A stretch of 64,000 nt of DNA, from positions 186,001 through 250,000 of the forward strand of contig JAKOTR010000053.1 in the NCBI GenBank assembly GCA_029776225.1. Reading direction: 5' to 3'. Below are positions 1 to 64,000 of the stretch, piece after piece (the stretch's first letter is position 1; each line of letters begins with the position of its first letter). Below the pieces are notes generated by a model. That model saw nothing but the letters and a program-made list of their open reading frames with translations, was not told where the DNA came from and ran no database searches. The position numbers were made by a program, and so were the translations under genes. Source of the DNA: Acidobacteriota bacterium (GTDB lineage Bacteria > Acidobacteriota > Terriglobia > Bryobacterales > Bryobacteraceae).

Positions 1-548
1 TCGAGGCTTATGACACGCACCAGACCGCGGTGGCGCTCTCCTACTACGCCATCGGGCTGGCCGGTTACGCGGCGGTGAAGGTGCTGGCGCCCGCATTCTA
101 CGCGCTGGGAAGCGCGCGCATTCCGGCGCTGGTGAGCATCGCCTCCATTCTGATCAACTTCGTTGTGGCCTGGACGTTCACGCACAAGACGCAGCTCGGC
201 CACGCGGGCCTGGCGCTGGCCACTTCGGGCGTTTCCCTGTTCGCCTCCGTGGCCCTGTTCTTGCTCATCCGGAAACGCATCGGCGGCGTACACGGCCGCG
301 CGCTGCTGGCGAGCACGCTGAAGATCGGCGTCGCGGCGCTGGTGATGGGCGCGATTGTAGTGCTCTGCCGCGACGGGCTGCAGGGGTGGCTGGGCGTCAC
401 GCGGTTCGCGCGGCTGGTGGAACTCGCCGTGTGTATCCCGCTGGGCGTAGCGGTGTTCGGCGGGCTGTGCCGCGCGTTTCGCGTAGCGGAACTCGAAATG
501 GCGAGCAGGGCCGTGATTGCGCCTCTGGCGCGCTGGCGCGCGGGATAG
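1..548 (+). CDS. murJ: Lipid II flippase MurJ/MviN family, C-terminal part (5' truncated by window edge)
   Basis: Partial gene: the reading frame is open from base 3 and the start lies outside the window. The visible part, about 182 residues, carries a short run typical of MurJ (YYAIGLAGYAAVKVLAPAFY) followed by hydrophobic segments and an Arg-rich linker. MurJ proteins are inner-membrane flippases of the MOP superfamily that move lipid II across the membrane for peptidoglycan synthesis. The N-terminal two thirds cannot be judged. A promoter-like pair follows the stop, so the next gene is probably transcribed separately. Identification as MurJ rather than another MOP exporter rests on the LAPAFYA-type motif and is fairly secure. 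Confidence 0.85.
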   Translation, partial: EAYDTHQTAVALSYYAIGLAGYAAVKVLAPAFYALGSARIPALVSIASILINFVVAWTFTHKTQLGHAGLALATSGVSLFASVALFLLIRKRIGGVHGRALLASTLKIGVAALVMGAIVVLCRDGLQGWLGVTRFARLVELAVCIPLGVAVFGGLCRAFRVAELEMASRAVIAPLARWRAG

Positions 549-562
549 GGCGTTTCCCCAAT

Positions 563-591
563 TTGTGGCAGTAACACGCGTCGTTTACACT
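563..591 (+). promoter_or_regulatory. Sigma-70-like promoter for the secreted hypothetical gene
   Basis: TTGTGG (563-568) and TACACT (586-591) are separated by 17 bases, right after the murJ stop. Transcription would begin near 598, giving either a leader of about 100 nt for the ATG at 696 or an almost leaderless message for an in-frame GTG at 600. Confidence 0.45.
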
Positions 592-695
592 GGTGTTCGG
601 TGCGCCAGACAGGAGCCGCACATGCGGCCTTGCTTTGGGCACGCTGCCCGCCAGCTTCGGGCCAGGCGTGGCCCGAATCTGCGCACCGCACAGAC

Positions 696-1688
696 ATGAG
701 GATCGGGATCTTATTGCTCGTCGCGCTTGCAAGTGCTGCGCGGATGACCGGGGATGTCGCGCTCCTGGTCAGCGAGCCGTATGGCAAGTTCGGTTTTTTC
801 AACCCAACCGGGCACGCTTCGATTTATTTGTCCGGCGTGTGCGCGGAAACGCCCACAAAGCTCCGGCTTTGCGAGCCCGGAGAAACCGGCGTGGTCATCA
901 GCCGCTACAACCGGATTGCGGGGCGCGACTGGATCGCGATGCCTTTGTTGCCTTATCTCTACGCGGTGGAGCGGCCGGAGGACGTGCCCGAATTCGCGAA
1001 TGCGGCGGTTGTCGCGCATCTGCGGGACAAGTACCGCCGCGCACGCCTCCGGGAGCTTGTTCCCGATGGTCCGGAGGGAGAAACTCCCAAGGGCGATTGG
1101 ACTCAACTGGCCGGGGCCGCCTATGACCGCAGCATCTACGGCTTCGCGATTTCAACCACGCGAGAGGACGATGAACGCCTGATCCGGCATCTCAACACGC
1201 AGAACAACGAAAGGCGGTTCAACCTTTTCTATCGCAACTGCGCCGACTTTGCGCGCGGCATCATCAATTTCTACTACCCAGGCGCACTCGGCCGGAATCT
1301 CGTCGCGGACGCTGGTATTTCCACGCCCAAGCACTCCGCCAAAGCGCTGGTGAAGTACGGCCGGCGCCGGCCCGAGCTGGGCCTCCGGCATTTCGTAATC
1401 CCACAGGTCCCGGGAATGCCCCGGAGCACCAAAGTGCGCGGTGTGAACGAGTCCCTTGTCCGGTCCAAGAAATACGTTGCGCCCTTGGTTGTGCTCCAAC
1501 CCTGGGTGGCAGCGACGGCGGGTGCCGCCTATCTGATCTCGGGCCGCTTCAATCCTTCCGGCCAGCCGCACGTGGTTTGTGAGCCGGCAACCCTGGCGGC
1601 CTGCTCTGCGAGCGCAGCTTCCGAACTCCGCGAAACCGCGCAGACCTCGACGGGTTTATCTAACTTGAGGCACGCGTCCGGAAACTGA
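696..1688 (+). CDS. Secreted hypothetical protein with a conserved NC-containing motif
   Basis: A 330-residue protein. The ATG at 696 is chosen because it is followed directly by a hydrophobic export-type segment (residues 1-20, ending near ASAARM). An in-frame GTG at 600 is possible. The central part contains GHASIYL (near residue 38) and FNLFYRNCADFARGIINF (near residue 175). A His followed later by an Asn-Cys pair is reminiscent of DUF4105/papain-like NlpC-type folds, but this is only a resemblance. The C-terminal 80 residues include a hydrophobic stretch (VVLQPWVAATAGAAYLI), possibly a membrane anchor. No function can be assigned. It stands alone between murJ and the molybdopterin gene, with its own likely promoter. 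Confidence 0.7.
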   Translation: MRIGILLLVALASAARMTGDVALLVSEPYGKFGFFNPTGHASIYLSGVCAETPTKLRLCEPGETGVVISRYNRIAGRDWIAMPLLPYLYAVERPEDVPEFANAAVVAHLRDKYRRARLRELVPDGPEGETPKGDWTQLAGAAYDRSIYGFAISTTREDDERLIRHLNTQNNERRFNLFYRNCADFARGIINFYYPGALGRNLVADAGISTPKHSAKALVKYGRRRPELGLRHFVIPQVPGMPRSTKVRGVNESLVRSKKYVAPLVVLQPWVAATAGAAYLISGRFNPSGQPHVVCEPATLAACSASAASELRETAQTSTGLSNLRHASGN

Positions 1689-1757
1689 GCCATCAAACCA
1701 GGCGCCCGGCGCGGCCGAAACGCGCGGGCCATCCGCCCCGTCTGATAGGCTAGTTAA

Positions 1758-2477
1758 GTGCCCGTGCGCGTCAAGGTCTTGTTTTTCGGCATGTTAAAGG
1801 ACATCGTCGGAGCCGCGGAGGACACGCTGGAGGTCGGCGACGGGGCCGCGGTCGGGCAGGTCTTCGAGCACTACGCCCGGCTGTATCCGAAGCTCGGAGA
1901 GATGCGGAAAAGCATCCTGCTGGCGCGCAACCAGGAGTTCTCGAGGGACACCGAGCCTCTTTCGGACGGCGACGAGGTCGCGCTGATGCCGCCGGTGAGC
2001 GGCGGAGCGCCGGAGTTCACCCACGTCATCGAGCGTGACGGCAATTTCTTCGCCCTCACGCGCGGGCCGATCGACACGCGCGGTCTTGCCCGGCGCGTTC
2101 TGCGGAGGTCGGATGGAGCGGTGACGACGTTTGAAGGCGTCGCGCGCGACAACACCGGCGGCAGGCCGACCCAGTACCTGGACTACGAATGTTACGAGCC
2201 CATGGCGATCAAGGTGATGGCCGAGTTGGGCTGCGAGATCGCGCGCACGCACGAAATCGGGCGGCTGGCCATCGTTCACCGCCTGGGCCGCGTCGCGATC
2301 GGCGAAACCAGCGTGGCGATCGTCGCCGCCGCGCCTCACCGCAAGGCGGCGTTCCAGGCCGCGATGGAGGCCATCGACCGGCTGAAGCGGACCGTGCCGA
2401 TCTGGAAGAAAGAGACCTTCGCGGACGGCGAAGTCTGGGTCGAGGGAGAGTGGGACGATTCGGTGATCGCCCGATGA
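1758..2477 (+). CDS. moaX: Molybdopterin synthase, MoaD-MoaE fusion (MoaX-like)
   Basis: A 239-residue fusion. Residues 1-83 form a MoaD-like ubiquitin-fold sulfur carrier ending in PPVSGG, with the Gly-Gly at 82-83. Residues 88-239 are MoaE, with FEGVARDNTGG, YECYEPMA, HRLGRVAIGE and the catalytic Lys segment PIWKKE. Molybdopterin synthase inserts two sulfurs into cPMP to make molybdopterin. In the separate proteins the MoaD Gly-Gly tail must be free to become a thiocarboxylate; here it is internal, as in mycobacterial MoaX, which is cleaved after translation. The GTG at 1758 is used because it puts a beta-strand (VRVKVLFFG) at the N-terminus. The stop overlaps the start of the VWFA gene (ATGATGA). 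Confidence 0.92.
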   Translation: MPVRVKVLFFGMLKDIVGAAEDTLEVGDGAAVGQVFEHYARLYPKLGEMRKSILLARNQEFSRDTEPLSDGDEVALMPPVSGGAPEFTHVIERDGNFFALTRGPIDTRGLARRVLRRSDGAVTTFEGVARDNTGGRPTQYLDYECYEPMAIKVMAELGCEIARTHEIGRLAIVHRLGRVAIGETSVAIVAAAPHRKAAFQAAMEAIDRLKRTVPIWKKETFADGEVWVEGEWDDSVIAR

Positions 2478-3415
2478 TGACGCGGCGGCAAGTGCTGGCA
2501 TCGTTTGCTGTTGCGTGCGCGGCGCGCGCGGCGCAGGATCAGGAGACCGTTTTCCGCGTCGACGTGCGGCTGGTCCGCATCCTGGCGACCGTGAAAACGA
2601 ACTCCGGCGAACTCGTGGGCAACCTGCAAAAAGAAGACTTTTCGATATTCGACAACGGCGTGCCGCAGGAAATCGCGGTTTTCGAGCACCACACCGAGCA
2701 GCCGCTTTCGATCGCCATCCTGATCGACACCAGTTCCTCCACCGGAATCGAGCTGCGCTACGAGGTGCAATCCGTCACGCGGTTTTTGCGCGCGCTGTTT
2801 GCCAGCGGCAATCCACAGGACGCCGTCGAGCTTTACAGCTTCGACGCCGACACCACGCTGCTTGTGCCGTTCACGCGGCGCCTGGACCGCCTCGAACGCG
2901 AGCTGAAAGGGCTGAAAGGGAGCGGGGGCACAAGCCTCTACGACGCCGTCTGCTTTGCCGCCGAGAGCCTGCAGCAAAGAGAGGGACGGCATGTCCTGGT
3001 AGTGATCACCGATGGGGGCGACACCACGAGCGCAAAGACCTTCCATCAGGCGCTCGAGGCCGCCCAGATGGCCGACGCGGTGATCTATCCCATCCTCGTC
3101 ATGCCCATCACCAACGACCCGGGACGCAACATCGGGGGCGAAAACGCGCTGACGCTGATGGCCCAGAACACCGGCGGGCGCGTGTTTGCGCCCAGCCTCG
3201 GCCCGGCGCTCGATCAGGCTTTCACCGAGATCCTCCGCGACCTGCGCACGCAGTATCTGATCGGCTACTACCCGAAAGACGTGCCCCCGTCCAAAGACCG
3301 GTTCCACCGGATCCAGATCAAGGTAAACCGCCCGGATTTGCGGGTTCTGGCGCGAAGCGGCTATTATGAAACATCCGAGGAGAACCGCGGGTGGAAACCC
3401 GTGCGTGAGGAGTAA
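2474..3415 (+). CDS. VWFA-related acidobacterial protein, Tat-type signal
   Basis: A 313-residue protein starting at 2474 (ATGATG, so 2477 is equally possible), overlapping the moaX stop. The N-terminus has a twin-arginine-type signal (TRRQVLASFAVACAARA). Next comes a beta-rich segment (VRLVRILATVKTNSGELVGNL) and FSIFDNGVPQEIAVFEH, the hallmark of the acidobacterial VWFA-related family (TIGR03436 type). A von Willebrand A domain follows with a MIDAS motif DTSSS near residue 98 and a conserved LRTQYLIGYYP segment near the end. It is predicted to act outside the membrane in metal-dependent protein binding; no partner is known. The Hfq-like gene follows after two bases, so the three genes from moaX onward probably form one transcript. 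Confidence 0.9.
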   Translation: MMTRRQVLASFAVACAARAAQDQETVFRVDVRLVRILATVKTNSGELVGNLQKEDFSIFDNGVPQEIAVFEHHTEQPLSIAILIDTSSSTGIELRYEVQSVTRFLRALFASGNPQDAVELYSFDADTTLLVPFTRRLDRLERELKGLKGSGGTSLYDAVCFAAESLQQREGRHVLVVITDGGDTTSAKTFHQALEAAQMADAVIYPILVMPITNDPGRNIGGENALTLMAQNTGGRVFAPSLGPALDQAFTEILRDLRTQYLIGYYPKDVPPSKDRFHRIQIKVNRPDLRVLARSGYYETSEENRGWKPVREE

Positions 3416-3417
3416 GA

Positions 3418-3720
3418 GTGAGCGCCAAGAGCAAAAAGGGCGGCGGCAAGGCCAAGAAGCAAGCCCGCAGCAAGGCACAAAGCAAAGGCAAATCAAGAGC
3501 TCCGGAGCAAACCTTTGAGGAAGTCCGCTACCTGAAGTACCTCATCGACAACGAGGTTCCCGTCCGGGTCAAGCTGCGCGACAACACCGAGGTCACCGGT
3601 TCCATCGAGTATTACGACTACACCTTCATTCGCCTGACACGCCAGACCGAGCCCAACCTGTTCATTTACAAGCACGACATCAAGTACCTGTACGAGGAAG
3701 AACAGGCCTCCCCCGCTTGA
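3418..3720 (+). CDS. hfq: Hfq-like Sm-fold RNA-binding protein with basic N-terminal tail
   Basis: A 100-residue protein with a GTG start two bases after the VWFA stop. Residues 1-29 are a Lys/Arg/Ser/Gly-rich tail. Residues 31-92 form an Sm-like core: a helix (TFEEVRYLKYLIDNE), the Sm1 strands (VPVRVKLRDNTEVTGSIEYYD) and an Sm2 motif FIYKHDIKYL at 82-91, matching the YKHAI of Hfq. Hfq hexamers bind small RNAs and mRNAs through U-rich (proximal), A-rich (distal) and arginine rim surfaces. Here the rim RKER is replaced by LIDNE while the proximal Lys-His is kept. Family membership is well supported. Whether it acts as a true sRNA matchmaker is an inference. Confidence 0.82.
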   Translation: MSAKSKKGGGKAKKQARSKAQSKGKSRAPEQTFEEVRYLKYLIDNEVPVRVKLRDNTEVTGSIEYYDYTFIRLTRQTEPNLFIYKHDIKYLYEEEQASPA

Positions 3721-3799
3721 AAACCGCTGGCAACTTCCTGGATTGCCGGGTTATGATGTTGTCTGTCCTAGCCCGCATCCCGCGTCCCGGAAGACAGCC

Positions 3800-5424
3800 A
3801 TGCTCAGACTCGTACTCCTGTTGTGCCTGGCGAACCTGGTGGTTTCCGCGCAGCCGGAGATCTACCAGGGCGGTATTGTGAATGCCGCCAGCTTTGCCAT
3901 TTCGGGACTCCAGAATTCCAGCATCGCCCCCGGATCCATCATCGCGATCTTCGGCCGCGAACTGGCCACCATCGACGAAGGCTCCAGCGTGCCCGCGTAC
4001 AGTTCCCGCTGCCGAGAAGCTGGGGGGGAGCCACGGTGAGGGTGCAAATCAGCCCAGGGTCTGTTGTTGACGCGCCGCTGTTGTATGTCTCCAAAGAGCA
4101 GATCGTAGCGATCATGCCTTCGAGCGTGCCTACCGGCAGGAGCGTTTCTGTCCGCGTTCAGACCTCGAGAGGCCAGAGTGAACCCGCTACGTTGACTCTT
4201 GTGCCGCAAAGTTTCGGGATATTCAGCAGCACCGCCAGCGGCGCCGGCCCCGGGGCGATTCAGAATTTCCTGAGCGATGACTCATATCCGCTCAACACCA
4301 TGATCTTGCCTGCCCGCCCGGGGCAGACGGTCGTGCTCTGGGGCACGGGCCTGGGTGCGATCTCAGGCGACGATGCGGAACCCGCTGGCGGTACCGACAC
4401 ATTCCCGCCCGTCGAGGTCTTTGTTGGGGGCCGGCCAGCCCATGTCGCGTACCACGGCCGGAGCCCCGGTAGCGCGGGTCTGGATCAGATCAACATAGTG
4501 GTTCCCCACGACGCCCCAACCGGGTGCCACGTGCCCGTGGTCGTCAGGACCGCCGGCGGCGTGATCAGCAACACCGTCAGCATGGCGATCTCGCCGGACG
4601 GGCAGCCTTGCTCGGATCCCCTTAGCTTCCACAACGCCGACATCGCCACGGCGCAGGGCCCGTCGAAGAGCGTCACCCTGGGGGCCATCAAGGTGAAGCG
4701 GGTGCAAAGCGGCGATGCAGTGACCGACGAAGGCATTGGCTGGTTCGGCACCTACGGGCTCACCGAAATCCTCAACTCGCGGGGCGTGTTTGCGGCGCCG
4801 TCGCTCGGTACATGCACAGTCGACCAGTTCCGAGGAACGGCGTACGCGCCGCCGGAGGGCTTGATTCCACAAACGGTTTTCCCCAACGGAGACACGCTGG
4901 CGTTCACAATGGGAACCAGCCAGCGCCAGTTGATGTTGCAGTCGGGAATGTATAACGGCCCGCTCAGTGGAGGCAGTCTGCCGCCGTTTTTGAATCCCGG
5001 GACTCTGCGGATCGAGAACACATACGCGTCGCTTCCGGGACAGACGCCCTTCCGCTTCAACGTGGAAATGGACATATCGTCTGGCGTGATCTGGACCGGC
5101 AACCTGCCTGGTTCGATTTCGCGAGCGCAGGATCTCACCATCACGTGGGCGGGCGGCAATCCCGATGCGGAGTACGTACAGATCACCGGGTATTCCACCT
5201 TGCCCGGCGGCGGTGCGGGCGCGGGCTTTGTCTGCTCGGCGCCGGTGAGCGCCGGATCCTTCCGGATCCCGGCCCTGGTGCTGGGAGCGTTGCCGGCGGG
5301 CACGGGCAAACTCCAGGTGGGCGTCGTTGGACACAAACGCGTGAACCAGCCGGCCAGCAACCTCAACGCGCTCTACTTGAGCTACACGGTTGCCGAGAGC
5401 CGCAGCATTAATCTGGCTCCGTAA
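3800..5424 (+). pseudogene. Secreted TIGR03437-type (Solibacter IPT-like) protein, interrupted by a -1 frameshift
   Basis: An ATG at 3800 opens a signal peptide (MLRLVLLLCLANLVVSAQ) followed by GGIVNAASF and IAPGSIIAIFGREL, the start of the IPT-like domain common in Solibacter secreted proteins. That frame stops at 4039. The matching continuation, PLPRSWGGATV then APLLYVSKEQI and IMPSSVPTG, runs in another frame to 5424. One extra C in the TTCCC run near 4004-4007 would join AYSS to PLP in frame. The second half (from about 4620) is an unrecognised beta-rich extracellular domain. The gene is either a recent pseudogene or a one-base sequence error. Joined, it would encode about 541 residues. 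No function is known. Confidence 0.75.
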
Positions 5425-5464
5425 GCGCGGAAAACGCTCGCGAGCATGGCCGTCAGCGGCCCTC

Positions 5465-5473
5465 TGCTAAAAT
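5465..5473 (+). promoter_or_regulatory. Extended -10 element before the inositol-phosphatase gene
   Basis: TGCTAAAAT fits the extended -10 pattern TGnTATAAT. It ends 12 bases before the ATG at 5486, so the leader would be only about 5 nt, and no Shine-Dalgarno sequence is visible. Confidence 0.4.
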
Positions 5474-5485
5474 CGTGGTTTCCCT

Positions 5486-6304
5486 ATGGCTTCCTACCTG
5501 GAAACCGCGATGGAGATCGCGCGCGAGGCCGGCGCGCTCCTGGCGAACTACTTCGAGCGGCGCATCGGCTACCAGTTGAAGGGCGAGTACGACCTGGTGA
5601 CCGAGGCGGACCGCGCCTCGGAAAAGTTGGTCGTAGAGCGTCTGCATTCCCACTTCCCTTCCCATTCGGTGGTGGCCGAGGAAGGCACGGGGCAGCAGCG
5701 CTGCTCGGAGTTCTGCTGGTACGTGGACCCTCTGGATGGCACAACGAACTTCGCCCACGGGTTCCCGGCGTTCAACGTCACCCTGGCGCTCGAGCAGGCT
5801 GGCGAACTCGTGGCCGGCTGCATCTTTGATCCCATCCGGCAGGAAATGTTCGCCGCCGAACGCGGCTCGGGCGCTTATTTGAACCACCGCCGCATCCGGG
5901 TTTCGAAAGTCGACAAGCTGGAGGAGACGCTCGTCGCTACGGGCTTCCCAAGCCGCAAGCGGCATGCCAACCTGAACATTCACTTCTACTACCAGATGGC
6001 GATGTTCACACACGGCGTGCGCCGGGCAGGTTCGGCCGCCCTCGATCTGGCTTATGTCGCCTGCGGCCGGCTGGACGCCTTCTGGGAGTTCAACCTGAAT
6101 CCGTGGGACGTCGCCGCGGGCATTCTGCTCATCCGGGAAGCGGGCGGGACAGTGACCGATATGCGCGGCGGGCCCGCAAAGCTGCGGGGCGAGCACATTC
6201 TTGCCGACAACGGCCTGGTGCATGGCTCCATACTCGAACTTTTCGACGAAGTGTTCGCCGGCAAGGCCAGGGTGCCGCTCCCGGAAATCGGGGTCCCCCG
6301 GTAA
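5486..6304 (+). CDS. suhB: Inositol-1-monophosphatase family protein (SuhB-like)
   Basis: A 272-residue protein of the usual family length. It has the signature motifs of the lithium-sensitive, magnesium-dependent phosphatases: VTEADRASE (near 38), VAEEGTG (near 63), WYVDPLDGTTNFAHG (near 78-92, metal-binding Asp residues) and NPWDVAAGILLIREAGG (near 204). Members hydrolyse inositol monophosphates or related sugar phosphates in the cytoplasm; some (SuhB) also bind the transcription machinery. The exact substrate cannot be told from sequence. The gene lies 66 bases before the nucleoside operon but probably has its own start site. Confidence 0.92.
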   Translation: MASYLETAMEIAREAGALLANYFERRIGYQLKGEYDLVTEADRASEKLVVERLHSHFPSHSVVAEEGTGQQRCSEFCWYVDPLDGTTNFAHGFPAFNVTLALEQAGELVAGCIFDPIRQEMFAAERGSGAYLNHRRIRVSKVDKLEETLVATGFPSRKRHANLNIHFYYQMAMFTHGVRRAGSAALDLAYVACGRLDAFWEFNLNPWDVAAGILLIREAGGTVTDMRGGPAKLRGEHILADNGLVHGSILELFDEVFAGKARVPLPEIGVPR

Positions 6305-6330
6305 GCCATTGGTTTTACGCCCACAATCCT

Positions 6331-6359
6331 TTACTTACGCAAGCCTAAGATGGTAGATT
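6331..6359 (+). promoter_or_regulatory. Promoter candidate for the nucleoside salvage operon
   Basis: TTACTT (6331-6336) and TAGATT (6354-6359) are 17 bases apart, with the ATG at 6371. The match is moderate on both hexamers, but this is the only pair in the short gap. Confidence 0.35.
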
Positions 6360-6370
6360 GAGTCTTTCCA

Positions 6371-7675
6371 ATGCGAACTGTTGACTTGATCCACCGGAAG
6401 CGGGACGGGGAGGAATTGGACTCCCAGGAAATCGCCTGGATTATTGAGGGCTACACACGCGGCGAGATTCCAGACTACCAGATGGCGGCTTTCCTGATGG
6501 CGGTGTACTTCTCCGGCATGTCGGACCGCGAAGTCTCCGCGTTGGTCGATTGCATGGTGCGTTCGGGGGGAACGCTCGATCTCTCCGATGTGCCCGGCGT
6601 GAAGGTGGACAAGCACTCCACGGGCGGCGTGGGAGACAAGACGAGCCTGATCGCGGCTCCGCTTGCCGCCGCCGCCGGGGTGGTCGTCCCCATGATCGCC
6701 GGGCGCGGGCTGGGGCACACCGGAGGCACGCTCGACAAGCTCGAATCCATTCCCGGTTTTCGCACCAACCTTACGATCGACGAGTTCCGCGCGCAATTGA
6801 AAAAAGTAGGGCTGGCCTTCGCCGGACAGTCCGCCGAACTGGCGCCGGCTGACGGCAAGCTGTACAGCCTGAGGGACGCGACCGCCACGGTGGAATCCAT
6901 CCCGCTGATCGCGTCTTCGATCATGTCGAAGAAACTGGCGGCGGGTCTGGACGCCCTGGTGCTGGACGTCAAAGTCGGCTCGGGCGCGCTCATGAAGCGG
7001 CAGATAGACGCGCGGCGGCTGGCGCAGATTATGGTCGCCATCGGCCGGCGGATGGACAAGCGGGTGCAGGCGCTCATTACCGATATGAGCCAGCCGCTCG
7101 GCTACGCGATCGGCAACGCGCTGGAAGTCATGGAAGTTTCGCAGACGCTCCAGAGCGCCGGACCGAACGACCTGACGCGCCTTTCGCTCGAACTGGCTGC
7201 GCGCATGATTCACCTGGGCAAAGCCGCGGACTCGCTCGAAGCGGCGCGCGAGATCGCCCAGCGCAAGCTCCTGGACGGTTCCGGCTACCGCAAGCTCAAG
7301 GAAGTTATTCAGGCGCAGGGCGGAAACCCGCAGGTGCTCGACCGCTTCGACCTGCTGCCGAATGCCAGCGGCGTCCGCGAAATCACCTCACCGCGCGCGG
7401 GTTTCGTGAGCCAGATCAAGGCCGAAGACATCGGCCAGGCGTCCGCGATGATCGGCGCCGGACGCGACACGATGGACGCGCCGATCGACCCCGCGGTGGG
7501 GGTCATCCTCGAAGTCAAGGTCGGCGAGAAGGTGGACACCGGCGCGGTGCTCTGCCGCATCTACTACACCAAGGAAGACCGCCTGGACGAAGCGGCGCAG
7601 CTTGTCGAAGACGCATTCCGCATCTCTACACATGTGCCCGAGGAGCGCGAGCTGATCCTGGAAACGGTCAGTTGA
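6371..7675 (+). CDS. deoA: Pyrimidine-nucleoside (thymidine) phosphorylase
   Basis: A 434-residue protein, the usual length. It carries the family signature VKVDKHSTGGVGDKTSL (phosphate-binding, near 76-92), AGRGLGHTGGTLDKLESIPG (near 117) and SSIMSKKLAAGLDALVLDVK. The enzyme cleaves thymidine, deoxyuridine or uridine with phosphate into base and (deoxy)ribose 1-phosphate. Assignment between thymidine-specific DeoA and broad pyrimidine phosphorylase (Pdp) is open. First gene of the salvage operon: the transporter starts 13 bases after its stop, and purine nucleoside phosphorylase and cytidine deaminase follow. Confidence 0.94.
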   Translation: MRTVDLIHRKRDGEELDSQEIAWIIEGYTRGEIPDYQMAAFLMAVYFSGMSDREVSALVDCMVRSGGTLDLSDVPGVKVDKHSTGGVGDKTSLIAAPLAAAAGVVVPMIAGRGLGHTGGTLDKLESIPGFRTNLTIDEFRAQLKKVGLAFAGQSAELAPADGKLYSLRDATATVESIPLIASSIMSKKLAAGLDALVLDVKVGSGALMKRQIDARRLAQIMVAIGRRMDKRVQALITDMSQPLGYAIGNALEVMEVSQTLQSAGPNDLTRLSLELAARMIHLGKAADSLEAAREIAQRKLLDGSGYRKLKEVIQAQGGNPQVLDRFDLLPNASGVREITSPRAGFVSQIKAEDIGQASAMIGAGRDTMDAPIDPAVGVILEVKVGEKVDTGAVLCRIYYTKEDRLDEAAQLVEDAFRISTHVPEERELILETVS

Positions 7676-7688
7676 GCGCCTGCGGGAA

Positions 7689-8912
7689 ATGGGCCGCTTC
7701 ACCGGCATCATCGGACTGCTGGTCATCCTGGCGGCGGCTTTTCTTTTTTCCAAGAACCGGCGCGCCATTCAACCGCGCGTGTTGATTTGGGGTCTGGGGC
7801 TTCAGGTCGGCGTCGCGTTCCTGGTCCTCAGAACGGGATTCGGAAGGTTTTTCGAGGCCCTTTCCACCCTGGTCAACGCGATGCTCGGCTACGCGGAGGC
7901 GGGCAGCAACTTCGTTTTCGGGCCGCTGGGAACGAAAACGGGGCCGTTCGGCGTGGTGTTCGCGTTCCAGGCGCTCCCCATCGTAATTTTCGTCGCCTCG
8001 TTTTTTTCCATTCTGTATTACCTCGGCGTCATGCAGTGGGTGATTCGGGGGATGGCCGTTGTAATGCATAGGGTGATGGGCGCAAGCGGCGCCGAGTGCA
8101 CGAACGTGGCGGCCAGCATTTTCATGGGACAAACCGAAGCGCCGCTGACCATACGTCCCTTCCTTCCCAACCTGACGCAATCGGAACTGTTCACCGTCAT
8201 GACCTGCGGGATGGCGCACGTCGCCGGCTCGGTGATGGGTGCGTACATCATGATCGCGAAGGTTGAGGTCAAGCACCTGCTCACCGCGGTGATCATGACC
8301 GCGCCCGCCTCCCTCATGCTGGCCAAGATGCTGATTCCGGAGACGGAAAAACCGGAGACGGCTGGCAAGATAAAAGTCCACATCGAAAAGCCGGGGGTCA
8401 ACCTAATCGACGCGGCCGCGCGCGGCGCCGGCGAAGGTTTGTACCTGGCGCTGAACATTGCGGCGATGCTGGTCGCCTTTGTCGCGCTGATCGCGATGGT
8501 TAACGGAATCCTGGGCTGGGCGCACTCGCTCCCCGGGATGGGATGGCTGCCGCCCACGCTGGAAAAACTCTTCGGCATGCTGTTCGCGCCCGTCGCGTGG
8601 ATGCTGGGCGTGAGCTGGAAGGACGCCTCCGCGATCGGCAACCTGCTGGGCACGCGGCTGGTGCTGAACGAGTTCGTGGCGTTCATGCAGCTTGGACCGA
8701 TGAAAGCGCAGCTCGATCCGCGGTCGTTCACCATCGCCACCTACGCGCTGTGCGGGTTTGCGAATCTGACCTCGATCGCCATACAGATCGGCGGCATCGG
8801 CGCGCTGGCGCCGAACCGCAAATCGGACCTGGCGCGGCTGGGATTGAAGGCGGTCGCGGCCGGAACCATGGCGAACTTCATGTCGGCCTGCATAGCGGGG
8901 ATGCTGCTGTGA
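7689..8912 (+). CDS. nupC: Concentrative nucleoside transporter, NupC/CNT family
   Basis: A 407-residue membrane protein with about eight to ten hydrophobic segments. CNT hallmarks include VVFAFQALPIVIFVASFFSILYYLG as its core, NVAASIFMGQTEAPL (near 139, the nucleoside/cation-binding loop), GTRLVLNEFVAF (near 323) and a C-terminal YALCGFANLTSIAIQIGG. These transporters import nucleosides with protons or sodium. Its place between two nucleoside phosphorylases agrees with that role. The stop overlaps the GTG start of the next gene by three bases, so translation is probably coupled. Confidence 0.94.
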   Translation: MGRFTGIIGLLVILAAAFLFSKNRRAIQPRVLIWGLGLQVGVAFLVLRTGFGRFFEALSTLVNAMLGYAEAGSNFVFGPLGTKTGPFGVVFAFQALPIVIFVASFFSILYYLGVMQWVIRGMAVVMHRVMGASGAECTNVAASIFMGQTEAPLTIRPFLPNLTQSELFTVMTCGMAHVAGSVMGAYIMIAKVEVKHLLTAVIMTAPASLMLAKMLIPETEKPETAGKIKVHIEKPGVNLIDAAARGAGEGLYLALNIAAMLVAFVALIAMVNGILGWAHSLPGMGWLPPTLEKLFGMLFAPVAWMLGVSWKDASAIGNLLGTRLVLNEFVAFMQLGPMKAQLDPRSFTIATYALCGFANLTSIAIQIGGIGALAPNRKSDLARLGLKAVAAGTMANFMSACIAGMLL

Positions 8913-9724
8913 AGGAAATTCTGGAAGCGAAGCGCCGCCTGGAAGAGCTTCACACGGGCGCGCCGAAAATAGCCGTCGTGCTCGGGAGCGGGCTGGGCGC
9001 GTTCGCCAGCGAACTCACCGGCCGCATTGAGATTCCGTACCCCTTGATTCCCCACTGGCCGCAAACGACCGCCGCCGGGCACGCCGGCAAGCTGGTGTTC
9101 GGCTACCTGGGCGAGCTGCCCGTGGCGGTGATGTCCGGCCGCGTGCACCTGTACGAAGGTTACACGCCCCGGCAGGTCGTCTTCGGCGTGCGCGTGCTGG
9201 CACAGCTCGGCGTGCAGACGTTCGTGCTTGCGTGCGCGGCCGGCGGCATTTGCACTTCCTACGCGCGCGGAGACCTCGTGCTCATCTCCGACCATATCAA
9301 TCTGCAAGGCGCCACCCCCCTCACGGGACCAAACGAAGAAGCGCTCGGGCCCCGCTTCCCCGACATGTCGGAAGCCTACTGCCCCGCCCTGCGGCGTCTC
9401 GCAAAGCAAACCGCAGAGGAGCTCGGATTTACGCTGGCCGAGGGCGTTTATGCGGGAGTGTCGGGCCCCAACTATGAGACGCCGGCCGAGATCCGCTACC
9501 TGCGCACGATCGGCGCCGATCTGGTCGGCATGTCCACGGTTCAGGAGGTTATCGCGGCGAACCACATGGGCGCGCGCGTGCTCGCCATTGCCTGCGTGAC
9601 CAACATGGCGGCGGGCATTCTGCCCAAGAAGATCACGCACGAGGAAGTGCTCGAAACCGGCGAAATGGCGGCGGAGAGACTGGTCAAGCTGCTCAAAGCC
9701 TTGCTGCCCCGTATCGAGGCCTGA
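8909..9724 (+). CDS. punA: Purine-nucleoside phosphorylase
   Basis: A 271-residue protein starting with the GTG at 8909 that overlaps the nupC stop. Motifs of the trimeric PNP/MTAP family include VVLGSGLGAF (near 21-30, phosphate-binding Ser), GRVHLYEGYTP (His near 82), ACAAGGI near 110, GVYAGVSGPNYETPAEIR and LVGMSTVQEVIAANHMG (base site). It phosphorolyses inosine/guanosine nucleosides to free base and sugar 1-phosphate. The usual TNAAGG is written CAAGG here, a mild variation. Cytidine deaminase begins one base after its stop. Confidence 0.94.
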   Translation: MKEILEAKRRLEELHTGAPKIAVVLGSGLGAFASELTGRIEIPYPLIPHWPQTTAAGHAGKLVFGYLGELPVAVMSGRVHLYEGYTPRQVVFGVRVLAQLGVQTFVLACAAGGICTSYARGDLVLISDHINLQGATPLTGPNEEALGPRFPDMSEAYCPALRRLAKQTAEELGFTLAEGVYAGVSGPNYETPAEIRYLRTIGADLVGMSTVQEVIAANHMGARVLAIACVTNMAAGILPKKITHEEVLETGEMAAERLVKLLKALLPRIEA

Positions 9725-9725
9725 C

Positions 9726-10112
9726 ATGGACGCTCTGGTCGAAGCCGCACTGGCCGCTCGCGAACGCGCCCACGCGCCATTTTCAAATTTCAAAGTGGGC
9801 GCCGCGCTCGAAGACGCCGCCGGGCGCATCCACACCGGCTGCAACGTCGAGAACGCTACCTACGGCCTCACGATGTGCGCCGAACGGGTGGCGGTGTTCA
9901 AAGCGATTTCGGAGGGCGCCCGGCAATTCACCCGCATCGCCGTGGCGGCGGACACCGCCGTCCTCACCCCGCCCTGCGGCGCCTGCCGCCAGATCCTATG
10001 GGAGTTCTGCGGCGATGTCGAGGTGGTCCTGGTCAATCTGGAAGGGAGGATCGAGCGCTTCCGTCTTAAGGACCTGTACCCGCGGCCCTTCGACGCTTCG
10101 TTCGTCCGTTAG
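9726..10112 (+). CDS. cdd: Cytidine deaminase
   Basis: A 128-residue homotetrameric-type cytidine deaminase. Zinc and catalytic motifs are intact: NVENATYGLTMCAERVA (CAE near 52) and PPCGACRQIL (PCGAC near 85-89), plus the N-terminal FSNFKVGAAL. It converts cytidine or deoxycytidine to (deoxy)uridine, feeding the pyrimidine phosphorylase at the start of the operon. With the transporter and both phosphorylases it completes an uptake-and-breakdown route for nucleosides. Last clear member of the operon. Confidence 0.95.
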   Translation: MDALVEAALAARERAHAPFSNFKVGAALEDAAGRIHTGCNVENATYGLTMCAERVAVFKAISEGARQFTRIAVAADTAVLTPPCGACRQILWEFCGDVEVVLVNLEGRIERFRLKDLYPRPFDASFVR

Positions 10113-10236
10113 CCTCCTCCCGCCAGCCGCGGCGACGCCTGCAGCCCAAATCGGGAGCCCGCCATCCTGTTTCGCGGCGAATTCCGGTTTGGTCCATGAA
10201 GTGCAGCAACTCTGTCCAGGCGTTCGGGGGTTGCAT

Positions 10237-10323
10237 ATGTTTGTAGCCGGGATTCTCGCAATGCTTCTGATAGTTGGCTTACTGCTATCAATGCTTTCCT
10301 CTTCTCCCAAAGTGAGGCAGTAG
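10237..10323 (+). CDS. Possible 28-residue hydrophobic small protein
   Basis: An ATG at 10237 opens a 28-codon frame encoding one strongly hydrophobic helix (MFVAGILAMLLIVGLLLSML) followed by a short polar tail SSSPKVRQ. A CGGGGG run about 8 bases upstream could serve as ribosome binding site. It lies in the 250-base gap after cdd. It looks like a single-pass membrane micropeptide, but such a frame could arise by chance. The rest of the gap (10113-10236) shows nothing recognisable. Confidence 0.3.
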   Translation: MFVAGILAMLLIVGLLLSMLSSSPKVRQ

Positions 10324-10372
10324 GCGAATCGCGACACGGTGCAGGTCATTTCGACACGCTACAATGGCCTGC

Positions 10373-11980
10373 ATGCGTTGGGCGTTCGTAGTTTTTGCCC
10401 TCCTCCTTTGTAGAAATTTCCCGGCGGAGGCGCCCGCCGCAGCGCCCGTCTACGATGTCCTGATTTTGAATGGCCGGATTCTGGACGGCTCCGGCTCTCC
10501 CGCCATTCCCGCCGACGTGGCCGTCCAGGGAGATACGATCGCCGCCGTTAGCCGCATGCCAGACGCCCGCGCGAAGCTGCGCATCGACGCCCGCGGCATG
10601 CACGTGGCCCCCGGATTTATCGATATTCATACACACGCGCGGTACGGCATTTTCGACGTGCCCACGGCGGAAAACTACATAAGGCAAGGCGTTACCACGG
10701 TCATCGAAGGCCAGGACGGCGATTCCCCCATCCCGCTGCGGCCGTTTCTCGCCCGGCTGGCCGACAGCGCTATCGCGGTGAATTTCGGGATGTTCGCCGG
10801 GCAAGGTTCGATCCGCGAAGCGGTGATGGGGCTCGAGGCGCGGCCCGCCACACCCGCCGAACTGGCGAAGATGCGCGAACTGATGCGGCAGGCGATGCTG
10901 GATGGCGCCTTCGGCATCTCGACCGGCCTGTTCTATGTGCCGGGAAACTACACACCTACCGAGGAGATCATCGAGCTGGCGCGCGTGGCGGGACGGATGG
11001 GCGGCATACACATCTCCCACATGCGCGACGAAGCCGCCGGGGTAGTGGAAAGCGTCCGCGAAACCATTCGCATCGGGGAGGAAGGCGGCCTGCCCACGCA
11101 GATCACCCATCACAAGATCGTCGCCAAGGGGAATTGGGGCGCAAGCCGGACGACGCTGAGGCTCGTGGAAGAAGCGCGCGCCCGCGGCGTGGACGTCACG
11201 ATCGACCAGTATCCCTATACCGCTTCGAGCACGTCACTTTCGGGGGCGCTGCTTCCGCAGTGGGCGCTGGCCGGCGGGCAGGCAGCGCTGATGAAACGGC
11301 TGGCCGATCCCGCCCAGCGCGCCAAAATCAAGGCGGGAATCGTCAACCGCCTCATCAACGAGCGCGGAGGCGGCGACCCCAGGAACGTTGTCATCTCCAG
11401 GTGCTGGTTCGACGATTCGCTCACCGGCAAGAGCCTCGCCGACATCCTCGCCGCGCGCGGAATTGCCGTGAACATGGAAAACGCCGCCGAGACCGTCATC
11501 GAGCTTCAATCGCGCGGCGGCTGCCAGGCGATTTTCCATGCCATGGCCGAGGAGGACGTAATCCGTATCCTGACCTCGCCGCACACGATGATCGCCTCCG
11601 ACGGGGAGATTCCCATTTTTGGGAGCGGCTCTCCGCATCCGCGGAGCTACGGAACGTTTGCGCGCGTGCTCGGGCGGTACGTGCGGGAGAAAAAAGTGCT
11701 GCGGCTGGAGGAGGCGGTACGCAAGATGACTTCCCTGCCCGCGGCCCGGCTGCGGCTTACGGATCGCGGCCTGCTGCGGCCGGGCATGAAGGCCGACGTG
11801 GTGGTCTTTAACGCCGAGACCGTCGCCGATCGCGCCACATTCCTCCAGCCCCACCAGTACGCAACGGGATTTTCCGCCGTGCTGGTGAACGGCCGTCCGG
11901 TGATCTTGAATGGGAAGCTCACCGGGGATCGCCCGGGACAAGTGCTCTGGGGCCCGGCCGCCCGTGCTAGACTTGAATAA
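10373..11980 (+). CDS. Secreted N-acyl-D-amino-acid deacylase family amidohydrolase
   Basis: A 535-residue protein from the ATG at 10373; an in-frame ATG at 10364 is less likely because a TACAAT hexamer (10360-10365) overlaps it. Residues 1-23 form a signal peptide. The amidohydrolase barrel follows: YDVLILNGRILDGSG, APGFIDIHTHARYG (HxH, near 80), GIHISHMRDEAAG, ITHHKIVAKGNWG and ASDGEIPIFGSG, then the C-terminal composite domain with GMKADVVVFN. Family members release D-amino acids from N-acylated forms or handle dipeptide-like substrates. The metal-bridging Cys of classic D-aminoacylase (NCG context) is replaced by EGQDGDS, so the substrate may differ. Confidence 0.85.
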   Translation: MRWAFVVFALLLCRNFPAEAPAAAPVYDVLILNGRILDGSGSPAIPADVAVQGDTIAAVSRMPDARAKLRIDARGMHVAPGFIDIHTHARYGIFDVPTAENYIRQGVTTVIEGQDGDSPIPLRPFLARLADSAIAVNFGMFAGQGSIREAVMGLEARPATPAELAKMRELMRQAMLDGAFGISTGLFYVPGNYTPTEEIIELARVAGRMGGIHISHMRDEAAGVVESVRETIRIGEEGGLPTQITHHKIVAKGNWGASRTTLRLVEEARARGVDVTIDQYPYTASSTSLSGALLPQWALAGGQAALMKRLADPAQRAKIKAGIVNRLINERGGGDPRNVVISRCWFDDSLTGKSLADILAARGIAVNMENAAETVIELQSRGGCQAIFHAMAEEDVIRILTSPHTMIASDGEIPIFGSGSPHPRSYGTFARVLGRYVREKKVLRLEEAVRKMTSLPAARLRLTDRGLLRPGMKADVVVFNAETVADRATFLQPHQYATGFSAVLVNGRPVILNGKLTGDRPGQVLWGPAARARLE

Positions 11981-12058
11981 GTATTTGATCGACCTGCCAA
12001 TCTGGGAACCCAGCCGTTCATCCCGATTAGCTTCGTTTCAAATCGACAGAGGAAGAAA

Positions 12059-12373
12059 ATGACGAATATTTTTGTTGGAAATCTCAGCTATGGAGCAGCC
12101 GAGAGCGAGATTCGCTCCATGTTTGAGGAGTATGGAACCGTGAACCGGACAAGCATCATCACGGACCGAGACACGGGCCAGGCCAGAGGCTTCGGCTTTG
12201 TCGAGATGCCGAATGACGATGAAGCCCAGCGCGCCATCGCGGCGCTAAACGGCAGGGAACTGCATGGAAGAGCACTGACGGTGAACGAAGCGCGTCCCAA
12301 GGCGGAACGGTTTGGAGGCGGCCAGCGCCGCTTCGGCTCCGGTGGAGGCTCCCGCCGGCAGCCTCGCTGGTAA
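12059..12373 (+). CDS. RRM-type RNA-binding protein
   Basis: A 104-residue protein with a GGAAG ribosome binding site. One RNA recognition motif spans residues 1-80: RNP2 IFVGNLS (4-10) and RNP1 RGFGFVEM (near 42-49). A Gly/Arg-rich tail follows (FGGGQRRFGSGGGSRRQPRW). This layout matches the small cold-inducible RNA-binding proteins of cyanobacteria and other bacteria. It probably binds single-stranded RNA in the cytoplasm as a chaperone; its targets are unknown. It stands alone, with a strong hairpin terminator right after it. Confidence 0.93.
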   Translation: MTNIFVGNLSYGAAESEIRSMFEEYGTVNRTSIITDRDTGQARGFGFVEMPNDDEAQRAIAALNGRELHGRALTVNEARPKAERFGGGQRRFGSGGGSRRQPRW

Positions 12374-12382
12374 GTTTCAAAA

Positions 12383-12412
12383 GCAGGACGCTCCGGAAAC
12401 GGGGCGTCCTGC
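12383..12412. terminator. Bidirectional hairpin terminator between the RRM gene and frr
   Basis: A 12-bp stem (GCAGGACGCTCC against GGGGCGTCCTGC, one G-T pair) closes a GGAAAC loop. On the minus strand it is followed by TTTTG, a classic intrinsic terminator for the rpsB-frr operon. On the plus strand the tail is weaker (CGTTATCCTTTCC). Confidence 0.8.
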
Positions 12413-12468
12413 CGTTATCCTTTCCTCACGCTCGCGGGCTGCCGCAGGCAGCTAGCGGCTGTGCCTGC

Positions 12469-13065
12469 CTAAAGTTCCAGGACTTCCTTCTCTTTGATCT
12501 TCGCCGCCTGATCGACTTTCTGCATGTAGCTGTCGGTCAGCTTCTGGATCTCGTCGAGTCCCCGGCGCTCGTCGTCTTCGCTGATCAGCTTGTCCTTAGC
12601 CAGCTTCTTGATCGCTTCATTCGCATCGCGCCGGACGTTGCGCAACCCCACGCGGTGTTCTTCCGCCACAGCGTGCAGGTGTTTCACCAGCTCCTTCCGC
12701 CGCTCGGCTGTCAGCGGGGGGATCGGAACCCGGATCAGCTTGCCGTCGTTCGATGGATTCAACCCAAGATCAGAACTCCGGATGGCCTTCTCGATCGCAT
12801 TGATCTGGGTGACGTCCCAGGGCTGGACCGTGATGAGAGAGGGCTCGGGCACATGCAGGGTGGCTACCTGGTTCAGCGGTGTGGGAGTGCCGTAGTAGTC
12901 GACTCTGATGGGATCCAGCAAGCTCACGGAAGCGCGGCCGGTTCGAATTACTGCCAGCGCATGTTGCAGGCCAGAAAGAACCTTCTCCATGCGGGTCTTC
13001 GCGTGAGTCTCCACCTCTTTGACGGATTGAAAAACGTTCGCTCCAGTGGGGTTTGCCGGTTTCAT
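12469..13065 (-). CDS. frr: Ribosome recycling factor
   Basis: A 198-residue protein, a little longer than the usual 185 because of an N-terminal extension of about 13 residues. Characteristic stretches are VIRTGRAS (near 40), YYGTPTPLNQVATL, IKKLAKDKLISEDDERRGLDEIQKLTD and a C-terminal KIKEKEVLEL. With EF-G it splits post-termination ribosomes. It is the last gene of rpsB-tsf-pyrH-frr, the usual bacterial order, 95 bases after pyrH, and is followed by the bidirectional terminator. Confidence 0.97.
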   Translation of the reverse strand: MKPANPTGANVFQSVKEVETHAKTRMEKVLSGLQHALAVIRTGRASVSLLDPIRVDYYGTPTPLNQVATLHVPEPSLITVQPWDVTQINAIEKAIRSSDLGLNPSNDGKLIRVPIPPLTAERRKELVKHLHAVAEEHRVGLRNVRRDANEAIKKLAKDKLISEDDERRGLDEIQKLTDSYMQKVDQAAKIKEKEVLEL

Positions 13066-13160
13066 GAAACCTTCCTAATAACAAACAAAAGTGTTGTCAA
13101 TCGCATTATACCGGTAGGACGCCGCGCAATCACTCGTGAGCGCGGCCATACCGGATGCGC

Positions 13161-13868
13161 TTATCGGATCGTGGTGCCCGTGGGTTCGCCCATGGCGACG
13201 CGCATGATGTTGCCCGGCACGTTGAGGTTGAAAACGATCATGGGAAGACGGTTGTCGCGGCACATGGCCACCGCGGTCCCGTCGATCACGCCGAGCGCCT
13301 TGGAAAGCACCTCCACGTAGGAGATCTCGGGATACAGCACCGCGTCGTCGTTCTTGAGCGGGTCCTTGTCGTAGACGCCGTCCACGCGCGTGCCCTTGGC
13401 CATGACCTCGGCTCGAATCTCGAGCGCGCGGAGAGCGGCGGCTGTATCCGTGGAGAAGTACGGGTTCGAGGTGCCGGCCGCGAAGATGACCAGGCGGCCT
13501 TTTTCGAGGTGGCGGATGGCGCGGCGGCGGATATACGGCTCGGCGACCTGCCGCATTTCGATCGCGGTCATCACGCGCGTTTGGACGCCGCGCTGTTCGA
13601 GCGCGTCCTGCAAGGCAAGCGCATTGATGACGGTGGCCAGCATGCCCATGTGGTCGGCGGTGACGCGGTCCATCTCCTTCGCGGCTGCCGCGACGCCCCG
13701 GAAAAAATTCCCGCCGCCCACGACGAGACCAAGCTGGACGCCGGCCCGGGCAACCTCCGCGATTTCGCCTGCGAGTTCGCGGACCCGCTCGGCGTCAACT
13801 CCGAAATTGGCGTCGCCCGCCAGGGCCTGGCCACTGAGCTTCAGCAAAATGCGCTTGTATTTGGCCAC
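13161..13868 (-). CDS. pyrH: UMP kinase
   Basis: A 235-residue amino-acid-kinase-fold protein of standard length. It shows [13 protein letters not shown] (ATP site), [30 protein letters not shown] and [17 protein letters not shown]. It phosphorylates UMP to UDP in the cytoplasm, normally under GTP activation and UTP inhibition. It sits 12 bases after tsf in the conserved rpsB-tsf-pyrH-frr operon. Confidence 0.97.
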
Positions 13869-13880
13869 GATGGACCTGGC

Positions 13881-14504
13881 CTATGACTCGGAGCCCTGCG
13901 CTCCGGCCTGATCGCCCAGCTTGAAGCGGCAGAACCGCGAAACCGAAATATTCTCGCCGATTTTGGCGATCTTCGTGGCAATCAACTGGCCGATGGTGAG
14001 CGTGTTGTCCTTGATGAACGGCTGCTCGTACAGGCAGACTTCTTCGTAGAACTTGTTCAACCGCCCCTCGACGATCTTGTCCACGACCTTTTCGGGCTTG
14101 CCCTCCGCGAGCGCCCGCGCGCGCTGGATTTCGCGCTCCTTCTCGAGCACTTCCGGCGTCACGTCCTCCTTGCGGATGAACCGGGGGTCGGCTGCGGCGA
14201 TCTGCATGGCGATGTCATGGACGAGTTCCTTGAACTCTTCCGTTCGGGCCACAAAGTCCGATTCGCAGTTGACCTCGACAAGTACGCCGAGCTGCGCGCC
14301 GGGGTGAATGTAGCTTCCGATAAGGCCCTGCTTCGTTGCGCGCGTGGCCTTCTTGGCCGCCGCCGCGATACCACGCTTGCGCAGTACGACTTCGGCTTCC
14401 GCCAGATCGCCGTTGGCTTCCGCCAGGGCGCTCTTGCAATCCATCATTCCAGCGCCCGTACGTTCGCGCAATTCTTTCACTAGTTGTGCGGTAATCTCCG
14501 CCAT
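13881..14504 (-). CDS. tsf: Elongation factor Ts (short form)
   Basis: A 207-residue EF-Ts, nearer the short Thermus-type form (about 196) than the 283-residue E. coli protein. The N-terminal UBA-like domain ([19 protein letters not shown]) is followed by [28 protein letters not shown] (TDFV-type motif) and the C-terminal segment [12 protein letters not shown]. It exchanges GDP on EF-Tu. An AGGTGG ribosome binding site precedes the ATG. Confidence 0.96.
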
Positions 14505-14585
14505 TTCGCCACCTGCCTCTATCTGAATATGAGAATTAAAACCGGGGAACGCGCCGGCGGAATTCCAGCCGGCGCCAGACGCAGT

Positions 14586-15491
14586 CTACGGCCTCTCTTC
14601 CCTCTGCGCGGCGTTCGCCGCTTCTTCAGTCGTCTCGGGAGCGGCCTCCTTGCGCGGCTGGGAAACCGACGGCAAATCCTCGTCCGGCATGCTCTCCGAC
14701 ATAAGCTGCTCGGCGTAGCGCGGATCGAAGTACTGCGTATTCTCCGGAATCTCCTCGAGCGGCGTTTCGTCGCTCACGATGCTTTCGGCAACGAAGTCCT
14801 GCTCGGTCGCCAGAGCCCGGCCCTCGATGACCGCATCCGCCACCTTGCTGGAGAACAGCCGGATCGCGCGCAGCGCATCGTCATTGCCCGGAATCGGATA
14901 ATCCACCATGTCGGGATCGCAGTTGGTGTCCACCACCGCGACTACGGGGATTCCCAGCTTGCGCGCCTCGCGGACCGCGATCTCTTCCTTGTTGGAGTCG
15001 ATTACGAAGAGGAAGTCGGGCAGCCCCGGCATCTCCTTGATGCCCGCCAGGTTCATCTGAAGATGCTTGCGCTCGCGCTCCAGCCGCGTGATTTCTTTCT
15101 TCGACCTGCCCTGATAGCCGTCCTCGGTCGCCATGGTATCCAGCTCTTTCAGCCGCTTGATTGAACGCTGGATGGTGACGTGGTTGGTCAGCAGGCCGCC
15201 GAGCCACCGCTGGTTCACGTAGAACATGCCGCAGCGGGTGGCCTCTTCCGCAATGGCCTCCTGCGCCTGCCGCTTGGTGCCGACGAACAGAACGTTCTTG
15301 CCCTGCGCGGCCATTTCGCCCACAAATCTCAGCGCCTCTTTGAACTGCTTCAGGGTTTTCTGAAGGTCGATAATGTAAATTCCGTTGCGTTCGCCGAAGA
15401 TATACTCTTTCATCTTCGGATTCCAGCGCTTGGTCTGGTGCCCGAAGTGAACGCCCGCTTCGAGCAATTCTCTCATTGAAATTGACGGCAA
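14586..15491 (-). CDS. rpsB: 30S ribosomal protein S2 (TTG start)
   Basis: A 301-residue S2, about 60 longer than E. coli because of an acidic, Glu/Pro-rich C-terminal tail. The TTG at 15491 is chosen over the ATG at 15476 for two reasons: AGGAGG lies four bases upstream, and [20 protein letters not shown] then lines up end to end with the usual [20 protein letters not shown]. Other signatures are [15 protein letters not shown] and [13 protein letters not shown]. It binds the 30S subunit near S1. The unusual start may damp translation. First gene of the rpsB-tsf-pyrH-frr unit. Confidence 0.97.
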
Positions 15492-15601
15492 ACTGCCTCC
15501 TGTTTTCTCTGTTGAACGGTATACCTGCCGGGGGCACGTTCCAAAGCGAAATTTGTGCTCCCCGAAGGAAGGAAAGGACTGCTACTCACGCCGTGCAGGC
15601 T

Positions 15602-15625
15602 CCGGCGGATGGGGAAACCCGCCGG
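15602..15625 (-). promoter_or_regulatory. Hairpin in the rpsI-rpsB gap
   Basis: Seven-base perfect arms CCGGCGG and CCGCCGG face each other across 10 bases in the 163-base gap upstream of rpsB. It has no T-run after it, so it may be a leader structure (S2 autoregulation is common) rather than a terminator. Confidence 0.35.
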
Positions 15626-15654
15626 AAAGCCGTAAGCACCGCGCAAAAAACTCA

Positions 15655-16050
15655 TTAACGTTTCGAGAACTGGAACCGCTTGCGAGCGCCCTTCTGGCCG
15701 TACTTCTTCCGCTCGCGCTGGCGGGGATCGCGCGTCAAGAATCCGAGCTGCTTCAACCTGGGACGCAGTTCGGCGTTGAACTCCACCAGTGCGCGCGCTA
15801 TACCGAGCCGCGCGGCTCCGGCCTGACCCTGCAGCCCACCGCCGCAGACCCGGACCAGAACGTCAAACCGGTCCGCCGTCTCCGTGGCCAGCAACGGCTG
15901 CCGGACCGTGGTGCGGCTCGCTTCGGTGATGAAGTATTCCTCAAAAGGCCGCCCGTTAACGGAAATCTGCCCTTTTCCGGGCCGCAAAAAAATACGGGCC
16001 ACTGCGGTCTTCCTCCGGCCCGTTCCTAAATACTGTACTGGTGCCGCCAC
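15655..16050 (-). CDS. rpsI: 30S ribosomal protein S9
   Basis: A 131-residue S9 with the typical N-terminal [19 protein letters not shown], central [19 protein letters not shown] and the invariant C-terminal [11 protein letters not shown]-type tail (here [11 protein letters not shown]) that reaches the P-site tRNA. It lies 23 bases after rplM, the universal L13-S9 pairing. Confidence 0.97.
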
Positions 16051-16073
16051 TCAGATTCCTCTCTCGCTATTCC

Positions 16074-16508
16074 TCATTTCGCCACGGGCAAGGCTACGGG
16101 CTTCTGCGCCTGGTGCGGATGCTTGTCGTCCGGGTAGACGCGCAGCTTGCGCAGCATGCGCTTGCCCAGCTTGGTTTTCGGGAGCATGCCCGCGATGGCG
16201 TCGTAGACCAGTTGCGTCGGTCGCGTCGCCCGCACCTTCCGCGCACTGACTTCCGTCAGCCCGCCCGGGTACCCGCTGTGGCGCCGGTAGAGCTTCTGGT
16301 CCTCTTTTTTCCCGGTCAGCCGCACCTTAGCGGCGTTCAGCACGATCACGTGGTCGCCCGTGTCCAGAAAAGGGGTATAAATCGTCTTGTGTTTCCCCAT
16401 CAGAAGCATCGCCGCCTGGCTGGCCACGCGTCCGAGAGGCTCGTTCTCGGCATCCAGCACATGCCAGACCCTTTTGACGTCCTGCGGGGAGGGGAATTCA
16501 GTGTTCAT
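16074..16508 (-). CDS. rplM: 50S ribosomal protein L13
   Basis: A 144-residue L13 with RVWHVLDAENEPLGRVAS, GDHVIVLNAAKVRLTGKK, YRRHSGYPGGL and a conserved GMLPKTKLGKRMLRKLRVY. It is an early-assembly protein of the large subunit. An AAAGGAG sequence lies upstream of the ATG, and a promoter candidate with a perfect TTGACA precedes it. First gene of the rplM-rpsI pair. Confidence 0.97.
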   Translation of the reverse strand: MNTEFPSPQDVKRVWHVLDAENEPLGRVASQAAMLLMGKHKTIYTPFLDTGDHVIVLNAAKVRLTGKKEDQKLYRRHSGYPGGLTEVSARKVRATRPTQLVYDAIAGMLPKTKLGKRMLRKLRVYPDDKHPHQAQKPVALPVAK

Positions 16509-16545
16509 GGACAGAAGTGTCCGCTCCTTTACCTTGCAGATTCTT

Positions 16546-16575
16546 AGGTTAGCGAACGGGCGGCGGTTGTGTCAA
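16546..16575 (-). promoter_or_regulatory. Promoter of the rplM-rpsI operon
   Basis: On the minus strand, TTGACA (16575-16570) and TAACCT (16551-16546) are 18 bases apart. The -35 is a perfect consensus; the -10 is weak. The leader to rplM would be about 30 nt. Confidence 0.5.
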
Positions 16576-16620
16576 ACACCCGCGTTATAGTAATCGCTGC
16601 CGGGAGCCGGCCCGGCCGGA

Positions 16621-19518
16621 TCAGCGGCTGGATTCCGGCGCCGGTTCGGCTTCCTCGGCATGATCCAGCACCTCGCGGATCTTTCTGGCCAGTTCGGAAG
16701 GCGTAAACGGCTTCTTGAGGAGCAGCGCTTCCAAGCCGTTGCCCATCCTGGCATCGTCCGTATACCCGGACATATAGATCACTTTCATGTTGGGCCGCAG
16801 CCAGGCCAGCCGTTCAGCAAGTTCCGGGCCGTTCATGCCCGGCATCACGACGTCGGTGAGCAGCAAATGGATCTCCTCGCGGTGCTCCCGGCAGATCCGC
16901 ACGGCGTCGTCGGGGTGCGATGCCTCCAGCACCGTGTATCCGCGCTGGGAGAGCAGCTCCGCCACGAGCCTGCGGACCTCGTCCTCGTCCTCGACCAGCA
17001 GAACCGTCTCACAGCCGCGCTCCGTCTCAGGCGTTTCGAGCGAATCCGGCTTTGCCAGGGCGAGTCCTTTGACGGCGTTCAGATAGATATCAACGGTTGT
17101 GCCCTTCCCCGGTTCGCTCGCGATCCGAATTTCACCGCCGCTCTGCTTGACGATCCCGTAAACGAGCGACATGCCCAGGCCCGTCCCCTTGCCCGGCTTC
17201 TTGGTGGTGAAGAAAGGCTCGAACAGGTGGGCTTTGGTTTGCTCGTCCATGCCCTGCCCGGTGTCGATCACCGAGAGCTTGACGTAGCGGCCGGGTTTGA
17301 TGCCAAGGACGCGGGCAGACTTCCTGTCGGCCTCCAGGTTTTCGGTGCGCACCGTGATCCGCCCGCCCCGGGGCATCGCGTCGCGCGCGTTGACGATCAG
17401 GTTCATCAGCACCTGCTCGATCTGTCCGGGGTCGGCGCGCACGGTCCAGACCGGACTCAGCTCGGCCACCAGTTCAATGTGCTCGCCGATGACCCGCCGC
17501 AACATACGATCCATGTTCGCCACCAGCAAGGTCAAGTCGACCGGCTTCGGCCGGGCGATCTGGCGGCGGCTGAAAGCAAGCAACTGATTCGTCAGAGAGG
17601 ATGCACGCTCGACGGCGCGCAGAATCTCCTGGACATTCACCCGCAGCGGCGCGGCGGCCTCGCCTTCGAGATCGTCCAGCAGCATGTGGCCGTAGCCGCT
17701 CATCACGGTGAGCAGGTTGTTGAAGTCGTGCGCCACGCCGCCCGCCAGACGGCCAATGGCCTCCATCTTCTGGGATTGCCGGAGCTGCTCCTCGAGGCGC
17801 TTGCGCTCGCTGATATCCGCCGCCACAGTGATGAAGCCGCTGGGCGCGCCGTCCGCGTCGCGGAGCAGCGCGGTCCAGATGGTGAGGTCGACGGACGAGC
17901 CGTCCTTCCTGCGCTGCGTGACTTCGACACCGTTCATCATCTCGCCTCGTTTACCACGCTCGATGCGGGAGCGGAAAACCGCCGGGGCCTGATGGAGAAG
18001 CGTGGAGATCGGGCGGCCGAGCGCTTCTTGCTCTGTCCAGCCGAAGATGCGTACGGCAGCGGGGTTCCAGCTCGTAATGCGCCCGTCCAGGTCGAGCGAG
18101 AAGATCGCCAGTGGCGACGCCTGAATGACGGCTTGCAGCGCCTGGCTGGTCTGCCGTAGCGCCTCATCGGCCAGCTTGTGGGCCGTGATGTCGGCATCGA
18201 TTCCGTCGAGGCGCACCCGCCGGCCATCCAGCGGGCTGGCGGTTGCGGCGCCGCGCACCCAGCGGATGGTTCCGTCGGGCCACACCACGCGGTATTCGAT
18301 CTGGGGGCCGGGCGCCTGGCCCGCCGCCACTTGGCGCAGGAACTCGCGGAGCCGCTCCCGGTCTTCGGGATGCGCCTGGCCGCACCAGTTCTCCGGGTCC
18401 ATGAAGTATTCCGGTGGACGGCCGGTAATTTTCTCGATTACGGGAGAGATGTAGAGATACCGCGCGGAACCATCGGGCTCCACCTCGGCGGTCCAGATGC
18501 AGTCGGAGATGGAACTGAGAACGCGGCGAAGCTCGGCCTCCGCGGCGCGCAGCGCTTCGTCGGCGCGCTTCCGGGCAGTGATATCTCGCGCCAGGACGAG
18601 CACCTCGTCCGCTCCGCTGGCCACGATGCGGTTCTCGATGTCGCGCAATTCGCCGTCGACCGGCAGCCGCAACTCACAAAGCTGCGGCTCCCTGGTCTCG
18701 ATCACGCGGCGAATCAGCGAGGCGATTTCGGCGGCAGCCTCCGGCGGGAGAATTTCAGCGATATTCCGGCCCACTACGGGCGTCTGGTCTGCCCCGAAAG
18801 GGAGATCCCGCGAAGGCTTGCAGGCCACACACGTGCCGTCGCCGCGGATGCGCATCATGAGATCGGGAATCGCCCCAAGCAGCGCGCGGTTGGTGGCCTC
18901 GCTCTGTTCAAGCGCCTGCTGCGCCTGCTTGATCTCGGTGATGTCCACCATCAGGCCGCGGAGTTGCGCCGGGCCCTTTTCGCGGAGCACCATGCGGGCG
19001 TCGTCGCGAATCCAGACCACGCGGCCATTTGCCGCGATCATGCGGTATTCGAGCCGGTGGTCCCCGCCGGTCTGGGCCAGTTTCCGGCGGGCGGCTAGCA
19101 CGCTGTCCCGGTCGTCCGGATGCAGGCGGCGGACCCAGAAATCCGGCTCCTCGAGCCATTGCTCCACCGGGTAGCCCAGAATTTCACTCGCGCGCCGGCT
19201 CACAAACCGGAAGCGGAACGTTGCGGGGTCGGCGTCCCATACTATGGCGTCTACGTCGCTTAGCAGGTCGCGGAACTTGCGGTCCGACGTGCGCGCCGCT
19301 TCGCCGAGTTCGACCAGCATCTGGCGGATTTGCAGCGCGACAGCGACGACGATGAGCGCAACCGCCGTAAGCGCAAACACGGCGAAGATGCGCGCGTCGG
19401 GCTCGGTCGCCAGTCCCCTTTGCCCCCAGAACCACGCCAGCAGACGCAGCGCCGCGAACGCGCCCAAGCCGATGAGCACCGACCGCAACGCGAGTTTTCC
19501 CCGCACAGCCCGTTTCAT
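16621..19518 (-). CDS. Membrane-bound hybrid histidine kinase with four PAS domains and a C-terminal receiver
   Basis: A 965-residue protein starting at the ATG at 19518, whose ATGA overlaps the upstream DUF1015 stop. Two transmembrane helices (about 13-30 and 44-62) are followed by four PAS/PAC units (about 80-200, 205-325, 330-455 and 460-580; PAC ends such as LMVDITEIKQAQ, VLARDITARKRAD and VAADISERKRLEEQ). A HisKA domain carries GGVAHDFNN, then a HATPase with NLIVNARDAMP, DTGQGMD and GKGTGLGMSLV. The C-terminal receiver has VEDED, LLTDVVMPGMNG (phospho-Asp) and KKPF. The H-box type suggests phosphotransfer within the protein. No output regulator is adjacent; the signal sensed is unknown. 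Confidence 0.93.
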   Translation of the reverse strand: MKRAVRGKLALRSVLIGLGAFAALRLLAWFWGQRGLATEPDARIFAVFALTAVALIVVAVALQIRQMLVELGEAARTSDRKFRDLLSDVDAIVWDADPATFRFRFVSRRASEILGYPVEQWLEEPDFWVRRLHPDDRDSVLAARRKLAQTGGDHRLEYRMIAANGRVVWIRDDARMVLREKGPAQLRGLMVDITEIKQAQQALEQSEATNRALLGAIPDLMMRIRGDGTCVACKPSRDLPFGADQTPVVGRNIAEILPPEAAAEIASLIRRVIETREPQLCELRLPVDGELRDIENRIVASGADEVLVLARDITARKRADEALRAAEAELRRVLSSISDCIWTAEVEPDGSARYLYISPVIEKITGRPPEYFMDPENWCGQAHPEDRERLREFLRQVAAGQAPGPQIEYRVVWPDGTIRWVRGAATASPLDGRRVRLDGIDADITAHKLADEALRQTSQALQAVIQASPLAIFSLDLDGRITSWNPAAVRIFGWTEQEALGRPISTLLHQAPAVFRSRIERGKRGEMMNGVEVTQRRKDGSSVDLTIWTALLRDADGAPSGFITVAADISERKRLEEQLRQSQKMEAIGRLAGGVAHDFNNLLTVMSGYGHMLLDDLEGEAAAPLRVNVQEILRAVERASSLTNQLLAFSRRQIARPKPVDLTLLVANMDRMLRRVIGEHIELVAELSPVWTVRADPGQIEQVLMNLIVNARDAMPRGGRITVRTENLEADRKSARVLGIKPGRYVKLSVIDTGQGMDEQTKAHLFEPFFTTKKPGKGTGLGMSLVYGIVKQSGGEIRIASEPGKGTTVDIYLNAVKGLALAKPDSLETPETERGCETVLLVEDEDEVRRLVAELLSQRGYTVLEASHPDDAVRICREHREEIHLLLTDVVMPGMNGPELAERLAWLRPNMKVIYMSGYTDDARMGNGLEALLLKKPFTPSELARKIREVLDHAEEAEPAPESSR

Positions 19519-20870
19519 CCCGCGAGCCCCCGCCTGCGCGGGGCAGCGGCCCCCGCGCACGTGGCGAAGAAACCAGTATAGGCTACTGCCGCCCCGGCTA
19601 TCCGAGAAGCATGGGCTGACGGGCGCGGCTGCTCGATCCGATAGATGGTCAAGCCCGACAGCAGCTTCGGGTAGAAGTCGGTGGATTTCTGGGGCATGAC
19701 TCCGCCCGAAAACGCGATCCGCGCGACTTCACTGACAGGCACCGGCTCCAAAAGGAAGGCTGCTTGCCCGGCGCCGGTCCGCACCTCGTCCACGGCGGCT
19801 TCCACACCGCGGATATACCGCAAATGCTTCTGCTCACGAATATCCGCTTCACTCAACCCGAGCACCTTTTCGAGCATCTCCTGGTGCAGGAAGCTGACGT
19901 CGAGGACGCCGGGCTGGCGGGGAGCGTCGAGCAAGTGGATCCCGGCAGGCAAGGCAACGCCGATGCGAATCGTATCCTGGTGTTCCTCCGCCCAGGCGCG
20001 CCGCAGTTCGTCCAACGAGCCCAAAGGCGCGACGCGGAATTTTTCCCGCACGGCCCGCAGGAAGGCTTCGGAATCGAAGGTTTTCAACCCGTGGACCACG
20101 CGGTGGGTCGCCAGGATTTTCAAACCATCCGAGTGCATGTTGACGAAAGTCATCATGACCTTGCGCGCGCCCTCGAGCCCGGGGTTTTCGTTCCGGAACG
20201 CGAGCGCGGTCTCGTACCGATGGTGGCCGTCAGCGATGAGCAGTTTCTTATCCGCCATCAGCTCGCAAATTCGCGCGATCACGTCCGGAGCGGAAATTTT
20301 CCAGAGCTTGTGCACGGCCCCGTACTCGTCGGTGACGCAGGCGGCGGGCTGGGCGCCTGAGGCGGCATCGAGAATGGCGTCGATTTCGCCCTTCGGGTCG
20401 GGGTAGAGCATGAAAATCTGCCCGAAATGCGCGCGGGTATGCCGCAACAATTCCAGGCGATCCTGTTTCGGCCCGGAAAGGGTCTGCTCGTGCCTGTGCA
20501 CCGTGCCTTCGGCGTAGTCCTCCACCGCGCCGAGGCCGATGAATCCCTTGCGGATGAGGCGCTCACCGCTGTCCGGGGACTCGAATTCCTGAAAGTAGGC
20601 GTAAAAGCCGGGTTCGGCGTCCTGCTCCAGAATGCCGGCGGCAATCCAGTCGCTCATGTGCCGCGCGGCGCGCGTGTAAACGTTATCCGAGGGCGAATCG
20701 GACGGCTTCCGCTCGCCCAAAATCACGCGGACGAGATTATAGGGACTCAGCGCGAGATAGCGCGAGCGCATCTCCGGCGTGATCTTGTCGTACGGCTGGG
20801 TGACGAGCTGGTCGAGCGGACCGGCTTTCGGCGTATACCGCCAGGGTTGAAAAGGGTAGATTTTGGCCAT
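19515..20870 (-). CDS. DUF1015 family protein
   Basis: A 451-residue protein recognised as DUF1015 from IYPFQPWRYTPK, VTQPYDKITPEMRSRYLALSPYNLVRVILG, HEQTLSGPKQDRLELLRHT and LIADGHHRYETALAF (near 213). The function of the family is unsettled; the DGHHR motif recalls ParB/sulfiredoxin-fold nucleotide-dependent enzymes, which is only an analogy. The last 35 residues or so (from RPSAHASRIAG) are low in similarity to the core and Arg/Ala-rich. Its stop overlaps the start of the hybrid kinase by four bases, implying coupled translation. A TTTACT hexamer lies seven bases before its ATG. Confidence 0.88.
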   Translation of the reverse strand: MAKIYPFQPWRYTPKAGPLDQLVTQPYDKITPEMRSRYLALSPYNLVRVILGERKPSDSPSDNVYTRAARHMSDWIAAGILEQDAEPGFYAYFQEFESPDSGERLIRKGFIGLGAVEDYAEGTVHRHEQTLSGPKQDRLELLRHTRAHFGQIFMLYPDPKGEIDAILDAASGAQPAACVTDEYGAVHKLWKISAPDVIARICELMADKKLLIADGHHRYETALAFRNENPGLEGARKVMMTFVNMHSDGLKILATHRVVHGLKTFDSEAFLRAVREKFRVAPLGSLDELRRAWAEEHQDTIRIGVALPAGIHLLDAPRQPGVLDVSFLHQEMLEKVLGLSEADIREQKHLRYIRGVEAAVDEVRTGAGQAAFLLEPVPVSEVARIAFSGGVMPQKSTDFYPKLLSGLTIYRIEQPRPSAHASRIAGAAVAYTGFFATCAGAAAPRRRGLAG

Positions 20871-20930
20871 GCGAGTCAGTAAAGGACGATTCTCTCATTT
20901 TCGCGGGCCCGGAAGCGAGCGCCCGCCCCG

Positions 20931-22466
20931 CTAGCTGATCAGCCGCAGGACCTCGGACATTACTTCGGCGAAGGCCGCTCCGATCCCGCCGGGACCCGAT
21001 TCTATGTACTTGCCGGCGGGATAATCGGGATCGTACTGCTGCCCGACGTTGGCCATGCGCTCCATCAAACCCTTATCGGGTTTCTCTCCGCTTCCATTGT
21101 CGAAGCCGATGACGTAGATGACGGGCATCAGGTCGTTGGCCTTGCCGTCCGCGCGTATTCGTTTGATGGCATCGTCCACGACATTCCAGGAAGCCAGCCC
21201 GATCTGGCAGGGTGAGTCTACCTTGGTTGGATCGTAGGCGGCGCCATTGCAGCGGTCTGGGTGCTTGTAGATGTCGGATGTCTTGTACGCCCAATCGCCG
21301 GTCATGGGATCAATGCTGGGTTCGGTGGAATTGCCATAGAGATCCGTGGGGGGAATCCGGCTGACATCATTCTTCATGTTGTTCTGATTGCCCACAAACG
21401 AGCAGTTCCTGGAAGCCGGGTCAGGAACCACGGGTTCGTCCGGGTTCGACATCCAGGTTTCGATGTCCGAACCACCTTTCCGGGTGCGGTTTGCCAGAGC
21501 AAAAATTCCTACGGTGTTGCCGGTGCGTGCGAACCCCGAGCCTTGCGCGATGGCGCCGATGATCTTCGTGGACTCGCCGGTCCATTGTTTGTACACGCAG
21601 GGACTCGATCCCCTGATGTAGGTGTTGCCCGGTGTGTTGAATTCCGCCGAGATGCCGTTGGGCAGTCCGTCGGTGAACAGCACGATCATGTTCAGAGCGC
21701 TCTTCAGCGGGTTCTTTTGCAGTTCCTTGTAGGCGAGCCAGAGCGCTTCAGCCATCCCGGTGTTCGAGCCGGACTGGATCTTATCGATCAGCGAAAGCAT
21801 GGGCTCCTTGAAGTTCTCATCGGGCCCAGTACCGGCGTCGGGATTGTTGGGATCGCGCGGCGGATAGGCGACCAGAGCGGTGCGGCCGAAGACGACCAGA
21901 CCCAACTGGTCTCCGTGTTTGAACTTCCGCACGAACTCCTTTGCGTTTGCCCTGAGTTCGCTCATGTATCCCGACATGGAAGCGGACCGGTCCAGAACGA
22001 GAACCAGCCTCACATCGCGCCGTGCGGCCGCGCCCGAGGCCGCCACGGTCGAGTAGTCGTGCCCGAGGATCCGCATGAACAACAGCGGCACCTGCACTCT
22101 GGCCTGAATCGATACCAGAGTGCGGCGGTAGCTCGCCATATCCTGGGTGACTTCCACCTGCAGAGACCCGTCGGAGAGCCTGGGAGCGGAAGCCCCCCAG
22201 AATCCGTCAGGGAAATTCGCCTGGACGAACTGCTCCGCCGTCTTGATGGCCGAGTCTCTTTGCTCCTCGAAGGTGAGGCCGGCGCTCAGGGACCGCGCCG
22301 CGGCGATAGCGCCTCCGTCCACCGCCGACGACAGCTTGGCCTTCATGAGGTAGAGCATCGTGACGTCGATGCCCAGACCCACCATGGGCAGCAGCACCGT
22401 CAACAGCATCACGCTCAAGAGGATGATGGAACCTTTCCGTTTCCATATGTGCGATTGGGCGGGCAT
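20931..22466 (-). CDS. TadG-like protein with a VWA domain
   Basis: A 511-residue protein from the ATG at 22466, chosen for its AAAGGAA ribosome binding site. The N-terminal positively charged stretch and hydrophobic helix (GSIILLSVMLLTVLLPMVGLGIDV) followed by LYLMKAKLSSAVDGGAIAAAR are the TadG/Tad_N signature of pilus-associated proteins. A von Willebrand A domain follows (VLVLDRSASMSGY near 158, MIDAS DRSAS; VLFTDGLPNG). Two long inserts with Cys residues lie in the C-terminal half. It is predicted to be an extracytoplasmic, membrane-anchored pseudopilin-like protein. Third gene of a minus-strand TadE-TadE-TadG set. Confidence 0.87.
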   Translation of the reverse strand: MPAQSHIWKRKGSIILLSVMLLTVLLPMVGLGIDVTMLYLMKAKLSSAVDGGAIAAARSLSAGLTFEEQRDSAIKTAEQFVQANFPDGFWGASAPRLSDGSLQVEVTQDMASYRRTLVSIQARVQVPLLFMRILGHDYSTVAASGAAARRDVRLVLVLDRSASMSGYMSELRANAKEFVRKFKHGDQLGLVVFGRTALVAYPPRDPNNPDAGTGPDENFKEPMLSLIDKIQSGSNTGMAEALWLAYKELQKNPLKSALNMIVLFTDGLPNGISAEFNTPGNTYIRGSSPCVYKQWTGESTKIIGAIAQGSGFARTGNTVGIFALANRTRKGGSDIETWMSNPDEPVVPDPASRNCSFVGNQNNMKNDVSRIPPTDLYGNSTEPSIDPMTGDWAYKTSDIYKHPDRCNGAAYDPTKVDSPCQIGLASWNVVDDAIKRIRADGKANDLMPVIYVIGFDNGSGEKPDKGLMERMANVGQQYDPDYPAGKYIESGPGGIGAAFAEVMSEVLRLIS

Positions 22467-22525
22467 AGCATTCCTTTCGTGGATCCCCGGCCGGCGGCGG
22501 CGCGCGGCCAGCGCTCTCCCGCGTG

Positions 22526-23167
22526 TCAGAAGAGAGCGCATGCGTATGTGCCGTGCGGCTCGAAGGGACCAGGGACAGCCGAGGTGCGGAAATACGCTTC
22601 GACCATATAGGCGCTTCCGCCGGCGGGGAATCCACCCGAGGGCGGCTCCGGCAGCAGGTTGAAATTCTTCAGGCGGAACCGCGAATCGTTGCCGTACTTG
22701 GGCGCGAGAATATCGCCGTTCGGTTCCGTGCTGCCCGGAGGGGGATCGCCGTAGTTGCTCCCGCGCAACGCGGCGTTGCCCAGGACCAGCCGGTGCGTCA
22801 TGACCCACTGATTCCGGTTCACGCACTGCGATCCCACGAGCCCCATCTGGGCGCACTGCTCGTCGCCGATGTAAGTCACGGTGGTGAGGATCACCACGCC
22901 GTCGCCGGGCGGCGAGCTTCCCTTCGGCCGCATGTTCATGCCGAGCGCGAGCCGCACCACCAGTTCCTCGGATTCCGGCCTGGAAAAATCCACCGCGCGG
23001 GCGTACATATGGCCGACGTCGCGCGCCACCTGCACTGTCTGAATCGCCTTGATGAGGCTGGTGCCAATGAACAGCGTTCCCAGCAGCAGCGGCACCCAGA
23101 ACACCAGAGTCGTCAGCGCGAACTCGATGGCTGCGGCGCCTTTTTCGACATTCGATCGAGTGCCCAC
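22526..23167 (-). CDS. TadE-like pseudopilin protein (first left-cluster paralogue)
   Basis: A 213-residue protein. The GTG at 23167 is preferred because GGAAAGGA lies just upstream and the N-terminus then reads like a TadE protein: a short polar head, EKGAAAIEFALTTLVFWVPLLLG (Glu inside the start of the helix, as in prepilin-like proteins) and a following helix LIKAIQTVQVARDVGHMYARA. The C-terminal 130 residues are beta-rich, with Cys pairs (EQCAQMGLVGSQC). TadE proteins are minor pilins processed by a prepilin peptidase in Tad systems. It lies between another TadE-like gene and the VWA-TadG gene in one operon. Confidence 0.82.
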   Translation of the reverse strand: MGTRSNVEKGAAAIEFALTTLVFWVPLLLGTLFIGTSLIKAIQTVQVARDVGHMYARAVDFSRPESEELVVRLALGMNMRPKGSSPPGDGVVILTTVTYIGDEQCAQMGLVGSQCVNRNQWVMTHRLVLGNAALRGSNYGDPPPGSTEPNGDILAPKYGNDSRFRLKNFNLLPEPPSGGFPAGGSAYMVEAYFRTSAVPGPFEPHGTYACALF

Positions 23168-23186
23168 AATCGTCCTTTCCGGCCGG

Positions 23187-23684
23187 CTACAAGGGAGGCG
23201 CCCCGCTGGGCGGCGTAGCCTCCATGCGATCCGACGATCGGGCCGTGAAGAAAAGCGGCGCGCCGGTGCGATACAAGGGCAGCAGCGGCGAGTGGGCAAA
23301 CCCTTCCACCGACACCTCGATGATGTTGTCGCCGGAGTTGATCGGGGTGCTTCCGCCGGGCTTAAGCGGCGTCCCGAGGTCGCTTTGCGAATACCACTCA
23401 ATGTGGATCAGATCCTCTTTGCCTTTCAACAGCCCCAGCGAGTTTGCGACCACCACGCTCCGGATCGAGTCCCTGTGCCCCATGCCGGGCAGGGTTCTTG
23501 ATGTAACCCCGAACCGTACCCCTTCCCGCACGGCATGCTGCAAAGTTCCCTTGGTGAATACCGCCCAGCCGATGTCGATGATCAGGAACAGAAAACCGAG
23601 CATGGGCACCAGCACGAGGGCCATCTCGAGGGTCTCTGCCCCTTTCTGTGTTGGCCGGCGAGCATCCGATGACTTGTGATTCAT
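23187..23684 (-). CDS. TadE-like pseudopilin protein (second left-cluster paralogue)
   Basis: A 165-residue protein beginning MNHKSSDARRPTQKGAETLE, where KGAETLEMALVLVPMLGFLFLIIDIGW forms a classic prepilin-like N-terminus with Glu five residues into the mature helix. It then reads VFTKGTLQHAVREGVRFGVT, as TadE does, followed by a beta-rich C-terminal domain. It opens the minus-strand cluster, with 19 bases between its stop and the next gene. It is the probable promoter-proximal gene, divergent from the ECF sigma factor. Confidence 0.83.
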   Translation of the reverse strand: MNHKSSDARRPTQKGAETLEMALVLVPMLGFLFLIIDIGWAVFTKGTLQHAVREGVRFGVTSRTLPGMGHRDSIRSVVVANSLGLLKGKEDLIHIEWYSQSDLGTPLKPGGSTPINSGDNIIEVSVEGFAHSPLLPLYRTGAPLFFTARSSDRMEATPPSGAPPL

Positions 23685-23908
23685 GCAAACCGCGCGCGGG
23701 CACAGACCAATCCCCCTGTCGCCATTTGGCGATCACCCGCGCGTCCTTACGCTTTAAGGACGAGACAGCTCGCAAATTTCTTTACGAGCCGCCTTGAATA
23801 AGCCGGAAATTTATGTGTGAATTTATGCGATACTCAGCTTGGTAACAGTACCCTGATAACTAAGGCGAGTATATTATTCTCCCTTCAACGTACTAAGATT
23901 TAGAATCA
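23685..23908. other. Divergent intergenic region between the left Tad-like operon and the ECF sigma gene
   Basis: This 224-base gap is the most AT-rich stretch in the area (about 23770-23900) and must hold the promoters of both divergent operons. It contains an inverted repeat at 23742-23762. No promoter pair with convincing spacing was found. A TAAGAT-like hexamer near 23893 lies about 10 bases from the GTG of the sigma gene. Confidence 0.6.
23742..23762. promoter_or_regulatory. Inverted repeat in the divergent sigma/Tad intergenic region
   Basis: Perfect eight-base arms CGTCCTTA and TAAGGACG are separated by five bases (CGCTT). The position, 60-80 bases upstream of the left operon, suits an operator or a leader hairpin. 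No T-run follows on either strand. Confidence 0.45.
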
Positions 23909-24505
23909 GTGAAGCAGATGCCGCCATTGCCGGAAGCAACAGGCTCCCGCGCCGAGGAGATCGAGCGGGAAGTCGTCCGGCTCTACGGCGAGTTTGCGGA
24001 GGGCATGTTCCGCTACGCTTTCGTGCTTCTGGCAAACCGCGAGGCCGCGCAGGATGCGCTCCAGGAAGCGTTTCTGCGCTATTTCATGGCGCGGAGCGGA
24101 AACCGGAGCATCGAGCGGCCGCAGGCGTGGCTGTTCCGGGTGCTGCGCAATTACCTGCTCGATCAATTGAAAGCTTCTTCGCAGCGCAAGGAAGTCGATC
24201 TCGCCCAGATGCGCAATTATCCCGATATGCGGCAGGACCCGGAGTCCGAATTCCGGCTCGAACAGATCGTGCGCTCCTTGCGCGAGTTGCTCAGCCCGCG
24301 GGAACTCGAATGCTTCCGGTTAAGGGCGGAAGGTTTGCGCTACGAGGAAATCGCCGAGGTGCTTGAGGTGCGGCCCGGCACCGTCGGCGCGTTGCTGGCG
24401 CGCGCGCAGAAGAAACTCCGGCAGTCCTCCGTAAAGCCGGGCGCGAGCGGCAACGAGCAGGCGGGCTACCCGGTTCCCGAATCGGAGTGTCCTTATGCAT
24501 CCTGA
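23909..24505 (+). CDS. ECF-type RNA polymerase sigma factor
   Basis: A 198-residue protein with region 2 (EFAEGMFRYAFVLLANREAAQDALQEAFLRYF, then AWLFRVLRNYLLD near 72-84) and region 4 (LSPRELECFRLRAEGLRYEEIAEVLEVRPGTVGALLARAQKKLR near 127-170), the two-domain layout of ECF sigma factors. The GTG at 23909 is used; the ATG at 23918 is possible. Its 3' end overlaps the anti-sigma gene by 11 bases. It probably directs transcription of this locus in response to an envelope signal, but the signal and target promoters are unknown. Confidence 0.92.
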   Translation: MKQMPPLPEATGSRAEEIEREVVRLYGEFAEGMFRYAFVLLANREAAQDALQEAFLRYFMARSGNRSIERPQAWLFRVLRNYLLDQLKASSQRKEVDLAQMRNYPDMRQDPESEFRLEQIVRSLRELLSPRELECFRLRAEGLRYEEIAEVLEVRPGTVGALLARAQKKLRQSSVKPGASGNEQAGYPVPESECPYAS

Positions 24506-24971
24506 CACAGCGACTCTGCTTGCCTACCGCGACCGGCAGTTGAGTGCGGTTGCGCAGCGCGAGATCCAGCTCCATATTGCGGGCTGCGCCCGGTGCTCCG
24601 CCGCGCTCGAACGGCTGTCGAAGGAATGGGAGCACATCCTGGCGGAAGACGCGGCGTTCCGCCGGCTTTGCGCGCCTCCGCGGGATGGTTTGGACCGGGT
24701 GCTCTCCGCCATTCGGGAACGCGGCCGCGCGGCGTCCTCGACCGAATCCGAACTGAAACAGAAAATCGTCGAGCAACTGGAGGTGTACTTCGGTTCGCGT
24801 ATCTGGGCCGTGCTGGGCGGAGGGCCGGCTTCCGAACAGGGCACAGACCTGCTGGCGAAAGCGGAGCCGCTGCTCACCACGTTCATTGGCCGGAGGGCCG
24901 CCGCGGCTGTCGTAGCGGAAATCCATAAGGGCGCCGATCCGAGGGCCTGCCTCGATGCGGGGGTGATGTGA
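24495..24971 (+). CDS. Zinc-finger (ZAS-type) anti-sigma factor
   Basis: A 158-residue protein. Residues 1-45 hold the anti-sigma zinc motif H-x3-C-x2-C (HIAGCARC near 27-34), with an N-terminal MHPDTATLLAYRDRQLS typical of anti-sigma domains. No membrane helix is visible, so it looks like a soluble sensor; the C-terminal 80 residues are helical and unrecognised. It overlaps both the sigma gene (11 bases) and the next membrane-protein gene (4 bases), so all three are probably made together. The anti-sigma role is inferred from motif and position. Confidence 0.82.
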   Translation: MHPDTATLLAYRDRQLSAVAQREIQLHIAGCARCSAALERLSKEWEHILAEDAAFRRLCAPPRDGLDRVLSAIRERGRAASSTESELKQKIVEQLEVYFGSRIWAVLGGGPASEQGTDLLAKAEPLLTTFIGRRAAAAVVAEIHKGADPRACLDAGVM

Positions 24972-25906
24972 TGGGAAACGCTTTCCTGTACCGGGCGGCC
25001 AGGCCGGCGCCGGCGCTTCTCATCGGGTTGACCTTTGCAGTCCTGGTCCTGGGCGTTTTCCCGGCAGTTGAGTGGGTCACTACGGGTAACGAAGGCACGT
25101 TGCGGCTCTTTTTCGATTACATCGGAGCGCTATGGCTGATCGCGCTCAGCCTGGCGGAACTCGGATTCTGCCTGCTTGCGCGGGCGCAGTTCTCGCCCGG
25201 CGAGCCGCTGCGCCGGGTATGGTCGCTCGCGTCGCTCGGCGCCGCCGCGCACGCCGTGGGGAGCATCCTTTCACAGGCGCTCGGAATTCCCGGGGGACTG
25301 AACCCGTTTGCGGGAAACGCCGGATGGCCCGCGGCGGCCGCACGAGAGTGGGGGCTCACCATTGGCGGTCCTCTGCAAATGATTTTTCTGGCTTCCGCGC
25401 TGGCGTTCGCGCTCAAGACCTACAGGCGGTCGGGCCTGCTGCCGCGGATCCGCCCGGCGGACTGGGCCCTGCTCGCCGTGGTCGCCGGCTTCGCTGTGTG
25501 GCAGATCTACGAGGTGGTGCTTTACTGGGGCCCGAACAAGACCGGCAACTTCCACGAGGCGATTACCGTCATCACCGATCCCCTGCTCTGCCTGCTGCTG
25601 GCCGAAGCCATCCTGATCCGCCGTTCAGTCCTCAACATGGGCTGGGGGCTGACCGGGCTGTGCTGGAGCGCGTTCACCGCAGCCATTTTTCTGACCTCCG
25701 TGGGGAACATCGGCCTCTGGCTGACGACGAATTTCGCGCTGCCGAGGGCGCTGGAGGCATCGACATGGTATGTCTGGTTTCTCGTGTATGCCGCCTATGC
25801 GCTGGCCCCGGCCTATCAGGTGGAAGCGTGCCGCCGCGCCGTGCGGCCTCTGGTGCTGCCGCTGAAGCCGGCGCTGTGGGGCCGGCTGTGGAGACCGGCT
25901 GCCTAA
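24968..25906 (+). CDS. Polytopic membrane protein of unknown function in the sigma/Tad locus
   Basis: A 312-residue protein with about seven hydrophobic segments: roughly 17-37, 48-70, 83-105, 132-150, 164-182, 200-245 and 265-285. The start ATGATG overlaps the anti-sigma stop. No conserved catalytic motif or family was recognised. Its fixed place after the sigma/anti-sigma pair suggests a sensor or membrane component of the same system, for instance something the soluble anti-sigma factor listens to. That is a guess from position only. Confidence 0.7.
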   Translation: MMGNAFLYRAARPAPALLIGLTFAVLVLGVFPAVEWVTTGNEGTLRLFFDYIGALWLIALSLAELGFCLLARAQFSPGEPLRRVWSLASLGAAAHAVGSILSQALGIPGGLNPFAGNAGWPAAAAREWGLTIGGPLQMIFLASALAFALKTYRRSGLLPRIRPADWALLAVVAGFAVWQIYEVVLYWGPNKTGNFHEAITVITDPLLCLLLAEAILIRRSVLNMGWGLTGLCWSAFTAAIFLTSVGNIGLWLTTNFALPRALEASTWYVWFLVYAAYALAPAYQVEACRRAVRPLVLPLKPALWGRLWRPAA

Positions 25907-25987
25907 GACCGGCATAGGTATATTTACCCGCCGTCCTCAGTGTAATTCGACGAAGAATTCCGCTCGATCCGGCCGTAGTGTTTGCTG

Positions 25988-27037
25988 ATGCGCACCAAAG
26001 ACCGCGGTTTCGCGCTGATTACCGCCGGGCTTTCTGTTGTCGCAATGCTCGCCATACTCGGCCTGGCGGTGGATCTGGGGCGCCTTTACATCATCCGGAA
26101 TGAAATGCAGGCGTTTGCCGATTCGGCATCCCTGGCCGCGGCGCTCGAGCTCGACGGCACCACGGCCGGCATCGCCCGCGCACAGGCCGCGGTCTCGGCG
26201 AACACGAACAAGTGGAACTTGGGGGCGTCGGACTTCAGCGGTACGCAGGTCGACTTTGCGACCTCGCCGAGCGGTAGCTGGGAGACGAATCCCAACCCGG
26301 CCACAAATTACGCTTACGCGCGCGTGAGAGCGACGGCCACGGCCCCGCTGTATTTTCTGCCGGTTGTTTCCTCGGCCACCGTGGCCACGGTAACCGCCAA
26401 AGCCGTAGCCGGGCAGGTGCCGAAACCCGAGTTCCGCGAGGGCCTACTGCCGTTCTCACCGCTTGCGCACGATCCGGACGCGCCGGACTTCGGCTTTGAA
26501 ATCGGCCAAAAATACACGCTGCGCTGGCCCTCCAGCCCGAAACTGGGAGACAACGTATGTCCCGGCGACGACGAGCAGCGGTGGATCGACAACGCAAAAC
26601 TAGGCAGCCCGTCGGAACGCGGGTACATCGAGGAAACGAGCGCCTCCATAATCCGCGCGGCCATCGAGAGCGATTACCAGACCCGCCCGATCGGCTTAGG
26701 CGATCTGCTCCAGATGACCGGCGGCTCCATGACGACCCAACGCGATGCGCTGATCGCGCGTGTGAACCAGGACACGGACCCTACCTCGACCACTTACGCC
26801 GAGTACGCGGCGCGGGGAGCGGGAAACGGCCGGCGCGTCGTTGCCATCGCCATCAACAACGGCTTTCCCGAATACCGCGTGGTCGGATTCGCGGCGTTCT
26901 TTCTGCTCGAGCCCTCTGAGTACCAGAAAGGGGGCAACAAGCCGTTCTGCGCGGAATTTATCGGTCCCTACGTTCAGGGCGGGCGCACGGGGGGCGCCGC
27001 CGGACCCGGAGCCTATGTGGTGAGGCTGGTGGAATGA
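25988..27037 (+). CDS. TadG-like protein (right cluster)
   Basis: A 349-residue protein from the ATG at 25988. Its N-terminus RGFALITAGLSVVAMLAILGLAVDLGRLYIIRNEMQAFADSASLAAA is an unmistakable Tad_N/TadG-type helix and follow-on segment. The remaining 280 residues form an extracytoplasmic domain with repeated beta strands and no VWA MIDAS motif, unlike its left-cluster counterpart. The ATG of the next TadE gene overlaps its stop (ATGA). It is probably a minor structural protein of a Tad-like surface fibre or envelope complex. Confidence 0.85.
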   Translation: MRTKDRGFALITAGLSVVAMLAILGLAVDLGRLYIIRNEMQAFADSASLAAALELDGTTAGIARAQAAVSANTNKWNLGASDFSGTQVDFATSPSGSWETNPNPATNYAYARVRATATAPLYFLPVVSSATVATVTAKAVAGQVPKPEFREGLLPFSPLAHDPDAPDFGFEIGQKYTLRWPSSPKLGDNVCPGDDEQRWIDNAKLGSPSERGYIEETSASIIRAAIESDYQTRPIGLGDLLQMTGGSMTTQRDALIARVNQDTDPTSTTYAEYAARGAGNGRRVVAIAINNGFPEYRVVGFAAFFLLEPSEYQKGGNKPFCAEFIGPYVQGGRTGGAAGPGAYVVRLVE

Positions 27038-27471
27038 GGCGCCGCGGCAACGTTACGATCGAGTTCGCGCTGTCATTCGCGCTGCTGTTTTCCGTACTGG
27101 GCGGGGTGTTCCAGTTCGGCTACTCGTTTTACATCTACAATGCGCTTGAGACCGTGGTGCGCGATGCGGCGCGCTACGCTTCCCTGCGCGCCTACAACTC
27201 GCCATCAAGCACACCTTCGAGCGAATTTCTGACGGCGGTGCGGAATATGGCGGTCTACGGCAACCCGGCCGGTGGTTCGCAGGCCGTGGTTCCCGGACTG
27301 ACGCCCTCGCACATTGCGCTCACGGTGACTTTCGACCGCAACGTTCCCTACCGGGTGAAGGTCGCCATCCAGAACTACACCGTGCACGCGGTTTTCTTTT
27401 CCTTCGTGCTGAACGGAAAACCGTACGCCGAGTTCAGGTACATGGGCAGGTATGCGCCGACGAGCACATAG
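27034..27471 (+). CDS. TadE-like pseudopilin protein (first right-cluster paralogue)
   Basis: A 145-residue protein whose ATG overlaps the TadG stop. The head MRRRGNVTIEFALSFALLFSVLGGVFQFGYSFYIYNALETVVRDAARYAS is a textbook TadE sequence: short basic head, Gly before the hydrophobic helix, Glu at position 5 of the mature part. The C-terminal domain is beta-rich. It overlaps the next TadE gene by 20 bases. Confidence 0.87.
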   Translation: MRRRGNVTIEFALSFALLFSVLGGVFQFGYSFYIYNALETVVRDAARYASLRAYNSPSSTPSSEFLTAVRNMAVYGNPAGGSQAVVPGLTPSHIALTVTFDRNVPYRVKVAIQNYTVHAVFFSFVLNGKPYAEFRYMGRYAPTST

Positions 27472-27907
27472 AACGCCCCGCCGGGCGCATCCGGCTTTTA
27501 CCGGAACCGAGCGCGGGCAGGCTGCCGTGGAAGCGGCGCTGGTGGCTCTCATCCTCGTCGTCACCCTGATCGCGATCTTCGACATGGGGCAGGTGTTCTT
27601 CATCCACCAGACCCTGGTCGAACGTGTTCGCAATGCCGGGCGGTACAGCGCCGTGCACGCCTACGATCCGGAGGCCTTCACCAACATGGTCCTGTACAAC
27701 CAGCCCACCAGGCCCGAGGGCGCCTCCTCGGGGGTCTTCGGGCTGACGGACTCGATGGTGGAAGTGACCCGGCTCGATGCGGGGACCAGCGAAGACCGCA
27801 TCGTCCTCACGTTGCGCGATTACCCGTTCCGGCTGTTCACTCCGATCATCGGGCGCGCCTTCACCGGGCGGCCGATAGTCGTGAGCGTCCCTTACGAGGC
27901 TCCTTAG
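27452..27907 (+). CDS. TadE-like pseudopilin protein (second right-cluster paralogue)
   Basis: A 151-residue protein with a longer basic head (RRRAHRTPRRAHPAFTGTER) before GQAAVEAALVALILVVTLIAIFDMGQVFFIHQTLVERVRNAGRYS, the TadE pattern with Glu at position 5 after the Gly. Its 3' end runs 47 bases into the convergent lgt gene. It closes the right cluster, which mirrors the left one in content (one TadG, two TadE). Confidence 0.85.
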   Translation: MRRRAHRTPRRAHPAFTGTERGQAAVEAALVALILVVTLIAIFDMGQVFFIHQTLVERVRNAGRYSAVHAYDPEAFTNMVLYNQPTRPEGASSGVFGLTDSMVEVTRLDAGTSEDRIVLTLRDYPFRLFTPIIGRAFTGRPIVVSVPYEAP

Positions 27908-28682
27908 GGGAGGGCCCTTCGCGGCGAGTCATGAGCCTCACGCCGAGCGCCACCAGCCCCAAGGCGATCCACTGCTCGAGCACCAGCGGGCCGAAGTGCG
28001 GGTTCATGGCATCGTGCGCGCGCACGAACTCGACCAGAAAGCGCACGCTGGGATAGAGCACCAGATAAAGGCCAATAATCGCGCCCGGCTGGTGGGGCCG
28101 GAGGAACCGCCGGTACAGAATCACGAAGATGATGGCTTCGGCAATGGCCTCGTAGAGCTGCGTCGGGTGGAGCGGGATTCCGAGCGGCACGCCGAACAAC
28201 CGGTGGGACTCGGGGTTGGTGAACGTCACAGCCCACGGCAGGCGCGATTCAATCCCCCAGCAGCAGCCTGCCGCAAAGCAACCGGCACGGCCCAGGGCGT
28301 GGCCGATTGCGATCCCCGGGGCGAACGCGTCGGCCGTCGCCAAACCCGGCAGGTTCTTCCGCCGCATGTACCAGAATGCGACGATCAGGGCGACAATCAG
28401 CCCCCCGAAGAATATCCCCCCGGCCTGCAAAGTGCTTAGCGAAAAAATCTCCGACGGATTCTCAAGGTAGTAGCCGAGATCCATCAGAAACAGGAAGAGC
28501 TTGGCGCCGAGCAGCCCTCCAAGCGCCGTGTAGACGCCGAGGTTCAGCACAGCCTCTTTATCGAGACCGCTTTTCGCCGCCAGCCGCGACGCCGTCCAGA
28601 GGCCCGTCAGGAACCCGAGCGCAACCAGCAGCCCGTAGGTCGGGAGGAAAAAATCCCCGATTCGAAATAACTGAGGAAACAT
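27861..28682 (-). CDS. lgt: Prolipoprotein diacylglyceryl transferase
   Basis: A 273-residue membrane protein with about seven helices. Family motifs: PTYGLLVALGFLTG near the start, LQAGGIFFGGLI, HALGRAGCFAAGCCWG (near 146, catalytic/lipid site), HPTQLYEA and a late RFLVEFVRAHD. It transfers diacylglycerol from phosphatidylglycerol to the lipobox Cys of prolipoproteins. It follows lspA with no gap, so both lipoprotein-processing enzymes and ileS form one operon. Its C-terminal tail is basic (Lys/Arg-rich) and overlaps the convergent TadE gene. Confidence 0.95.
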   Translation of the reverse strand: MFPQLFRIGDFFLPTYGLLVALGFLTGLWTASRLAAKSGLDKEAVLNLGVYTALGGLLGAKLFLFLMDLGYYLENPSEIFSLSTLQAGGIFFGGLIVALIVAFWYMRRKNLPGLATADAFAPGIAIGHALGRAGCFAAGCCWGIESRLPWAVTFTNPESHRLFGVPLGIPLHPTQLYEAIAEAIIFVILYRRFLRPHQPGAIIGLYLVLYPSVRFLVEFVRAHDAMNPHFGPLVLEQWIALGLVALGVRLMTRREGPSPKEPRKGRSRLSAAR

Positions 28683-29186
28683 TTAAGTCTTGAGCGCGGG
28701 ACGCCTCGACAATTGAAGCATGTCGAGCAGCACCAGCGCGGCTCCAATAGTGATTGCGCTGTCGGCCACATTGAAGGCGGGCCAGTGGTAACCGTTTACG
28801 TACAGGTCCAGGAAGTCTGTCACCTTCCCGTTCAGCACGCGGTCATACAGGTTGCCGAGGGCGCCGCCCATAATCAGCGCCAGGCCCCAGCGGAAAATCC
28901 GGCTCTCTTCCATGCGCCCGCCCGCCTGCCAGAGAAGCACTCCGATCAGGACCACCGCGGCCGCGGAAAGCCCCACCAAAACGAAAGTACGCACCTCCGG
29001 CTGCGCGCTAGCAAACATGCTGAACGCAGCGCCCGGATTCTCGGTGTGAATGATGTCGAAGAAACCGGGGATGACCGTGAACGAATCCCAGACGGACATG
29101 GTTCGCTGAACGATCATCTTCGTGATCCGGTCGATCAGGAACACCAGCGCGGCCAGTCCGTAGGATAGCGCTCGCAGCCGTGTCAC
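28683..29186 (-). CDS. lspA: Lipoprotein signal peptidase (signal peptidase II)
   Basis: A 167-residue aspartic protease with four membrane helices. The GTG at 29186 overlaps the ileS stop (GTGA). Catalytic region: TENPGAAFSMF, GGALGNLYDRVLNGKVTDFLDLY (Asp near 120) and FNVADSAIT (second Asp near 139). It cleaves the signal peptide from lipid-modified prolipoproteins. The ileS-lspA order is widespread, and lgt next to it makes a complete first-step lipoprotein set. Confidence 0.96.
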   Translation of the reverse strand: MTRLRALSYGLAALVFLIDRITKMIVQRTMSVWDSFTVIPGFFDIIHTENPGAAFSMFASAQPEVRTFVLVGLSAAAVVLIGVLLWQAGGRMEESRIFRWGLALIMGGALGNLYDRVLNGKVTDFLDLYVNGYHWPAFNVADSAITIGAALVLLDMLQLSRRPALKT

Positions 29187-32008
29187 GATGTCTTCACGAT
29201 CTCCTGAACCGCCTCCGCGCAGGCCCGGCAAATCGTCGGGTACTCCGGATCCCAGCCGGTGTCGGTCGTGTACTTCCAGCAGCGCTCGCACTTGTTCCCT
29301 GCGGCGCGGCCGATCTCCACTTGCAGCTCCTCGTCTGGGTGTTGCTCGACGGTCACCTGGGAAACGATGAACAACCCGGGAAGCTCGTTTTCATACTCCC
29401 GCAGCAGGGGATACAGGTCTCCGTTTGCCCGCAAGCGAACCTGGGCTTCTAGGGGCGCCCCGATGAACTTTTCCTGGCGGGCGGTTTCCAGGCTCTTCAA
29501 CACGCTGTCGCGCACCTTGACCAGGCGCTCCCAGTTGGCGGCGCGTTTCCGCTGCGCCTCGCCGAGCCCGGCGGTGAGTTCCTCAGGCTCCGGGAACAGC
29601 GCCAGGTGAACGCTGTCGGGCGCGTCGGCCGGCTTCTTCATGTGCTGCCAGACTTCCTCGGCGGTGAAGCTGATGAGCGGCGCGGCCAGCCGCACCAGCG
29701 CGTAGTTGATACGGTCGAGCGCGGTCTGGGCGCTGCGGCGGGCATGAGAGCGCGGCGCGGCGGTGTACAGCCGGTCTTTGAGCACGTCGAAGTAGAGGGC
29801 GCTCAGGTCCGTGGTGGCAAAGTCGTAGATCGCATGATAGACGCGGTGGAAGGCGAGTTCCTCGTACCAGCGCCGGCAATCGCGCACGAGCTGCTCGGTG
29901 CGCACGAGCATCCACTGGTCGATTTCCAGCAGCTTGTCCGCGGGCAGGGCGTCCGTGGCGGGATCGAAATCCGAGAGATTGCCGAGTGCGTAGCGGAACG
30001 TGTTGCGCAGCTTGCGGTACGCCTCCGAGAGCCGCGCCAGGATGGTCGGCGAGATGACGATATCGTCGGTGAACTCGACCGAAGCCACCCAGAGCCTCAC
30101 TACGTCCGCGCCGTACTGCTGGATGAGTTCCTGCGGCTCGATGAAGTTGCCCAGAGATTTGGAAAGCGCGCGGCCGTGCTCGTCGAGGGTCCAGCCGTGG
30201 GTGGCGCATTGGCGGTACGGCGCGCGGCCCTTCAACCCCACGCCAACCAGCAGCGAGCTATGGAACCAGCCGCGGTACTGGTCGCCGCCTTCGACGTAAA
30301 GATCCGCGGGCCAGGGCAGGCCGTTGGCCTCGTTCAGAACGGCCAGGTGGCTCGAACCCGAGTCGAACCACACGTCGAGAATGTCGTTTTCCTTGCGGAA
30401 CTCCGAACCGCCGCAGCGGGCGCAGGCAACGCCGGGACCGATGAGTTCGGCGGCGCTGCGGTTGTACCAGGCGTCGGCGGTCTCGCGCTCGAACAGATCC
30501 ACCACACGGTCGAGGATCTTGCGGTCGGTCAGCGGCTCGCCGCACTTCTCGCAGTAGAAAACGGTGATCGGGACTCCCCAGACGCGCTGGCGCGAGATGC
30601 ACCAGTCCGGCCGCCCGGCGATCATGTTCGAGATCCGCTCCTGGCCCCATCCCGGCATCCATTTCACTTCGCGGATGGCCTCCAGGGCGCGGGCGCGCAG
30701 GTTGTTGCGCTCCATGCCGATGAACCACTGCTCGGTGGCGCGGAAGATGGTCGGGTTGTGGCAGCGCCAGCAGTGGGGATAGCTGTGGCTGAGCGACTGC
30801 GAGCCGATGAGCGCTCCACGCTCCCTCAAGATGTCAATGACGATCGGGTTGGCATCCCAAACCGTCTTGCCGAGGAGGGCTTCCGGCAGCGTCCCCGCGG
30901 CGCCTTCGGCCTGGAAGAAGCGGCCGGCGGCATCCACCGGGCAGTAGGTGGCGATGCCGTATTTCTGGCCGGTTACGTAGTCCTCCTGACCGTGGCCGGG
31001 CGCGGTGTGAACGGCGCCGGTACCCTGATCCAGAGTGACATAGTCGGCCAGCACGCCCACCGAATCCCGTTCCAGGAAGGGATGGCGGAAAACCGCGCCT
31101 TCCAGTTGCGCCCCCTTCATGCGCGCCAGAATCTTGGGCGTGTTCCACTGCGCCTGCTGCGCGGTCTGATCCAAAAGACCGGCAGCCACGATGTAAACGC
31201 CGCCATTGGCCTCGACCGCCACGTACTCATAATTCGGATGGAAGGCGATGGCCATGTTGGCGGGAATCGTCCAGGGCGTGGTGGTCCAGATCAGCCCGTA
31301 GACGGTACGGCCCGCCAGCGCCTCGTCCAGCTTGGCGGGATCCGAGACAAGCGGGAAGCGGACCCAGATGGAGGGGCTGGTGTGCTCCTCGTATTCCACC
31401 TCGGCCTCGGCCAGCGCGGTGCGGCAGTGAATACACCAGTTCACGGGCTTGAGGCCCTTGTAAACGTAGCCCTTTTCGAGAAACTCGACGAACGCGCGCG
31501 CGATGGCCGCCTCGTAATCGGCGGTCATCGTGAGATAGGGTTTTTCCCATTGCCCCAGAACTCCCAGCCGTTTGAAATCCTCGCGCTGGATGTTGACCCA
31601 TTTCAAAGCGTACTTGCGGCACTCCTCGCGGATCTGAGAAACCGTCATTTGCGCTTTGCGGGGCCCGAGTTCGCTGTCCACGCGGATCTCGATCGGCAGA
31701 CCGTGGCAGTCCCAACCGGGGATGAAGGGCGCGTCAAAGCCCGCCATTGTCTTGGACTTGACGATGAAATCCTTCAGAACTTTGTTAAAGGCCGTGCCCG
31801 AGTGAATGCGATTGTTGGCGTAAGGCGGCCCGTCATGCAGGATGTAAACCGGCCTTCCCGCGCTCTGTTTGCGGATTCTCTCGTAGAGCCTGGTCTCCTC
31901 CCAGCGGGCGAGGATGCCGGGCTCGTTCCGAGGAAGATTGGCCTTCATCGGGAAGTCCGTTCGCGGCAGGTTGACTGTCTTTCTGAGGTCTACGCTGTTC
32001 TTTTGCAT
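29183..32008 (-). CDS. ileS: Isoleucyl-tRNA synthetase
   Basis: A 941-residue protein. The ATG at 32008 is preferred because the protein then begins close to the conserved TVNLPRTDFPMKANLPRNEP; the ATG at 32023 lies inside a TATAAT. Landmarks: PPYANNRIHSGTAFNK (HIGH site, here HSGT at 69-72), FIPGWDCHGLPIE, the CP1 editing domain, ISRQRVWGVPI, GRALSKSLGN (KMSKS site with Ala-Leu) and a C-terminal zinc finger CERCWKY...CRAC. It charges tRNA-Ile. Both class I signatures deviate from HIGH and KMSKS, which may be lineage variation. First gene of ileS-lspA-lgt. Confidence 0.95.
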   Translation of the reverse strand: MQKNSVDLRKTVNLPRTDFPMKANLPRNEPGILARWEETRLYERIRKQSAGRPVYILHDGPPYANNRIHSGTAFNKVLKDFIVKSKTMAGFDAPFIPGWDCHGLPIEIRVDSELGPRKAQMTVSQIREECRKYALKWVNIQREDFKRLGVLGQWEKPYLTMTADYEAAIARAFVEFLEKGYVYKGLKPVNWCIHCRTALAEAEVEYEEHTSPSIWVRFPLVSDPAKLDEALAGRTVYGLIWTTTPWTIPANMAIAFHPNYEYVAVEANGGVYIVAAGLLDQTAQQAQWNTPKILARMKGAQLEGAVFRHPFLERDSVGVLADYVTLDQGTGAVHTAPGHGQEDYVTGQKYGIATYCPVDAAGRFFQAEGAAGTLPEALLGKTVWDANPIVIDILRERGALIGSQSLSHSYPHCWRCHNPTIFRATEQWFIGMERNNLRARALEAIREVKWMPGWGQERISNMIAGRPDWCISRQRVWGVPITVFYCEKCGEPLTDRKILDRVVDLFERETADAWYNRSAAELIGPGVACARCGGSEFRKENDILDVWFDSGSSHLAVLNEANGLPWPADLYVEGGDQYRGWFHSSLLVGVGLKGRAPYRQCATHGWTLDEHGRALSKSLGNFIEPQELIQQYGADVVRLWVASVEFTDDIVISPTILARLSEAYRKLRNTFRYALGNLSDFDPATDALPADKLLEIDQWMLVRTEQLVRDCRRWYEELAFHRVYHAIYDFATTDLSALYFDVLKDRLYTAAPRSHARRSAQTALDRINYALVRLAAPLISFTAEEVWQHMKKPADAPDSVHLALFPEPEELTAGLGEAQRKRAANWERLVKVRDSVLKSLETARQEKFIGAPLEAQVRLRANGDLYPLLREYENELPGLFIVSQVTVEQHPDEELQVEIGRAAGNKCERCWKYTTDTGWDPEYPTICRACAEAVQEIVKTS

Positions 32009-32021
32009 GAAGGGATTCTTC

Positions 32022-32027
32022 ATTATA
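32022..32027 (-). promoter_or_regulatory. -10 element (TATAAT) before ileS
   Basis: A perfect TATAAT on the minus strand ends 13 bases before the ATG at 32008, so the leader would be about 6-7 nt with no Shine-Dalgarno sequence. No good -35 was found. Confidence 0.45.
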
Positions 32028-32133
32028 CCGTAAGGACTTAGCGCGGATTCGGAGAGCGGCATTGCCCAATATGCGCCGGCCGGAATTCGACTTCAAGCTG
32101 CCCTTTTTTGGGGTGCCCTGCCAGGCGATTGCG

Positions 32134-32161
32134 TGACATAATCTTTTTGAAAGCGCTCCCA
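32134..32161 (+). promoter_or_regulatory. Extended -10 promoter with an overlapping LacI-type operator
   Basis: TGACATAAT (32134-32142) fits the extended -10 pattern TGnTATAAT. Six bases later comes TGAAAGCGCTCCCA (32148-32161), close to the LacI/PurR/CcpA-family operator TGAAAGCGCTTTCA, with an intact left half and CG centre. It covers the expected start point, so the regulator probably represses itself. Confidence 0.5.
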
Positions 32162-32209
32162 TAGCTGAAATCAAACGGGAAACCAGAACGAGGAGCGCCG
32201 GCACACGAG

Positions 32210-33211
32210 ATGAACCTGGAAGATGTAGCCAAGAGAGCCAAAGTTTCGACCGCCACGGTGTCGCGGGTGCTGAACGACGTCGGGCTCGTGAAGAGCAGCA
32301 CGCGCGCCCGTGTGCTCAAGGCGGTGCGGGAACTGAACTACCACCCCAATCTGCACGCCCGCACGCTGGCCGGCGGGAAGAACCGGACACTCGGAATGGT
32401 GGTGTCCAACCTGGAAAATCCCTTTTTTCTGGACATTTTTCGCGCCCTGGAGGCGGAAGCGCACCGGCACAAGTACGAAGTGGTGGTGGCGAATACGGAC
32501 TACCGCCCGCAGCGGTTGCTGGCCAGCGTCCACAACATGATGGGCCGACGCCCGGCGGGTCTGGCGATGATCGTGTCGGAGATGGAGCCTTCGCTGATGG
32601 ACGAACTGGCCGGCGCGAATATCCCCGTTGTGGTCTACGACGTTGGCGCTACCAAACCCAACATCACGAACATCCGGGTGAACTACGGCAAAGGCATGGA
32701 AAAGATGGCCCGGTACCTGCACGACCTGGGCCACCGCAGGATGGCTTTCGTGGGGCATCACACCAGCCTCGGTCCCCTCAGTGTCCGCAAGAAGTCCTTC
32801 GTGGACATGATGGCGGCGCTTACACCCGAGATCGAATTCACCACCATGGTGGAGACGGATAGCCCCGCCGGCGGGCGCCAGGCGGTGCGGCGCATTCTGG
32901 CCTCGGGCTTCAGGCCGACTGCGGTCATGTGCGTCAACGATTACATGGCCATCGGAGTACTCAGGGAGCTACGCGATCAGGGCCTGTCGGTGCCCGGCGA
33001 CGTTTCCGTCACCGGGTTCGACAACATTTCCCTCGCCGAATTCACCATCCCGACACTCACCACTGCTCATATCCCGCGCGAGAAGATCGGCAAGCTGATT
33101 TTTGAAACGCTAGTGCCCGAGCAGGGCCGCGGCACCGAGACATCCCAGGAGATTCTGATCGATCCGGTGCTGATGGTTCGCGAATCCACCGGCCCCTGCA
33201 AGGCAAATTGA
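32210..33211 (+). CDS. LacI-family transcriptional regulator
   Basis: A 333-residue protein. The N-terminal helix-turn-helix and hinge (MNLEDVAKRAKVSTATVSRVLN, then LNYHPNLHARTLAGGKNRTLG) are typical of LacI/PurR proteins. The periplasmic-binding-like domain follows (TLGMVVSNLENPFF to SVTGFDNISLAEFTIPTLTT). It binds a palindromic operator and a small effector, often a sugar; the effector is not identifiable here. An operator-like site overlaps its own promoter. The following MutS-like gene is only tens of bases away, with an in-frame TTG overlapping the lacI stop, so the two may be co-transcribed. Confidence 0.94.
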   Translation: MNLEDVAKRAKVSTATVSRVLNDVGLVKSSTRARVLKAVRELNYHPNLHARTLAGGKNRTLGMVVSNLENPFFLDIFRALEAEAHRHKYEVVVANTDYRPQRLLASVHNMMGRRPAGLAMIVSEMEPSLMDELAGANIPVVVYDVGATKPNITNIRVNYGKGMEKMARYLHDLGHRRMAFVGHHTSLGPLSVRKKSFVDMMAALTPEIEFTTMVETDSPAGGRQAVRRILASGFRPTAVMCVNDYMAIGVLRELRDQGLSVPGDVSVTGFDNISLAEFTIPTLTTAHIPREKIGKLIFETLVPEQGRGTETSQEILIDPVLMVRESTGPCKAN

Positions 33212-33240
33212 GCGGGGCGCGCCTGTATCATTCTAAGAGA

Positions 33241-35040
33241 GTGCCAGAAGCCAAACTGCCGGACGATCCGCGAAGTGAATATACGGCCCGGCTGGAGGCA
33301 CGCCGCGCCGTCTACGCGCGCCTGGACCGGCGCCATATCGCCATCGGCAACGCCAAAGTGGCGGTGTTTGCCGCCGCGGTTGCGATAGCCTGGGTCGCTT
33401 TCTCCTACGGTTGGGTTTCGCCCTGGTGGCTGCTGGCGCCGGCAGCCGTGCTGCTGGTTCTCGACCGCATTCACGACATCGTGCTTCGCCGCCGCAAGCG
33501 CGCCCAGCGTGCCGCCGCCTTCTATGAACGCGGGTTGGCGCGCATCGAGGACCGCTGGGCCGGAACGGGAGCGACCGGAGACGAATTCAGGGACCAGACC
33601 CATCCGTACGCCGAAGATCTCGACCTGTTCGGAGAGGGCTCCCTGTTCCAGTTGCTCTCGACCGCTCGCCTTCGCGCCGGGGAGGAAGCGCTCGCCCGCT
33701 ACTTGCTTGAGCCCGCCGAGCCCGGCACGACGCGCGCGCGGCAGGCCGCCGTAAGCGAACTCCGCCCCCGGCTCGATTTGCGGGAAGACCTCGCGCTGCT
33801 CGGCGAAGAGTTGCGCTCCGCCGTCAACCCTCGCGCATTCTCAGCCTGGGCCGAGCAGCCGCTTACGATGGATTCCACGCCCGCGCAAATCACCGCCGCC
33901 GCGCTTTCGATTCTGGCGGTGGCGGCCGCCGCCGTCTGGGCCGCGTTCGGGGTGGTGGAGTTTTTTCTCGGCGTTGCGGTAGTGGAGGCGCTGTTCTACA
34001 TCAAGTGGCGGACGCAGGTCGCCCGCGCGGTTGAACTCGTGGGCGAGCCCGCCTACGGAATTGCGCTGTTCGCCGCCATACTGGAAAGGCTCGAGCGGGA
34101 ACGGTTCACCAGCCCGCTGCTGGTGGAACTCCGGAAAGGGCTTGATACCGGCGGGGTCCCCCCTTCCCAGGCGATTGCCCGCCTGAACCGCCTGATGGAG
34201 TTGCTCCATTCGCGCGACAACGTGGCCGTGCGCGTCATCGGCCCGCCGCTGCTGTGGACCACGCAGGTTGCCTTTGCGATTGAAGCCTGGCGCAAGAAGT
34301 ACGGCCCGTCGGTGCGCGGCTGGCTGGCGGCGGCCGGAGAAATGGAAGCGCTGATGAGCCTGGCGGCATATGCATACGAGCACCCCGGCGACGTCTTTCC
34401 CGAACTGGTGGAGGGCCCGGCGCTCTTCGAAGCCGAAGGCATCGGCCACCCGCTGGTGCCCGCAAGCCGCCTGGTGCGCAACGACCTCCGGCTCTGCGGC
34501 GACCTGCGCGTGCTCATCGTGAGCGGCTCGAACATGTCGGGCAAGAGCACTCTGCTGCGCACCGTCGGGGTGAACACGGTTCTCGCTCTGGCCGGCGCCC
34601 CGGTTCGCGCGCGCCGCCTCCGCCTCGCTCCGATGGCGCTGGGCGCCTCGATTCGCACCCTGGACTCCCTGCAAACCGGCGCCTCGCGCTTTTACACCGA
34701 GATCAAACGCCTGCGGCTTCTGGTCGATCTGACCAAAGGCCCCCGGCCCGTTCTGTTCCTGCTCGACGAGCTCCTGCACGGCACGAATTCCAACGACCGC
34801 CGGATCGGGGGAGAGGCCGTCATCCGCAGCCTGGTCGAGCGCGGCGCGATCGGTTTGGTGACGACCCACGACCTTGCGCTCGCGGATATTGTGAACGTGC
34901 TCGCCCCGCACGCCGCCAACGTCCACTTCGAAGACCACCTGGAAAACGGCAACATCACGTTCGATTACCTGCTCCGCGAGGGAGTGGTCCGCAAGAGCAA
35001 TGCGCTGGAGTTGATGCGTTCCATCGGGCTTGAAGTGTAG
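33241..35040 (+). CDS. Membrane-anchored MutS-like ATPase
   Basis: A 599-residue protein from the GTG at 33241 (alternative TTG at 33208, overlapping the lacI stop). Two hydrophobic pairs sit in the N-terminal half (about 39-75 and 220-255), which true MutS lacks. The C-terminal 200 residues are a MutS ABC-type ATPase: VLIVSGSNMSGKSTLLRTVGV (Walker A near 430), ASRFYTEIKRLR, VLFLLDELLHGTNSNDRR (Walker B/D-loop) and TTHDLALAD. There is no mismatch-recognition domain, so classical mismatch repair is unlikely. Such membrane MutS relatives occur in Bacteroidetes and Acidobacteria; their role is unknown. Confidence 0.86.
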   Translation: MPEAKLPDDPRSEYTARLEARRAVYARLDRRHIAIGNAKVAVFAAAVAIAWVAFSYGWVSPWWLLAPAAVLLVLDRIHDIVLRRRKRAQRAAAFYERGLARIEDRWAGTGATGDEFRDQTHPYAEDLDLFGEGSLFQLLSTARLRAGEEALARYLLEPAEPGTTRARQAAVSELRPRLDLREDLALLGEELRSAVNPRAFSAWAEQPLTMDSTPAQITAAALSILAVAAAAVWAAFGVVEFFLGVAVVEALFYIKWRTQVARAVELVGEPAYGIALFAAILERLERERFTSPLLVELRKGLDTGGVPPSQAIARLNRLMELLHSRDNVAVRVIGPPLLWTTQVAFAIEAWRKKYGPSVRGWLAAAGEMEALMSLAAYAYEHPGDVFPELVEGPALFEAEGIGHPLVPASRLVRNDLRLCGDLRVLIVSGSNMSGKSTLLRTVGVNTVLALAGAPVRARRLRLAPMALGASIRTLDSLQTGASRFYTEIKRLRLLVDLTKGPRPVLFLLDELLHGTNSNDRRIGGEAVIRSLVERGAIGLVTTHDLALADIVNVLAPHAANVHFEDHLENGNITFDYLLREGVVRKSNALELMRSIGLEV

Positions 35041-35215
35041 GAGCTCGGCGCGGATTTCGCGGGAAAACGGAGCAGCGGGCAGCGGCGCTCGCAACAACCG
35101 GTTAACGGAAATTCACACCTGTTTCCAACCGCGCAAAAATCCAGCGTGCGGTACCATTTAAAAAGGCGCGGTGCCATCCGCGTTCATTTCAAGAGAGGGC
35201 TGGAGCCGAATCCGA

Positions 35216-36400
35216 GTGAGTATTACCATCGGTGTCCTTCAAGAGACCTTTCCGGGCGAACGGCGCGTGGCGATGGTTCCCCGCGCAATGGATCCGCTGT
35301 TAAAATCCGGGGCCGAAATCCTGGTGGAACGGGGCGCGGGCGCCGCCGCCGGATTTCCCGACAGCGAGTATGAGAAACACGGCGCGCGCCTGGTGAACAG
35401 CCCCGGAGAGGTCTTCCGGGCAGCCGATGTGATCCTCCAGGTGCGCACGCTGGGAGCGAACCCGGACGCCGGGCGCGCCGACCTGGCCTTCCTGCGCCCG
35501 GGGCAGGTTGTCATCGGCTTTTGTGAACCGCTCACAGCCCCCCGCGAGTGCGCCGATTTGGCCGCGTTCGGAGTGACGACCTTCGCGATGGAACTCATCC
35601 CGCGCATTACGCGCGCGCAGAGCATGGACGCGCTCTCTTCGATGGCCACTATCGCCGGATACAAAGCCGTTCTCCTCGCCGCCGACAACCTGCCGCGCAT
35701 GTTCCCGATGCTGATGACGGCCGCCGGGACCATCGCGCCCGCCCGCGTATTCGTGCTCGGAGCGGGCGTCGCCGGGCTCCAGGCGATTGCCACCGCAAAG
35801 CGGCTCGGCGCGGTGGTGAGCGCGTACGACGTGCGCCCGGCCGTCAAGGAGCAGATCGAGAGCGTTGGCGCGCGCTTCGTCTCGATGGAACTGGAGACCG
35901 CGGCCGCCGAGGACAAAGGCGGCTACGCCCGCGAGATGGGCGAGGATTTCTACCGCCGCCAGCGCGAGTTCCTCACCGGCGTCCTGCGCGAGCACGACGT
36001 GGTGATCACAACCGCCGCGGTTCCCGGGAAGCGCGCGCCCGTTCTCATCACGCGCGAGATGGTCGCCGCCATGCCGCCGGGATCTTTGATTGTAGACCTC
36101 GCGGCCGAGCGCGGCGGCAACTGCGAGCTTACGCGCCCCGGTGAGACCGTGAGCGAGAACGGTGTTACGATTCTCGGACCGCTGAACCTCGCCTCCACCG
36201 TGCCCTACCACGCCAGCGAGATGTACGCGCGCAACCTGGCCGCGTTCGTGCGGCACCTGCTCAAGGATGGCTCGATCGCCGTGCGGCTGGAAGACGAGAT
36301 CATCCGCGAGACGCTGCTCACCATGAATGGCGAGGTCGTGCATCCGCGCGTGCGTGAAGCCCTCGGGCTGCCGTCGGCTCTGGGCAGCGCCGCTCATTGA
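35216..36400 (+). CDS. pntAA: NAD(P) transhydrogenase subunit alpha, part 1 (NAD-binding domain I)
   Basis: A 394-residue protein from the GTG at 35216, chosen because ITIGVLQETFPGERRVAMVP then forms the usual N-terminus. NAD-site motifs include MELIPRITRAQSMDALSSMA, RVFVLGAGVAGLQAIATAKRLGA and YDVRP. The segment EDKGGYAREMGEDF is typical of the alpha subunit. This is domain I of the proton-translocating transhydrogenase, which transfers hydride from NADH to NADP+ and supplies NADPH. The alpha subunit is split here: the membrane part is the next gene. Confidence 0.95.
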   Translation: MSITIGVLQETFPGERRVAMVPRAMDPLLKSGAEILVERGAGAAAGFPDSEYEKHGARLVNSPGEVFRAADVILQVRTLGANPDAGRADLAFLRPGQVVIGFCEPLTAPRECADLAAFGVTTFAMELIPRITRAQSMDALSSMATIAGYKAVLLAADNLPRMFPMLMTAAGTIAPARVFVLGAGVAGLQAIATAKRLGAVVSAYDVRPAVKEQIESVGARFVSMELETAAAEDKGGYAREMGEDFYRRQREFLTGVLREHDVVITTAAVPGKRAPVLITREMVAAMPPGSLIVDLAAERGGNCELTRPGETVSENGVTILGPLNLASTVPYHASEMYARNLAAFVRHLLKDGSIAVRLEDEIIRETLLTMNGEVVHPRVREALGLPSALGSAAH

Positions 36401-36413
36401 AAGGAGACCGTTC

Positions 36414-36710
36414 GTGCCATTCGATGAAGTCACGCTATACGTTTTCATGCTCGCCGCGTTTCTCGGCTTTGAGCTGATCCGGCGGGTGTCGCCCCTGCTG
36501 CACACTCCGCTGATGTCGCTGACCAACGCCATCTCGGCCATCGCCGTGGTGGGCGCCATCGTCGTTTTGGGTCAGAAGGACGCGCCGACGCTCAGCAAGG
36601 TGCTCGGCTTTATCGCCGTCACGGCCTCCACGATCAACGTGGTCAGCGGGTTTTTGATCACCGACCGCATGCTGAAGATGTTCAAGAAGCGGGGGCAGGA
36701 AAAGCCGTGA
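36414..36710 (+). CDS. pntAB: NAD(P) transhydrogenase subunit alpha, part 2 (membrane domain)
   Basis: A 98-residue membrane protein from the GTG at 36414, which has AAAGGAGA upstream. Hydrophobic helices include VTLYVFMLAAFLGFELI and LTNAISAIAVVGAIVVLG; the latter, with HTPLMSLTNAISAIAVVG, is the family signature. It forms part of the proton channel (domain II). It begins 13 bases after pntAA, and its stop overlaps the pntB start. Confidence 0.95.
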   Translation: MPFDEVTLYVFMLAAFLGFELIRRVSPLLHTPLMSLTNAISAIAVVGAIVVLGQKDAPTLSKVLGFIAVTASTINVVSGFLITDRMLKMFKKRGQEKP

Positions 36711-38086
36711 GCACCGAACACGTGTTTCAGTTCAGTTACCTGGCGGCCGCGGCGCTGTTCATTTTCTCGCTCAAGTGGATGAGCGCGCCTGCCACCGCGC
36801 GGCGCGGCGTGCTGGCCGGCGAGATCGGCATGCTGCTGGCCATCGTGGGAACGCTGCTGCGCCACGATGTGGTCAGCTACCAGGGCATCTTCATCGCCTT
36901 CCTGATCGGTTCGGCCGTCGGCGTGCCGCTCGCGTATCTCATGCCGATGACCGCCGTCCCGCAGCGGACCGCGCTCTCGCACGCCTTCGGGGCGCTCGCC
37001 GCCGCGCTCATCGGTACGGCCGAGTATTACCAGCACCAGCCGCACGGCTTCGTGATGGGCGCGATCGTCTTCGAAACGCTGCTCGGCTTCCTCACCTTCA
37101 CCGGGAGCCTGATGGCCTTCGGCAAGTTGCAGGAAATCGTGCCCACGCGGCCCATCGTGTACCGCAACCAGAACGTGCTGAACCTGGCGCTGTTCGGCGC
37201 TGCCGTGGCGGCGGGCGTCATGCTGATCATGCACCCCGAGCGCACTTGGCTGTTTCCGATCTTCGCCCTCTTCGCGCTGATCTTCGGCGTGCTGCTGATC
37301 CTCCCCATCGGCGGCGCCGACATGCCTACGGTCATCGCGCTGCTTAACTCCTATGCCGGACTCGCCGCCGCCGCGATGGGCTTCGTGCTCGATAACAAGC
37401 TGCTGATCATCGCCGGCACGCTCGACGGGTCCTCCGGGTTCATCCTCTCCATCATCATGTGCCGCGCCATGAACCGCTCGTTCACCAACGTGCTGTTCGG
37501 AGCCTTCGGACAGGTCCAGAAGGCAGCCGCGCACGCCGAGCAGCGCCCGGTGCGCTCGATCACTCCGGAAGACGCCGCCTCGATCCTCGATATGGCGCGC
37601 CTGGTGATCATCGTCCCCGGGTACGGCATGGCCGTCGCCCAGGCGCAGCACAAGCTGCGCGAGCTTTACGATCTGCTCACCAAGCGCGGCATCGACGTAC
37701 GCTTTGCCATTCACCCCGTCGCCGGCCGCATGCCCGGCCACATGAACGTGCTGCTCGCCGAAGCCGACATCCCGTACGACAAGCTGTACGAGATGGATTA
37801 CATCAACTCGGATTTCGCGCAGGCCGACGTGGCGCTGGTGGTGGGTGCAAACGACGTGACCAATCCGGCGGCGCGCAACGATCCCAAGAGCCCGATTTAC
37901 GGCATGCCGATTCTCAACGTGGACAAGGCGCACACCGTCATGGTGATCAAGCGCAGCATGAGCCCGGGCTTCGCGGGGATCGACAATGAGCTTTACTACA
38001 TGGACAAGACGATGATGCTGTTCGGCGACGCCAGGGCTGTGCTGGGCAATGTCGTCAAGGAGCTCGGGGCCACCGTCAAAGTGTGA
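36707..38086 (+). CDS. pntB: NAD(P) transhydrogenase subunit beta
   Basis: A 459-residue protein. The N-terminal half has about eight membrane helices (domain II), including GADMPTVIALLNSYAGLAAAAMGF. The C-terminal third is the NADP-binding domain III: VIIVPGYGMAVAQAQHKLREL, RFAIHPVAGRMPGHMNVLLAEA, VALVVGANDVTNPAA and MSPGFAGIDNELYY. It completes the enzyme that couples NADPH formation to proton flow. The GTG start overlaps the pntAB stop. Confidence 0.96.
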   Translation: MSTEHVFQFSYLAAAALFIFSLKWMSAPATARRGVLAGEIGMLLAIVGTLLRHDVVSYQGIFIAFLIGSAVGVPLAYLMPMTAVPQRTALSHAFGALAAALIGTAEYYQHQPHGFVMGAIVFETLLGFLTFTGSLMAFGKLQEIVPTRPIVYRNQNVLNLALFGAAVAAGVMLIMHPERTWLFPIFALFALIFGVLLILPIGGADMPTVIALLNSYAGLAAAAMGFVLDNKLLIIAGTLDGSSGFILSIIMCRAMNRSFTNVLFGAFGQVQKAAAHAEQRPVRSITPEDAASILDMARLVIIVPGYGMAVAQAQHKLRELYDLLTKRGIDVRFAIHPVAGRMPGHMNVLLAEADIPYDKLYEMDYINSDFAQADVALVVGANDVTNPAARNDPKSPIYGMPILNVDKAHTVMVIKRSMSPGFAGIDNELYYMDKTMMLFGDARAVLGNVVKELGATVKV

Positions 38087-38111
38087 GGTCCGGTAACTGC
38101 CGGCCGGAGCA

Positions 38112-38492
38112 TCACGCAGTCTCGCCCGCGCCCGTGAGCATTCGCTGAACGGCCTGAACGAGCGTTGCCGGGCGGAACGGCTTGCGGATGAAAGCAAACT
38201 GCGCGATTCTGCCGGCCTGCTCCACCTCGTGCTCGGTGACGAAACCCGACATGAACAGCACGGGCAGGTCGGGATTCAACGCTACGATCAGGCTGGCGAG
38301 CCGCGTGCCGTCCATCTCAGGCATCACGATGTCGCTGATCAGAAGCTTGATGCGTTCCCGCTGCGCTTCATAGATCCGCAGAGCCTGTGTGGGGCTCGTT
38401 GAAACCAGGACCTCGAAGCCACGCTTTTCGAGAATCGACTGCACAAGCTTCAGCGCCATCGGCTCGTCGTCGACTACCAGAATGGTTCTCAT
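38112..38492 (-). CDS. Single-domain response regulator (receiver only)
   Basis: A 126-residue CheY-like receiver. The acidic pocket VVDDEP (near 6-11), phospho-acceptor Asp in LLISDIVMPEMDG (near 55), the Ser in LFMSGF and the Lys in IRKPF are all present. It has no output domain, so it probably acts by protein contact. Its wording is close to the receiver on the hybrid kinase at 16621-19518, so it could share phosphate with that kinase or another one; no kinase is adjacent. It is convergent with pntB. Confidence 0.92.
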   Translation of the reverse strand: MRTILVVDDEPMALKLVQSILEKRGFEVLVSTSPTQALRIYEAQRERIKLLISDIVMPEMDGTRLASLIVALNPDLPVLFMSGFVTEHEVEQAGRIAQFAFIRKPFRPATLVQAVQRMLTGAGETA

Positions 38493-38542
38493 GTCGGTGC
38501 CCGCGTCTCAAGTGTACAGCGCTCCGCCGCAAGAATTCAGCG

Positions 38543-39862
38543 CTATGCTTTGTTCCCGCTCCCGCTTGCTTGTCCGCACTCCAGCTTTTCCAGCAACCGC
38601 CGTGCGGCCCACCGCCCCGCTGAAATCGCGCCGTGCACCGAACCGCCGGCGCCCTCCAGGCAGGTTGCCTCTCCAGCGAAGGCCAGCGTGCCCTCAATCG
38701 GCTCGGCAAGAGTCCTTCGCGCATCCAGCGCCCCGACGGGAACGTAACTGTAGGCGCCGCGGGAGAACGGGTCGGTTTGCCAGTCGTGCATGTACCAGTA
38801 TTCCAGCAGGTCTTCGATATGGGCGCGCCCCATGCCGAAGATTTTCTCGAGCGTGGATGTGGCCAGGTCTACAATGGCTTTCTCGTCCGCTCCGGCCAGC
38901 GCTTCCCCGTTCGGTCCGGCGGCCCAGGCCGTCAGCACCGGCGCGATTGCCGGGTGCGGCGTCCACCAGGTAGGAAAAGCGAGGCCCGGGGAGTGCAAAA
39001 AGCTCAAGCGGGGCGCGCGATCTTCCCAGAACGCCTCCCGGAACCGGAGCGTCACCCGGATCACCGATCCCATCTCCAGTCTCAATGCCGCCGCGAGCGC
39101 TTCGGCCGGCTCGGGTACGAACCGGATGGCGTTCTGCTGGAGGACGCCAAGCGGCACGGTCACTAACACCCGCTCCGCTTTGAACGGGCCGATGGGATGT
39201 CCGGTGCGGGAATGCGCAATGACTTCGACGTGCCCGGGACGCCACCGCACCTCGCTCACCACCGCATTCAGGTGCAAGCGCACCCGGCCGGTTGGCAACA
39301 GCGCCTGCACCAGGGAATCGTAGCCCGAGAAGATGCGGAAGGCACGGTCGCCGTGAACCCGGCGCGTTTCCTCCTCGTCCTCAAGCAGCGAGAGAACGCT
39401 GATGCGCTCCCTTCGCGCCGCATTGAATCCCTCGACGTAGCTGGTGGCCCAGATCTTCGTGTCGGGATCGAGATCCGCGTGGTCCAGAAATTCCTGGAAA
39501 GACATGTCGTAGGTGGCGGCTTCGCGCATTTGCTCGAATACCGGGCCGATCGACTCGAACAGTTCGGCGGACCTCACGAGCCGCCCGCGCCGGTAGGTCC
39601 AGCTTTCCCCGTCGAGTTCGCAGATGCCCAGGCGCGCCGCCGCCGCGATGTCAAAGATTTCGCGCGGCATGCCGTGGACAAACTCCGCTCCCAGCTCCAC
39701 GGGCACAGCCATCATGGGATCGTGAACGGTGTAGATGCGCCCGCCCAAACGGTCGCGCGCTTCCAGAATCAGGACATCGAGCCCAGCGGAGAGGAACTCA
39801 CCTGCCGCCGCAAGACCAGCCACCCCCGCCCCGACGACCAGCACATCCGCATGGTTCGTCAC
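38543..39862 (-). CDS. Flavin-dependent amine oxidase
   Basis: A 439-residue FAD enzyme from the GTG at 39862, chosen because the dinucleotide-binding motif DVLVVGAGVAGLAAAGEFLSAG follows at once and a TACAAT lies six bases upstream. In the longer frame an in-frame codon at 39952 would add 30 unrelated residues. Other motifs: LEARDRLGGRIYT, ELGAEFVHG and the C-terminal FAGEATCLEGAGGSVHGAISAG (FAD-binding GG doublet). This is the monoamine/polyamine oxidase family; the substrate amine is not evident. No signal peptide is seen. Confidence 0.9.
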   Translation of the reverse strand: MTNHADVLVVGAGVAGLAAAGEFLSAGLDVLILEARDRLGGRIYTVHDPMMAVPVELGAEFVHGMPREIFDIAAAARLGICELDGESWTYRRGRLVRSAELFESIGPVFEQMREAATYDMSFQEFLDHADLDPDTKIWATSYVEGFNAARRERISVLSLLEDEEETRRVHGDRAFRIFSGYDSLVQALLPTGRVRLHLNAVVSEVRWRPGHVEVIAHSRTGHPIGPFKAERVLVTVPLGVLQQNAIRFVPEPAEALAAALRLEMGSVIRVTLRFREAFWEDRAPRLSFLHSPGLAFPTWWTPHPAIAPVLTAWAAGPNGEALAGADEKAIVDLATSTLEKIFGMGRAHIEDLLEYWYMHDWQTDPFSRGAYSYVPVGALDARRTLAEPIEGTLAFAGEATCLEGAGGSVHGAISAGRWAARRLLEKLECGQASGSGNKA

Positions 39863-39999
39863 AATTAGATTGTATACTTCAACTCCCTCAGGCGCTTCTC
39901 GGGAGTTCCGCACCCGCTTGGGCGCTTGCGGTTCTGTGAACGGAGAACGCACGCGGGCCTGCGGGTGCCCGCCGGCAGCTCAGGTGTACCATATAGACC

Positions 40000-40851
40000 A
40001 TGAATACTCGAAGATCTTTTATTGCCACAGGCGCGCTTGGAACCCTCGGCCTCGCGGCCACCGCCACGGCTCAACAGCCAATAGCCCGAAAAGGACGGCT
40101 GAAGCAGTCGGCAACTCGCGGTTGCTTCGGGCGCAGGATGCCCATCGAAGACATATGCCGCGAAGCGGCACGCCTCGGTCTGAAAGGTCTCGACCTCATC
40201 GGGCCGAATGACTGGCCTACCCTCAAGAAGTACGGCCTGATCCCGACCATTACGCCCGCGGCGGGCCATTCGCTCACCGACGGAATCAACACCAAGGCGA
40301 ACCATGCCAAAGCCGAAGCCGGCGTGCGCGACATGATCAACAGGGCCGCGGAATTCGGCTGCCCCAACGTGATTGTGCTGTCGGGCAACCGGCGCGGCAT
40401 GTCCGACGAGGAAGGAATGGACAACTGCGTCGCGTTCCTGAACTCCGTAAAGGCGCAGGCGGAAGACAAGGGCGTGACGATCTGCATGGAGCTGCTGAAC
40501 AGCAAGGTGGACCACCCCGACTACCACTGCGACCACACGGCCTGGGGCGTGGAAGTGGTCAAGCGCGTCAATTCGCCGCGGGTGAAGCTGCTCTACGACA
40601 TCTATCACATGCAAATCATGGAGGGCGATATCATCCGCACCATCCGCAACAACATACAGTACATCGGTCACTTCCACACGGCGGGCAATCCCGGCCGCCA
40701 CGAGATCGACGCCACGCAGGAGTTGAACTACCGGGCAATCGCCCAGGCGATCGTCGAGGCGGGCTACACGGGTTATGTGGGACACGAGTACGGCCCTGTT
40801 CGCGACCCGCTGAAATCGTTGGCGGAAGCGATCGAGATTTGCGACGTGTAG
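40000..40851 (+). CDS. Tat-exported hydroxypyruvate-isomerase-like TIM-barrel protein
   Basis: A 283-residue protein. A twin-arginine signal starts it (NTRRSFIATGALGTLGLAA, ending near AQQ at 26). The AP-endonuclease-2/xylose-isomerase-like barrel follows with CMELLNSKVDHPDYHCDH (metal Glu), LLYDIYHMQIMEGDI (Asp/His) and GHFHTAGNPGRHEID, plus GYVGHEYGP (Glu). These match hydroxypyruvate isomerase relatives. The reaction is likely an aldose-ketose or epimerase step on a small sugar, carried out outside the cytoplasm; the true substrate is unknown. TACCAT lies seven bases before the ATG, suggesting a leaderless message. A terminator follows. Confidence 0.87.
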   Translation: MNTRRSFIATGALGTLGLAATATAQQPIARKGRLKQSATRGCFGRRMPIEDICREAARLGLKGLDLIGPNDWPTLKKYGLIPTITPAAGHSLTDGINTKANHAKAEAGVRDMINRAAEFGCPNVIVLSGNRRGMSDEEGMDNCVAFLNSVKAQAEDKGVTICMELLNSKVDHPDYHCDHTAWGVEVVKRVNSPRVKLLYDIYHMQIMEGDIIRTIRNNIQYIGHFHTAGNPGRHEIDATQELNYRAIAQAIVEAGYTGYVGHEYGPVRDPLKSLAEAIEICDV

Positions 40852-40862
40852 GCGCGGCGATA

Positions 40863-40909
40863 AGCGGGGGAGCGCAGGCGGCAATGCTCGCGCGCGCCCC
40901 GCTCGTTTT
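40863..40909 (+). terminator. Hairpin terminator between the isomerase-like gene and the microcompartment gene
   Basis: Perfect seven-base arms AGCGGGG (40863-40869) and CCCCGCT (40897-40903), extended inward by GCGC pairs, are followed by CGTTTTG. The loop is long, so strength is uncertain. Confidence 0.5.
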
Positions 40910-40917
40910 GTGTTAGG

Positions 40918-40929
40918 GTGATAAATCAC
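40918..40929. promoter_or_regulatory. Palindromic operator candidate upstream of the microcompartment genes
   Basis: GTGATAAATCAC: arms GTGAT and ATCAC around a two-base centre, 31 bases before the ATG of the shell gene. The shape is similar to GntR/CRP-FNR-type half sites. It lies where a repressor or activator of the shell gene would be expected. Confidence 0.4.
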
Positions 40930-40959
40930 GCTCGTTTACAGGTTCTACAGGAGTAGTCA

Positions 40960-41241
40960 ATGGAAGCGCTTGGAATGATAGAAACTAAAGGACTCGTTGC
41001 CGCCATCGAGGCGGCCGACGCCATGGTGAAGGCCGCTAATGTGGTTCTGGTCGGCAAGGAGTACATCGGCTCCGGTCTGGTAACCGTGACGGTGCGGGGT
41101 GATGTGGGAGCCGTAAAGGCTGCCACCGACGCCGGAGCAGCCGCCGCCCGCCGAGTCGGCGAGTTGATCTCCGTGCACGTCATTCCGCGCCCGCACGAAG
41201 AAGTCGAGAAGATCCTTCCCGCGGCCAAGAAGAACGGCTGA
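40960..41241 (+). CDS. Bacterial microcompartment hexameric shell protein (BMC-H)
   Basis: A 93-residue BMC-domain protein very similar in wording to PduA/Eut[23 protein letters not shown], then the pore loop EYIGSGLV (near 34-41), [26 protein letters not shown] and [20 protein letters not shown] hexamers tile the facets of protein-shelled metabolic organelles; the central pore passes small metabolites. A GGAG ribosome binding site precedes the ATG. Aldehyde dehydrogenase follows 38 bases later. No pentamer (EutN/CcmL) vertex gene is in the window, so a complete shell must need genes elsewhere. Confidence 0.96.
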
Positions 41242-41279
41242 CGCCGCCGTGGAGCTTTTAGGCAGGTCCGGTTCGCCCC

Positions 41280-43136
41280 ATGCTTCACGCTAAGGAATCC
41301 GCTTCCGTGCAGGAAGTCCGCGTCAAGGTAGAAAAAGCGTATGCAGCTTTCCTGAAGTACCTCGCCTACGACCAGCAGCGTGTGGACGCGATCGTCGAGG
41401 CCATGGGCGCCGCGGGGCGCGCCAATGCCCGGCGGCTGGCCGAAATGGCGGTCGAGGAAACCGGGTACGGCAACGTTCGCGACAAGATCGTCAAGAACCT
41501 GCTGAACTCCGACCTGCTGCCGCGGTCCATTCGCGGGATGAAGACCGTCGGGCTGCTGCGCGAGATACCCGAGCAGGGCATCGTTGAGTACGGTGTTCCG
41601 GTGGGAGTCGTGGCGGCGGTGCTGCCGACCACGAACCCGACCTCGACGGTCTTCTACAAGACGATCATTTCCCTGAAGGCCGGCAACGCCATTGTGATCA
41701 GCCCGCATCCCCGCGCGGCCAAGTGCACCAAGGCGGCGGCGGACCTGATGTACGAGGCGGCCATCAAAGCGGGCGCGCCGGAGGACATCATCCAGTGCAT
41801 CACGGAGCCGACGATGGAATCCACGCGCGCGCTGATGAGGCACGAGCGCGTCGCGGTGATTCTGGCCACCGGCGGGCACGCGATGGTGAAAGCGGCCTAC
41901 TCGAGCGGCAAGCCGGCTTTCGGCGTCGGCCCGGGCAACGTCGCGGTTTATCTGGAGCGCTCGGCGGATGTGGCCGACGCCGTGGCCAAAGTGGTGGAGG
42001 GCAAAGCGTTCGACTACGGCACGGTGTGCTCGAGCGAACAGGCGCTGGTTGCCGAAGAAGCGCTGAAGCCGGCGATAGTGGCCGAACTCAAGCGGCTGAA
42101 GGCGTTCTTCTGCAATGAGGAGCAGAAGCGCGCGCTCGAAAAAACCCTGCTGAAGGACAACTTCCGGATCAACCCCGAGTGTGTGGGGCAGTCCCCCACT
42201 CGCATCGCCGAAATGGCGGGCTTCAGGGTGCCGGAGGACACTTCGATCATCGTGGTCGAGCTCCAGGGCGTGGGGAAGGAACATCCGCTCTCGGTGGAAA
42301 AGCTCTCGCCGGTGCTGGCCCTGTATTTCGTCCGCGATCATGCCGCCGCCCTGGACACCTGCGAGGCGCTGACGCGCTTCGGAGGGCTGGGCCATACCTG
42401 CGTGATCCACTCCAAAGACGAAGCCCGGATCCGCGAATTCGCCGAGCGCATGCCGGCAATGCGCGTGCTCGTCAACACGGCTTCGCCTCCCGGTTCGACC
42501 GGCATCACTACTCTCCTGCAGCCTTCGATGACGCTTGGCTGCGGCGCCATGGGCGGCAACGTCACCGGCGACAACGTCGGTCCGCTGCACCTGATCAACA
42601 TCAAGCGCCTGGCTTACCAGGTGCGCACGGCTGAGGAGGCCCTGCCGATCCCCGCCGAGTACAAAGATCTGGAAGCGAAGCCTGCACCGCTTCCGGCTGC
42701 GGCGGCGCCCGTCTCCAGCGGCATCGACCGCCAGGCGATTGCGGCGGCTGTGGAAAGATACCTGGCTGAGCGCGGCATCCGGACGGCGCCGGTGAACACG
42801 GTTGACGCCGCCACTGTGGCCGCTCAGGTCGTGGATCGCTTCTTAAGCAAAAAGCGGGTTGCACCGCCCCCGGTCTGCCCTTGCGCGCAAGGCCCTGGCG
42901 CGTGCCAGATTGCAGCTCCGAAACCCGCGCCGGCCCCGGCGCCGGAACAACCGGCCGCTCCGCCTCCGCTGCCGCCCGCGCCGGAGATCGTGATTGCGGA
43001 TTTCGTCTGCGAGAACGACGTCCGGGAGGCGATCGCAGCCAAGAAAAAGATTTACATCGGCCCGAAAACGATTGTGACTCCGTCCGCTCGTGACTTGGGC
43101 ACGCAACATGATATCCTCGTGTTGGCAAAACGTTAA
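41280..43136 (+). CDS. CoA-acylating aldehyde dehydrogenase with microcompartment-targeting C-terminal extension
   Basis: A 618-residue protein; the core family is about 460. Residues 1-455 form the CoA-acylating aldehyde dehydrogenase: PTTNPTSTVFYKTIISLKAGNAIVISPHP, GVGPGNVAVYLE and the catalytic Cys250 in FDYGTVCSSEQALV, the SSEQ wording of AdhE/SucD/CutF-like enzymes rather than PduP. It oxidises an aldehyde to acyl-CoA with NAD. The extension holds two amphipathic helices (about 481-498 and 505-523) like encapsulation peptides, a Cys cluster (CPCAQGPGAC near 549), a Pro/Ala linker and a terminal motif KKIYIGPKTIVTPSARDLG that recalls the ITPxAR region of EutQ-type proteins. It is probably enclosed in the shell. 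Confidence 0.93.
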   Translation: MLHAKESASVQEVRVKVEKAYAAFLKYLAYDQQRVDAIVEAMGAAGRANARRLAEMAVEETGYGNVRDKIVKNLLNSDLLPRSIRGMKTVGLLREIPEQGIVEYGVPVGVVAAVLPTTNPTSTVFYKTIISLKAGNAIVISPHPRAAKCTKAAADLMYEAAIKAGAPEDIIQCITEPTMESTRALMRHERVAVILATGGHAMVKAAYSSGKPAFGVGPGNVAVYLERSADVADAVAKVVEGKAFDYGTVCSSEQALVAEEALKPAIVAELKRLKAFFCNEEQKRALEKTLLKDNFRINPECVGQSPTRIAEMAGFRVPEDTSIIVVELQGVGKEHPLSVEKLSPVLALYFVRDHAAALDTCEALTRFGGLGHTCVIHSKDEARIREFAERMPAMRVLVNTASPPGSTGITTLLQPSMTLGCGAMGGNVTGDNVGPLHLINIKRLAYQVRTAEEALPIPAEYKDLEAKPAPLPAAAAPVSSGIDRQAIAAAVERYLAERGIRTAPVNTVDAATVAAQVVDRFLSKKRVAPPPVCPCAQGPGACQIAAPKPAPAPAPEQPAAPPPLPPAPEIVIADFVCENDVREAIAAKKKIYIGPKTIVTPSARDLGTQHDILVLAKR

Positions 43137-43625
43137 ATGAGCCTCAACCTCGACGAGCTAAAAACCGAAGTTCTGCGGCACCTGGAGAAGGAGGGATTCG
43201 TTGTCTTCCATGGCTACTCGCGGCTGGCCGACACGGATTCCTTTGTGGCCTGGGACACGGAGCGGCACCCTTCCTATCAGAAATTCCTCGAAGCGGCGAA
43301 GAAAGCCGGAGTCGCGCTGATCGTTTATCACCATCGTGAATTCACTCAGGCGCACGTGGACGAAGCAGCCGAACGGCTGGAAGGGTGCGACTTCAGCGTG
43401 GAAGAGCAGCGCGCCATGGAGCGCAAGCTCCGCGAACTGCGCGAATATGAGGGCTTCACCTGCGCGCTCGAACTATCTTTCGATCTGAACGGACGGGTTT
43501 ACCTTTTCAATCTCCGCGCCGAGTGGTACGAGGACTATCTCGACCTGCTGGAAGAGATGGACGCCGCGATGACGGACGAGGAAGACGACGACGAGCCGAT
43601 GGGCGGTTACTACTCGAGGAACTAG
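43137..43625 (+). CDS. Small acidic protein of unknown function
   Basis: A 162-residue protein whose ATG follows the aldehyde dehydrogenase stop with no gap. It is rich in Glu, Asp and aromatic residues, with alternating helix (NLDELKTEVLRHLEKEGFVVFHG) and strands (GVALIVYHHREFTQAHVDEA, FTCALELSFDLNGRVYLFNLRAEWYEDYLDLLEEM), and ends in an acidic run (TDEEDDDEP). There is no signal peptide or membrane helix. No family was recognised. Tight spacing on both sides (recJ begins nine bases after its stop) places it in one transcript from the shell gene to recJ, but its link to the microcompartment is not proven. Confidence 0.72.
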   Translation: MSLNLDELKTEVLRHLEKEGFVVFHGYSRLADTDSFVAWDTERHPSYQKFLEAAKKAGVALIVYHHREFTQAHVDEAAERLEGCDFSVEEQRAMERKLRELREYEGFTCALELSFDLNGRVYLFNLRAEWYEDYLDLLEEMDAAMTDEEDDDEPMGGYYSRN

Positions 43626-43634
43626 CGCCCGCCC

Positions 43635-45377
43635 ATGGACCGACCGGCGCGCTGGCTGATCCCCAAAATTGATTCGGATCGCGCCGGGCGGCTCGCCGCT
43701 TCCCTGGGTATCTCGCCGGTCGCTGCGCGTGTGCTGGCCGTTCGCGGATACGACGACCCGGACGCCGCGCGGCGGTTCCTGAATCCTTCCCTCGACGATC
43801 TGCACGATCCGTACCTGATGCTGGGCATGAGCGCCGCCGTCGAGCGCTTGCGGAGCGCCATCGACAAGCGCGAAAGGATCCTGCTCTACGGCGATTACGA
43901 CGTGGACGGCACGATTTCGGTCGTCATCCTGAAGAAAGCGATCGAGCTGGCGGGCGGCGCCGCCGAGCATTACATCCCTAACCGGCTCCGCGACGGCTAC
44001 GGCGTGCACCCGGAGGTCATCGAGACAGCGGCGGCCGCCGGCACAAAGCTCATTGTCAGCGTGGATACGGGCATTCGCGCGGCGGAAGCCGTGTGCCGCG
44101 CGCGTTCGCTTGGAATCGACGTGATCGTGACCGACCACCACCTGCCCGACCGCAACATTCCGCCCGCGCTCGCTGTGCTGAACCCGAACCAGCCCGGCTG
44201 CGGCTACCCGGAAAAGAACCTTTGCGGCGCGGGGGTGGCGTTCAAGCTCGTGCAGGCGTTGCTGGCAACGCTCGGCTGGCCGGAGGCGAAACTGCGGCGG
44301 TTCACCGAATCGTTCCTCAAGCTGGTGGCGATCGGAACGGTGGCCGACGTCGTGCCGCTGACGGGCGAAAACCGGATCATCGTGAAAAAGGGGCTGGAGG
44401 GGCTGCAATCCGTGCGCAACCCAGGGCTTGCCGCGCTGCTTTCCGTCGCCGGTTTCGAGCCGGGAGAGGCGCCCTCCGCGGTACAGGTGGCTTTCCGGAT
44501 CGCGCCGCGCATGAACGCCGCCGGCCGCATGGCGGACGCCAACGACATCGTGAACCTGCTGCTCACAGACGATCCCGTGCACGCCCGCGAGCTGGCCGAG
44601 CGCCTGCATAGCCTGAATCGTGAGCGGCAGGAAACCGAGAACGCCATCGTGCGGGAGATCCTGGATGAGTGCCTGGCGCAGCCGGTCACCGAGGCGCAGG
44701 CCGCGCTGGTGTTCTGCGGCCGCGACTGGCATCGCGGCGTGGTGGGCATCGTCGCCAGCCGCATCGTCGAGAAATTTCACCGTCCGGTGTTCGTGCTGAG
44801 CGAAGATCCCGAAGAGGGCGTCGCCCAGGGATCCGGCCGCAGCATCCCGAACTTCCATCTTCTGGAGGCGCTGGAATCCATGCCGGAGCTGTTCCTCCGC
44901 TACGGCGGGCACAGGCAGGCCGCCGGGCTCTCTCTGGCCGCGGACCGCGTGGACGAGTTCCGCCAGCGGCTGAACGCCTACGCCGCCGCGCGGCTGACGC
45001 CGGAGGATTTTCGCCCCGAGATCGAAATCGATTCTTTGCTCCGGCTGGAAGAAATCAGCGAGCGGGCGGTGGAGAACGTGCTGGCGATGGCGCCGTTCGG
45101 CTGCGGCAATCCGGCGCCGGTGTTCGCCGTGCTGGATGCCGAAGTCGCTGCTCCGCCCTGCGTGATGAAGGAGAAGCACCTCCGCCTGGTTCTTCGCCAG
45201 AACAACCACTCGCTGGTGTTGAAAGCCTGGAACTTCGCCGGGCGTCTGGGCGAATTGTCTCAGGGCGCGCGCGTGGACGCCGCGCTGGTGTTTGAAAGAG
45301 ACGATTACTCGGCAAGCCGCGGTTTCCCCGGCTGGTGCGCGGTGCTGCGCGACGTGCGCGCGGCCGGGGCTGTATAA
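43635..45377 (+). CDS. recJ: Single-stranded-DNA-specific exonuclease RecJ
   Basis: A 580-residue RecJ, the usual length. The DHH phosphoesterase domain shows LLYGDYDVDGTISVVIL (motif I near 79-87), VSVDTGIRAAEAVCRARSLGIDVIVTDHHLP (DHH motif), NPNQPGCGYPEKNLCGAGVAFKL and VAFRIAPRMNAAGRMADAN. The DHHA1 domain follows, with GRDWHRGVVGIVASRI and RYGGHRQAAGLSL (GGH motif). It degrades single-stranded DNA 5' to 3' in recombination and repair and needs Mn or Mg. Confidence 0.96.
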   Translation: MDRPARWLIPKIDSDRAGRLAASLGISPVAARVLAVRGYDDPDAARRFLNPSLDDLHDPYLMLGMSAAVERLRSAIDKRERILLYGDYDVDGTISVVILKKAIELAGGAAEHYIPNRLRDGYGVHPEVIETAAAAGTKLIVSVDTGIRAAEAVCRARSLGIDVIVTDHHLPDRNIPPALAVLNPNQPGCGYPEKNLCGAGVAFKLVQALLATLGWPEAKLRRFTESFLKLVAIGTVADVVPLTGENRIIVKKGLEGLQSVRNPGLAALLSVAGFEPGEAPSAVQVAFRIAPRMNAAGRMADANDIVNLLLTDDPVHARELAERLHSLNRERQETENAIVREILDECLAQPVTEAQAALVFCGRDWHRGVVGIVASRIVEKFHRPVFVLSEDPEEGVAQGSGRSIPNFHLLEALESMPELFLRYGGHRQAAGLSLAADRVDEFRQRLNAYAAARLTPEDFRPEIEIDSLLRLEEISERAVENVLAMAPFGCGNPAPVFAVLDAEVAAPPCVMKEKHLRLVLRQNNHSLVLKAWNFAGRLGELSQGARVDAALVFERDDYSASRGFPGWCAVLRDVRAAGAV

Positions 45378-45378
45378 T
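45373..45378 (+). promoter_or_regulatory. -10 element (TATAAT) before the symporter gene
   Basis: A perfect TATAAT inside the 3' end of recJ ends six bases before the GTG at 45385, so transcription would start at or next to the start codon. No Shine-Dalgarno sequence is visible. Confidence 0.45.
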
Positions 45379-45384
45379 TTCCAG

Positions 45385-47139
45385 GTGCAACTCACCGCGC
45401 TCGACTGGGCGATAGTCGGCCTTTATTTCCTCTTCAGCCTGGCGATCGGCTGGTACTACAAGGCCCGCGCGGAGAAGAGTATCGGCGAATTCTTTCTCTC
45501 GGGCCGCAATGTTCCGTGGTGGCTGGCCGGCACCTCGATGGTGGCCACTACGTTCGCCGCGGATACGCCGCTGGCGGTCACCGGCCTGGTCGCGCGCGGC
45601 GGCATCGCAGGCAACTGGCTGTGGTGGAACTTCATCGCGGGCGGCGTGCTCACGGTGTTTTTCTATGCCCGGCTGTGGCGCCGCGCTGGCGTAATGACCG
45701 ACGTCGAGTTCGCCGAGATCCGGTACTCGGGCGCGCCCGCGGCTTTCCTGCGCGGGTTTCGCGCCGTGTATCTCGGCATTCCGATCAACTGCATCGTACT
45801 CGGCTGGGTGAACCTGGCGATGGTGAAGATCCTGATGCTGATTCTCGGCATCACCAAGCTTCAGGCGCTGGCGGTCGTGCTCGGCATGATCGCTGTCACG
45901 TCGCTGATATCTACCCTGGCGGGCTTGTGGGGCGTGCTGGTCACAGACCTCTTCCAGTTCGCCATCGCGATGGGCATGGCGATCGTGCTGGCGGTGTTCG
46001 CGGTGGGCACCGTGGGCGGCATCGGCGGCATGAAGGCGAAGCTGATCGAAAGCGGGCAGGGCGCGGCGCTCAACTTCGTGCCGGACCTCGATTCCGCCTG
46101 GATGCCGATGATCACCTTCCTCGTTTACATCGGAATGAACTGGTGGGCGGCGTGGTATCCGGGCGCCGAACCGGGCGGCGGCGGGTACGTGGCGCAGCGG
46201 ATGTTTTCCGCGAAAGACGAAAAGCATTCGCTGCTCGCGACGCTGTGGTTCAACATCGCTCACTACGCAATTCGCCCGTGGCCGTGGATTCTGGTCGGGT
46301 TGGTGTCGCTGATCCTTTACCCCGGCTTACAGGACCCGGAAACCGGCTACATTCTCGTCATGATGAACCAGTTGCCGGCATCGCTGCTCGGCCTGATGAT
46401 CGCCGCATTCGCAGCGGCGTACATGTCTACCGTCGCCACACAGCTCAACTGGGGCGCCAGCTACCTCATCAACGATTTCTACAAGCGCTTCATCAAGAAA
46501 GATGCCGGCGAGCGGCACTACGTGCGCGCATCGCAGCTCGCCACGGTGCTGATCACAATTCTTTCGGCGCTGGTGACGTTCTACCTGGATTCCATCGCGG
46601 GCGCCTGGAAGCTACTGCTTGTCACCGGCGCGGGCACGGGACTGGTCTTGCTTCTGCGCTGGTACTGGTGGCGGATCAATGCCTGGAGCGAGGTCAGTTC
46701 GATGGTTTCCGCGTTCATCGTTTCCATTGCCCTGCAAACCGCCGGCGGTCTGGATAGCGACGCGCCGCGCGATTTCGCCTGGATCATGATCGTGACCATC
46801 TCTATCACCACCGCGGTCTGGCTTGCGGTGACTTTTCTCACGCGGCCCGAAAACATGGACACGCTGGTGAGCTTCTACCGGCGCACGCGGCCGTCGGTGA
46901 ACGGCTGGCGACCCGTGGCCGCTCTTTGTCCCGATGTGAAGCCTTCGGGCGAGGGTTGGAGAGATTTCCTCGACTGGATCTGCGGCGCGTTGCTGATCTA
47001 CGGCTGGCTGTTCGGGGTCGGCAAACTGCTGCTCGGCGAAACCCTCACTGGCGCGGCGCTGACCGGCGCCGGAACGCTTGCGGGCGCGGTGATCTATTGG
47101 GATCTTTCGCGAAGGGGCTGGAAGACCGTTGCTGAATAG
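45385..47139 (+). CDS. Sodium/solute symporter (SSS family)
   Basis: A 584-residue membrane protein with about 13-14 hydrophobic segments. The GTG at 45385 starts LTALDWAIVGLYFLFSLAIGWYYKARAEKSIGEFFLSGR, the typical SSS entry, followed by WWLAGTSMVATTFAADTPLAVTGL and the Na-site region AAFAAAYMSTVATQLNWGASYLINDFY. These carriers import sugars, amino acids or other solutes with sodium. Its position just before a large glycosidase-like secreted protein suggests a sugar or sugar-acid substrate. The substrate cannot be read from sequence. Confidence 0.92.
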   Translation: MQLTALDWAIVGLYFLFSLAIGWYYKARAEKSIGEFFLSGRNVPWWLAGTSMVATTFAADTPLAVTGLVARGGIAGNWLWWNFIAGGVLTVFFYARLWRRAGVMTDVEFAEIRYSGAPAAFLRGFRAVYLGIPINCIVLGWVNLAMVKILMLILGITKLQALAVVLGMIAVTSLISTLAGLWGVLVTDLFQFAIAMGMAIVLAVFAVGTVGGIGGMKAKLIESGQGAALNFVPDLDSAWMPMITFLVYIGMNWWAAWYPGAEPGGGGYVAQRMFSAKDEKHSLLATLWFNIAHYAIRPWPWILVGLVSLILYPGLQDPETGYILVMMNQLPASLLGLMIAAFAAAYMSTVATQLNWGASYLINDFYKRFIKKDAGERHYVRASQLATVLITILSALVTFYLDSIAGAWKLLLVTGAGTGLVLLLRWYWWRINAWSEVSSMVSAFIVSIALQTAGGLDSDAPRDFAWIMIVTISITTAVWLAVTFLTRPENMDTLVSFYRRTRPSVNGWRPVAALCPDVKPSGEGWRDFLDWICGALLIYGWLFGVGKLLLGETLTGAALTGAGTLAGAVIYWDLSRRGWKTVAE

Positions 47140-49897
47140 AAGCGTCGTTCTCCTCGCCGCGCTCGCGGTGCATGCAGCGGCCGGACCGGTCGAGTTCGGA
47201 ATGGCGGAAGTGGAACGCGCGATCGCCGCCCGCGGGCTGAAACCCAATGCCATCCGCTTCAAGACGGAAATCGGCCCCGGCGCGCCGGAATCGTTCCGCA
47301 TCGCTCCAGGTCTGATTTCAGGAAGCGACCTCCGGGGACTGATGTACGGCCTGCTCGAAGCGGCCGAACAGATCCGTGAAACCGGCCGCCTCGTGGCAGC
47401 CGCGGGCAAGCCCGCAACGCCGATCCGCGGCATCCGGTATTTCCTTCACAACCGCGATCTCGAAAGCGGTTGGTATTACTCGCGCGAGTACTGGAAGGAT
47501 TTCTTCGCCATGCTCGCGCGAAACCGGTTCAACCGGTTCAATCTCGTCTTCGCGCACCAGACGGATTACCTCGCGCCGCCGTATCCCTACTGGGTCGCGG
47601 TGGACGGCTTCCCGCAGGTGCGCGTGCCGGGCCTCTCCACTGCGGAGCGCGAGCGCAACCTGGAAATGCTGCGCTACATCTCGCAGACCGCAGCCGACCA
47701 CGGCATCGATTTCACCCTCGGCATCTGGGAGCACAACGTCCAGCGGTGGATGAAACCCACGGTAGAAGGGCTGACGCCGGAAAACATCGGGCCGTACAGC
47801 TACGCGGCGCTGAAGAAGGTACTGGCTGAGTGCCCGGCGATTCGCAGTGTGCAATTGCGCACCAATGAGGAATCCGGCATCCCCAACAACCAGCAAGTGG
47901 AGTTCTACCGCGATTACATATTCCGCGCTATCCGCGAAGCCGGGCGGCGCGTCACGCTCGACTTGCGCGCCTGGCTGCTGGCCGGAAAAATGCTCGAAGC
48001 CGCCACGGCGGCGGGAGTCCCTCTGCGCGTTTCTTCGAAGTACTGGGCTGAGGATCTGTGCCGCCCGTACCAGCCCGCCGAAACGTTCCCCAATTACAGC
48101 TACATGAACCTGCTCGAAAAACCGCGCCCCTACGACTTCTTCTGGGAAGTCTGGGCACTCGGTTCGCACAGGCTGCTGCTGTGGGGCGACCCGGACTTCG
48201 TGCGCCGCGCCGTGCCCACGTTCACGCTCTCCGGTTCGGCCGGGTTTGAGATCGATCCTCCGCTGGCGCAAAAGGGTTTCGGGAACCGTCCGGGGAACTG
48301 GGGCATCTTCACGGAAGCGGAGAAACACCGTGCGTTCTGGCGTTGGGAATTCGAGCGCTACTGGATGTTTTATCTGCTCTGGGGACGGCTGAGCTACGAC
48401 ACCAAAACGCCTGAGAGGGTCTGGATGTCGGAGTTGAGACGGCGGTTCGGCGAGGCGGCGCCGGATGTGCTTGCGGCGTACCAGGCGGCCAGCGCCGTGA
48501 TCGGCGAGATCGTGGCCGCGCACATGGCCGACCCCAATATGTACATCTGGCCGGAGATCAACCCCGGCGGTCTGCTGGACGCCTACAAGGACGTGAAGCC
48601 GAGCGACTGGCGGTTCGTCGCCTCGATTCCGGAAACCGTGCGCAACCGGCTGAAAGGCATCGCATCCGCGAAGCAGACCCCGCAGCAAACCGCTGAAATC
48701 CTGCGCGCCCTCGCCGGGAAGATCGAAGCCGCGGTCGCGAAGGTGCGGACAAAGATACCAGAAGGCCACCGCGAATGGCAATCGACGGAGCCGGACTTCA
48801 CAGTGCTCGCCCTGCTCGCACGCTATCACGCGCACAAGCAGATTGCCGCGTGCGAGACCGCGTGGTTTGACGAAACCGGCGACGCCGAGGCCCTGGTGAC
48901 CGCGCGGCGCGAGATCACCGCCGCCATACCGGTGTGGGAAAAGCTCGCCGAGTTCACGAGCGGCCTGTATCCCGAACAGATGGCCTTCGGCCCCGACGAC
49001 ATCGGGCACTGGAAGGACAAGCTGCCGTACGTGCGGCACGATCTCAAGCTGATCGAGGAACGCCGGAAGGTGCTCGAACAGTTCGGGCGTTTCGACTTCG
49101 CTTTCGACTTCGGCGGACCGGTGCGGCAGCCGGGCGCCAGCTACAGGCAGGATCCGTTCGTAGTCCGCAACACAGTGGCGCCGCGGTTCACCGCCGTCGA
49201 CCCGGAGACGAAGTACACGCAAGAGGCCGGCTATGGTTTTGTCAGCGACGGCGAGCGGCGCGCGCAGGCGCTTCCCTTGACGCCGTACCTCGAAGTGCGG
49301 GCCGTCGCCCGGAATCCAAAGGCGCTTCCGGAGAACGTGCTGTATGGCGATGCGATCCACGGGCGCGGCGCGCAGACGTTTCGCGTACGCGCGCCCGCCG
49401 GAACGTATACCGTCTTCTTCCTCCACCCAGACGGTACGGCGCTGCCTCAGAAACTGGAGGCGAAGGACGGCTATCTGGACGTGGTGTTCCCCGAGGGCGA
49501 ATGGACTGTGAGCGGCCTGGTTATCAAGGGGCCGCGCTCACAGGGACCGCTGCCGCTGCGCCGCGAGCCAAAGCGCGTGAGCCGTCCCACCATCCAGCAC
49601 CTTCCACCCAAGACCGCCGTAGCCGGCAAGCCGCTGCCGCTCACGGTGAGCATCACGCCGGCCACTTCCGTGAAAGCAGTGAGGCTGCACTACCGCCCCC
49701 TCAACCAGCTCGCCGAATTTAAGACCATCGAGAACAAAGGGGCCAAAGGCGCCTTCACCATACCCGCTCAAGACATCTCCGGCCGTTGGGACCTGATGTA
49801 CTACTTCGAAGTTCTCAGCACGGAAAACGGCGGGTGGTTCCACCCCGATCCGGCCGCCGCGACGCCTTATTACGTAGTGACCACCGCCGCGAAATAG
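47129..49897 (+). CDS. Large secreted glycosidase-like protein (GH20/GH67-type N-terminal fold)
   Basis: A 922-residue protein. A TTG start at 47129 overlaps the end of the symporter gene; no better start gives the signal peptide (NRSVVLLAALAVHAAAGP). LISGSDLRGLMYGLLEAAEQI is the N-terminal alpha/beta domain common to GH20/GH67-like enzymes. A TIM-barrel-like part follows (PIRGIRYFLHNRDLESGWYYS, HGIDFTLGIWEHNVQRW), then long helical and beta-sandwich regions. It probably acts on complex plant or microbial glycans outside the cell. No catalytic acid pair could be fixed with certainty, so the reaction is left open. Confidence 0.75.
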   Translation: MLNRSVVLLAALAVHAAAGPVEFGMAEVERAIAARGLKPNAIRFKTEIGPGAPESFRIAPGLISGSDLRGLMYGLLEAAEQIRETGRLVAAAGKPATPIRGIRYFLHNRDLESGWYYSREYWKDFFAMLARNRFNRFNLVFAHQTDYLAPPYPYWVAVDGFPQVRVPGLSTAERERNLEMLRYISQTAADHGIDFTLGIWEHNVQRWMKPTVEGLTPENIGPYSYAALKKVLAECPAIRSVQLRTNEESGIPNNQQVEFYRDYIFRAIREAGRRVTLDLRAWLLAGKMLEAATAAGVPLRVSSKYWAEDLCRPYQPAETFPNYSYMNLLEKPRPYDFFWEVWALGSHRLLLWGDPDFVRRAVPTFTLSGSAGFEIDPPLAQKGFGNRPGNWGIFTEAEKHRAFWRWEFERYWMFYLLWGRLSYDTKTPERVWMSELRRRFGEAAPDVLAAYQAASAVIGEIVAAHMADPNMYIWPEINPGGLLDAYKDVKPSDWRFVASIPETVRNRLKGIASAKQTPQQTAEILRALAGKIEAAVAKVRTKIPEGHREWQSTEPDFTVLALLARYHAHKQIAACETAWFDETGDAEALVTARREITAAIPVWEKLAEFTSGLYPEQMAFGPDDIGHWKDKLPYVRHDLKLIEERRKVLEQFGRFDFAFDFGGPVRQPGASYRQDPFVVRNTVAPRFTAVDPETKYTQEAGYGFVSDGERRAQALPLTPYLEVRAVARNPKALPENVLYGDAIHGRGAQTFRVRAPAGTYTVFFLHPDGTALPQKLEAKDGYLDVVFPEGEWTVSGLVIKGPRSQGPLPLRREPKRVSRPTIQHLPPKTAVAGKPLPLTVSITPATSVKAVRLHYRPLNQLAEFKTIENKGAKGAFTIPAQDISGRWDLMYYFEVLSTENGGWFHPDPAAATPYYVVTTAAK

Positions 49898-49911
49898 CGC
49901 GGCAATCCGTC

Positions 49912-50886
49912 TTACAGATGCTGCCGCAAAAAGGCCACGATTTCCCCGCGCATCTCGGGGAGTTCCTCGTGGCCGCAATCGTAGCGCAATAGCTTCCAGT
50001 TTTCGGGTTTGCCCGCGGCGGCGTAAACCTGCTTCAGTTCGCGGTCGATGCGGTCCAGGCCGGCGGGCGGCGTCAGCGGGTCGCGGTCTCCCGCAACAGC
50101 GATGTGCGCGCGCGGCGCGATCAGCGCGTTGATCTGTGCCGTAGTGAAATACTTGAGCAGCGAGGGGACGTAGTAGTAGATGCCGTGCCCTCTGAGGCCC
50201 TTGGTGGCGATCAACGCGTCGAAGTCCGTCAGGCAGCAGATATCGGCGCAGACCTTGAACCGGGTGTCGAGGGCCGCCACCCACCAGGCCATCGTGCTTC
50301 CCATGGACATCCCGAGCGTGGCCAGCCGCGAGCCGTCCACCTCGGGCCGCGTCAGCAGGTAATCCGTCGCCCGCAGCGAATCGTACACCATCATGCCCCA
50401 CAGCACCTGGCCCCGCCAGAGCATGAGCTTGAACAGGTCCATTTCGCTGATGGTGGAACGCTCGCCGAACATCCAGCAATCGATGCATAGCGCCGAGTAG
50501 CCGAGTTCGGTGATCGCGTCCGCCCAGGACGGAAGATTTTTCTTCGGCCGCAGCAGCTCGTCCTTGCCCAGCTTGTACTCGCCATTGTGCCAGTGGTTGA
50601 AGAGAACGGCTGGCGCCTTGCCTTGCAGCGAGTGCGGCTTGATGAAATACGCCGGCACAGGCTCGATGCCGTTGAGATCGAGGACCAGTTTTTCCAAAAC
50701 GAAGTTCGGGCGCTTCTCGACGGACACCGTGCGGGCGTAAATCGGCCGGTCTCGCGGCGGAAGGTCCCCCAACAGACCATAGAGTTGGCGGCGGCGCGCC
50801 TCGGCAGTATCGGCAGGGGTACCCTTCTGTGCCAGCATAAACAGTCCTCCTACACCAGCGGATTTGATCAGCCTGCGGCGGTTCAT
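49912..50886 (-). CDS. Tat-exported alpha/beta hydrolase (acetyl-xylan-esterase-like)
   Basis: A 324-residue protein. The ATG at 50886 has AGGAGA upstream and opens a Tat-type signal ([19 protein letters not shown]). The hydrolase core follows: [20 protein letters not shown], the nucleophile elbow LGMSMGST (near 185), [12 protein letters not shown] (Asp) and a late [11 protein letters not shown] (His). This is the dienelactone-hydrolase/acetyl-esterase type. It probably removes ester groups from polysaccharides outside the membrane. It is convergent with the glycosidase-like gene, which fits a polysaccharide role but does not prove it. Confidence 0.85.
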
Positions 50887-50937
50887 TCGTCGTTTCTCCT
50901 CGCCTTCAAAAGTGTACACGGACTGAAGCCCCGCAGG

Positions 50938-50943
50938 TATAAT
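50938..50943 (+). promoter_or_regulatory. -10 element before the STAS gene
   Basis: TATAAT at 50938-50943 precedes a leader of about 28 nt that holds GGAAGG, a normal ribosome binding site for the ATG at 50978. Confidence 0.45.
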
Positions 50944-50977
50944 CAAGAACTCTGGTCTTGACCGGAAGGTAAGCCCG

Positions 50978-51328
50978 ATGAAGACAGTGGGACTCCAAGT
51001 ATCCCATAAGGAAGCGCCCTCCGGCGTGGTGGTGATCGAACTCGCCGGGAAGATGATGCTCGGCGATGCCAACGCCGTCGAAGACCTCATCACGCGCCTG
51101 CTGCAGGAAGGCCGGCGCAAATTCGTGGTGGATTTGAGCGGGGTCACGCACATCGACAGCACGGGCATCGGCAAGTGCATCGCCAGCCTCGGGAAAGTGG
51201 GACAGGCCGGCGGCGCGCTGGTGATGGCCGGAGCCACCGGCATGGTTCGCGAGGGCTTTCGGGTGACGCGGCTCGATACGGTCTTCCGGTTCTATCCCGA
51301 TGTGGAGAGTGCGGTCGCGGCCATTTGA
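50978..51328 (+). CDS. STAS-domain anti-sigma factor antagonist (SpoIIAA-like)
   Basis: A 116-residue single STAS domain. [22 protein letters not shown] and the phosphorylatable Ser in [20 protein letters not shown] (near 60) match SpoIIAA/RsbV antagonists. Such proteins bind and release anti-sigma kinases when dephosphorylated. No partner anti-sigma kinase is nearby; the zinc anti-sigma factor at 24495 is of a different type. A serine hydrolase gene starts one base after its stop. Confidence 0.9.
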
Positions 51329-51329
51329 G

Positions 51330-52349
51330 GTGGTAGGACGCAGCACGGCTTTTCTGGGATGCGCGGCGCTGGCGCTCGCTGCCGCGTCGCTGCCCGCCTT
51401 CGCGCAGCACCGCTATCCCGGAGAGACATGGGAAAGAGCGCGCGGCCCGCAGTGGTCCGCTGAGGGACTCGCTGCGGCGCGGGCTTACTCGGCCACGATC
51501 AAGACGGCCGCGGTGATGATCCTGCAGCACGGCGCCGTAGTCGACGAGTGGGGCGAAACCGCACGCAAATTCAACTGCCACTCCATCCGCAAGAGCCTGC
51601 TGAATGCCCTGTACGGCATCGAGGTGGCGGCGGGGCGCATCAATCTCAAGAGCACCCTGGCCGAATTGGATATCGACGATAACGAGCCGTCGCTCACTCC
51701 CACTGAGAAGCGGGCTACCGTGCTCGATCTGCTGAAGTCGCGCTCCGGCGTCTATCATCCCGCGCTTTACGAAACACCGTGGATGAAAGCCACGCGGCCC
51801 CCGCGCGGCAGCCATCCTCCCGGCACGTTCTTTTACTACAACAACTGGGACTTCAACGCTCTCGGAACCATCTTCGAGCGGCAGACAGGGACGAAACTGT
51901 TCGAAACCTTCAAGAAGCTGATCGCGGATCCGCTCGGGATGCAGGACTACCGCGTCGAAGACGGAGAATACTTCCGGGGGCCGGACTCCATACATCCCGC
52001 CTATCCGTTTCGCATGACGGCGCGCGATCTGGCGCGCTTCGGGCTGCTTTACCTCAGGGGAGGCGTGTGGCGCGGGCAGCAGATCGTGCCGCGCGAGTGG
52101 GTGCGCGAAAGCACGAAAGCGCACTCCGATCTCGGCAACGGCGAGGGCTACGGCTACCTCTGGTGGGTTTCCAGAAACTCGTTTTCCGCGCGCGGCGCCG
52201 GCGGGCACTACATCTGGGTGATTCCGTCCCTGGACCTCGTGGTGGTTCACCGGGTCAACACCGATGAGCCGGGAAACCAGGTTACGGAAGAGGAGTTCCG
52301 CCGCCTGCTCAGCCTGATCGTCGCCGCCGCCCGCGACGCTTCTTCCTGA
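51330..52349 (+). CDS. Secreted beta-lactamase-fold serine hydrolase
   Basis: A 339-residue protein from the GTG at 51330, one base after the STAS stop; an ATG at 51300 would add ten residues. A signal peptide (STAFLGCAALALAAASLPAFA) precedes the penicillin-binding-like domain: nucleophile motif SIRKS (S-x-x-K near 89), FYYNNWDFNALG (YxN) and RGAGGHYIWVIPSLDLVVVH (K-T-G position). This is the class C beta-lactamase/esterase family, often carboxypeptidase or esterase. Actual antibiotic hydrolysis is not implied. Confidence 0.85.
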   Translation: MVGRSTAFLGCAALALAAASLPAFAQHRYPGETWERARGPQWSAEGLAAARAYSATIKTAAVMILQHGAVVDEWGETARKFNCHSIRKSLLNALYGIEVAAGRINLKSTLAELDIDDNEPSLTPTEKRATVLDLLKSRSGVYHPALYETPWMKATRPPRGSHPPGTFFYYNNWDFNALGTIFERQTGTKLFETFKKLIADPLGMQDYRVEDGEYFRGPDSIHPAYPFRMTARDLARFGLLYLRGGVWRGQQIVPREWVRESTKAHSDLGNGEGYGYLWWVSRNSFSARGAGGHYIWVIPSLDLVVVHRVNTDEPGNQVTEEEFRRLLSLIVAAARDASS

Positions 52350-52363
52350 CCTCCCGCGCTGCG

Positions 52364-54235
52364 CTACAGCACAAGCCGCTCGTCGCCTTCACGGCGTGTG
52401 ACGTGTTCGCGATCCAGGTATTCGAGCAAAGGAATGGCGTACTTGCGCGAGATGCCTGCGAGGTCTTTGAACTGCGGCACGCTGATGCGCGCGCCCTTGT
52501 GCGGGGCCAGGCGCGCGCGCAGGCCGTCAATCGCGGAGCGGTGAAAGACAAGATCGTCCGAAACTTTCACAAGGCGGCCGTCCCGCAACAGCATTTGCAG
52601 AAGTCTGCGCGCGCGCGACGGCTCCACTCCCGATTTCGCCAGTACCTCATTCACCGCGGGCACTGCGAGGCCGGCATCGCGAAACGTTTTCTCGATAGCG
52701 CCGGCAGCCCGCTCCTCGTCCTCTCTCAGCACTACTTTGTGCGCGGCGAGGCGCACGACTTCCCCCTCGGCTACGAGGTTAGGAGCGCGTTCGATCATCG
52801 CGTCGAGCAGGAACGGCGGCGCGCCCGGCAGTTCGCGGCTCCGCAGTTCCTGCTTCGGCATTCCCTCGAGCAGCGGATTCTGCCGGTGAAATTCCCGGAG
52901 CAGGCCGGTGATCCGGGCAAGCGCAGCCTCGAACCACTCCCGGTCCACCAGCCACAATTGCGGCCGGCGGATCGCCACCAGACGTTCAGATCGCGCCGCC
53001 TGTTCGATTTCAGCCGGCATCAGGCCCGTGCGGGTCACCAGATCCGGCAAACTCAAGCCGTACCTGGACTCGCGCACCAGCAGCGGCACGCCCTCCTCGA
53101 TGGGCTTGCCCAGCAGCGCGTCCAGCCGCGCGGCCGCGTTCTCGCCGCGGCGATAACGATGCCCGGTGATATCGGCCACCACGCCGCCTCCAATCGTCAC
53201 GACGGGCGAGAACATGCGGATGATAAAGCGATCGCCGGGCAGCAGGAGCAGCGGGTCGCGCAGCACGATCCGCGCGTAGGCCCGCTCTCCCGGCGGAAGC
53301 CTTTCGGCGCCGTCAAGCAGCCGGACTCGCGCCTCGACCTCGGCGGTCCCGGCGTGAAAGTGAACAGGGGCGTGGTTCTTCAGCGGTTTCGCGCCGGGCA
53401 AAAGCTCGATCAGGGCATCGATGCCGCGCACCGCCTGGAAGAAGCCGGGCTCGGCCAGCGTCATGCCGCGCGCCAGTTCACTCGGTTCGGCCCCGGTGAC
53501 GTTGAGGGCCGTCCGCTGCCCGGCCGAAGCGCGGTCCGCCGGCTGCCCGTGCACCTGGATCCCGCGCACGCGGAGCCGCCGTCCGCCGGGATGCACTTCC
53601 ACCTCCTGCTCCTTCCCGATGCTGCCGGAAATCAGCGTGCCGGTCACCACCGTGCCGAACCCGCGCATGGAAAACACGCGGTCGATGGGCAGTCGGAAGT
53701 GGCGCGAGGAGTCCTTCGCGGGCGCCGCCAATGCGAGTTCGAGCAGGCGCGCGCGCAGCTCTTCCAAACCCTCTCCCGTCACCGCGCTCACGGGAACCAC
53801 CGGCGCGCCCTCCAGGAACGATCCCTTAACGAACTCCTCCACCTCCAGCCGCGCGAGGTCGAGGATTTCTTTGTCCACGAGATCGGCTTTCGTAAGAGCG
53901 ATCAGGCCTTTCCGTACCCCGAGCAGCCGGCAGATGTCGAAGTGCTCGCGCGTCTGCGGCTTGATGGACTCGTCGGCGGCCACCACCAGCAGCACCACGT
54001 CGATGCCGGCGGCCCCGGCCAGCATGTTCTTGACGAAGCGCTCGTGCCCGGGCACGTCCACGAAGCCGGCGCGCACCCCGGGCGCCAGGTCGAGATGCGC
54101 GAAGCCAAGATCGATCGAAATGCCGCGGCGCTTCTCTTCTTCCAGGCGGTCCGTATCGATCCCGGTGAGCGCGCGCACGAGCGCCGTTTTGCCGTGATCG
54201 ATGTGCCCCGCGGTACCGACGATAATGTTTTTCAT
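52364..54235 (-). CDS. selB: Selenocysteine-specific elongation factor SelB
   Basis: A 623-residue protein from the ATG at 54235. The GTPase part shows [22 protein letters not shown] (G1), [20 protein letters not shown] (G3) and LTKADLVD (G4, near 130). EF-Tu-like domains follow ([13 protein letters not shown]), then a C-terminal array of winged helices that would bind the SECIS hairpin. SelB delivers Sec-tRNA to UGA codons. Its presence implies selenoproteins somewhere in the genome; no selA, selD, selC or selenoprotein gene is visible here. It is back-to-back with the VWFA gene. Confidence 0.96.
54221..54226 (+). promoter_or_regulatory. -10-like GATAAT before the second VWFA gene
   Basis: GATAAT lies inside the selB 5' coding end and stops seven bases before the ATG at 54234, which would give a leaderless transcript. 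Confidence 0.35.
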
Positions 54236-55148
54236 GGGGCTGCTTGCCATCTTACTACTGGCCTTCCCGCCGTTCGTTCAGGAGGAGGCGCCCGTGTTCC
54301 GCGCCACTACCGCACGGGTTCGAGTGGATGTGCAGGTGGGCGAGAAACAGCGCCTGTTGAGCGGCCTCAGCAAGGAAGATTTTATCGTCTACGATGAGGG
54401 GCAGCCCCAGGAGATTCTCTACTTCGCCCGCGAATCCGAACCGCTGGACGTGCTGCTGCTCCTCGATGTGAGCGGCAGCATGCGGCGCTACCTCGAACAG
54501 ATGGCCAACAGCGCCCGTGAGGCGCTTGCCGGTCTTCATGACGGCGATCGCGTGGGCTTGATGCTTTTCAGCAGAAACACAGAGGTCCGTGAGGAACTCA
54601 CGGACGACCGCTCCCGCGTGATCGGCGGGCTTAAGCAGGCCGTGCGGGCTGATCATCTGGGCAGCGGCACGCGGATCAATCCCGCCATCCTCGATGCCGC
54701 CGCCTACATGGCGAAGCAGGATGTGCGCGGGCGCCGCGCCATCCTCATCGTGACGGACAACACAAGCCTGAACTACCTGTCGCCGGACGAAAAGGCGATC
54801 GAAGCGCTGCTTGCCGCCGATACGGTGCTCAACGCGATTGTCGTGGGTGGCGGCGACAGGCCCAAGCCGCCGCGCCCCGGCGTTTATGTGAATCCCGATT
54901 TCACGCCGCCGAACGTGTTCCGCATCGCGGAGGAGACGGGCAGCGAGGCCGTGAAGGCCCGAAATGCCGGGAACTCGTTCCGCGACATGCTGGAAAGCAT
55001 CCGCACGCGCTACAGCATCCAATACCGCGCGCCGGACACCGCGGCCACCGGCTCGTTTCGCCGCATCCGGGTGGAGCTGTCTCCCGAAACGCGCCGCCGC
55101 CATCCCCGCGCCTGGATCCGCGCCCGCAGCGGCTATGTCGTACAATGA
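54234..55148 (+). CDS. VWFA-related acidobacterial protein (second copy)
   Basis: A 304-residue protein. The ATG at 54234 lies on the same CATG as the selB start on the other strand (an in-frame ATG at 54225 is possible). A signal peptide (GLLAILLLAFPPFVQ) leads into RVRVDVQVGEKQRLLSGLSKEDFIVYDEGQPQEILYF, the family's beta domain. A VWA domain follows with MIDAS DVSGS (near 80) and VGLMLFSRN, and a final RTRYSIQYRAP segment. It is the same family as the protein at 2474-3415 but has a Sec-type signal. It is likely envelope-exposed; no partner is known. Confidence 0.9.
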   Translation: MGLLAILLLAFPPFVQEEAPVFRATTARVRVDVQVGEKQRLLSGLSKEDFIVYDEGQPQEILYFARESEPLDVLLLLDVSGSMRRYLEQMANSAREALAGLHDGDRVGLMLFSRNTEVREELTDDRSRVIGGLKQAVRADHLGSGTRINPAILDAAAYMAKQDVRGRRAILIVTDNTSLNYLSPDEKAIEALLAADTVLNAIVVGGGDRPKPPRPGVYVNPDFTPPNVFRIAEETGSEAVKARNAGNSFRDMLESIRTRYSIQYRAPDTAATGSFRRIRVELSPETRRRHPRAWIRARSGYVVQ

Positions 55149-55175
55149 GGCCAAGCCGTTCCCGAACAGAAATCC

Positions 55176-56735
55176 ATGGACACAGTAAAGCCGTCTTCCC
55201 GACTTGAAGAGGTGCGCCGGCGTCATGCCAATGCGGAAGCGGGCGGAGGCGAGCGCCGCCGCGAGCGGCAGCACGCCGAAGGAAAGCTTTCCGCGCGCGA
55301 GCGCATCGATCTGCTGCTGGACGAGGGCACGTTCGAGGAGGTGGACAAGCTGGTCCGCCATCGGTGCCGCGATTTCGGCATGGCCGATCAGGTGGTGGAC
55401 GGCGACGGCGTAGTCACCGGATGGGGCCTGGTGAACGGCCGGCTCACCTACGTTTTCGCGCAGGATTTCACCGTTTTCGGTGGCGCCGTCTCGGAAACCA
55501 ATGCGCGCAAGATCTGCAAGATCATGGACCTCGCGCTGCGCAACGGCGCGCCCATTGTGGGGCTGAACGATTCGGGCGGCGCGCGCATTCAGGAAGGGGT
55601 GCTGTCGCTAGGCGGCTATGCCGACCTGTTTCTGCGGAACACGCTGGCCAGCGGAGTCGTGCCGCAGATTTCGGCCATCATGGGTCCGTGCGCCGGCGGC
55701 GCCGTGTACTCGCCCGCCCTCACCGATTTCGTTTTCATGGTGGACCGCACCAGCTACATGTTCATCACCGGCCCCGACGTCATCAAGACTGTGACGCACG
55801 AGGACGTGACCAAGGAGCAACTGGGAGGCCCCCTCACGCACAACACGCTGAGTGGCGTGGGGCACTTCATCGCGGCAGACGACGCCGAGTGCCTGCGCAT
55901 GATCCGCGAACTGCTTTCCTACCTGCCACAGAACAACCACGAGGACCCGCCGCGCCGCCCGTGCACCGATCCGGTGGACCGCGCCGACCCCGCACTCGAC
56001 AGCATCGTGCCCGCCGAATCCAATCTGCCCTACGACATCAAGGAGATCATTCTCCGCGTGGTCGATGACGGGCGGTTCTTAGAAGTCCACGAGCACTTCG
56101 CCAAAAATATCGTGGTGGGCTTCGCGCGGATGGACGGGCGGCCCATCGGCATCGTCGCGAATCAGCCGGCGTACCTGGCGGGCTGCCTGGATATCAACTC
56201 GTCGGTCAAGGCCGCGCGGTTCGTCCGCTTCTGCGATGCCTTCAATATACCCATTCTCACGTTCGAGGATGTGCCAGGATTCCTGCCGGGCACCGAGCAG
56301 GAATTCGGCGGCATCATTCGCCACGGCGCGAAGCTGCTGTACGCCTACGCCGAAGCGACCGTGCCAAAAATCACCGTGATTACGCGCAAGGCGTACGGCG
56401 GCGCTTACTGCGTGATGGGCTCGAAACACATCCGCACGGATATCAACTTCGCCTACCCGACCGCGGAGATCGCGGTGATGGGACCCGAAGGCGCGGTGAA
56501 CATTGTGTACCGCCGGGAGATCGCTGCCGCCGCCGACCCCGACGCCATGCGCGCCCAGAAAATCGAAGAGTTCCGCGAGCGTTTCGCGAGCCCCTTCATC
56601 GCCGCCGAGCACGGCTTTATCGACGATGTGATCGAGCCGCACGAGACGCGCCCCAAGGTGATCCGCGCTCTGCGCATGTTGGAGAACAAAGTGGACACCA
56701 TGCCCCGCAAGAAGCACGGGAATATTCCGCTGTAG
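55176..56735 (+). CDS. pccB: Acyl-CoA carboxylase, carboxyltransferase (beta) subunit
   Basis: A 519-residue biotin-dependent carboxyltransferase of the propionyl/methylmalonyl-type family. Motifs include [34 protein letters not shown] (near 130, acyl-CoA loop), [43 protein letters not shown] and [13 protein letters not shown] (biotin-side oxyanion hole). It moves carboxyl from biotin to propionyl- or acetyl-CoA, or in decarboxylases the reverse. The biotin carboxylase/carrier subunit is not adjacent, so the exact acyl-CoA is uncertain. Confidence 0.93.
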
Positions 56736-56743
56736 GAGGGTGC

Positions 56744-57934
56744 TTACCGCGCCCGCTTCTGCTCCAGGGTCGCGTTGACCTCCGTCATCCGCTTCGTCAG
56801 CGTTTCCCAGGGCGTGAAGTCGATCCTCACCAGGCCGTAGTTGCTGTTTTCGCCGTCCAGGCGCCGGCCCTCCTTCGGCTGATCGCGATACTGGAACCAG
56901 TGGAAGCCCACGCACGAAGGCGATTCGGCCAGCGTTTCGACATAGGCGGCGAATCCGTCGGCGCGGTCCTGCTGCGTTGCCACGGGCTTCGCCGCGCCTT
57001 TCGTGTTCGGCAAACCGCTGTCCATCGCCTTGAAGCTGAACTCGGTGATCATGGTGGGCTTGCCGGTGAGTTCCGTGATCCGGGCCAGCGCGTCCACCGG
57101 CGCTTTCGGGTTGTAGCTGTTGTAGGAAATGACGTCGAAGTACGGACCCACGCCCCGCAGCACGGGCTCCGGCGCGTAGCCCGCGAAGCGGCAGCCGATG
57201 ATCATGTGATTGGGATCGTACTTGCGGATCGCATCGCGGCAGACGCGCGCGTATTCGGCCGCGGCCAGTTCGAGGAACGCCGCCTTATCTTCCTCGGTTG
57301 CGCTCTCCGGGGTGCGCCCGCGGGACTTGAGGAACTCCACCGCTTTCCTGCGCCCCGGCGCGTTCTCCGGGAGCTTCATATAGGTGTCAAACAGGCTTTC
57401 CTTCGACCGCCAGTCGGCGCCCCAACGCAGTTCGTTATCCGTGAAGTATCCGAGCAACCACGGGTCGCTGGCGCGCGTGCGGCACTGGCGCTCGGCCGCG
57501 CGAAATGCGGCCTCCCGGAATTCGGCGCTGAAGTAATCCGGAATGCCGCCCTTCAGCCACAGATCGCGGTAGCCCGCGGCAGCCAGACCGAGAATCGGCG
57601 TGTAAGCAAGGCCCGTGCCCCACATTTCCTCGACCGACCACGCACCCACCGTGTTGAAGTTCCACAGCCGCAATAGCCGCGTGGTTTCCTTCGCCCACGC
57701 CGCCACGTCGGGCGGCCGGGGGGAGGAGTCACTCTCGGGCGTGTGCGCCACATGGCACACGCCTTTCGAGAAGAACGCATTCCCCTCAGGCGAAACCAGC
57801 CACCATTTGCCGCCGATCTGCTCGACGTGAAAGAAACCCGTTTTCCGGCCCTTAAGTCTTGTCCAGCCGCCATACTGGTCGTACTGCGCGAAGGCAGCGG
57901 CCGCCGCCAACAGCAGCAGGATCGATTTCCTCAT
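56744..57934 (-). CDS. Secreted glycoside hydrolase, clan GH-A type
   Basis: A 396-residue protein with a signal peptide (MRKSILLLLAAAAAFA) and a GGGGGAG ribosome binding site. HVEQIGGKWWLVSPEGNAFFSKGVCHV is the opening of agarase/beta-galactosidase-like barrels. The acid/base Glu is likely in LLGYFTDNELRWG (NE near 168) and the nucleophile Glu in KPTMITEFSFKA (near 297), with WFQYRDQP near the end, all consistent with a retaining GH-A glycosidase. Polysaccharide substrate unknown. Confidence 0.82.
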   Translation of the reverse strand: MRKSILLLLAAAAAFAQYDQYGGWTRLKGRKTGFFHVEQIGGKWWLVSPEGNAFFSKGVCHVAHTPESDSSPRPPDVAAWAKETTRLLRLWNFNTVGAWSVEEMWGTGLAYTPILGLAAAGYRDLWLKGGIPDYFSAEFREAAFRAAERQCRTRASDPWLLGYFTDNELRWGADWRSKESLFDTYMKLPENAPGRRKAVEFLKSRGRTPESATEEDKAAFLELAAAEYARVCRDAIRKYDPNHMIIGCRFAGYAPEPVLRGVGPYFDVISYNSYNPKAPVDALARITELTGKPTMITEFSFKAMDSGLPNTKGAAKPVATQQDRADGFAAYVETLAESPSCVGFHWFQYRDQPKEGRRLDGENSNYGLVRIDFTPWETLTKRMTEVNATLEQKRAR

Positions 57935-57974
57935 CGCTCCCCCTCAAAAATCGCGCGCCTCTAATACCGCGCCT

Positions 57975-59225
57975 TTACTCGTATCTCAACGCCACCACCG
58001 GGTCCAGCCGCGCCGCCTTCGCCGCCGGCCAGATCCCGAAGAACAGCCCTACCCCCACGGAGACCAGAACACCCGTCGCAGCCGCCCACAGCGGCACCGC
58101 GGTCGGCAGAATGGGAAACGCGAGCCGCGCGACGGTCGAAACGAACCATCCGAAGGACATCCCGAGCAGCCCGCCTAAACCTGTCAGCACCACGGCCTCG
58201 GTCAGGAACTGCGCGACAATGTCCGTTCTCTTGGCGCCGATTGCCTTGCGGATGCCGATCTCCCGCGTCCGCTCGGTCACCGAGACAAGCATGATGTTCA
58301 TCACGCCGATGCCGCCCACCAGCAGGCCGATCGAGCTGAGCACCACCATCACCACCGCCACCGTGCTCGTGATGTTGCGGAAATCCTCCAGCATCTGCTG
58401 GCCGGTGGACATCCAGAAATCGTCCGGCTTGTTGTAGGGAACGCGCCGCTCCTGGCGGAGCACGGCGCGCACCTCGTCGAGCGCCTTCGTGAGCTTGCCC
58501 TTCTCGGCGACAACGATGATCATGTGCTCCTTCGCCTGCGGGAACATTTTGCGCATGGTGAAGTACGGCAGCAGGACGCGCAGGTCTTCGTGCCCCGGCG
58601 GGGACGCCGTCGGGCGCGCCATCACGCCGATCACTTCGAAGAACCGGCCGTTCACGTCGATCCATTTCCCAACCGGATCGCCGGTAGGGAACAGGCCTTT
58701 CTGGACGTCCTCGCCGATTACCACTACCGGGCGCCGCCGCCGGCTCTCGTCGTCGGTGAAAAAGCGCCCGTAGATCATCCTCTCCGCGCCGCCCGCGACG
58801 TAGGATTCATCCGTTCCCCCCAACTGAATGCGGTAGACCTCCTCGCCCTTGTACCTCACGCGGTCCTGCGAGCGCCCGCTGAACGTGTTGGGACTGAACA
58901 AAAACGCGCTGACGTGGATTACCGACGGGCAGCGCTCCTTGATGGCCTGCGCGTTTTCCCAGGTCAGCGGCTTGCGTTTCCACTCCTCCGGCGTCATGGC
59001 GCCGCGAAAGCCGATGTTGAACTTGAACAGTATGGCGGTGTCCGGTCCCAGGCTCGCCATGAAGTTGGCGACCACCGCGTCCACGCCGGTGATGAGAGAA
59101 CTGACGGCAATCACCGTGCCCGTGCCAATGATGACTCCGAGCACGGTGAGGAAACTCCGCATCTTGTGTTCCAGGATGGTGGCCAGCGCCATCCGCGCGG
59201 CCGAAACGATTTCCGAGCCGCTCAT
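57975..59225 (-). CDS. MacB-type ABC transporter permease (second of a pair)
   Basis: A 416-residue permease with an N-terminal membrane helix (RSFLTVLGVIIGTGTVIAVSSLITG), a large periplasmic MacB_PCD domain (about 50-270) and a C-terminal FtsX region of three helices with GLLVGGIGVMNIMLVSVTERTREIGIRKAIGAK. MacB-like permeases work with ATPases to move folded or lipid-linked cargo from the periplasm (mechanotransmission). Here it overlaps the paired permease by four bases, and no MacB ATPase is fused or adjacent. Confidence 0.92.
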   Translation of the reverse strand: MSGSEIVSAARMALATILEHKMRSFLTVLGVIIGTGTVIAVSSLITGVDAVVANFMASLGPDTAILFKFNIGFRGAMTPEEWKRKPLTWENAQAIKERCPSVIHVSAFLFSPNTFSGRSQDRVRYKGEEVYRIQLGGTDESYVAGGAERMIYGRFFTDDESRRRRPVVVIGEDVQKGLFPTGDPVGKWIDVNGRFFEVIGVMARPTASPPGHEDLRVLLPYFTMRKMFPQAKEHMIIVVAEKGKLTKALDEVRAVLRQERRVPYNKPDDFWMSTGQQMLEDFRNITSTVAVVMVVLSSIGLLVGGIGVMNIMLVSVTERTREIGIRKAIGAKRTDIVAQFLTEAVVLTGLGGLLGMSFGWFVSTVARLAFPILPTAVPLWAAATGVLVSVGVGLFFGIWPAAKAARLDPVVALRYE

Positions 59226-60463
59226 TTTTCCGACCTCAACGCTTCAATGGGATCCAGTTCCGCCGCCCGCTTGGCCGGGTAGATCCCGAAAAACAGCCCG
59301 ATCACAGTCGAGAGCCCCACACCGACGATTACGGCCGACACCGGCAATTCCATCGGCACCCCGGCCGTGTTGCGCACCACCACCGCGATGACCCAGGCAA
59401 GCAGGACGCCCATGATTCCTCCCGCCGCCGCCAGCGTCGACGACTCCACCAGAAACTGGCTGAGGATGTCCTGCTTCCGCGCTCCCACGGACTTGCGGAT
59501 GCCGATCTCGTGCGTCCGCTCCGTCACGACCGCCAGCATGATGTTCATGATCACGACGCCGCCCACCACCATGAACACCGAAACCACCGCTACCGCCGCC
59601 GCGGCGATCACGCTGGTAAGCTGCTGCCAGATCTGCACCAGCGAATCCGCGCCGAAAATCCCGAAATTGTCTTCCTCGTTCGGCCTGAGGTGACGGTAGA
59701 CCCGCAGCAGCATCCGCATCTCCTCCTGCGCCTGGAGGAAGTGCTCCTGGTCGATCGCCAGGGCATTGTAGCCCAGACCGCTGCGGGAGCCGTATATTTT
59801 GAAAAACGTCTCGATCGGGATCATGATGAAGTTGTCCCGGGATTGCCCGAACAACGTTCCCTGCGCCTTCGCCACCCCGACGATCGTGAAAGGCAGTCCG
59901 TCAATCTGCAGAGTCTTGCCGACCGGGTCCACTTCGGGAAAGAATTTTTCCTTGAAGTCGTTGCCGATGTAGGCAACGTACATTCGCCGGCGGTTTTCCG
60001 AATCCGTGAAGAACCGCCCGGAAGCGGCCTGCACGTTCTTGATCACCGCCGTGTTCGGCGTCACGCCGCTGAGGCTCACCCAGTCCACCGCCTCGTTTCC
60101 ATAGCGCACGGTGACGCTCCGCGACGCCTCCATGCCGAGTTCGCGGACCAGCGTGAGATGCTCCTTTAGAAACTCGTACTCCTCGCGCTTGAGCGGCGGG
60201 TTGCGGCGCATCATCTCCTGCCACTTCTTGGGGCTGATCTGCCCCATCATGCTGTATTGCCGCACCCAGAACCCGTCGGCGCCCATATCGGAAACCTGGG
60301 TCGCAATGACCACGTTCATGCCGTTGATCACCGACATTACCGCGATCAGAGTCGTGGTGGCGAGAATGATGCCGAGCAGCGTTAGGAAGCTGCGGAGCTT
60401 GCTGCTGCGAAGGGATGCCATCGCCACGCGGATCGCTTCACCAAAGGACGCGGTTCCGTGCAT
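59222..60463 (-). CDS. MacB-type ABC transporter permease (first of a pair)
   Basis: A 413-residue permease from the ATG at 60463; a GTG at 60484 would add seven residues. The same layout as its partner: SSKLRSFLTLLGIILATTTLIAVMSVING, a periplasmic MacB_PCD domain with EYEFLKEHL and YVAYIGNDFKEKFFPEVDPVGK, and an FtsX core VVGGVVIMNIMLAVVTERTHEIGIRKSVGARK. The two probably form a heterodimer. The nearest ATPase (62171-62929) is of ABC-2 type and follows a different membrane gene on the same strand. Confidence 0.92.
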   Translation of the reverse strand: MHGTASFGEAIRVAMASLRSSKLRSFLTLLGIILATTTLIAVMSVINGMNVVIATQVSDMGADGFWVRQYSMMGQISPKKWQEMMRRNPPLKREEYEFLKEHLTLVRELGMEASRSVTVRYGNEAVDWVSLSGVTPNTAVIKNVQAASGRFFTDSENRRRMYVAYIGNDFKEKFFPEVDPVGKTLQIDGLPFTIVGVAKAQGTLFGQSRDNFIMIPIETFFKIYGSRSGLGYNALAIDQEHFLQAQEEMRMLLRVYRHLRPNEEDNFGIFGADSLVQIWQQLTSVIAAAAVAVVSVFMVVGGVVIMNIMLAVVTERTHEIGIRKSVGARKQDILSQFLVESSTLAAAGGIMGVLLAWVIAVVVRNTAGVPMELPVSAVIVGVGLSTVIGLFFGIYPAKRAAELDPIEALRSEK

Positions 60464-60564
60464 GAGATCGCCTGCCGAGTGCACCTCCCATCGCCAGCAT
60501 ACCTGAAAAAGGACGCGCCACTCCGGGCAACAATTCGCGCTCTCCCCGAGAATCGGCTGGAAGG

Positions 60565-62166
60565 CTAGGCCGATGCCAGTGGACCCGCGGATTCGCCCAG
60601 CGCCGCCAAGAACGCTTCCTTCCGCCGCTCCGCGAGGCGAACCGCGGTTTCCATCGACACGCCATATAAGACAACGCCGGCGCCGCCCGACACCGCCAGC
60701 ACGGCGAAGAAAGCCACCTCACTGTCGAACGCGTGGCGCGCGGCATATGCCAGCAGCACCGGGATGCTCAACAGCGGCAGGCTCACCAGCAGAAACAGCA
60801 TGAGCTTGCCTCCCGAGCCCCGTCCCCAGGCATTCTCAGGATCCATCGCCCTCGGATAGTACAGCGACGCGAGATTGCCCGCCGCCAGCAGGTACACGCA
60901 CAGCACCAGCAACACCACGTATGCCTCCAGCACCCGCGGCGCCGAGACGGGCAAACGCAGGGCGGCGCACACCAGCAGCACGGCGGCGATTTCCAGCGCG
61001 ATGAGAATGGCGCCCGCCAGGTTCTTCGCCGCCAGCACCTTGGCAAACGGCACCGGCGAAGAAAAATAGAGCTGCGCGGCGGCGCGGTCGAAGCCGAACA
61101 CGTTCCAGATGAGCACCTCTCCGAGCAGCACGACCGCGTACACGCTGATCAGCACCGGATAGTTGCCGCCCGATCCGTCCCGAACGGAACCGTGCACCAC
61201 CGGCAGCCAGATCAGCACGCCGAAGGAGAAACCCATCAGGAACAGCACGCGGAACCGCGGTGTGCGGACCAGCGAACGCAGCTCCTTTTCGAGCAGCGCG
61301 GCCACCGGATCGGAGAGGAACAGGCCGGGCAAACGGTACAGCGTCTCGGACCAGGGCGTGCCGCCGCCGTTGCGCCGGTCCGCCGCAGACGCCGCCGCCT
61401 GGTCAAAATTCAGGCTGCGGCGGAACTGGCGCGATCCGAAAACCCACGCCATGCCCACCCACGCGGCGAGCAGCGCCAGAAGCGGCAGCGGGTTTTCCCC
61501 GAGCGCGATCCGCGCCGTGGCCGCCCAGGGCCAGATCGGTCCGGGCAGACCGCTGAAATAGGTCAGAATGCCGGGCGGCACCCCGAAGTAGGCGATCACC
61601 TGCGGAGCCGCCGCGGTGAGCACCACCAGCAGCACCACGGCCTCCCGGACGCGCCTGTAGGCCAGCAGGCGCTCAATGAGGCTGCGCATGCCGGCCGCCG
61701 CAAACAGGTTCATCGCGATGAACGGCGGCAGCGCCAGCAGCGGACCCCAGAACGGCACGGCGGGATTCCGGAGCAGGCCCGCCGCCGTCCCGGCCAGCAC
61801 GAGCAGCATCTCCAGCCCGGCCACGGCGCGCAGCATCAGCTCCATCGTGAACAGCCGCCCGGGGAGCACGGGGTACAACAGCAGCTTCCTCGTATCGATG
61901 GACAGGCCCGCGCTGCCGGTCATCAGCGGAGCGAGCTGCCAGTAAAGGAAAACCCCCATCAGGCCCCACGGCAGCGCGGCTTCGAGCCGCAGTCGGTCAA
62001 ATGAAGCCGCCGCAAGCCCGATCGCCACGGCGATGCCGGCCCACATGCCGTACCAGATCACGCTCATGGCAACGCTGATCACCCGGCCGGAACGCCCCTC
62101 CGCCGGGCGGAGGTTGCGCAGCGTTCTCCACTGCGCCCAGAGAATCGCCGTGACCTGGGAAGACAT
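60565..62166 (-). CDS. ABC-2-type transporter membrane subunit
   Basis: A 533-residue membrane protein with about twelve hydrophobic stretches and Arg-rich loops. GLSIDTRKLLLYPVLPGRLF (near 84) and the late YYPRAMDPENAWGRG are typical wording for large ABC-2-like export permeases of unknown cargo. It starts four bases after the ATPase gene, so the two form one transporter. Whether it exports a lipid, peptide or polymer is unknown. Confidence 0.8.
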   Translation of the reverse strand: MSSQVTAILWAQWRTLRNLRPAEGRSGRVISVAMSVIWYGMWAGIAVAIGLAAASFDRLRLEAALPWGLMGVFLYWQLAPLMTGSAGLSIDTRKLLLYPVLPGRLFTMELMLRAVAGLEMLLVLAGTAAGLLRNPAVPFWGPLLALPPFIAMNLFAAAGMRSLIERLLAYRRVREAVVLLVVLTAAAPQVIAYFGVPPGILTYFSGLPGPIWPWAATARIALGENPLPLLALLAAWVGMAWVFGSRQFRRSLNFDQAAASAADRRNGGGTPWSETLYRLPGLFLSDPVAALLEKELRSLVRTPRFRVLFLMGFSFGVLIWLPVVHGSVRDGSGGNYPVLISVYAVVLLGEVLIWNVFGFDRAAAQLYFSSPVPFAKVLAAKNLAGAILIALEIAAVLLVCAALRLPVSAPRVLEAYVVLLVLCVYLLAAGNLASLYYPRAMDPENAWGRGSGGKLMLFLLVSLPLLSIPVLLAYAARHAFDSEVAFFAVLAVSGGAGVVLYGVSMETAVRLAERRKEAFLAALGESAGPLASA

Positions 62167-62170
62167 CGCG

Positions 62171-62929
62171 CTATAGCCAGTCCAGCCGCTCGGCCGCGCG
62201 GTCCGCGCCGACCAGCCTTACAAAGACGTCTTCGAGAGTCTCCGAGCCGCTCCGCAGCGCGGCCATCCCGCCCTCCATCACCAGCTTGCCTTCGTGAATG
62301 ATGGCCACGCGGTCGCAGAGCCGCTCGACGACTTCGAGCACATGCGAGGTCAGGAAGATGGTGGCGCCGCGCCGCACCTGATCCAGCAGCAGGTCCTTCA
62401 TGAGCCGCGCCCCCACGGCGTCCACGCCCTCGAAGGGCTCGTCCATCAGGAACACTTCGGGGCGGTGGATGAGGGCGGCGGCCATGGTGAGGCGCTTGCG
62501 CATTCCCTTCGAGTACTCCGCGATCAGCTTTCGCGGGGCGGAGTGGAGTTCGAAAAGCTCCAGCAGCTCTTTGGCGCGCTCGGCGGCCACGCGGCGCTCC
62601 AGCCCGTACATGCGCCCGGCAAACTCCAGGAATTCGCCCCCCGTGAGCCGGTCAAACAGCACCGATTCATCGGGCACCACGCCGATTTTGCGCTTGATCT
62701 CGACGGCGCGGGCGGGCATCGGCAGCCCAAGGATCTCGATCGAGCCGGACGTCGGAGGCGCCAGGCCCATCAGCATCCGTATGGTGGTGGTCTTCCCTGC
62801 CCCATTCGGTCCGAGAAAGCCGAAGAAACACCCGCGCGGGACGGTAAGGGTGAGGCCGTCCACCGCGGCCTTGCCGCCGTAGCACTTTCTGAGGTCGCGC
62901 ACGGCAATGGCCGGCGGCTGGTCGGTCAT
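62171..62929 (-). CDS. ABC transporter ATP-binding protein
   Basis: A 252-residue ATPase. Walker A GPNGAGKTTT (near 39-48), a Q-loop equivalent at IGVVPDESVLFD, the signature YSKGMRKRL (near 139), Walker B VFLMDEPFEGVD and H-loop TSHVLE are all present. It is of the ABC-2 (drug/lipid/NatA-like) export class. It powers the membrane subunit encoded directly downstream. First gene of the minus-strand block that also holds the MacB pair. Confidence 0.95.
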   Translation of the reverse strand: MTDQPPAIAVRDLRKCYGGKAAVDGLTLTVPRGCFFGFLGPNGAGKTTTIRMLMGLAPPTSGSIEILGLPMPARAVEIKRKIGVVPDESVLFDRLTGGEFLEFAGRMYGLERRVAAERAKELLELFELHSAPRKLIAEYSKGMRKRLTMAAALIHRPEVFLMDEPFEGVDAVGARLMKDLLLDQVRRGATIFLTSHVLEVVERLCDRVAIIHEGKLVMEGGMAALRSGSETLEDVFVRLVGADRAAERLDWL

Positions 62930-62978
62930 AGAATCTCATGTTACCCCGCGCCGCGGTCAAGTTTTTGCCATAGCTGCC

Positions 62979-62984
62979 GATAGT
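62979..62984 (+). promoter_or_regulatory. -10-like GATAGT before the HDOD gene
   Basis: GATAGT ends seven bases before the GTG at 62992, again leaving almost no leader. No -35 partner was found. Confidence 0.3.
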
Positions 62985-62991
62985 TACAAAC

Positions 62992-63807
62992 GTGATCTCC
63001 GCAGAACCCGGGTGCAGCCTCAGCGCGGCCCAGGCGCTCAGGAACCTGGACCGCCTGCCGCCCTTTTCGCCGATTCTGAACCGGCTGCTCGCCACGCTTG
63101 CCGAAGAGGACGTCTCTTTCGGGCGCGTGGCCGATCTGATCGAGAAGGACACGGTGCTGGCCGGCAACGTGCTCCGGCTGGTGAACTCGGCTCTGTACGG
63201 CCTCAGCGGCACGGTCAACTCGGTGCGGCACGCGGTCGCGATCCTGGGCGTGAACAAGCTGCGCAACGCGGCGCTCGGCATGTCCATTTCGCGCCTGTGG
63301 ACGCAGGTGCGCACCCCGCCGGGCTGGTCGACGGCGCGGTTCAACCTGCACTCGACGGCCACGGCGGTGCTGGCCGACCTGCTTTCGCAGAGAGTGCCTG
63401 TGCCGTACCCGGAGGGCGGTTTCGTGGCGGGACTTCTGCACGACATTGGGAAGCTGCTGGCGGCGGTCTCTGAGCCCGAAGAGCCCTGGGATGCCGAGAC
63501 TTCCGGGACGGGCCACGCCGAACTGTCGGGCGCGGTCCTGGCTCGCTGGAATCTTCCCGAACCCATTCAGCAGGCGGCCCTGTTCCACCACGCCCCCGCA
63601 GAGGCCGCCGGCGGTGAGATCCATCTGGCCACGCTGGTCCATGCGGCCGACGGGCTGGCCAACGCCCTGGGCCACTCCCTGGCGCCGCGGCCGCCGGTCG
63701 AGGAAGACCTCGCCGCGCACCTCGAGCCGCTCGGGATCAGAGAGCAGTTCGCGGAACTGATCGAGCAGTTTGAATCGGAATTCGCGGCGCTGCGCGAGCA
63801 TTTTTAA
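62992..63807 (+). CDS. HDOD-domain protein
   Basis: A 271-residue protein. The HDOD domain (about 15-225) shows LPPFSPILNRLLATLAEEDVSFGRVADLIEKDTVLAGNVLRLVNSALYG and the degenerate metal site FVAGLLHDIGKLL (HD near 149), with ALFHHAPAE later. HDOD proteins are degenerate HD phosphohydrolases used in signalling, often with cyclic-di-GMP or two-component systems. It has no other domain and no clear partner here; the GTG at 62992 is used. It is divergent from the ABC ATPase. Confidence 0.9.
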   Translation: MISAEPGCSLSAAQALRNLDRLPPFSPILNRLLATLAEEDVSFGRVADLIEKDTVLAGNVLRLVNSALYGLSGTVNSVRHAVAILGVNKLRNAALGMSISRLWTQVRTPPGWSTARFNLHSTATAVLADLLSQRVPVPYPEGGFVAGLLHDIGKLLAAVSEPEEPWDAETSGTGHAELSGAVLARWNLPEPIQQAALFHHAPAEAAGGEIHLATLVHAADGLANALGHSLAPRPPVEEDLAAHLEPLGIREQFAELIEQFESEFAALREHF

Positions 63808-63830
63808 GGGGTCAGCCGCTAATTATCCCT

Positions 63831-63858
63831 TTGCGGAGAGCCGGTGATTTGCGATAAT
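63831..63858 (+). promoter_or_regulatory. Promoter of tRNA-Cys
   Basis: TTGCGG (63831-63836) and GATAAT (63853-63858), 16 bases apart, end 18 bases before the mature tRNA. Confidence 0.6.
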
Positions 63859-63876
63859 GAACTTGAACCCAACTTT

Positions 63877-63951
<75 letters not shown>

Positions 63952-64000
63952 CACAAGCCACACCTTCCAGGCAGAGCTGGGGTGGTTAACCTCAAGCCAT

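Follow-up and report, generated by a model that had tools for sequence, protein, structure and literature searches.

The window, a 64,000-nt stretch from an Acidobacteriota bacterium (Bryobacterales; GenBank assembly GCA_029776225.1, contig JAKOTR010000053.1, positions 186,001–250,000 of the forward strand), carries nine genes of interest between positions 20931 and 27907. All nine were found at the position and on the strand given in an original prediction made from the sequence. The starts of three of them (20931–22466, 22526–23167 and 25988–27037) were corrected from the sequence.

The left operon lies on the minus strand. Its first gene (E1L, 23187–23684) encodes a TadE minor pilin (Pfam TadE, 44.9 bits). 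It is followed by a second, TadE/TadF-like minor pilin gene with a GTG start (E2L, 22526–23167) and by a gene for a TadG-like minor pilin with a VWA domain (GL, 20931–22466; Pfam Tad 41.4 bits, VWA_2 48.4 bits). Pfam confirmed the predicted succession of TadE, TadE and TadG with VWA, the second TadE being marginal (20.4 bits against a cut-off of 22.9; 24.2 bits in the genome scan). On the plus strand, genes for an ECF sigma factor (23909–24505), a zinc anti-sigma factor with a conserved C-terminal domain (24495–24971) and a membrane protein (24968–25906) are followed by the right cluster. This comprises a TadG-like gene without VWA match (GR, 25988–27037; Pfam Tad 30.5 bits) and two TadE genes (E1R, 27034–27471, 41.5 bits; E2R, 27452–27907, 33.9 bits). 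GR paralogues were found on contigs C40, C81 and C104. The TadE and TadG proteins share the TadE/Tad N-terminal pilin-like region, again with E2L as a marginal case. The right operon was made up as predicted except for its membrane protein, which was modelled with eight long helices instead of seven.

The sigma factor (198 aa) matched Sigma70_r4_2 (39.7 bits) and Sigma70_r2 (34.4 bits) above the Pfam cut-offs, and no region 3 match was listed, in keeping with an ECF sigma factor. TIGR02937 was matched at 70.5 bits (cut-off 42.9). The anti-sigma factor matched zf-HC2 at 24.2 bits (cut-off 22.2) and carries an Hx3Cx2C motif, whose H27, C31 and C34 do not vary across two alignments of 13 and 12 rows. 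RslA, ChrR, RsiW and MucA were among its 27 Foldseek matches, with E-values of 4.8 to 9.8. Gene order suggests that it pairs with the adjoining sigma factor.

The membrane protein had no match in Pfam or NCBIfam, and its model is loosely receptor-like. Residues 38–297, with seven of the eight helices, superposed on 7TM bundles over 217–218 residues at 4.3–5.8 Å with a best Z of 11.6, a value of the kind that helical bundles may reach by chance. The best Foldseek E-value was 0.028. For a known 7TM family as its identity, the structure search gave weak hits only among the matches listed.

Occurrence of the module in other genomes

A profile of the membrane protein was positive in 34 of the 257 genomes of the order. 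Its neighbours included a left-type TadE gene in 15 of the 34 and other Tad-type genes in 4. No Tad-type gene was present in the stretch seen in 12, which is an upper figure because the six Tad-type models are blind to T4aP-type pilins and the G642 contig has about 0.6 kb before the sigma gene; the remaining 3 contigs were too short. The conserved unit consists of the sigma factor, the zinc anti-sigma factor and the membrane protein (hereafter the module), divergent from the left TadE-TadE-TadG(VWA) operon. In other genomes too, these genes are found next to the left operon, so their association is more than chance, and the comparison demonstrates their co-occurrence. The conserved unit is narrower than originally proposed. 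By the original criterion of joint conservation in relatives, left-type TadE accompanies the module in those 15 of 34 genomes, and both clusters surrounded the module in this window only, among the module loci fetched. A DxSxS motif was present in 12 of 12 GL proteins of linked loci, including that of the window, where it reads DRSAS and is presumably a MIDAS-type motif.

Orthologues of the sigma factor scored 198–242 bits and other listed ECF sigma factors at most 121 bits. All seven tested genomes that have the membrane protein contained a sigma orthologue, as did G048, and seven others lacked one; in three genomes the orthologue stood without adjoining anti-sigma or membrane gene. Comparison of loci also revealed domain swaps. 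The membrane protein of L065 carries the N-terminal half of the anti-sigma factor as a fusion; in L236 and L238 the C-terminal half is joined to a response regulator whose gene adjoins the membrane gene. ECF matches in L236 and L238 were rejected as sigma factors, as they correspond to this response regulator. An apparent ECF–anti-sigma fusion in L141 was dropped because of unresolved bases in that stretch. The fusions indicate which parts of the anti-sigma factor and the membrane protein should touch, and the membrane protein would act as sensor or anchor of the anti-sigma factor.

The site upstream of the left operon

A CGTAAAG-N17-CGTC element lies at 23759–23786 (minus strand), directed at the left operon only, and the same 7+17+4 frame was found upstream of linked relatives. 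It is predicted to be an ECF-type promoter of the left operon driven by the sigma factor. Among the linked operons, 12 of 14 have a strict match upstream; among the others, 1 of 38 does. In leave-one-out scoring, at least 11.0 (a threshold set post hoc, after the data had been seen) was reached by 13 of 14 linked operons, by 5 of 8 unlinked operons whose genomes have the membrane protein, the site being absent from the other three, and by none of 31 operons in other genomes. This last class was defined by absence of the membrane protein, with absence of the sigma factor checked directly in seven genomes, and its 31 members include L133 (genome G048), where a sigma orthologue exists and the sequence before the TadE gene is limited to about 45 nt. 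Fisher tests on the leave-one-out counts, with kinship ignored, gave p = 1.9e-10 and 9.7e-5. The single new linked operon (L242) scored 4.7, below 11, with unchanged spacing, and the linked operon L063 scored 7.4. By this comparison, the site is conserved and depends on the presence of the module in the genome.

Within its own genome, the window site was the only exact match to the extended pattern. A looser pattern matched 18 times and its reversed control 38 times; for a longer pattern with one mismatch allowed, the figures were 25 and 20. A large regulon was not found in this genome, relaxed patterns being at or hardly above control. On C104, the TadG cluster has a weak site upstream (17.5, poor -10).

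Across 25 genomes that have the membrane protein, the strict pattern gave 24 matches, compared with 3 for the reversed control. Pilin-type genes lay downstream of 12 matches; 8 were within long open frames and 4 in other intergenic positions. Seven of the 12 were training sites, so that 5 of 17 new matches were of pilin type. Beyond the training set, L046 and L048 have sites before TadG-like and TadE genes, and L120 and L152 have them before operons resembling T4aP minor-pilin operons. Some starts of target genes are uncertain; in L046, the first TadG-like gene would begin within the site if its longest frame is taken.

Upstream of the sigma gene, no site of the left-operon type that could serve autoregulation was found on the sigma strand. 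As a separate observation, first spotted by eye, an element resembling TAACTAAGG was present upstream of 10 of 25 sigma genes, with about 1 expected from shuffles.

A proposed switch for pilus-tip genes

The window lacks genes of the Tad machine, as had been noted. A search elsewhere in the genome, as originally suggested, located genes for RcpC, a secretin, a TadA-type ATPase, two T2SSF proteins and an A24 peptidase on C73. A second ATPase and secretin were found on C17. T2SSE matches were on C46, C17 and C73 and TadE matches on C21, C40, C81 and C104, so the machine is not encoded in cis with TadE/TadG. No TadE or TadG gene was seen beside the Tad loci in the stretches of C73 and C17 covered. 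This arrangement fits the earlier suggestion that the products form a surface structure under regulation, put forward there as possibly stress-regulated, and make use of a Tad machine encoded far away.

In some Bryobacterales, a dedicated sigma factor, its inhibitor and a receptor-like membrane protein appear to switch on one set of pilus-tip genes, the machine for the pilus being encoded elsewhere. The proposal that the module is a switch for the pilus-tip cassette of the left operon is given a probability of about 70%. In the module at 23909–25906, the membrane protein would anchor or control the zinc anti-sigma factor that belongs to the ECF sigma factor. When the membrane protein responds to a signal, the anti-sigma factor would release the sigma factor, which would then bind and start transcription at 23786–23759 (minus strand). 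By analogy with characterized Tad systems, the TadE, TadE/F and TadG-VWA products would be processed by the prepilin peptidase and incorporated into a Tad pilus, as minor pilins that prime the pilus and form an adhesive or sensing tip, mounted on the machine encoded elsewhere. The right TadG-TadE-TadE genes may be another set of the tip-cassette kind, placed behind the sigma operon in this lineage.

Control of the left operon could instead be one task among many of a general envelope-stress ECF system, with the pilin operon as one neighbour among the envelope genes controlled. The 12 genomes without a Tad-type gene seen beside the module would suit this, as would the sites before genes for a response-regulator-like protein (L045), a TonB-receptor-like protein (L143) and a 464-aa protein (L233). 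Half of the strict genome-wide matches nevertheless precede pilin-type genes, or 5 of 17 once the training sites are set aside, compared with 3 matches of the control pattern in all, and the window site stands alone as exact match in its own genome; this explanation is considered unlikely. The original prediction had all six prepilin-like genes share one control region, with the sigma factor driving both operons. For the left operon, such control is predicted from the conserved site. Only 81 nt separate the membrane-protein gene from the right cluster, with no terminator-like site called within them, so read-through is conceivable, and in L054 a related TadG cluster is divergent from the sigma gene. 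Against a six-pilin unit, neither the right cluster nor the sigma gene has a site before it, and lgt directly follows the membrane-protein gene in L141, where the right cluster is absent and therefore not a conserved part. Shared control was rejected for the right cluster because it lacks a site and is not conserved there, and a single unit, with both clusters together in this window only among the module loci seen, is quite improbable. Still harder to credit is that the TadE/TadG sets need no Tad machine and serve, for instance, in adhesion as membrane-bound or secreted proteins. VWA domains are common in non-pilus proteins, and the contigs with TadE/TadG differ from those with machine genes. 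The genome does, however, encode a Tad machine, and no TadE/TadG was seen next to its genes; in Myxococcus, according to passages of PMC12075869, tip cassettes from separate gene clusters serve one machine.

The module as tip switch could also be one case of something wider, which is put forward tentatively. The eight-helix protein may be prototypic for a family of bacterial receptors whose outputs can be exchanged. Through the anti-sigma C-terminal domain it would couple either to an ECF sigma factor or, as in genus g31, to a response regulator of the LuxR type; in L065 it carries the anti-sigma domain itself. In the order of the window it might mainly select the tip cassette for type IV-class pili, which would be Tad pili in that order, with T4aP-like minor pilins taking their place in a second order of the class; this would amount to tip switching at the level of transcription.

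Comparison with known systems

A full-text literature search, with titles and the starts of abstracts, returned no description of this system, most subscription papers lying outside its scope. The words pilus, pili and acidobacteri are absent from the ECF review PMC8103513.

In the fold comparison, seven helices of the membrane protein superpose on those of 7TM receptors and rhodopsins, from which it differs in an extra N-terminal helix. Class I zinc anti-sigma factors (RslA, ChrR, RsiW), as treated in parts of PMC7406223, share with the present one the Hx3Cx2C motif, N-terminal helices and a gene adjoining that of the ECF sigma factor. The anti-sigma factor here was judged soluble by eye, and its conserved C-terminal domain seems to be coupled to a separate multi-pass membrane protein. 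With the module, a zinc anti-sigma factor gains a partner that can be tested, a member of an unnamed multi-pass membrane family.

An alternative sigma factor over a pilin gene is also found in Synechocystis, where, according to passages of PMC8546353, the group 3 sigma factor SigF controls the major pilin gene pilA1. The sigma factor here is of ECF type and is predicted to control minor pilins. The left operon resembles CpaJ-CpaK-CpaL of Caulobacter, two small minor pilins and a large pilin with VWA and a MIDAS-type motif; CpaL is described in parts of PMC12607857 as a TadG orthologue with vWA and a predicted pilus-tip mechanosensor. In contrast to that set, the left operon lies apart from the machine genes, and an ECF module is predicted to control it. 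The Kil Tad pilus of Myxococcus xanthus has four interchangeable KilLMN tip complexes (PMC12075869, in part). As here, its tip sets have three TadE/F/G-like genes, with several clusters per genome. Tip choice is related to expression levels in the passages of that paper covered, which name no sigma factor, whereas in the window an ECF module is dedicated to one of the sets, which also has a VWA domain. With interchangeable tips only recently described for the Tad pilus, this locus would allow a concrete regulator, promoter and tip cassette to be tested together.

Gene content of the window and location of the Tad machine

Nine genes, each with the expected family, were recovered in the window, which spans 186001-250000 of contig C21. 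The left operon (-) encodes two TadE proteins, E1L and the marginally matching E2L, and a TadG-like protein with a VWA domain (GL), in which DRSAS is present. On the right side (+), a module (23909-25906) of an ECF sigma factor, a zinc anti-sigma factor and a membrane protein without Pfam or NCBIfam match is followed by a TadG-like gene and two TadE genes (GR, E1R, E2R). Sigma and anti-sigma genes overlap by 11 bases, anti-sigma and membrane genes by 4 bases. The membrane gene and the start of GR are separated by 81 nt, in which neither a sigma-70-like promoter nor a terminator-like site was called.

The genome (5.18 Mb, 115 contigs) yielded 12 TadE matches, 10 of them above cut-off. Four TadE clusters are present, in the window and on contigs C40, C81 and C104, the latter three of GR-E1R-E2R type. 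Tad machine genes were located outside the window, on C73 (RcpC/CpaB, secretin, TadZ-like AAA protein, T2SSE ATPase, two T2SSF proteins and A24 peptidase) and on C17, where a second ATPase and secretin were Pfam-confirmed and the remaining genes were named from gene order only. C73 has one Flp pilin match above cut-off, at 103298, and its machine one weak match under cut-off. The window's TadE/TadG proteins gave zero matches to the machine stretches of C73 and C17.

Conservation of the module and its neighbours

Within the order, a single-sequence search detected the membrane protein in 24 of 200 genomes and a profile search in 34 of 257; in a phylum-wide sample it occurred in 3 of 396, including the window's own. 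Fifteen module loci were named, nearly all titled as MAGs and six as Bryobacterales, Bryobacteraceae, Solibacter(aceae) or Sulfopaludibacter. Locus L153 (DYJN01000041.1), which encodes the module, is titled Arcobacter sp., probably wrongly.

A left-type TadE adjoins the module in 15 of the 34 genomes with the membrane protein, followed by E2L and GL in 14; the contig of the remaining locus (L049) stops. Other Tad-type genes adjoin it in four (G163, G129, G167, G633), none were seen within the fetched stretch around the module in 12, and the contig was too short to judge in three. The TadG-VWA query alone matched in 125 of 200 genomes. In locus L141, lgt lies directly 3' of the membrane gene, at the position of GR-E1R-E2R. 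The right cluster was therefore placed outside the conserved unit. Genome G167 carries, directly 5' of a TadE-TadE-TadG operon, a distinct ECF/anti-sigma pair with weak matches (L112:6604-7508). Further mirror-image or paired Tad clusters occur in L127 and L131, with no sigma-module match within the stretch.

A promoter-like site before the left operon

Reading toward E1L, the intergenic regions share CGT[AC]AA[GT], 17 nt and CGTC; the window's predicted ECF-type promoter lies at 23759-23786 (-). The strict pattern precedes 12 of 14 E1L operons beside a module (linked) versus 1 of 38 others (shuffle expectation 0.005 and 0.01, respectively). The lone exception, L123, belongs to a genome with the module on another contig (L052), and operons were therefore re-sorted by genome and scored anew with a leave-one-out matrix. 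At a threshold of 11.0, set post hoc (99th percentile of random windows, 11.2), 13 of 14 linked operons passed, as did 5 of 8 unlinked operons in genomes with the membrane protein, but none of 31 where the genome lacks this protein (top score 9.0). Fisher p values, uncorrected for relatedness, were 1.9e-10 (linked) and 9.7e-5 (unlinked with membrane protein). Within genus g12, scores were 13.3 (G030) and 7.4 (G039) with the module present, and -0.5 (G040) and -7.6 (G049) with it absent. The sole new linked operon, L242, scored 4.7 with the right spacing and was thus counted as a miss (13 of 15 linked).

Across 25 membrane-protein genomes, the strict pattern matched 24 times versus 3 for the reversed control. 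Twelve matches precede pilin-type genes, seven being training sites, so that 5 of the 17 new ones do; the rest lie within long open frames (8) or at other intergenic sites (4). High-scoring sites outside the training set lie upstream of two TadG-like genes (L046), of TadG and TadE-TadE (L048), and of four-gene operons of T4aP minor-pilin type (L120 and L152). Among the eight proteins of these last operons, N_methyl (4) and PilX_N (1) matched above cut-off, PilX_N, N_methyl and PilW once each below it, and one protein had no match. A weak site precedes a response-regulator-like gene in L045, and another site a TonB-receptor-like gene in L143 (both named by eye). A second near-identical site of genome G272 (L233, contig C61) precedes a gene whose 464-aa product has an N-terminus judged signal-like by eye. 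In the own genome, a weak site (score 17.5, poor -10 element) lies 31 nt 5' of the GR-type TadG cluster of C104 (L017:10400-10427).

Sigma factor, anti-sigma factor and membrane protein

Across 15 genomes tested, sigma orthologues scored 198-242 bits; the maximum among the other ECFs listed was 121 bits. Orthologues were present in all 7 genomes tested with the membrane protein plus G048, and none was found in the remaining 7. In G129, G167 (loci L205 and L206) and G048 (L133) neither anti-sigma nor membrane gene adjoins the orthologue; in G129 these two genes adjoin TadE/TadG genes on a separate contig. A TAACTAAGG-like element, located at 23856-23864 in the window and also found in relatives, lies upstream of 10 of 25 sigma genes (~1 expected from shuffles).

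The anti-sigma Hx3Cx2C motif is invariant in alignments. For the membrane protein, for which seven helices had been proposed, the model (mean pLDDT 87.5) gives eight long ones. Loop charge mostly agrees with cytoplasmic N- and C-termini, although loop 6 is unremarkable; among solved folds, 7TM receptors and rhodopsins come closest, as weak matches. L065 has a single 423-aa frame, free of unresolved residues, that joins the anti-sigma N-terminal part to the membrane protein. In genus g31 (L236:6363-7307, L238:1061-2005), a receiver and LuxR-type HTH are fused to the anti-sigma C-terminal part, and this gene adjoins the membrane gene. In the simplest reading, the anti-sigma factor is coupled to the membrane protein through its C-terminal domain, while its N-terminal domain acts as an exchangeable output.

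Most likely, the module serves as a dedicated switch for a cassette of pilus-tip genes. From comparison, the link from sigma factor to left operon is well supported and that from anti-sigma factor to membrane protein moderately so; a tip role of the cassette would follow by analogy only. A Caulobacter TadG orthologue with vWA is described as predicted tip mechanosensor, together with two small minor pilins (PMC12607857), and one Myxococcus Tad pilus as served by four tip sets of TadE/F/G-like proteins, each set encoded in a different gene cluster (PMC12075869). The left operon shares this make-up, and its VWA domain carries DRSAS.
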